Source: a virus
DNA length: 20,519 nucleotides
IMG/VR virus record: IMGVR_UViG_3300031539_000390
Coordinates: 1 to 20,519 of that record
Reading direction: 5' to 3' (one strand)
Part shown: positions 1 to 20,519 of the stretch, piece by piece
How the letters are laid out: every line of letters starts with the position of its first letter
Position numbering within the stretch: the first letter of the stretch is position 1
Position numbers and translations under genes: made by a program
The notes under the pieces: generated by a model
Seen by the model: only the letters and a program-made list of their open reading frames with translations
What the model was told of the DNA's origin: nothing
Databases searched by the model: none

Positions 1-1
1 T

Positions 2-424
2 TTACCAAAAGGAACAGCACAAATACCTGTTATTTCTACCGGTATTTCAACTCTTAATATGTACGGTGCATATAACGGTCGTCCAGGTCAAACAGTAGTA
101 GTAGCTCCATCGACAGTAAATGGACTTAATAATACATTGGGATACACTGCAACATTAGATTCACCTAATTATGTTACACTAGCTATTAAAGAAGCTGTAT
201 CTGTTAGATCCATTATTACTCCATCTGGTAGAAGGGCCTCAACGCTACCAGGAATGTCATCGGTTGTAGGTAAATCATTTACACTAACAGCAAAAGCTTT
301 ACCACAATCACTTTGGACTACTGGATATTCAACTAGATTATCAATTTCTGGTAATGAAACGGGTGGATTAATAATTATGACAATCAATGTTTATAAAGAT
401 ATAAAAACAGCAAACGAATATTAA
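2..424 (+). CDS. Probable virion protein, 3' end (5' end outside window)
   Basis: The reading frame is open to the left edge, so only the last 140 residues are present; the ATG at 59 is probably internal. The visible part is rich in Thr, Ser, Gly and Val, lacks cysteine, and alternates short beta-type stretches with polar turns, which suits a beta-rich structural protein. No family motif was recognised. The context supports a virion role: it is followed after 25 bases by two structural genes on the same strand. It could be a neck, head-decoration or fibre protein; the sequence does not decide. It ends in TAA. Confidence 0.6.
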   Translation, partial: LPKGTAQIPVISTGISTLNMYGAYNGRPGQTVVVAPSTVNGLNNTLGYTATLDSPNYVTLAIKEAVSVRSIITPSGRRASTLPGMSSVVGKSFTLTAKALPQSLWTTGYSTRLSISGNETGGLIIMTINVYKDIKTANEY

Positions 425-449
425 AATAAAAAGTACAGGAGATAATTAA

Positions 450-1457
450 ATGGCAGATACAGTATTTACAATTTTTGGTGCAGATGATCAGGTAGTTGCT
501 TCACCTAGTAGAGTAACAAATGCACTTTGGTCTAATGGAGTAGGTATATTAACTACATTCACAACATCATTAGCCTTCCCAACAGGTACATTAATAGGTA
601 ATGATAGATATTATGTTGACATTTATGCATCAGCTCCTGCTACTGAACAAGTTGAATTTTCACTTGCATATGGACATATATCGGGTTCTGGAGCTAATTC
701 TAGTGATTTAGATTATCCAACAAAAGCAATATATAGTCAATACAGAAATCTATTATTAGATAATGCTAGTGGTCAATTTATACTAAACACTAGTGGACCC
801 ATTTCAATGAGTCAATTTTATGCTATTACAATAAAGAGAGCAAACTTAAAACAAAAACTTGATCCTGGCAACTGGGAACTACATTTAGGTGGTCTTGCAG
901 CATCACCATCTCTGAGTTTAATTGATAATAGTGCTGACTCAAACGATTTAAATGCCGGTTCAACAGCTCGTTCTTATAAGGTTGTAAGTGGATCAATAAC
1001 AAGCGGTCAAGTAGGTACAGCTATATATGGACTTGTTTATCCCGATTATGGTGTATTATTACTAGATCCATCAATATTTTCCGCATCAATTAAGATGTCA
1101 TTGAATACAGGTGCAACTTGGGTAAATGCTGCTAATAAAAATAATATATGGAATATGTTTACAGCAATGTCTCAAAGTGAATACTTCGCAGCTCGTAGCG
1201 AAGAAAAAATAAGTTCTACACACTATTTTGTTAGAGTAAAAAATCAACAATACAATTATAGTAGTAATCCTACGTTTTATTCAGCATCAGACGGAACTAT
1301 AATTCAACAAGCATTTTTTGATGATCCTCAGGTATTTCTTACAACAGTTGGTTTATATAATGATGGTAATGAATTATTAGCAGTTGCAAAACTAAGTCAA
1401 CCTGTGACTAAGGGATTTGATAAGGAAGCATTAATTAAGGTTCGTTTGGACTTCTAA
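450..1457 (+). CDS. Phage structural protein, paralogue of the gene at 1793
   Basis: This 335-residue protein has no signal peptide or membrane segment and is rich in Ser, Gly, Asn and Tyr, as phage fibre and neck proteins are. Two stretches stand out: YGHISGSG followed by TKAIYSQYRNLLL around residues 73-105, and a C-terminal block starting GLYNDGNELL at residue 301 and ending VRLDF. That block recurs at the end of the gene at 1793 (GLYNDNNELL, VRIDL), so the two share a homologous C-terminal domain. A virion role is inferred from composition, the shared domain and neighbours; the exact position in the particle is unknown. The start is supported by AGGAGA 9-14 bases upstream of ATG. Confidence 0.65.
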   Translation: MADTVFTIFGADDQVVASPSRVTNALWSNGVGILTTFTTSLAFPTGTLIGNDRYYVDIYASAPATEQVEFSLAYGHISGSGANSSDLDYPTKAIYSQYRNLLLDNASGQFILNTSGPISMSQFYAITIKRANLKQKLDPGNWELHLGGLAASPSLSLIDNSADSNDLNAGSTARSYKVVSGSITSGQVGTAIYGLVYPDYGVLLLDPSIFSASIKMSLNTGATWVNAANKNNIWNMFTAMSQSEYFAARSEEKISSTHYFVRVKNQQYNYSSNPTFYSASDGTIIQQAFFDDPQVFLTTVGLYNDGNELLAVAKLSQPVTKGFDKEALIKVRLDF

Positions 1458-1470
1458 TGAAGGAAAATAA

Positions 1471-1767
1471 ATGAAAAAATTACAACTAAAACAAATTATT
1501 AAAGAAGAAATTAAAAAGGTTTTAAAAGAAGAAAAAATAAGTCAATATGGTACCCATTCTAATGGACGCTTGTATTTTCAAATTGGAAATGATTTTTATA
1601 AGATTGATCACTTCTCAGGTGGTACTGCAATTAGAAAAGCAAAACAGATACCAACAGGATTTAGAAAACAAAATAAACCAGATTTACAATTTGCCAACCA
1701 AATTATTAAAAGTATTAAAAATAAAAAAAATGATATGGGCAGTTGGTATAGTCTTTCATACTCTTAA
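1471..1767 (+). CDS. Small protein with the MKK..LK.IIKEEI leader
   Basis: This is a 98-residue basic protein. Residues 1-20 (MKKLQLKQIIKEEIKKVLKE) form a predicted amphipathic helix nearly identical to the start of the proteins at 15886, 16170 and, less closely, 16527. The remainder (SQYGTHSNGRLYFQIGNDF onwards) is an unrelated small domain with aromatic and Lys-rich stretches, and no known family was recognised. The leader carries IKE at 10-12 and LKE at 18-20, which fit the (L/I)-x-E rule of T4-type prohead protease sites. Capsid targeting is therefore a reasonable inference but is not shown. It sits between two paralogous structural genes like an inserted extra gene. AAGGAAA lies just upstream of the ATG. 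Confidence 0.7.
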   Translation: MKKLQLKQIIKEEIKKVLKEEKISQYGTHSNGRLYFQIGNDFYKIDHFSGGTAIRKAKQIPTGFRKQNKPDLQFANQIIKSIKNKKNDMGSWYSLSYS

Positions 1768-1792
1768 TTTAAATTAAAGTAAAAGGAATTAA

Positions 1793-2602
1793 ATGTTCAA
1801 GTCATTGGACTCATCAGATGTTGCCTTACGAACATTCAAGGTATTTAAAAACTGGTCGTGTGATCATACAACAACTGGTAGTTTAGGTATAACAATTCAA
1901 GATGGCATTTATGATGCTACATATTTTACCTACGGAAACCCGCAAAATGCAGATGGAAGCTATAAAAAATTAATATGGTCTTCTATCAATCATTTATATT
2001 ATTCAAGTGGTAGCCACGTAGAAGATAACCCTTGGTATAATTATGCAAACTTTTCTCAACTGAAATATGTAAGTAGAAGTTTAGGTACTGGAATAAAAGT
2101 TATTAATATCCCGCATAAAAAATTCGGCGAACAAATAAAACCCAACAGTGTTGAAATAATAGTATCTGCCGGTGCAACAACTTATATTGATGATGGTAAT
2201 TATAATTTGTGTGTTAGTGGGGCAACTACTCCAAGAACAGTAATAGGGAATGTATTTTATGACACAGGTCATATCCTTATAACAAGTGAAAGTTATACTG
2301 CATCACTTGCTACATTTGATTTATCATTCCAAAGTACTTTAGAAATAAGAGAATATGAAGTAGTATGTACAGTATTAGAAGGTGAATATAATTATACTTC
2401 AAATCTAACAGCAATGTTATCTGGTTCTGGTAATAACGGATTTTATATGACCCCGTTAGTTTCATCTTCAATGAAGCCACTTATTACAATGATTGGTTTA
2501 TACAATGATAACAATGAATTATTAATGATTGGTAAGTTAGGAAGACCTTATAAAAGGGAATATGATTTAGATACTACATTTGTTGTAAGAATTGACCTCT
2601 AA
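1793..2602 (+). CDS. Phage structural protein, paralogue of the gene at 450
   Basis: This 269-residue protein has a Ser-, Asn-, Tyr- and Gly-rich composition and no membrane segments. Its C-terminal ~70 residues (GEYNYTSN, then GLYNDNNELL from residue 235, ending VVRIDL) match the end of the 450 gene. A mid-N-terminal segment (SYKKLIWSSINHLYY) occupies a position similar to TKAIYSQYRNLLL of that protein. The two therefore probably arose by duplication followed by strong divergence. From general memory, paired proteins of this kind occur in large marine phages as virion proteins; that is recollection, not a search result. AAGGAATTAA precedes the ATG, a good Shine-Dalgarno arrangement. Confidence 0.65.
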   Translation: MFKSLDSSDVALRTFKVFKNWSCDHTTTGSLGITIQDGIYDATYFTYGNPQNADGSYKKLIWSSINHLYYSSGSHVEDNPWYNYANFSQLKYVSRSLGTGIKVINIPHKKFGEQIKPNSVEIIVSAGATTYIDDGNYNLCVSGATTPRTVIGNVFYDTGHILITSESYTASLATFDLSFQSTLEIREYEVVCTVLEGEYNYTSNLTAMLSGSGNNGFYMTPLVSSSMKPLITMIGLYNDNNELLMIGKLGRPYKREYDLDTTFVVRIDL

Positions 2603-2620
2603 CTAAACAAGAAAATTAAA

Positions 2621-2962
2621 ATGAATATAAAATTAAAAACATTATTAACTGAAAAAATGAAAAATATAAGAAAAAGATATAAATTTTCAGGTCTATCAAA
2701 AGATACAGACGGAGACTTCGCTGTTTCAGTTAGTGAGGGATTTACAAATGTCGTAGATTCTCAATATCAACCATTTGTGACATTGGAATTACAAACATAC
2801 ACTTTAGCGCATATGGGCATTCCACTAAAAAATCAAAATGATGCATCCAGTAGTAAAATGATATCAGAGTTTATAGACGCAGCAGATAAATTTAATAAAG
2901 ATTTAATTAAAATTAAAAAACGATATGGATTATTAGATGATATAGAATTATCATCAAAATGA
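2621..2962 (+). CDS. Small hypothetical protein
   Basis: This 113-residue protein is not recognised. The N-terminus (MNIKLKTLLTEKMKNIRKRYK) is a basic amphipathic stretch containing LTE at residues 9-11. It vaguely resembles the leaders of the MKKSELKK group but does not align residue for residue. The C-terminus is helical and charged. The ribosome-binding site is weak (AAGAAAATTAAA). It ends in TGA, one of only two TGA stops in the window. The same frame stays open for 16 more codons after the TGA (to TAA at 3011-3013), so the gene may have lost its last part through a nonsense change, or the TGA may be read through at low level. Confidence 0.6.
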   Translation: MNIKLKTLLTEKMKNIRKRYKFSGLSKDTDGDFAVSVSEGFTNVVDSQYQPFVTLELQTYTLAHMGIPLKNQNDASSSKMISEFIDAADKFNKDLIKIKKRYGLLDDIELSSK

Positions 2963-3028
2963 AATATATTAGATTTTATACCAAAATCAAGACGTAAAAA
3001 AATGGGAATATAAAAAATAAGAGGTAAA

Positions 3029-3376
3029 ATGCTAACAAGATCAGCAAAGAATAAAGGAAAAAAGTTGCAAAAACAAGTTCAACAACTATTATTAGAAAAA
3101 ACACATCCAATCGGTTTGGTTGAAGGTGACATTTCAAATACTATTATGGGTGAAGCCGGCAGAGATATTAAATTATCTCCAGCAGCAGAAAAAGTTATCC
3201 CATTTGATATAGAATGCAAAAATCAAGAGCACATTAATATTTGGTCTTCCCTGCAACAAGCAGAAGATAATTGTAAAGAAGGTCGAATTCCAATGTTGGT
3301 CTTCAGTAAAAACCGTTCGAAAACCTACGCAGTTGTCGAGTTAGAAAAATTGCTCGACTTGCTTTATTCGGAATAA
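3029..3376 (+). CDS. PD-(D/E)XK nuclease, Holliday-junction-resolvase-like
   Basis: This 115-residue protein has a pattern typical of small phage PD-(D/E)XK enzymes: a basic N-terminal helix, then GEAGRDIKLSPAAEKVIPFD with an acidic residue at 46, then the E-x-K core at Glu62-Cys63-Lys64 (FDIECKNQE), then a helix containing LQQAEDN and a final strand LVFSKNRSKTYAVVEL. In the family the acidic residues and the Lys bind metal and cleave DNA. A likely role is cleavage of branched recombination or packaging DNA. Location immediately ahead of primase and the Mre11-Rad50 fusion supports a replication/repair function. Assignment to resolvase rather than another PD-(D/E)XK subtype is inference. AAGAGG sits 4 bases before ATG. 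Confidence 0.7.
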   Translation: MLTRSAKNKGKKLQKQVQQLLLEKTHPIGLVEGDISNTIMGEAGRDIKLSPAAEKVIPFDIECKNQEHINIWSSLQQAEDNCKEGRIPMLVFSKNRSKTYAVVELEKLLDLLYSE

Positions 3377-3380
3377 TCTG

Positions 3381-3400
3381 TATATTTATTTAATATAAAT
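3381..3400 (+). promoter_or_regulatory. Candidate promoter element ahead of primase (TATATTTAT)
   Basis: The 45-base gap before the TTG start holds TATATTTAT at 3381-3389 and then an A/T-only imperfect palindrome (ATTTAT, loop TTAAT, ATAAAT, 3384-3400). The same 9-mer lies in the gaps before 7616 and 13262. No clear -35 element was recognised. Confidence 0.35.
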
Positions 3401-3421
3401 GCTAAAAAAGGGTTCATAGTT

Positions 3422-4393
3422 TTGCAACTTAGATTATTATCTTTACTCGAAAAAGTTCTAAACCAACACGGTGATATTTACAAAAATGATGACGTAGCAT
3501 TTCATTGTCCTGTATGTAATATTGAGGACCATAAAAAGAAACTCATTATCAACCTCAACGAAAATCATTCAAAATTTGGTTTTTGGAGATGTTGGAACTG
3601 TAAGGACTCCCACGGAATGCACGGAAGAAGTCTCATAAGATTATTCCATAAACTTAAAGCACCTCGTCAAGATACAGCCTCACTTTATACCATATTAGAT
3701 GTTGCTGTTCTTCTAAAAAATAATTCTGAAGTTGTTGTTTCAACTTTGCCAAAACAAACAATGTCATTACCATTAGAGTTTATTTCTATTACGAGTGTTC
3801 AAGATACAAAAGATTATCAAAACGCAGTAAAGTTTCTCTTAGACCGAGGTCTTACAAGAAACGATATAATAAAATATAACATTGGTTATTGTGAAAAGGG
3901 TAAGTATGCTCATCGTATTATTATTCCATCATATAATACTCAAGGAGAATTAAATTACTTCGCAGCGAGGACGTATGAAGATAAGATAAGGCCTAAATAC
4001 CTCAATCCACCTATAGCAACAAGCGATGATGTAATATTTTTTGATATGCATATAAACTGGAACTTACCGGTTCTCTTATGCGAAGGAGTATTTGATGCAA
4101 TCTCAGCAAAGAGAAATGCAATCCCTGTATTAGGTAATTCAATATATGGTGCTCTTTGGAGAAAGATTATTTTTGAAGATGTAAAGGATATTGTTTTAGC
4201 ATTAGATATGGATATGGTAAAGACCTCATTACATTATATTGAAAAGTTTGTCTCAGAAGGAATAAACGTAAAGTTCATTTCTATGGGAAAGAAAGACCCG
4301 TCGGAACTTGGGTTTCAAGAGTTCATAAAGTTATACAACAAATCCAATACATTAGATTTTGGAACAATAGTTCAAATGAAATTAAATTACTAA
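3422..4393 (+). CDS. DNA primase (T4 gp61 / DnaG type)
   Basis: This 323-residue protein synthesises RNA primers for lagging-strand replication. The N-terminal zinc-binding domain has Cys29-x2-Cys32, His37 and Cys57-x2-Cys60. The catalytic TOPRIM fold follows, with the conserved glutamate in LLCEGVFDA (Glu221), the D-x-D pair in LALDMDM (Asp262, Asp264), and a downstream KDPSELG segment. Length is close to T4 gp61 (~340 residues). The start is the unusual TTG at 3422: no ATG lies upstream in frame after the previous stop, AAAGGG is suitably spaced ahead of it, and the zinc domain begins soon after. A gp41-type helicase is expected elsewhere in the genome. The next gene starts 9 bases after the stop, so the two are probably co-transcribed. 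Confidence 0.92.
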   Translation: MQLRLLSLLEKVLNQHGDIYKNDDVAFHCPVCNIEDHKKKLIINLNENHSKFGFWRCWNCKDSHGMHGRSLIRLFHKLKAPRQDTASLYTILDVAVLLKNNSEVVVSTLPKQTMSLPLEFISITSVQDTKDYQNAVKFLLDRGLTRNDIIKYNIGYCEKGKYAHRIIIPSYNTQGELNYFAARTYEDKIRPKYLNPPIATSDDVIFFDMHINWNLPVLLCEGVFDAISAKRNAIPVLGNSIYGALWRKIIFEDVKDIVLALDMDMVKTSLHYIEKFVSEGINVKFISMGKKDPSELGFQEFIKLYNKSNTLDFGTIVQMKLNY

Positions 4394-4402
4394 AAGGAAT
4401 AT

Positions 4403-7400
4403 ATGGATATAATACAAATACCTACTTCTATTGAAAAAGTTGATAAGATATTTCATATTGCTGATATACATATAAGGCCATATAAAAGACACCACGAATA
4501 TAAACAGGTTTTTCAATCATTATACAACTCGATAAAATTACAAGCCACTAAGAACTCAATCATTGCAGTATTAGGAGACATTGTTCACGCAAAAACAGAA
4601 ATGTCACCCGAACTTATAGATACAGTTTCTGATTTTTTTAATAATCTTGCCTCATTGTGTTATACGATTGTTATTCCTGGAAACCACGATGCCAATCTAA
4701 ATAATAAAAATAGAATGGATGCAATATCCCCGATTTTGAGAAATATAAATAATAAAAATCTTATTTATCTAAAGGATAGTGGTGTATATCAGTTTGCAGA
4801 TTTGTATTTTGTAAATATGTCTGTATTCAATAATACGAAAAAACTTGATTTGAATGGTATAAAAGAACTAAAACCGAAAATAGCATTATTTCACGGTATT
4901 GTAGATAAAGCAATAAATAAATTCGGGTTTCATTTTAGAAATGAAAAAATAGATAAAGATGTATTTAGTAGTTATGATATCGTTTTATTAGGTGATATTC
5001 ATAAACATCAGTATTTAGCACCAAACATTGCTTATCCTGGTTCCTTGATACAACAAAACCACGGCGAAGATTTAGAACACGGTTATATTTTATGGGATAT
5101 GACTGATTTTTCAAGTGAGTTTATTAAAATACCAAACGACTACGGTTATTATACATTAGAAATTAGAAATGGAATTATTCCCGAGGTGACTGATATTCCA
5201 AAGAAGTGTCGCCTAAGAATACAGGCATATGATATTATAGCCGGTGATTTAACAAACTTGATTTTGGAGATAAAGAAAAAATACAAACCTACTGAAATAA
5301 CTATAAATAGAATTAATAGTATTGGCATATTAGATATTAATGGAGCAAAGTTAGATTTACCAAATATTACTGATGTTGATTATCAAAATAAACTAATAGA
5401 AGATTTTGTAGTTCAAACATATTCTGTAGATAAAGAAATAGTAGATGCTATAAAACAAATCAACATAGAAACAAACTTAGAAATAGAAATAGAAGATACA
5501 GTAAAAAATGTAAGATGGACTCCAATAAGATTTGAATGGTCAAATATGTTTTCTTATGGTGAAGGAAACTATGTAGAGTTTGCTGATATGAAAGGTGTTA
5601 TAGGTTTATTTGGACCAAATAGGGACGGGAAAAGTGCATTTGTAGATTCATTATCATTTTGTTTATTTGATAAAGCCAGCAAAGATTTCAAACCAATTAA
5701 TATTATGAACAATAAGAGTGATGAGTTTATATGTAAGGTTGTATTTGAACTATCAGGCAGACAATACTTTATTGAAAGAAAAGTTTGGAAAAATAAATCA
5801 GGAAACCCAATGTATAAAGTAAACTTTGGATTTTATGATGATAAAGGGGTTGAACAATCATTGAATGGAGAAAATAGATGGGGAACAAACAAAAATATAG
5901 ACTCATATATTGGTTCATTTGAAGACTTTGCTCTAACAACATTTAGTATGCAGGGCAAAAGTGCAAACTTTATTGAGAAAGGACATTCAGACAGAAAAGA
6001 TTTAATTATTCAGTTTGTAGGTTTAGGTTTATTTGACCAACTATTTGAAATAGCCGCAGACAAAAATAAGGAAATAAATATTTCTCTAAAGACTTTAGAA
6101 ACAGAAAACTGGGATGATAAACTAATCGCAGTCGAAAATAATTTTACTAAATATGAAACAAAGTTTAATAATAAAGATAGCGAGTCTAAAGTTATTATTG
6201 ATAATATAGTTAATCTTGAAAATGAAATTAAAGATTTGACTTTTCAACTAATAGATATTGATGAGGCTTTATCTATTACAGAACTGAGATTGGACCAACA
6301 AACTTATAAAAATACAGGTCTTAGACTTGGGTCTTTAGTAAGTAACATTACATCCGTGATACAAGATGAAACAAAACAGTTAGATGAATATAAAGAAAGA
6401 ATAGATATTTTTAATTTACTAAAGGTTGAAGATTTATATAATGAATTAGCATCGCTCGTGTCAGATAAAAAAGATATTGAGTCTGAGATTAATACTTTAC
6501 ACGTAAAAATCGATAATGAATTAGATAAAATGAAAAAACTTACTGAGTTAGAATATGACCCAGATTGTAATTATTGTATGAATAATATATTTGTAAAAGA
6601 TGCAATTGCTACTAAAAAACTTTTAGATGGACATGAAAAACAGATGGAAGATTTATCAGAGCGTCTATCTCATTTTGAAGAAATAATTAAAACAAAATCA
6701 AACATAAAAACTGATTATATTGAATATAAAGATATATTAAAAAGTGCAAATGACTTAGAAATAAAATCATATAAGAATGCGGTGTTAAAAACTGAGATTG
6801 AAGATGATATTGAAGAGAATAAAATATTAATAAAAGAAAATGATAATAAGATTAAAAAGTATTATTATTTAGAAAAATCTATAAAATTTAATGAGAATCT
6901 TCAAATTAATATTGATGAAAAACAATTAGAAAATAATAAACTTAAAACACAAAAACTAGATATTGATAAAGAAACATTAGATATTTATGGTAAAATGAAG
7001 GTTGAAGAGTCTAATATTAAAACCTATAAAGATAATATTAAGAGGTTAAATAAACTAAGAGTAAAATCTGAAAGCTATAAGTATTATATTAGTGCTATCA
7101 AAAGAGATGGTATTCCCTATGACTTGATTACAAAAATAGTTCCAGCAATAGAGGCAGAAATAAATAATATTCTAAATCAAATCGTTGATTTTTCTATTGT
7201 TATAGATTTAGATGAGTCAAAAAACATAAATATGTATATTGTTTATGATGAAGAAAACTTCTGGACATTGGAGTTAGCAAGCGGTATGGAACAATTTATT
7301 GCTTCTATTGCTATCAGAGTTGCTCTAACAAATATTTCACACTTACCAAGACCGAACTTTTTAATAATCGATGAAGGATGGGGAACCTTAGATGCAGATA

Positions 7401-7555
7401 ACTTAAACTCTGTATCTATGTTATTAGATTATTTGAAAACACAGTTCGAGTTTGTATTAATAATATCTCACGTCGGCCAAATAAAAGAAGTTGCAGATAT
7501 TATCATAGAACTCAAAAAAGAGGATAATTTTAGTTCTATAAAACACCCTTTCTAA
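4403..7555 (+). CDS. Fused Mre11-Rad50 (SbcD-SbcC, T4 gp47-gp46) recombination nuclease
   Basis: This 1050-residue protein carries both halves of the complex that resects double-strand ends for recombination-dependent replication. Residues 1-~330 are a metallophosphoesterase: HIADIH (Asp21, His23), LGDIVH (Asp59, His62), PGNHD (93-96), then FHG and LLGDIHKHQ. From ~370 an SMC-type ATPase follows: Walker A GPNRDGKS at 404-411, long charged coiled coils, a zinc hook Cys722-x2-Cys725 at the apex (DPDCNYCMNN), the returning coil, signature LASGMEQF at ~958, and Walker B FLIIDEGWGTLD (Asp990, Glu991). In T4 these are separate genes (46, 47). There is no stop or start at the junction, so the fusion is real in this sequence. 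AAGGA lies before the ATG. Confidence 0.95.
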   Translation: MDIIQIPTSIEKVDKIFHIADIHIRPYKRHHEYKQVFQSLYNSIKLQATKNSIIAVLGDIVHAKTEMSPELIDTVSDFFNNLASLCYTIVIPGNHDANLNNKNRMDAISPILRNINNKNLIYLKDSGVYQFADLYFVNMSVFNNTKKLDLNGIKELKPKIALFHGIVDKAINKFGFHFRNEKIDKDVFSSYDIVLLGDIHKHQYLAPNIAYPGSLIQQNHGEDLEHGYILWDMTDFSSEFIKIPNDYGYYTLEIRNGIIPEVTDIPKKCRLRIQAYDIIAGDLTNLILEIKKKYKPTEITINRINSIGILDINGAKLDLPNITDVDYQNKLIEDFVVQTYSVDKEIVDAIKQINIETNLEIEIEDTVKNVRWTPIRFEWSNMFSYGEGNYVEFADMKGVIGLFGPNRDGKSAFVDSLSFCLFDKASKDFKPINIMNNKSDEFICKVVFELSGRQYFIERKVWKNKSGNPMYKVNFGFYDDKGVEQSLNGENRWGTNKNIDSYIGSFEDFALTTFSMQGKSANFIEKGHSDRKDLIIQFVGLGLFDQLFEIAADKNKEINISLKTLETENWDDKLIAVENNFTKYETKFNNKDSESKVIIDNIVNLENEIKDLTFQLIDIDEALSITELRLDQQTYKNTGLRLGSLVSNITSVIQDETKQLDEYKERIDIFNLLKVEDLYNELASLVSDKKDIESEINTLHVKIDNELDKMKKLTELEYDPDCNYCMNNIFVKDAIATKKLLDGHEKQMEDLSERLSHFEEIIKTKSNIKTDYIEYKDILKSANDLEIKSYKNAVLKTEIEDDIEENKILIKENDNKIKKYYYLEKSIKFNENLQINIDEKQLENNKLKTQKLDIDKETLDIYGKMKVEESNIKTYKDNIKRLNKLRVKSESYKYYISAIKRDGIPYDLITKIVPAIEAEINNILNQIVDFSIVIDLDESKNINMYIVYDEENFWTLELASGMEQFIASIAIRVALTNISHLPRPNFLIIDEGWGTLDADNLNSVSMLLDYLKTQFEFVLIISHVGQIKEVADIIIELKKEDNFSSIKHPF

Positions 7556-7572
7556 AGTTATTTTATCTTTTT

Positions 7573-7590
7573 CTATATTTATATTTATAT
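7573..7590 (+). promoter_or_regulatory. Candidate promoter element ahead of the fibre cluster (tandem TATATTTAT)
   Basis: The 60-base gap between the Mre11-Rad50 fusion and the fibre gene contains two overlapping copies of TATATTTAT (7574-7582 and 7580-7588) preceded by C. It marks the change from repair genes to fibre genes. No convincing rho-independent terminator was found in this gap. Confidence 0.4.
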
Positions 7591-7615
7591 TAAACTGAAA
7601 AGGATATACATATAA

Positions 7616-10600
7616 GTGGCCAGATTAGATAAAAAGCTTACATACCAAGGTCTTAAAGATTATCCCGTATATAAAGAAGATACCGATAATACGATATTCA
7701 ATGTCGTAAATGTTCCTGATATTTTCCCTCAAGGAAAGAGTTATTTTCTTATGCTTGGGTCCAAGTTATTGAGACAAGGTTCAGCAGTATTAATTGAAAT
7801 ATTGGACTCTCGTGGCCAAGTAATTTATTACGAAGTACCTTCATATTTAGAAAATGCAGGTAGAGCTATTTCTGTTTGGATATATGACCACATAGTTCCA
7901 GGAGAAGCATTTATCACTATAGTTGGTGAGCTAACAAATGTACCTCAGGTATGGAAAAATAAACCTAATCTAAAAAGAACTTTTAGAATATTTGTAAATC
8001 CTCAACTAAATAATAAGCAACCTATAAAATTTAATACTTTACCCGTCGTCACAGCATCATATGTTGATAGAAGTTATTTGGTATGGGCAGAAGATCAAAC
8101 TGCAGAAGTGCCATATAATTTGACTTCCCAATCAGATGGATTCGTGGGAACATATGATCGAGCTTATAGTCGTAACAATCTTGACGCACCATATTATATA
8201 CGAATAACAGGTACTACTGTTTCTGATCCTCCAAATGTTCCTATTAGAGCAGAATGGTCTGGGGCCAGATTTGAAGCAGCTTCAATCGTACTTTCGGACC
8301 CCGGCAATAGTGTTGTATCATATAAAGGTACAATTACTAAATTACTTTCAACTTCAAGTTTTGAAGTATATCCTCCTATAACTGGTACTGCTGAGGATCC
8401 ACCAATATGGGATACAACAGGAAGCAAGCAAGTAAATGGTACAATAATATATTATAGTGCAGCAACAGGTTCAGCATCTGAACTAACAGCATCATTTGTA
8501 CAATTGAAAATTAAAGACTTATTTACATTTTCTGGTGATGTTGATACTATAAAAGTATATAAGAAAAATAGATCTGCAGATACAGCATATTATTTATTAG
8601 GTCAATACGCTGCATCACCTACAGAATTATTTTTAGAGTCTGGTTCAATAAATCAAACGCTTGGCACATTCAGTAGTAATGCATTCATTACAGCAAACTG
8701 GACATCTTCAAAAATAGATGGAACTGCTATAGATAGTACTCAGCTTCCAGATATATACTATTCATTGGGTACATTTCAAGGCGGAGTAGTATTACAACAG
8801 TGGAGTGGTCCCATCGGTGCCACACAGGCAGTTAGAAGATTTAAATTTTATCCAATAAACGGTGCAATACAAACACCTAACTTTCATGAATATACTATTA
8901 AAGCAACATATAACGGAACGCCAGACAATTATCTAGGTGCCACTGGTTATATTACAACTGCATCATTGGGTATTTATATTTCTGGTAGTGCTGTCAATCA
9001 CGATGTTCCTAGTGATCAATTGGGTAAGCAAATTGGATTTTTAACAACTAATGCAAATAGAAATTACGGTGAATTAGAGTTCAACGTCATCACAGATCAC
9101 AATGGTGTTATGAATTTAAACTTTGTTGTATTTGAAGGAATTTGGACAATAGCAGACATTTCAATAATGGCAGCAACAGATCCCGGTTTCAATCCTGATG
9201 AACTTACAATTTATGCTCCATTAGGTAATACAAAAAGAAATGAATTAGCAACATTTAGATTAGAGTTTATTAATTCAATAGGTGATCCCTGTGTAGAGAC
9301 AGTGACAACTATTCGTACAATAAAACTTATAAATCAAGCTGTATATATGGAAGAGTCTGATAACTTGGTTATTGGTAAATTAAGTTTAGCTTCATCTATG
9401 GAACGAGGTATTATATTAGTAGGAGATACAGGTTCAGCTATTAAATCATATGCATATGAAGGTATGGCATTAGCAGATGCTTCTGGTTCCGGTGGATTTA
9501 TGCAATATTCTGGTTCAGCATTGCCCGGATATGAAGGTGTTGGTTTTGAACTAAATGCGGGTCTCGGAACAGGTTCATTAGATTTTAGATACAGCCCACC
9601 AGCAAATTCTTATTTATATATAAGTGCAAGTATTTTTGCTCTTCCTGGTTCTAATGTTGGTGAAGCAATCGGTGGTGGTTTCTGGACAGAAAGTGCAGAT
9701 GGTACTATTACAAGAGAAAGTGATGTTCAAATAACCGGTTCATTATATATAACTGGTGATTTTATTTATGTTTCTTCATCTATAATATATGCAAGTGGTT
9801 CAACGAAGTTTGGTGATAGTTTAGATGACACACATCAATTTACCGGAAGTGTAAGTATTACGGGTGCATTGAATATAGATGGACCAATAACATCAACCGA
9901 GTATTTCCCTACAGCAAGTTGGGCTTGGAATGTTGTCAGTGGTAGCGGATATTCAGTTCAAGCATTTGGCTCTTCATATACATGGTCATTTGCTCATAAC
10001 TTAGCGCATCAATATGTCAATATTGAAATATATAATTCATACGATGAAATAGTAATTCCACAAAAAATAATTGCAGTTGATAGTGAAAATGCAGATATTT
10101 ATTTTAATATTTTAGCTGAAGGTACAGCAGTTGCAACATTCGGTGGTCACAATTGGCCTCCAAGTGAGCGTATGATTTCTATTGGTGGAATAGCAACTCA
10201 AAGTTTTAGTTCTGCTGTGACGTGGTCATTTGATCATAACTTAGCATATAAACACGTATTGGTACAAACATATGATACAAATAGTTATCAAATGATGCCA
10301 AGTAATGTATTATTAATAGATCAAAATAATTTAGAAATATATTTTACACCCGGAGCATCTGGAATTGCAGTTGCATCGATAGGTGGTAGTAGTATTGTTA
10401 AACAAGCTACCATTGCATTAGCTTGCTCAGACGAAATAAATCCATTAACCTCGTCAGCAACTGTCACTACATTTTATATGCCATATGAAATGAATTTGAA
10501 TAATGTTAAAGTTTCTCTTAATATATCAAGTAGTCAAAGTTGTTCTATTGATATTAAAAGAAATGGTTCAACAATATTTGATTATCCATTAATAATAAGT

Positions 10601-10729
10601 GCATCTTCATATACAAGTAGTTTAATCCCTTCATCCTCATATCTTGCAGAAGATGACAGAATTGCAGTCGATATACTTCAAGTAAGTAATGATAGTGCTG
10701 GATTAAAAGTTTATTTAGTAGGATATTAA
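7616..10729 (+). CDS. Large tail-fibre-like virion protein
   Basis: This 1037-residue protein begins with GTG, preceded by GAAAAGGA about 12 bases upstream. The N-terminal ~150 residues are a well-ordered domain (LTYQGLKDYPVYKED, later FRIFVNPQLN) that may dock to the particle. The middle is a long Ser/Thr/Gly-rich beta-type region. Around residues 728-750 lies GSTKFGDSLDDTHQFTGS followed by VSITGALNIDGP, a motif I associate with fibre proteins of large marine phages (memory, not a search). Residues 784-926 hold two copies of an 80-residue repeat beginning F-x-S-x2-TWSF-x-HNLA, followed by a beta-rich end. No catalytic motif was seen. A role in host contact or as a fibre shaft is inferred from composition, repeats and the downstream adhesin-like genes. 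Confidence 0.75.
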   Translation: MARLDKKLTYQGLKDYPVYKEDTDNTIFNVVNVPDIFPQGKSYFLMLGSKLLRQGSAVLIEILDSRGQVIYYEVPSYLENAGRAISVWIYDHIVPGEAFITIVGELTNVPQVWKNKPNLKRTFRIFVNPQLNNKQPIKFNTLPVVTASYVDRSYLVWAEDQTAEVPYNLTSQSDGFVGTYDRAYSRNNLDAPYYIRITGTTVSDPPNVPIRAEWSGARFEAASIVLSDPGNSVVSYKGTITKLLSTSSFEVYPPITGTAEDPPIWDTTGSKQVNGTIIYYSAATGSASELTASFVQLKIKDLFTFSGDVDTIKVYKKNRSADTAYYLLGQYAASPTELFLESGSINQTLGTFSSNAFITANWTSSKIDGTAIDSTQLPDIYYSLGTFQGGVVLQQWSGPIGATQAVRRFKFYPINGAIQTPNFHEYTIKATYNGTPDNYLGATGYITTASLGIYISGSAVNHDVPSDQLGKQIGFLTTNANRNYGELEFNVITDHNGVMNLNFVVFEGIWTIADISIMAATDPGFNPDELTIYAPLGNTKRNELATFRLEFINSIGDPCVETVTTIRTIKLINQAVYMEESDNLVIGKLSLASSMERGIILVGDTGSAIKSYAYEGMALADASGSGGFMQYSGSALPGYEGVGFELNAGLGTGSLDFRYSPPANSYLYISASIFALPGSNVGEAIGGGFWTESADGTITRESDVQITGSLYITGDFIYVSSSIIYASGSTKFGDSLDDTHQFTGSVSITGALNIDGPITSTEYFPTASWAWNVVSGSGYSVQAFGSSYTWSFAHNLAHQYVNIEIYNSYDEIVIPQKIIAVDSENADIYFNILAEGTAVATFGGHNWPPSERMISIGGIATQSFSSAVTWSFDHNLAYKHVLVQTYDTNSYQMMPSNVLLIDQNNLEIYFTPGASGIAVASIGGSSIVKQATIALACSDEINPLTSSATVTTFYMPYEMNLNNVKVSLNISSSQSCSIDIKRNGSTIFDYPLIISASSYTSSLIPSSSYLAEDDRIAVDILQVSNDSAGLKVYLVGY
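9965..10393 (+). repeat. Two-copy 80-residue coding repeat in the fibre protein
   Basis: Residues 784-863 and 864-926 align without gaps at an 80-residue offset. Trp790 pairs with Trp870 in TWSFAHNLA / TWSFDHNLA, and the GG of TFGGHNW (843) pairs with the GG of SIGGSS (923). The second copy lacks the last part of the unit. DNA identity is modest, so the duplication is old. Such repeats commonly form stacked receptor-contact or shaft modules. Confidence 0.8.
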
Positions 10730-10730
10730 T

Positions 10731-11987
10731 ATGTTTATTATTAATTCATTTTGGTATAAATACATATTTGAACCAACGTTATCATTGTCAAGTGATATAA
10801 ACTTTTTTGAGAATGTTAATTATTCATCTGAGTTTGGCTCTTTGATAGCAGCAAATATAAATTTTTATGAGAATATTACTGAGACATCTGTTTCTAGTTT
10901 TCCAGATTTTTTGGGTATAGGAACATATCAAGATCCATACTTAATATATTCAGCATCTCAATTTATTGCAATACCAAACAAAACAACATATTATTATAGA
11001 ATAATGGAAGATTTAGATTTTACAGGTTTATATCATGCTCCAAAAGAATTTTATGGATATATAGATGGTCAAAATCATGTTTTATCTAATCTAAACATAA
11101 GTAGTTGGCACTATAGTACTGGTGCAACTACAGGATATGTTGGTTTATTTGGTTATGTCCAAGGAACTGGTAATGGAGGAATAATTAGAAATATTATTTT
11201 AGATAATGCAATGTATAATGTTAGTGGTTCATTTGGTTATTTTTCATATTTTGGTGGTATAGTCGGAAGAGCATCAACTGGTACAAGAATATATAATTGT
11301 CATATACGAAGTTCATCATTATTTTCAACAGGTAATTCATATTCAGAACAATTTGGTGGTATCGTAGGTTATATTGAATCTAGCAACCATGCATTAGATT
11401 CTTGTTCAGTTGTCAATACAGTATTATCTTGTTCTAAAGTTTCAGGAACCAATATTAATTCGGCTGGAATAATTGTTGGTCAAATAAATGCAACAATGAC
11501 TATTAATAAAACATTTGTCCAGAGTTGTAGTATAGATCACAGGCGAGTTAATTATGCAGAAATTAAAGGAGCAGGTTTCAAAGGTGGTAATACAAATCAA
11601 TACATATATGATTGTTATATGAAAGATGTTTTAATAACTGGTAATGCAACTGCATCTTGGGGTGTAACTGCAGATGGTATGCATGCAAATGGAAATTATG
11701 CTATACGTTCCTATGCAGTTGTCACGGCGTCTATAGTTGGTGACCCCGGTAAAACAATAGTACAGGGTTTTTGCCCAATATCCTCAGTAGGAACTTCAAC
11801 TTCAAGTTTCTATAATGTAGATGTAATGGGTTATGTTTCTGGTTCTGGCGGTCCAAAGACAACAGCCGAAATGTTAAATCAAGATACTTATATCTTTTCA
11901 TCAAGTTGGGACTTTGATAATATTTGGATGACAGGTTCTTTAAATGGTGGTTATCCATATCTAAGAGATAATCCACCGCCATATTAA
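10731..11987 (+). CDS. GLUG-motif beta-helical tail spike / adhesin-like protein
   Basis: This 418-residue protein starts one base after the previous stop. The N-terminus has a short repeat (SDINFFENV, AANINFYENI). From about residue 65 the pattern of bacterial GLUG adhesin domains appears: GTYQDPYLIYSASQF, YIDGQNHVLSNLNI, then coils VGLFGYVQG (138), FGGIVGRAS (175) and FGGIVGYIE (209), each followed by a strand of the type IYNCHIRSSSLF. The C-terminal end FDNIWMTGSLNGGYPYLRD is also typical. GLUG repeats are known from large secreted bacterial adhesins and peptidases, where they build a right-handed beta-helix. In a phage fibre cluster the likely role is surface binding. No polysaccharide-degrading active site could be identified. 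There is no clear Shine-Dalgarno, so translation is probably coupled to the gene upstream. Confidence 0.75.
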   Translation: MFIINSFWYKYIFEPTLSLSSDINFFENVNYSSEFGSLIAANINFYENITETSVSSFPDFLGIGTYQDPYLIYSASQFIAIPNKTTYYYRIMEDLDFTGLYHAPKEFYGYIDGQNHVLSNLNISSWHYSTGATTGYVGLFGYVQGTGNGGIIRNIILDNAMYNVSGSFGYFSYFGGIVGRASTGTRIYNCHIRSSSLFSTGNSYSEQFGGIVGYIESSNHALDSCSVVNTVLSCSKVSGTNINSAGIIVGQINATMTINKTFVQSCSIDHRRVNYAEIKGAGFKGGNTNQYIYDCYMKDVLITGNATASWGVTADGMHANGNYAIRSYAVVTASIVGDPGKTIVQGFCPISSVGTSTSSFYNVDVMGYVSGSGGPKTTAEMLNQDTYIFSSSWDFDNIWMTGSLNGGYPYLRDNPPPY

Positions 11988-12003
11988 AATAAAGGAAATT
12001 TAA

Positions 12004-13218
12004 ATGAAATTAAAATCACATAATATGAATGTCGGAGCATCAATAAAACACTTAGATACCGACGGGTCTCTAATAAAAGAATATTATTACCCAACAAGTA
12101 ATAATGGTGCAGAACCATTTATTGAAGCAAAAGTTGAAAATGAAAATGGTGAAGTTATTTATAATGAAAAATATCCATTTAGAAGTTTCAATTATAATTA
12201 TATGGGAGTTCTTAGATGGTTTATATGGCCAACCGTTTTTGGCTGGGGGTTTGGAATAAAAACACTAAATGGTTCTCTTTTTAGTGGTGCAGGTTTGCCT
12301 GGTTATTATGGTGAAGGAATAGCATTTCCAGGTGCGTATAGTCATACCTATAATGGAATTTGTGTAGGAACATCATCTGTTACTAATTCTATGGATATGA
12401 TTGATTTATATGGTAAAATAGAACACGGTAATGGAACAAATGAATTAGGATATCAAACACAAATAGCATCTACTCCATATATTATGAGCTCAAGTTATTA
12501 TTATACTATAAATAGATCATTTATTAACTCGAGTTCTTTACCAGTAAATATAAGAGAAATAGGAATAATTGCATCACGTCAAACTACTATAAATAATGCA
12601 ACAAATTCATTTTTATTTTGTAGAGATACAAAAGACTATGCTAGTAATGATATTAATATAGTTTTACCAACTGCCTCTATTCTACATATTAATTTTAATT
12701 TTATTTATCCAGATAATAATCATTTAGTAAAACAGTTTGCTCAAATACAAGAATGTATCGGCTCAGTATTGCAAGTGCCAGCTAGAACTATATCCAGTGG
12801 ATCTATAAATTTAGGTACTTATAGTAGAGGATACGGTGTAAATCTATTTCAAGGAAATGTAGTAAACGAAGATTGTGGTATAGTTGTAGGTTCAAGTTCT
12901 CAAGCATTTAGTTTAGATGACTATAAATTATATGGAAATATACCAGCAGGCACAGATACATCTTCGTTATATCATAATAAACATGTTATTTCAGGCGATG
13001 TTTCTGGTTCTGATAGTGGTAGTTTTTATATGGAAAGATTAATAACTAATCTTTCACCAAATGCATTTACAATTGAAGAAATGGGATTATATAACTATAA
13101 TGGAACTCTAACTTCAAGATATTTATGGGCAAGAACACTAACCGGTACAATAAACTTACAACCTTCACAATCATTAGATATTAAATATCACTGGAATGTG
13201 GTAGCATCTGGTTCATAA
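12004..13218 (+). CDS. Structural protein with duplicated C-terminal domain
   Basis: This 404-residue protein has a start supported by AAAGGAAATTTAAATG. The N-terminal ~110 residues include SFNYNYMGVLRWF and a Gly-rich segment. After that, one domain occurs twice: GICVGTSS at residue 118 and GIVVGSSS at residue 292, each followed by a D-x-LYG segment (IDLYGKIEHG / YKLYGNIPAG) and, exactly 69 residues after the first Gly, by REIGI / EEMGL. The aromatic, Asn- and Ser-rich composition and neighbours indicate a virion protein, probably part of a fibre or baseplate appendage. I recall similar GIVVG domains in structural proteins of other large phages, but no function is known to me. Confidence 0.7.
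   Translation: MKLKSHNMNVGASIKHLDTDGSLIKEYYYPTSNNGAEPFIEAKVENENGEVIYNEKYPFRSFNYNYMGVLRWFIWPTVFGWGFGIKTLNGSLFSGAGLPGYYGEGIAFPGAYSHTYNGICVGTSSVTNSMDMIDLYGKIEHGNGTNELGYQTQIASTPYIMSSSYYYTINRSFINSSSLPVNIREIGIIASRQTTINNATNSFLFCRDTKDYASNDINIVLPTASILHINFNFIYPDNNHLVKQFAQIQECIGSVLQVPARTISSGSINLGTYSRGYGVNLFQGNVVNEDCGIVVGSSSQAFSLDDYKLYGNIPAGTDTSSLYHNKHVISGDVSGSDSGSFYMERLITNLSPNAFTIEEMGLYNYNGTLTSRYLWARTLTGTINLQPSQSLDIKYHWNVVASGS
12355..13086 (+). repeat. Internal domain duplication in the structural protein
   Basis: Residues 118-187 and 292-361 align over 69 positions: G-I-C/V-V-G-T/S-S-S at the start, a LYG-x-I segment ~20 residues later, and I/M-G-I/L at the end. The copies are 174 residues apart and diverged, so this is an old domain duplication and not a DNA-level tandem repeat. 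Confidence 0.7.
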
Positions 13219-13231
13219 AATATTAAAAACG

Positions 13232-13246
13232 CTATATTTATATATA
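13232..13246 (+). promoter_or_regulatory. Candidate promoter element ahead of the fibre-tip gene (CTATATTTATAT)
   Basis: The 43-base gap holds CTATATTTATAT at 13232-13243, identical over 12 bases to the element at 7573. It lies about 20 bases before the ATG at 13262. The same 12-mer also occurs inside the fusion-enzyme gene near 13952, so chance in A+T-rich DNA is not excluded. Confidence 0.35.
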
Positions 13247-13261
13247 ACAAAGAGGAAATAA

Positions 13262-13702
13262 ATGATTTTATATAATTCACATGTAAGTGGTTCTTTAGAA
13301 GTAGATGAAAATGTATTTATTACAGGTATTCTCTATGCTTCTGAAAAACATTTTTATATTAACCACCCTACCGAGGAAGGTAAGAAACTGGTATATGGAA
13401 CTCTCGAGGGTCCCGAAAACGCAGTTTATTTACGCGGCAGGTTGAACGGTGATAATGTTATAGAATTACCAGACTATTGGACCAAGTTAGTTGATGAAAA
13501 AAGTATTACAGTTTTCTTTACTCCAATAGGTCGAGGTCAAATTTTATCTGTTGATTATATTAAAGATAATAAGATATTTATTAAAAAATCATTACTGACA
13601 CCATTTGGAAAAATATACTGTAATTATTTAATATTTGGTGAAAGAAAAGATATTCCAAAACTGAAGACAAAGATAGACCCAAAAAATATAGTGGATGTAT
13701 AA
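13262..13702 (+). CDS. Small fibre-tip-like protein
   Basis: This 146-residue protein begins with a beta-type repeat (HVSGSLEVDENVFITGIL), followed by KHFYINHPTEEGKKLVYGTL and EGPENAVYLRGRL (residues ~29-61), then LPDYWTKL and FTPIGRGQ. The K-x-F-x-I-x-HP ... LEGPE-x2-VY-x-RG ... LPDY series is a domain I recognise from C-terminal parts of many phage and prophage fibre proteins, where it usually follows a longer fibre. Here it is a stand-alone small gene, so it may cap or trimerise one of the upstream fibres. AGAGGAAATAAATG gives a strong start. The gene overlaps the next one by 8 bases if that begins at 13695. Confidence 0.7.
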   Translation: MILYNSHVSGSLEVDENVFITGILYASEKHFYINHPTEEGKKLVYGTLEGPENAVYLRGRLNGDNVIELPDYWTKLVDEKSITVFFTPIGRGQILSVDYIKDNKIFIKKSLLTPFGKIYCNYLIFGERKDIPKLKTKIDPKNIVDV

Positions 13703-15884
13703 AATGAGCATAATGGATTTATCAGTATACATAGCAGAACAAATAATTATTGATGAAATAATGCGCAGTGATATGCCCCAAATAAAAGGTAAAGATTATC
13801 CTGACGTATTAAAAATATTCAAAGAGTATGGTGTTCCTTATAGACTTCAAAATATGAACATCGATGATTTGTTTCCACTTCAAAAAGATTTTATTCAATC
13901 TAAAGTTGATAATATTGTGAATACAATGAATACAGACAAGGATATGCAACCTATATTTATATCATCTGATTATTATATTATTGATGGTCACCACCGTTGG
14001 TTGGCTAATAAACACATTAAAAATCCAATAATGAAAGTTATCAAAGTTGGTTATCCAAAGAATGCAGCACTAAAATTATTTGACAAGTTAGATGAAAAAT
14101 TAAATGAAGCAGTTAGTAAGATAACAAAAACGGTTGTTATTTTCCCAGGTAGATTTCAGCCTTTCCACCGTGGTCATTATTATTCATATAATGATTTAGT
14201 TAGTAAGTTTGGAAAAAATAATATTTATATTGCTTCTTCAAATGTGACCGGTGGAGATAAATCTCCATTTACATTCCAAGATAAGAAAACTATTATTACT
14301 AAATTATTTGGTATTCCTGGAACTAAAGTTGTTCAAGTAAAAAATCCATATAGACCCGAAGAAATATTAAAAACATTTGACCCAAAGACAACTGCAGTTA
14401 TTGTAGCAGTTGGTGAAAAAGATGCAAATAGATTAGGTGGTAAATATTATGTCAAATATAAAGGAAGAGTAGATGAAGGTTATTTAGATAAAGGATATGT
14501 ATATATTGTTCCTCAATTACAACTAAAGATACAAGGTAAAACAATTTCAGGAACAGAAGTTAGAAATAATTTTTCTAAAGAATTATTTAAAGGATTATAT
14601 CCTAAATACGATGACGCAATCTATAATGCAATGAAACAAAAATTATCAGAAGCATTAATATTAGAAGGTGGTGCGTATGGACATTTGACCCATCCATTTG
14701 AAGATATGGATTTGACATTTGGTGATTTGAAAACAATGATAAGTTCTGCATTAGAAGGTAAGTTAGACTTGACACAAGAAAAAACAGATGGTCAAAATCT
14801 TATGTTTTCTTGGATAGATGGAAAATTAAAAGTTGCAAGAAATGCATCTCATACTAAAAACTTTGGTAAGGGTGCATTAGATATATCTGGTGTTTCAAGT
14901 ATGTTTTCGGGTAGAGGGGAAATACAAACTGCATTTACAGAAGCAGCAAAAGATTTAGAAGCAGCAGTTTCAAAATTATCTCAAAAACAAAAAGATAAGA
15001 TATTTGCTAATGGTAAAAAGTTTATGAGTGTAGAAGTAATATATCCTCAAACAACAAATGTAATACCTTATGATTTTTCTATGTTAGTATTTCACGGAAC
15101 ATTTGAGTATGACGAAAACGGAAATAAAATAGGTGCAGATAAAACCGATGCATCAATTTTAGCAGGAATGATTAAACAAGTAAATGCAGACGTTCAAAAT
15201 ACATTTCAAATTAGAGCACCAAATAATTTGAAATTACCTAAAGTTCAAAACTTTTCATCTCAAAAATCTTATTTTTTCAGTAAATTGAATAAATTACAAA
15301 ATGAATTTAAATTAAAAGATAGTGATACTGTTCTTATGTATCACCAGACTTGGTGGGAAAACTTTGTTTCTAAACAAGCCAAGTCTATGAAATATGGAAT
15401 ACCAAATGACGTCTTGGTAGATTTAACAAAACGTTGGGCATATAATAATAAATCATATAAGATAAATGATATTAAAAAGAGAATTGATAATGATACATTT
15501 AGAACTTGGGTCGATAGTTTTGATAAAGGTTCTTACACTCAACAATTCAAAGATAATATTAAACCTTTTGAATTATTATTCTTGGAATTAGGAGCACAAG
15601 TATTAAAGAATATAAATGTATTTTTGGCTGTAAATCCAAATGATTCAATACAGAAAATGAAAACTTCGGTTGATAAAGCAATAAAAGATATTGAAAGTTC
15701 AAATGATGTAAATGCTATGGCTAAAATGAAAGCACAATTGGAAAGACTTAATTCTATAGGTGGTATAGATGCAGTCATACCTTCAGAAGGAATAACATTT
15801 ATGTTCAATGATAAACTATACAAATTTACAGGAACATTCGCACCAATTAATTCACTATTAGGAATATTAAAATATGGGAACTAA
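13695..15884 (+). CDS. ParB-like / HxGH nucleotidyltransferase / ATP-dependent ligase-like fusion enzyme
   Basis: This 729-residue protein has three domains. Residues ~1-135 are ParB/sulfiredoxin-like (IIDGHHRWLAN, 97-102 core). Residues ~145-310 are an NMNAT/cytidylyltransferase-type fold with GRFQPFHRGH at 152-161 and ISGTEVR at 284-290, as in NadR and NadM enzymes that join a nucleotide to a phosphate compound. Residues ~325-729 look like a covalent nucleotidyltransferase (RNA/DNA ligase fold): motif I EKTDG with Lys363, motif III SVEVIYP (Glu447), motif IV EGITF (Glu698), motif V KFTG (Lys710). All key residues appear intact. The substrate is unknown; NAD metabolism, RNA end repair or nucleotide modification are possible. 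The start is uncertain: ATGs at 13695, 13704 and 13713, none with a good Shine-Dalgarno; 13704 follows the upstream stop directly. Confidence 0.85.
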   Translation: MYKMSIMDLSVYIAEQIIIDEIMRSDMPQIKGKDYPDVLKIFKEYGVPYRLQNMNIDDLFPLQKDFIQSKVDNIVNTMNTDKDMQPIFISSDYYIIDGHHRWLANKHIKNPIMKVIKVGYPKNAALKLFDKLDEKLNEAVSKITKTVVIFPGRFQPFHRGHYYSYNDLVSKFGKNNIYIASSNVTGGDKSPFTFQDKKTIITKLFGIPGTKVVQVKNPYRPEEILKTFDPKTTAVIVAVGEKDANRLGGKYYVKYKGRVDEGYLDKGYVYIVPQLQLKIQGKTISGTEVRNNFSKELFKGLYPKYDDAIYNAMKQKLSEALILEGGAYGHLTHPFEDMDLTFGDLKTMISSALEGKLDLTQEKTDGQNLMFSWIDGKLKVARNASHTKNFGKGALDISGVSSMFSGRGEIQTAFTEAAKDLEAAVSKLSQKQKDKIFANGKKFMSVEVIYPQTTNVIPYDFSMLVFHGTFEYDENGNKIGADKTDASILAGMIKQVNADVQNTFQIRAPNNLKLPKVQNFSSQKSYFFSKLNKLQNEFKLKDSDTVLMYHQTWWENFVSKQAKSMKYGIPNDVLVDLTKRWAYNNKSYKINDIKKRIDNDTFRTWVDSFDKGSYTQQFKDNIKPFELLFLELGAQVLKNINVFLAVNPNDSIQKMKTSVDKAIKDIESSNDVNAMAKMKAQLERLNSIGGIDAVIPSEGITFMFNDKLYKFTGTFAPINSLLGILKYGN

Positions 15885-15885
15885 G

Positions 15886-16155
15886 ATGAAAAAATCAGAA
15901 TTAAAAAAAATAATAAAAGAAGAAATAACAAATTTCCTAACAGAAGAATCTCACAATGACCATTCTCTTATGAGATTTTACAATATAACAATGAAAGCTA
16001 GCTCAAGTAGTGAAGCAACAAGACTTATTAATTCACGAACAGATAAGATAACAAATAGAGCTAAATTACAATCGTGGATAGATGTTTTAGAAGATGAAAA
16101 TTATCATACTGAAGCTGAATATGCATACAATAAATTAAAAACATTAAAACATTAA
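15886..16155 (+). CDS. Small protein with the MKKSELKKIIKEEI leader (1 of 3 in tandem)
   Basis: This 89-residue protein is not recognised as a family. An in-frame ATG exists at 15874, but the start at 15886 is chosen because translation from it gives exactly the leader MKKSELKKIIKEEITNFLTE shared with neighbours, and GGGAA lies suitably upstream. The leader has IKE at 10-12 and LTE at 18-20. The rest is polar and helical (RFYNITMKASSSSEATRL, then AKLQSWIDVLEDENYHTEAE) and looks like a small helical hairpin. It follows the fusion-enzyme stop by one base, so it is coupled to it. A packaged internal head protein is a possible role by inference from the leader. Confidence 0.7.
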   Translation: MKKSELKKIIKEEITNFLTEESHNDHSLMRFYNITMKASSSSEATRLINSRTDKITNRAKLQSWIDVLEDENYHTEAEYAYNKLKTLKH

Positions 16156-16169
16156 TAGAAAGAACTACA

Positions 16170-16517
16170 ATGAAAAAATCTGAATTAAAGAAAATTATCA
16201 AAGAAGAAATTAAAAATATTTTAAAAGAAGATTTTGATAATTCAATATACATTAAAGGAAAAGACTTAAAACGTATTGGTTGGATAGTTATTAATAAACG
16301 AAAAAATGATGGTCGTCCTTTATACACATTAGAAAGTGGTGATGATAAATCTTGGGGTGCAACTTATAGAATGGGAACATCAAAACATTCAGAAAGCAGT
16401 TCTTTGTTTTATACTATTCCTATAAAGGTAGAAGGAACTAATAGATTTAGAATGCTAACAGATGACGAAAAATGGTCACGTGCATATGCATATGAAGAAA
16501 TTGAAATTAAAAAATAA
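16170..16517 (+). CDS. Small protein with the MKKSELKKIIKEEI leader (2 of 3 in tandem)
   Basis: This 115-residue protein has leader residues 1-20 identical in pattern to the previous gene (IKE at 10-12, LKE at 18-20). The codons differ at several synonymous positions (for example TCT for TCA and AAG for AAA), so the peptide and not just the DNA is conserved. The body is a compact beta-rich domain with many aromatic residues (GWIVINKRKNDGRPLYTLES, SWGATYRMG, SLFYTIPIKVEG) and a charged end EEIEIKK. Function is unknown. The Shine-Dalgarno is weak (AGAAAGAA). Confidence 0.7.
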   Translation: MKKSELKKIIKEEIKNILKEDFDNSIYIKGKDLKRIGWIVINKRKNDGRPLYTLESGDDKSWGATYRMGTSKHSESSSLFYTIPIKVEGTNRFRMLTDDEKWSRAYAYEEIEIKK

Positions 16518-16526
16518 GGAACTTAA

Positions 16527-16940
16527 ATGAAAAAATCAGAATATAAAAGAATATTAAAAGAAGAACTTGGTTTAGTATTACCAGACGGAACTATAAACGG
16601 TGACCCAAAAGGAAAAGAAAAAGCAACTACTAAAAAATACAAACAAAAAGAAAAGAATATTACCGAAGCAACAAGCAATGTAATATATGCTGGTATTAAT
16701 TTTCTTGTTGTAGTTAAAATTAAAGAATCAGGTGGATATATTCAACTAATTCCGCGCACAACAAAGGATATAGATGTATTAGATACATATGGAAGAGAAC
16801 GAGCAACTATGTTTTTAGAAACTAAGTTAAAACAACAGTTGGGTTTTCGAGTATGGTATTCAGGCGATGGGTCAGCAGGGTTGAACTTCAGATTTAGTAT
16901 TATTAATATTGAAGAACTTTTAAAAAGTAAAATAAAATAG
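16527..16940 (+). CDS. Small protein with divergent MKKSE-type leader (3 of 3 in tandem)
   Basis: This 137-residue protein starts MKKSEYKRILKEELGLVLPD, a diverged copy of the shared leader: LKE is kept at 10-12, but the second site has become LPD. A Lys-rich linker follows (residues ~26-44) containing ITE at 45-47, directly before a small alpha/beta domain (NVIYAGINFLVVVKIKE, then RVWYSGDGSAGLNF). If the leader is a removable targeting peptide, cleavage could occur at ITE just before the folded part. No family was recognised. AAGGAACTTAAATG supports the start. It ends in TAG, the only TAG stop in the window, which overlaps the next gene's Shine-Dalgarno. Confidence 0.7.
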   Translation: MKKSEYKRILKEELGLVLPDGTINGDPKGKEKATTKKYKQKEKNITEATSNVIYAGINFLVVVKIKESGGYIQLIPRTTKDIDVLDTYGRERATMFLETKLKQQLGFRVWYSGDGSAGLNFRFSIINIEELLKSKIK

Positions 16941-16944
16941 GAGG
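16939..16944 (+). promoter_or_regulatory. Consensus Shine-Dalgarno AGGAGG
   Basis: A full AGGAGG lies 4 bases before the ATG at 16949 and overlaps the TAG of the previous gene. It is the strongest ribosome-binding site in the window and suggests high expression of the zinc-ribbon protein ahead of the terminase. Confidence 0.8.
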
Positions 16945-16948
16945 TTTC

Positions 16949-17635
16949 ATGGCTCAATTTACAAGAAGTCAATTCGATAATATGTCAAAGGACGAAAAAG
17001 ATGAATTGATGAAGAAAAAATCGGATAGACCCAGTGCAAGACCTATGGGTGATATTTATCCACAGACTATAAAAAGAATATTAGAAGGAGAAACACCAAA
17101 GATTACTTTGTCAATGTATGATAGAGAAAGTACAATGACAGATGAAGAAAAACAAGAACGTTTAGACGAAGCAACAGAAAGAGAAAATAGACATAAACTA
17201 TTTGCTGATTTACGAAAAGAAACAAATCCAACATTCTGTCCTAAATGCGGTAAGTTTATGAGTGACAGATTAGATGCTAAGTTTTTTGTAATAAGAAAAA
17301 CTTGCTATACCTGTGTTATCAAATATGAACGTAAAATACAAGATGCTGGTCTATGGAGACAATACGAAGATAAGATTATGACTGATAATAAATTATCATT
17401 TTTGAGAGATGTAAAAGAAGAGGTTGAAGATTATTTAAATGGTGGTCTCAAAAGAGAATATAAATACGTGACAGAAGAAGGTAAAATTGAAAAATGGACT
17501 AACGATGCTTATGATGAAACAAAAGTATTTTTAGAAAATACATTGAAAGAGATAACTACTATACAAGAAGATTTATCTAGTTATTTAAATGAACTAAATG
17601 AGGTATTGAAAAATGACGTCGCAATCAGCGCCTAA
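16949..17635 (+). CDS. Zinc-ribbon protein upstream of terminase; small-terminase candidate
   Basis: This 228-residue, highly charged, mostly helical protein has a central zinc-binding pair, Cys97-x2-Cys100 (FCPKCGK) and Cys119-x2-Cys122 (TCYTC). The flanks are Glu/Lys-rich helices, with a coiled-coil-like C-terminus (ENTLKEITTIQEDLSSYLNE). It overlaps the start of the large terminase gene by 23 bases, so the two are translationally linked. Small terminase subunits usually sit exactly here and bind DNA through a helical N-terminus and a coiled-coil oligomerisation core. A zinc ribbon is not a typical T4 gp16 feature, so that role is inference from position. A DNA-binding late regulator is an alternative. 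Confidence 0.75.
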   Translation: MAQFTRSQFDNMSKDEKDELMKKKSDRPSARPMGDIYPQTIKRILEGETPKITLSMYDRESTMTDEEKQERLDEATERENRHKLFADLRKETNPTFCPKCGKFMSDRLDAKFFVIRKTCYTCVIKYERKIQDAGLWRQYEDKIMTDNKLSFLRDVKEEVEDYLNGGLKREYKYVTEEGKIEKWTNDAYDETKVFLENTLKEITTIQEDLSSYLNELNEVLKNDVAISA

Positions 17636-19223
17636 TTTACGTGACATAATAAAAGAAGAATATTCAAAGTGTGTTAAGGACCCAATATACTTTATCAAAA
17701 GATACTGTATAATCCAACATCCTATTCGTGGTAAAATACCATTTATATTATACGGGTTTCAAGAAAACATTTTAGCAGCATTCCTAAAGTTTGATAGAAA
17801 TATAATTTTGAAAAATAGACAAATGGGTCTATCAACATTAGCTTCGGCCTATGCACTTTGGTTAATGACTTTCTTTGATGATAAGAATATATTAGTTATA
17901 GCAACAAAACAAGATGTTGCAAAGAATATTATTTCTAAGGTTAGAATTATGCATAATCTATTACCAAGTTGGATGAAACGTAAATGTACAGAAGACAATA
18001 AATTAGGATTACAATATAACAATGGTTCAAAGATATATGCTAGCACCTCGGCAGGAGACGCCGGCCGTTCAGAAGCTGTATCTTTACTTATATTAGATGA
18101 GGCTGCATTTATTCCAGGAATGGAAGAACTATGGGGAGCATTACAACCTACACTTTCTACAGGTGGTGATATTATTGTATTATCAACTCCTAATGGTGTT
18201 GGTAATTGGTATCACGAAACATTTGTAAAAGCAGAAGAAGGAAAGAATAATTTTTATCCTATTACTCTTCACTGGACATTACACCCCGAGAAAGACCAAG
18301 ACTGGAGAGATTTACAAGACATAGAATTAGGACCAAGATTAGCAAAACAAGAGTGCGATGGTTCATTCTTAGCATCTGGTGATACTGTTATTGCCGGTGA
18401 ATTATTAGAATGGTATAAACAAACTCACGTTATGGAACCTATAGAAAAAACAGGATTTGATAGAAATGTTTGGATATGGGAATATCCTGATTATACGAAA
18501 TCTTATATGTTAGTATCTGACGTTGCAAGAGGAGATGGGAAGGATTATTCAACATTCCATATCTTAGAACTTGAAACACTAAATCAAGTTGCTGAGTATC
18601 AGGGAAAACCTGGAACACAACAGTTTGGAGATTTATGTGTTGAATATGGAACAAAGTATAATGACGCATTAATAGTTATGGAGAATGCTACGATTGGTTG
18701 GGCTGCATTACAAAGAATATTAGATAGAAGTTATAAGAATGTATTTTATAATGAAAATAAAAGTAATATTATTGATGATAAGGTTATGACTAAATATGTT
18801 GGTAATATGATTAAGATGGAAAAGAAATCAGTTCCTGGATTTACAACTTCTGTAAAATCAAGACCATTAATAATTTCAAAGATGGAACAATATTTTAATG
18901 AAAGAAGTGTAATAGTTAGATCGACAAGATTAATAAATGAACTATTTACTTTTATTTGGAATGCAGGGAAAGCAGAAGCAGCAACTTCAAACTACAATGA
19001 TGACTTAGTAATGGCATATGCAATTGGTTTATGGGTTAGAGATACCGCGCTTAGGTTGAGAGAACAATCAAAAGAATTGACTCGAGCAACTTTAGACGGA
19101 TTTAGAGTAGAAAAAACTGCAGTCAAATCAACTCCATTTTTTATTGGTGGTGCATTACAAAAGGATCCATACAAAATAAGTGTAGGAAAATCAGAGAACT
19201 GGGACACAAGAGAACTATTATGA
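17613..19223 (+). CDS. terL: Terminase large subunit (T4 gp17 type)
   Basis: This 536-residue protein is the ATP-driven DNA packaging motor and headful nuclease, acting at the portal. The ATPase domain shows an adenine-motif Gln (Gln50 in YGFQENI), a variant Walker A KNRQMGLST (67-75), Walker B LLILDEAAF (Asp162, Glu163) and the coupling motif VLSTPNG. The RNase-H-like nuclease domain shows acidic residues in MLVSDVARGDG (Asp303), VMENATIGW (Glu357) and YNDDLVMA (Asp463/Asp464). Length is somewhat shorter than T4 gp17 (610). The N-terminal segment EYSKCVKDPIYFIKRY is characteristic of T4-like terminases. Its stop TGA overlaps the ATG of the HD gene (ATGA), so expression is coupled. Confidence 0.97.
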   Translation: MTSQSAPNLRDIIKEEYSKCVKDPIYFIKRYCIIQHPIRGKIPFILYGFQENILAAFLKFDRNIILKNRQMGLSTLASAYALWLMTFFDDKNILVIATKQDVAKNIISKVRIMHNLLPSWMKRKCTEDNKLGLQYNNGSKIYASTSAGDAGRSEAVSLLILDEAAFIPGMEELWGALQPTLSTGGDIIVLSTPNGVGNWYHETFVKAEEGKNNFYPITLHWTLHPEKDQDWRDLQDIELGPRLAKQECDGSFLASGDTVIAGELLEWYKQTHVMEPIEKTGFDRNVWIWEYPDYTKSYMLVSDVARGDGKDYSTFHILELETLNQVAEYQGKPGTQQFGDLCVEYGTKYNDALIVMENATIGWAALQRILDRSYKNVFYNENKSNIIDDKVMTKYVGNMIKMEKKSVPGFTTSVKSRPLIISKMEQYFNERSVIVRSTRLINELFTFIWNAGKAEAATSNYNDDLVMAYAIGLWVRDTALRLREQSKELTRATLDGFRVEKTAVKSTPFFIGGALQKDPYKISVGKSENWDTRELL

Positions 19224-19711
19224 AAATAAACGAATTATCTAAAATAGAGAAAGCAATCGATTTAGCCCAAGACGTCCATTCAGGTCAATATAGAAAGGTA
19301 AGCAAAAAACCTTATATCATTCATCCATTCAGAGCATATCAAAGAGCAAGAGCAATGGGTTTATCTGATGATGTTCAAATCATAGCAGTTCTACACGATA
19401 CATACGAAGATGCTAAAAATAAAGCGTATGTTGCAGATAAAATTAAATCTATGTATGGAAATATAATCTGGAAATATATTTTATTATTATCTCACGATAA
19501 AGGTACAGATTACAATACTTACATATTATCACTGGCAAAGAAGAGTAATGTAGCCCTACAAGTCAAATTAATCGATATAATTGAGAACCTGTTAGATAAT
19601 GCGAGCCCAAAGCAAAAAGCCAAGTATTTATCTGGTTTGCTATATTTATTAAATAATAAGGTTAAAATCGATAATAAAATTGTGTCTCAAATAAAAAGTT
19701 TGACACAATAA
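19220..19711 (+). CDS. SpoT/MESH1-like HD hydrolase (probable small alarmone hydrolase)
   Basis: This 163-residue single-domain protein matches the HD hydrolase domain of Rel/SpoT and MESH1 enzymes, which remove the 3' pyrophosphate from (p)ppGpp. It has VHSGQYRK (Arg25), IIHP (His35), LHDTYED (His59, Asp60, Glu63, Asp64) and VKLIDIIENL (Asp119, Asn123). The spacing His35-His59 (24) and Asp119-Asn123 (4) equals that of Rel enzymes, so the catalytic set appears complete. There is no synthetase domain. The ATG overlaps the terminase stop, and the portal gene follows 22 bases later. A phage use could be to keep (p)ppGpp low during infection. Other HD substrates, such as NADPH for MESH1, are possible. 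Confidence 0.87.
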   Translation: MKINELSKIEKAIDLAQDVHSGQYRKVSKKPYIIHPFRAYQRARAMGLSDDVQIIAVLHDTYEDAKNKAYVADKIKSMYGNIIWKYILLLSHDKGTDYNTYILSLAKKSNVALQVKLIDIIENLLDNASPKQKAKYLSGLLYLLNNKVKIDNKIVSQIKSLTQ

Positions 19712-19733
19712 CAATAATTAAAAAGAGGTCCTA

Positions 19734-20519
19734 ATGGCAACATTGACAGAAAATGTATTCAAAACGCTTAAACGTTTATTCTCAAACGATATTATAGTTA
19801 GAAGAGTTGGTGATAAAAAGTTTAAAGTTATAGATACATACAACACTCAAGCAGTTGGTATGTTAGCAACAAATTACTTGGGTCGAAATTATAGTGTATT
19901 AAGATATAATACAACTAATTATGGATATAATCAATCTCTTTCAATCTTATCTCAAAGATTAATGCTATTTAGAGAATATGAATTGATGGATCAGGATCCA
20001 ATTATAGCATCCGCATTAGATTTATATGCAGAAGAAGCAACAGTAAAAAATGAATTTGGAGATATTTTAACTGTAAAATCTGGTGATAATGAAATAAAAG
20101 ATGTTTTAGATAACTTATTTTATGATATTTTAAATATAGATTTTAATTTGCTTCATTGGACAAGAAACCTTGTAAAATATGGTGATATGTTTATGAAGTT
20201 AGATTTAGCCGAAAAAATCGGTATTGTAGGTGTAATTCCTATCTCTCCTTATGTTGTTGAAAGACATGAAGGTCTAAACCCACATAACCCATCAGAAGTA
20301 AAATACAAAATAGATGGTCCAATCCTTCAAGGTATGTATGAGAACTACGAAATAGCTCATTTTAGAATGTTGAGTGACTCGAACTTTTTACCGTATGGTA
20401 AGAGTATGATTGAAGCAGCAAGAAGAATTTGGAAACAACTTACATTGATGGAAGATGCAATGTTGATACACAGAATAATGAGAGCACCTCAAAAAAGAAT
20501 ATTCAATATTGATGTTGGT
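19734..20519 (+). CDS. Portal protein (T4 gp20 type), 5' part
   Basis: The frame runs from ATG at 19734 to the window edge without a stop: 262 residues, about half of T4 gp20 (524). Portal rings form the head vertex through which TerL packages DNA and to which the neck attaches. Segments matching T4-type portals include MDQDPIIASALDLYAEEAT, LVKYGDMFMKL, the FRMLSDSNFLPYGKSMIEAARR region, and LTLMEDAMLIHRIMRAPQKRIF followed by NIDVG at the right edge. AAAGAGG lies 5 bases before the ATG. The order TerL, one small enzyme gene, portal is a compact packaging module; prohead protease and major capsid genes would be expected further right. Confidence 0.95.
   Translation, partial: MATLTENVFKTLKRLFSNDIIVRRVGDKKFKVIDTYNTQAVGMLATNYLGRNYSVLRYNTTNYGYNQSLSILSQRLMLFREYELMDQDPIIASALDLYAEEATVKNEFGDILTVKSGDNEIKDVLDNLFYDILNIDFNLLHWTRNLVKYGDMFMKLDLAEKIGIVGVIPISPYVVERHEGLNPHNPSEVKYKIDGPILQGMYENYEIAHFRMLSDSNFLPYGKSMIEAARRIWKQLTLMEDAMLIHRIMRAPQKRIFNIDVG

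Follow-up and report, generated by a model that had tools for sequence, protein, structure and literature searches.

What brings three nucleotide-handling domains together in one viral reading frame, and why does that frame lie next to genes for the phage head? The question arises from a T4-like marine phage, IMG/VR record IMGVR_UViG_3300031539_000390, positions 1 to 20,519 of which make up the whole stretch of DNA analyzed here (20,519 nucleotides; hereafter, the window). An original prediction read the frame as a single phage enzyme in which a ParB-like domain, an HxGH nucleotidyltransferase and a ligase-type covalent nucleotidyltransferase carry out successive steps on a nucleotide or nucleic-acid end. 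We favor, with a probability of roughly 0.58, a different reading, namely a polyvalent head polyprotein that is packaged, split into its enzymes by the prohead protease and then injected, probably for the repair of RNA (tRNA) ends.

Three domains in one open frame

The frame is open over 729 codons, as seen from the ORF list and the translation, and its likelier start is the ATG at 13704 (residue 4), which has GGA 8 nt upstream (Table 1). The single frame with three domains described in the original prediction is confirmed, and every listed motif was found: DGHHRW at D97-W102, GRFQPFHRGH at 152-161 (H158, H161), ISGTEVR at 284-290, and the ligase-type motifs KTDG (K363-G366), EVIYP (E447), EGITF (E698) and KFTG (K710-G713). 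The sequence thereby places the key active-site residues of all three domains where they had been listed.

Table 1. Features of the polyprotein gene and of its downstream neighbors (positions in the window)
Feature	Position	Strand	Basis
Whole ORF, 729 aa (start possibly 13704)	13695..15884	+	ORF and start-site inspection
N-terminal tag, aa 1-24, two [LI]xE (IAE15, IDE21); proposed capsid-targeting propeptide	13695..13766	+	motif count; tag family; low pLDDT aa 1-28
ParB/sulfiredoxin-fold domain, aa 24-132, DGHHRW aa 97-102	13764..14090	+	profiles, motif, predicted structure
Linker 1, aa 130-142, LDE134 and LNE138 (then A)	14082..14120	+	motif placement
HxGH nucleotidyltransferase domain, aa 144-318, GRFQPFHRGH 152-161, ISGTEVR 284-290	14124..14648	+	Pfam, predicted structure
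Linker 2, aa 314-326, LSE319 (then A) and ILE324 (then GG)	14634..14672	+	motif placement; low pLDDT
RNA-ligase-type covalent nucleotidyltransferase domain, aa 325-729	14667..15881	+	motif alignment, predicted structure
Motif I, K363-T-D-G	14781..14792	+	alignment of relatives
Motif III, Glu447	15033..15035	+	alignment of relatives
All-helical insertion, aa 511-687, between motif IIIa strand and motif IV	15225..15755	+	predicted structure
Motif IV, E698-G, and motif V, K710-x-T-G	15786..15833	+	alignment of relatives
T4-type terminase large subunit, head gene downstream	17613..19223	+	gene context
Portal protein, cut by window end	19734..20519	+	gene context

Structure prediction supports all three proposed folds, because the models match ParB, Noc and sulfiredoxin, NadM-type NMN adenylyltransferase, and RNA ligases; by sequence, the ligase and nucleotidyltransferase folds are more firmly supported than the ParB part. 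Residues 1-330 were modeled with a pLDDT of 73, and part of this model matches the ParB/sulfiredoxin fold (Foldseek E 6e-6 to ParB-N; VIA Z 9.7-11.3 against ParB, Noc, SerK and Srx). The gathering score of Pfam ParB_N was not reached (13 bits vs 26.3), and a PHROGs search matches ParB-like families. In the DGHHR-type motif, the D, G, second H and R are invariant in seven aligned relatives. An assignment to ParB is thus supported by predicted fold, PHROG matches and motif, while sub-threshold in Pfam.

The central domain scores above the gathering cut-off of CTP_transf_like (PF01467; 24.9 vs 21 bits, aa 149-291), with HxGH and SGTxxR both present, and matches two phage 'cytidyltransferase' families in PHROGs. 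Its part of the model matches NadM-type NMN adenylyltransferase (VIA Z 11.9), with which it shares the fold and the GRFQPFHxGH and SGTxxR motifs. It differs from this enzyme in its scores, far below the NadM equivalog and subfamily cut-offs of NCBIfam (25 bits vs 127; 22.4 vs 181.2), and in its middle region, which cannot be aligned; archaeal NMNATs align by sequence only with its first ~55 residues and its SGT stretch. A further difference lies among the relatives, where GxHH replaces HxGH in over half of the non-redundant nucleotidyltransferase domains, so that the first histidine of the catalytic motif has been lost in a large branch. NAD salvage appears less likely as the pathway, as NAMPT/NAPRTase was found in just one of the ten relatives searched and was absent from nine. 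A role in NAD supply, or in another nucleotide transfer, is possible for the HxGH domain.

For the C-terminal domain, an AlphaFold2 model of aa 312-729 built with 34 sequences reached a pLDDT of 86 and a pTM of 0.80. Its top PDB matches in Foldseek are fungal tRNA ligase Trl1, T4 Rnl1, archaeal RNA ligases and T4 Rnl2; the best E is 2.9e-3, and none passes 1e-3. VIA-align scores are moderate (Z 8.3 for a Naegleria RNA ligase over 191 residues, 7.7 for T4 Rnl1, 7.3 for Trl1). We rejected a DNA ligase because RNA ligases score best, with DNA ligases at Z of at most 6.0 except for the prokaryotic Pmar-Lig at 7.0. Residues K363, R382, E447, E698 and K710 correspond to motifs I, Ia, III, IV and V and are invariant in a 36-row alignment; the five motifs are kept in 47-48 of 49 non-redundant relatives, the one full exception being an intein insertion at motif I. 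Given this conservation, and CTP_transf_like above its curated cut-off, the three-domain pattern in the frame is not a product of chance.

The motifs, the nucleotidyltransferase fold and the best PDB matches are what the domain has in common with RNA ligases of the Rnl1, Rnl2 and Trl1 types. Unlike them, it has a large block of helices inserted after motif IIIa and ahead of motif IV, and the chain ends about 19 residues past K710 of motif V, so that the C-terminal domain which such ligases normally have there is absent from that place. It also differs in that the gathering score of Pfam RNA_ligase (PF09414) was not reached, with weak matches in 21 of 36 relatives (best E 0.011). The C-terminal 400 residues matched no convincing Pfam or PHROG family, and a sequence-profile search of the PDB with the ligase alignment returned chance matches only. 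By its sequence and its model, the domain is an undescribed phage family of RNA-ligase type, for which RNA ligation is the somewhat favored activity.

Insertions occur in and near this domain. At locus L003 (4583-7259), an intein-like insert (Intein_splicing 2.2e-8, just under the cut-off) immediately follows the lysine of motif I and is split between two ORFs (4583-5995 and 6051-7259). A Ros/MucR zinc-finger insert stands just before the ligase domain at L018 (5281-5920), and also at L012 and L001; in L018 the insert is possibly HNH-like and the flanking peptide is duplicated (LLTEGGAY ... LLIEGGAAGH).

A modular family with a C-terminal ligase-like domain

The ligase-like domain is encoded in at least 534 viral stretches in IMG/VR and in 3 of 50,697 phage records. 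Microcystis phage Mel-JY01 has a relative of 639 aa (WWT39297.1). An origin from a host gene was rejected, as only 3 of about 85,000 genomes contain the domain, all of them MAG contigs. Searching with the N-terminal half alone yielded two loci, both on contigs already found.

A survey of the fusion in other phages, proposed with the original prediction, places the ligase-like domain at the C-terminus of modular proteins of variable content. The 58 complete relatives are 402-1913 aa long, and in 57 the domain is C-terminal. Forty-three combine the nucleotidyltransferase with the ligase-like domain, six have ParB between the two, three have ParB ahead of both, and six have the ligase-like domain alone, with no detected nucleotidyltransferase or ParB; ParB thus occurs in just 9 of 58, in two orders. 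In sister polyproteins, a CCA-adding enzyme (PF01743, 5.8e-26) is followed by an HD domain. A zeta-toxin/AAA_33-type P-loop kinase module recurs in the family, as do three short unnamed modules, and relatives also have a module with a weak likeness to RegB (E 1.3e-3, under the cut-off). Some phages encode the kinase on its own, in a gene that bears a separate tag (MIKLKDLLxEG), and others carry it as a fusion. One relative of 1913 aa (L038, 1474-7215) encodes in a single frame the nucleotidyltransferase, ParB, CCA-adding enzyme, HD, RegB-like and ligase-like modules. Because modules and their order vary among relatives, we regard the window protein as one member of a modular family.

This variability weighs against the claim, central to the original prediction, of one multistep enzyme acting on one substrate: ParB is optional and mobile, six relatives have the ligase-like domain alone, and the kinase is free or fused. 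In its fullest form the claim would be that the infected cell makes a multifunctional enzyme that stays uncut and works on a nucleotide or RNA end with its three sites one after another, for example in NAD-linked RNA chemistry. Three intact active sites in one frame fit such an enzyme, as does a nucleotidyltransferase structurally closest to NadM-type NMNAT; we nonetheless think it unlikely, given also the changing order of modules, the position of protease-type motifs exactly in the linkers and of the gene among late head genes (both described below), and the absence of NAMPT from nine of ten relatives. RNA repair, a theme of the same prediction, is still the best functional theme, whereas multistep chemistry on one substrate is not supported, given the modularity and the linker motifs.

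Head genes and prohead-protease-type motifs

In 67 of 69 loci, the polyprotein gene has a T4-type terminase gene downstream of it, in the same orientation and at a median of 1.26 kb. Within the window, terminase and then portal follow the polyprotein gene, and the genes upstream include a virion structural protein. A T4 gp21-type prohead protease (PF03420) was found in 10 of 10 relatives checked and gp23 (PF07068) in 9 of 10; the window ends in the portal gene, with no gp21 there. Other genes of the window include one for an HD/phosphohydrolase-type protein (phrog_990; window 19220-19711), between terminase and portal, and a 1050-aa fusion of SbcD and SbcC homologues (T4 gp47/gp46; window 4403-7555); at locus L037 (9695-12487), an intein-like insertion (Intein_splicing 1.5e-3) interrupts the terminase gene.

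In T4, gp63 is both RNA ligase 1 and a tail-fiber attachment protein. The ligase-like domain might likewise be a virion assembly or attachment factor and not an RNA enzyme, a role with which the virion structural protein among the upstream neighbors and the listing in BFVD of an Rnl1 homologue as a tail-fiber attachment catalyst would agree. We consider this very improbable, as the catalytic motifs, needless in a structural role, are (nearly) invariant, and the sister modules are RNA enzymes.

The prohead protease of T4, gp21, cuts after L/I-X-E (PMC9026906). In eight of nine cases, the gp23 propeptide of these phages carries QL[LI]xE (or L[LI]xE/LIxE) followed by A, S, V or N at aa ~60-68. 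T4 gp23 is cut at this place. The window protein has six [LI]xE motifs (E15, E21; E134, E138; E319, E324), all within 50 residues of tag and linker and none inside a domain, a placement reproduced by 0 of 20,000 shuffles of the protein. Across the relatives' polyproteins, [LI]xE occurs in 92 of 128 internal segments preceding a module (72%; 54.4 in shuffles), in 5% inside domains and in 10% in other unassigned sequence, and Gly and Ala are overrepresented at P1' after the pre-module motif (4.9-fold and 3.5-fold). The relatives are not independent, and tight clusters keep a smaller excess (17/25 vs 11.2; 39/58 vs 24.2).

Junctions differ in how closely they follow this pattern. Before the ligase domain, 44 of 48 have [LI]xE within 45 aa upstream, and about a third are without Glu directly before GG (LLLM, LLQC, LLLCS). 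The junction of one short module, GDTV, was rejected as a strict [LI]xE site (11/22, no more than in shuffles), the looser [LIVMF]xE being found in 20/22, and the ParB junction was too rare for a count of its own. Inside the ligase domain, [LI]xE falls to 0.47 of expectation while other spacings are not depleted, a depletion whose significance is inflated because homologous positions are counted; in the nucleotidyltransferase core it stands at 0.79 (not significant), and elsewhere at 1.20 (terminase), 1.11 (SbcC/D) and 1.20 (other ORFs).

The motif also marks the N-terminus: 91% of 53 polyproteins have [LI]xE in their first 30 aa, compared with 26% among 137 large and 35% among 503 medium ORFs. 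The common tag is MNKLTEWLTKPFLxE, and whichever module is first comes directly after it. The solo ligase domain of locus L045 starts with MKFLKSYEEFLNENLILE followed immediately by GGSYGH, which resembles a T4 internal-protein propeptide and its domain. Four small genes of the window (1471-1767, 15874-16155, 16170-16517 and 16527-16940) start with the near-identical tag KKSELKKIIKEEI..L[TK]E, which the fourth gene follows less strictly than the other three; by this likeness they may encode further head cargo.

Prohead-protease-type motifs in the linkers suggest that the domains become separated. The protein might instead be packaged in the head and injected whole, as a polyvalent protein similar to the N4 vRNAP, with [LI]xE beyond the tag a mere feature of helical linkers. 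According to the passages on polyvalent proteins in PMC5512222, the N4 virion RNAP is packaged unprocessed, and the strict motif is missing from some modules here. Such a course appears improbable, since [LI]xE is 7-fold commoner in the linkers than in the remaining unassigned regions of these proteins and is avoided in the ligase domain, and since the linker motifs agree with the site in the gp23 propeptide.

A proposed packaged, cleavable string of enzymes

The folds, active-site residues, modular architecture, gene context and motif placement used here are read from sequence or prediction; packaging, cleavage, injection, ligase activity and an RNA substrate we infer. In the polyprotein mechanism, the gene would be expressed late from the head-gene cluster, and the N-terminal tag would act like that of a T4 internal protein, as a capsid-targeting propeptide directing the chain into the prohead core. 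A gp21-type prohead protease would then cut after the [LI]xE motifs of tag (E15, E21) and linkers (E134/E138, E319/E324), to yield a ParB/Srx-fold NTPase or nuclease, an NMNAT-like HxGH nucleotidyltransferase and an RNA-ligase-type enzyme self-adenylylating at Lys363. Ejected with the DNA, the freed enzymes would be active before phage gene expression. By the sequence signals, packaging in the head is quite likely and cutting at the linkers probable.

The likely task would be to reverse early host defenses that break RNA (tRNA) ends, and kinase, CCA-adding/HD and possibly RegB-like modules would be additions to the kit in other phages. The RNA-ligase-type domain and its sister CCA-adding, HD and kinase modules point to repair of broken tRNA, or of other broken RNA, as infection begins; sets of phage RNA-repair enzymes encoded in jumbo-phage genomes have been reviewed (PMC7824862). 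We hold tRNA repair as the purpose only tentatively. The whole course, in which the string is separated in the prohead at the linker sites and injected as a ready-made RNA-repair and counter-defense kit whose modules are swapped between marine T4-like phages, has in our estimate nearly an even chance.

Two known systems come close. Polyvalent proteins of phages and conjugative elements, with DdrB-like ParB domains, are likened to RNA-virus polyproteins in the passages of Iyer et al. (2017, PMC5512222) that describe them. The present family has several unrelated enzyme domains in shuffled order (402-1913 aa) and a late/structural gene context, and it shares with those proteins, as described in these passages, a multidomain build with ParB/Srx, swappable modules, the late-gene context and presumed injection with DNA. 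It differs in the means of release, which there is by embedded peptidases and here would be by a separate gp21-type prohead protease; the same passages mention neither an RNA-ligase/HxGH nucleotidyltransferase fusion nor release by a prohead protease. With T4 IPI-III and Alt (PMC9026906), the family shares a short N-terminal tag ending in [LI]xE, the head-gene context, and gp21 and gp23 (in the relatives' genomes); the T4 proteins differ in having a propeptide at one or both ends and another payload, whereas here [LI]xE also stands between enzyme domains. A literature search outside subscription journals found no head protease acting on an enzyme polyprotein, no packaged RNA ligase and no HxGH-nucleotidyltransferase/RNA-ligase fusion. 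New here is the combination: a polyvalent enzyme string has sites of prohead-protease type where its modules join, and its constant C-terminal module belongs to an undescribed RNA-ligase-type family.

If this reading is true, a T4-like capsid protease would mature the shell and also release a set of enzymes from one packaged polyprotein, and several activities would thereby be delivered at fixed stoichiometry before any gene is expressed. The presence of defense-relevant RNA enzymes in a head-gene cluster would be explained, and an undescribed RNA-ligase-type family, encoded on at least 534 viral contigs, would be added. The rule that [LI]xE occurs in tags and linkers and is avoided in domains would, moreover, predict head cargo from sequence alone.

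What the first reader, a model, noticed from the sequence alone, without database searches (positions are those of the whole stretch)
15886..16940. Shared N-terminal leader on four small proteins, a candidate capsid-targeting sequence
Proteins at 1471, 15886, 16170 and 16527 begin with the same ~20-residue amphipathic helix (MKKSELKKIIKEEI type) and then diverge completely. (I/L)-K-E falls at residues 10-12 in all four, and L-(K/T)-E at 18-20 in three. Codons vary synonymously, so selection appears to act on the peptide. In T4, internal proteins carry short N-terminal capsid-targeting sequences removed by the gp21 protease at (L/I)-x-E sites. The inference is that these unrelated small domains are cargo packaged in the head and delivered with the DNA, for example as early anti-host factors. 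A single tag on many different payloads would be a modular phage effector system.
Basis: partly seen in the sequence, partly recalled or inferred. Interest (0 to 1): 0.75.

Follow-up and report, generated by a model that had tools for sequence, protein, structure and literature searches.

The report
Removable capsid-targeting tag on phage cargo
A large group of uncultured T4-like phages related to a Flavobacterium phage puts the same 20-residue front tag on over a hundred unrelated small proteins, and the tag ends at the site a virus-head protease is expected to cut, so these proteins are probably cargo packed into the virus head and delivered with its DNA.

Summary
Genes at 1471, 15886, 16170 and 16527 share an N-terminal leader (MKKSELKKIIKEEI…L-x-E); 300 Markov resamples gave no match. 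One degenerate scan found the leader in 85 viral loci, a permuted control in none. Those loci hold 188 leader ORFs with 110 unrelated payload clusters. Sequence information is high for residues 1-14, returns at L18 and E20 (not in the scan pattern) and is zero after residue 21; [LI]xE ends exactly at residue 20 in 73 of 107, background 1%. The phages with a terminase in view form one T4-like group (45-63% identity). Every leader record that covers the head module encodes a gp21-type protease. An ADP-ribosyltransferase-fold payload occurs behind two different tags joined at the same x-E|[GS]KQVG junction. Best explanation: a capsid-targeting propeptide that works like the T4 internal-protein CTS, with a new sequence, in another clade and greatly expanded. 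Not shown: packaging, cleavage, injection, effector activity; the window record stops before the protease gene. New variant of a known kind.

The parts
1471..1767 (+). Leader-tagged small protein (98 aa): MKKLQLKQIIKEEIKKVLKE|EKISQYG...; payload unknown
   Evidence: near-identical homologue in L015
1471..1530 (+). Leader of the 1471 protein (20 codons), predicted cut after E20 (L-K-E)
   Evidence: sequence
2621..2962 (+). Possible short second-type tag MNIKLKTLLTE|K on a 113-aa protein (resembles the MIKLIDLLNE| tags of relatives); weak
   Evidence: by resemblance only
13695..15884 (+). NMNAT-like nucleotidyltransferase upstream of the cluster; N-terminus has Y-I-A-E near a second Met, possible tag; Mel-JY01 homologue begins MGKLINILLSE|L
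15886..16155 (+). Leader-tagged small protein (89 aa): MKKSELKKIIKEEITNFLTE|ESHND...
15886..15945 (+). Leader of the 15886 protein (20 codons), predicted cut after E20 (L-T-E)
   Evidence: sequence
16170..16517 (+). Leader-tagged small protein (115 aa): MKKSELKKIIKEEIKNILKE|DFDNS...; relative L056 has a 267-bp extra domain inserted right after leader residue 18
16170..16229 (+). Leader of the 16170 protein (20 codons), predicted cut after E20 (L-K-E)
   Evidence: sequence
16527..16940 (+). Leader-tagged protein (137 aa); L-P-D at 18-20 but an I45-T46-E47|A48 site; versus L056 95.7% identical up to E47 and 47.7% after it
16527..16667 (+). Predicted propeptide of the 16527 protein (47 codons, ends I-T-E|A)
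17613..19223 (+). Terminase large subunit, T4-like; places the phage next to Flavobacterium phage immuto (53% identity)
19734..20519 (+). Portal protein gp20, cut off by the end of the record; the head module (protease, capsid protein) would follow

Best explanation
The leader is a removable capsid-targeting propeptide. Small unrelated proteins carry an N-terminal amphipathic helix of about 20 residues that docks them in the prohead core; the gp21-type prohead protease then cuts after the Glu of the terminal L-x-E (residue 20; residue 47, I-T-E|A, in the 16527 protein), leaving the payload free inside the head among the DNA, to enter the host with the genome. The payloads, including an ADP-ribosyltransferase-fold family in relatives, probably act early on host defence or metabolism. 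Shown by computation: the shared leader, its end at L-x-E, 110 unrelated payload clusters, tag exchange at the cut site, and a gp21-type protease in leader-bearing relatives. Inferred: docking to the core, actual cleavage, packaging, injection, and what the payloads do.
For: (1) The leader is specific: 85 loci against 0 for the permuted pattern; 1-10 copies in each of 29 large leader records, 0 in 10 other viral records, 0 for the reversed pattern; 2 loci in 257 Gb of bacterial genomes, both in one bin, on contigs with phage-like genes. (2) 110 payload clusters; information drops to zero after residue 21, while L18 (78/107) and E20 (79/107), not in the scan pattern, are conserved; [LI]xE ends at residue 20 in 73/107 against 1.0% background, and in 31 of 48 leaders that do not match the scan pattern. 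(3) Peptidase_S77 in 12 of the 14 large leader records that have the terminase; the other two end 1.2 and 4 kb past it; also in 4 shorter leader contigs. (4) Protease N-termini keep [LI]xE, and capsid proteins keep an x-E|[AS]-type site at the position of T4 gp23 F-L-T-E|A. (5) Tag exchange: the ADP-ribosyltransferase-fold payload follows MKKSELKQIIKEEIRKVLNE|SKQVG (L069, L114) and MIKLIDLLNE|GKQVG (L055, L087 and others), with the Glu invariant in 9 of 9; a second payload (IELNTSFLQSQ...) follows leader 1 and MDNFDLKKYLAE. (6) Domain gain right after the leader, and divergence right after ITE|A, between the window and L056. (7) Model: leader is helix 3-20, the payload fold starts at residue 22 and matches Tpt1 (Z 10.7) and DarT (Z 8). 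(8) Immuto: N-terminal [LI]xE in 15/20 head-cluster genes against 12/47 early genes, p = 2e-4. (9) T4 precedent (PMC9026906, PMC3012670, PMC12373910).
Against: No virion mass spectrometry or cleavage data. The window's record ends inside the portal gene, and the contigs of its closest relatives (L021, L033, L056, L015) also stop before the protease. Microcystis phage Mel-JY01 lacks this leader and immuto has one copy only. One leader-like segment sits inside a longer protein (L117 2305-3279), which a purely N-terminal tag does not predict. About a third of leaders lack [LI]xE exactly at 18-20. The E20 conservation is partly common descent of the leader.
Confidence: 0.78

Rival explanations
1. 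The tag is a capsid-targeting propeptide, but the cargo stays a head component (core or scaffold filler, DNA-associated head protein) and does not act on the host.
For: Some tagged proteins lie downstream of the portal gene, where prohead core genes lie (L021 44-292; immuto gp72); some are strongly acidic (L049 10394-10756); PMC9026906 reports that T4 IPIII also has a role in head assembly.
Against: Payload diversity (110 clusters), turnover between close relatives and an ADP-ribosyltransferase-fold payload fit host-directed proteins better; payloads show no common charge.
Confidence: 0.14
2. The leader is an amphipathic helix that localises the proteins inside the infected cell (membrane, replication site or a phage-built complex) and has nothing to do with the head.
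For: It is a Lys/Glu-rich helix, a form used by many docking peptides; leader genes are also scattered away from head genes in large genomes.
Against: Does not explain the end of conservation at L-x-E, the invariant Glu at the junction behind two different tags, or the gp21-type protease in all head-covering relatives.
Confidence: 0.06
3. The shared N-termini are remnants of recent gene duplication without present function.
For: Leader genes often stand in tandem arrays (L043, L058, L117).
Against: The same 14-residue peptide is encoded by 28 different nucleotide sequences on unrelated payloads; in the window there are 5 synonymous and 0 non-synonymous codon differences between 15886 and 16170.
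Confidence: 0.02

Closest known systems
T4 internal proteins IPI, IPII, IPIII and their capsid-targeting sequence (CTS)
   Same: One short N-terminal peptide on otherwise unrelated small proteins, ending at a [LI]-x-E site cut by gp21 (IPII/III MKTYQEFIAE|A, IPI ...STITE|A). Only the leader is shared; the payloads are diverse anti-restriction proteins (PMC3012670, PMC12373910).
   Different: Leader sequence and length differ (20 residues, MKKSELKQIIKEEI.KVLNE); immuto-like phages, not T-even; up to about 10 tagged genes per phage and over 100 payload clusters; packaging not shown.
T4 Alt, packaged ADP-ribosyltransferase
   Same: ADP-ribosyltransferase behind a short N-terminal MELITELFDE|D; relatives of the window's phage put an ADP-ribosyltransferase-fold domain right behind MIKLIDLLNE| or MKKSELKQIIKEEIRKVLNE|.
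   Different: The payload matches Tpt1 and DarT folds best; homology to Alt was not shown; 139-225 aa against 682 aa.
Head proteins of phiKZ / SPN3US type giant phages cut by the prohead protease
   Same: Many different head and ejected proteins with propeptides cut after Glu (S/A-x-E in phiKZ; PMC9026906).
   Different: Not described there as one shared leader on many payloads; the cleavage motif differs.
bS21-encoding Bacteroidetes phages (PMC9723584)
   Same: Same head module (TerL, portal, prohead protease, capsid protein), hosts in the Bacteroidetes like immuto's.
   Different: That work does not deal with N-terminal tags as far as read; whether the clades are the same was not tested here.

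Membership tests
T4-type capsid-targeting sequence (CTS) / internal proteins | Short N-terminal peptide shared by otherwise unrelated small phage proteins | tested here: met
   188 ORFs, 110 payload clusters, information zero after residue 21
T4-type capsid-targeting sequence (CTS) / internal proteins | Peptide ends at the prohead-protease motif [LI]-x-E | tested here: met
   3 of 4 window proteins at 18-20, the fourth at 45-47; 73 of 107 cluster representatives exactly at 20, background 1%
T4-type capsid-targeting sequence (CTS) / internal proteins | gp21-type prohead protease in the same genome | tested here: inconclusive
   Present in 16 of 16 chosen head-covering leader records; the window record and its nearest relatives end before that gene
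T4-type capsid-targeting sequence (CTS) / internal proteins | Protease specificity [LI]-x-E in the clade | tested here: inconclusive
   Conserved [LI]xE near the N-terminus of the relatives' proteases fits; the capsid-protein site is x-E|[AS] with Val at P3 in most relatives. Inferred from conservation, not measured
T4-type capsid-targeting sequence (CTS) / internal proteins | Tagged proteins are in the virion, N-terminally processed | not testable with these tools
   needs virion mass spectrometry
T4-type capsid-targeting sequence (CTS) / internal proteins | Payload enters the host with the DNA | not testable with these tools
   needs an infection experiment
ADP-ribosyltransferase fold (payload of relatives L069, L114, L055, L087 and others) | Fold of ADP-ribosyltransferases | tested here: met
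   AlphaFold core pLDDT about 90, Foldseek E 3.6e-4 to Tpt1, Z up to 10.7 to Tpt1 and 8 to DarT; Pfam Tox-ART-HYD1 only below its cut-off
ADP-ribosyltransferase fold (payload of relatives L069, L114, L055, L087 and others) | Catalytic activity | not testable with these tools
   invariant Y-H-x-T, S-x-T-R and E-x-E-E columns are suggestive only
T4-like phage (window) | T4-type terminase and gp20 portal | tested here: met
   Pfam Terminase_6N and PHROG terminase, portal PHROG 213

The most novel reading that the evidence does not exclude
A standardised, interchangeable packaging code: this phage clade uses two or three N-terminal tag types (MKKSELKQIIKEEI...LxE, M-IKLIDLLxE, M-NFDLKKYLxE), each ending at the protease site, to load a large and rapidly swapped repertoire of effectors into the head, so that the injected arsenal of uncultured phages can be read directly from sequence.
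Probability: 0.55. Interest if true: 0.78.

Novelty: new variant of a known kind. Interest (0 to 1): 0.66.

Why it matters
In T4 the injected internal proteins block host restriction enzymes, but few such proteins have known functions. If the tag described here is a packaging signal, a simple sequence pattern lists over a hundred candidate packaged proteins of uncultured phages, nearly all without any known domain. That is a source of new anti-defence and host-takeover proteins, a short portable tag for loading proteins into such phages, and a test of whether modular head cargo is general among T4-like phages.

Tried and rejected
tblastn of the 20-residue leader alone against phage records gave nothing, probably because of the low-complexity filter. 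An Arg version of the pattern gave one locus. Pfam, PHROGs, NCBIfam and PADLOC give almost no annotation for the payloads; single hits with E 1e-4 to 1e-2 were taken as noise, apart from DUF6576 (8.7e-12) and Tox-ART-HYD1. A structure model of the window's 16170 protein was poor (pLDDT 45) and was not searched. No homologue of the ADP-ribosyltransferase payload in isolated phages. No isolate with both the leader and virion proteomics was found in the paper library. Chance and simple duplication were rejected from the resampling and codon data. Net charge of the payloads shows no common head-filler character.

Full report
1. Observation. The window is a 20,519-base virus record. Five of the first 14 codons differ between 15886 and 16170, all synonymously. 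300 Markov resamples of the window gave no match to the leader regex, against 4 in the window.

2. What phage it is. The terminase (17613-19223) is 53% identical to Flavobacterium phage immuto (NC_055915) and 51% to Microcystis phage Mel-JY01, and about 30% to cyanophages. The record ends inside the gp20 portal gene. Both complete relatives have terminase, portal, gp21-type protease and capsid protein in that order, so the head module should follow in the window's phage.

3. The leader is a widespread viral element. A degenerate 42-base pattern (M-K-K-x-x-L-K-x-I-I-K-E-E-I) found 85 loci in IMG/VR; the same codons permuted found none. In 257 Gb of bacterial genomes it found two loci, both in one bin, on contigs with phage-type genes. 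In 29 large leader-bearing records a relaxed pattern matched 1-10 times each, never in 10 other viral records and never reversed. The loci hold 188 leader ORFs in 110 payload clusters by blastp; some contigs are near-duplicates, which is why clusters are counted. The peptide MKKSELKQIIKEEI occurs with 28 different nucleotide sequences. Of the 85 loci, 36 carry genes of the immuto-type head or neighbouring module, against 0 of 11 control loci.

4. The leader ends at a protease site. Among 107 cluster representatives in register, information is about 2-3.5 bits per site from residue 2 to 14, 0.7-1.5 at 15-17 and 19, 1.9 at 18 (L in 78) and at 20 (E in 79), and about zero from 22 on. Positions 15-20 were not in the scan pattern. 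[LI]xE ends exactly at residue 20 in 73 of 107, against 1.0% elsewhere in the same proteins, and in 31 of 48 leaders that do not match the scan pattern. This is the T4 gp21 motif (L/I-x-E, PMC9026906). The nominal binomial probability should not be taken literally, because leaders share descent.

5. The protease. Peptidase_S77 (PF03420) is present in 12 of 29 large leader records; 14 of the 29 hold the terminase, and the two of these without the protease end 1.2 and 4 kb beyond it. Sixteen of sixteen head-covering leader records have it. Protease N-termini of the relatives keep [LI]xE near residue 20, and their capsid proteins have Q-L-V-x-E|[AS]-type sites at the position of the T4 gp23 site F-L-T-E|A (T4 sequences). 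P3 in the capsid protein is mostly Val, so the clade's protease may accept Val as well as Leu or Ile. The window's own record and its closest relatives end before the protease gene, so for this very phage it is inferred.

6. Tags are exchangeable at the cut. A payload that begins [GS]KQVG.LYHFT follows MKKSELKQIIKEEIRKVLNE| in L069 and the close variant in L114, and MIKLIDLLNE|, MIKLIDLLSE|, MIKLLDILKEITE| or MENKNLKLIDLLNE| in L055, L087, L005 and L028; the junction Glu is invariant in all nine sequences. A second payload (IELNTSFLQSQDDFERGG) follows leader 1 in L019, L029 and L084 and MDNFDLKKYLAE... in L114. Between the window and its close relative L056, a 267-bp domain is inserted directly behind leader residue 18 of the 16170 homologue, and the 16527 homologues are 95.7% identical up to I-T-E(47) and 47.7% after it. 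In T4, Asp at the cleavage position blocks processing but not targeting (PMC9026906), which fits L-P-D at 18-20 being superseded by I-T-E|A in this protein.

7. Payloads. Nearly all are unknown to Pfam, PHROGs, NCBIfam and PADLOC. The KQVG payload models as a helix 3-20 (the leader), then a domain from residue 22 that matches tRNA 2'-phosphotransferase Tpt1 (Foldseek E 3.6e-4; Z 10.7) and DarT (Z 8), that is, the ADP-ribosyltransferase fold. T4 also packages an ADP-ribosyltransferase, Alt, with the N-terminus MELITELFDE|D. The likeness is in kind; homology to Alt was not shown. In immuto, N-terminal [LI]xE within residues 5-24 is found in 15 of 20 genes of the head cluster and 12 of 47 early genes (p = 2e-4); the gene sets were chosen by position, by hand.

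8. Mechanism. Most likely the helix docks the precursor in the prohead core, the S77 protease removes it after E20, and the payload stays in the head and enters the host with the DNA. The first half rests on comparative evidence; injection and effector action rest on the T4 precedent (PMC3012670, PMC12373910) and on the payload turnover.

9. Novelty. The principle, one tag on many payloads cut by gp21, is known from T-even phages. New here are the tag sequence, the clade, the scale (110 payload clusters from one pattern, up to about ten genes per phage), and the evidence for exchange of tags at the cut. A leader-like segment inside one long protein (L117) is not explained. I found no description of this leader in the open-access library; absence there is weak evidence.

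Noticed in passing
L016 / record G006 (49.9 kb): Leader-bearing phage whose terminase reads through 10 TGA codons and whose protease through 2: probably a stop-codon-reassigned phage with the same tag system.
   Followed up: no
L117 2305-3279: 325-aa protein with a leader-like segment (NIQKLRNIIREEIKKILKEE) in its middle, upstream of a domain homologous to the window's 16170 payload; a fusion, or an internal cut site.
   Followed up: partly
L062 884-1855: 324-aa leader-tagged protein with YHRTT...GKGVYFVYDNP, ADP-ribosyltransferase-like by eye; no Pfam hit and not modelled.
   Followed up: no
window 13695-15884: NMNAT-like nucleotidyltransferase upstream of the tagged cluster; its Mel-JY01 homologue begins MGKLINILLSE|L, so this enzyme may also be packaged in relatives.
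   Followed up: partly
window 19220-19711: HD-domain phosphohydrolase (PHROG metal-dependent phosphohydrolase) between terminase and portal genes; N-terminus without a clear tag.
   Followed up: no
genome bin CAJQGZ01 (L097, L098): Leader genes in a 2.1-Mb bacterial bin lie on contigs with endolysin and CobS-like genes, so the bin probably contains phage contigs.
   Followed up: partly
immuto gp76, gp77 (L090 17631-18931); L075, L083, L114: Second shared N-terminus M-NFDLKK(F/Y)LxEN, also ending at [LI]xE and sometimes followed by another LxE about 10 residues on.
   Followed up: partly
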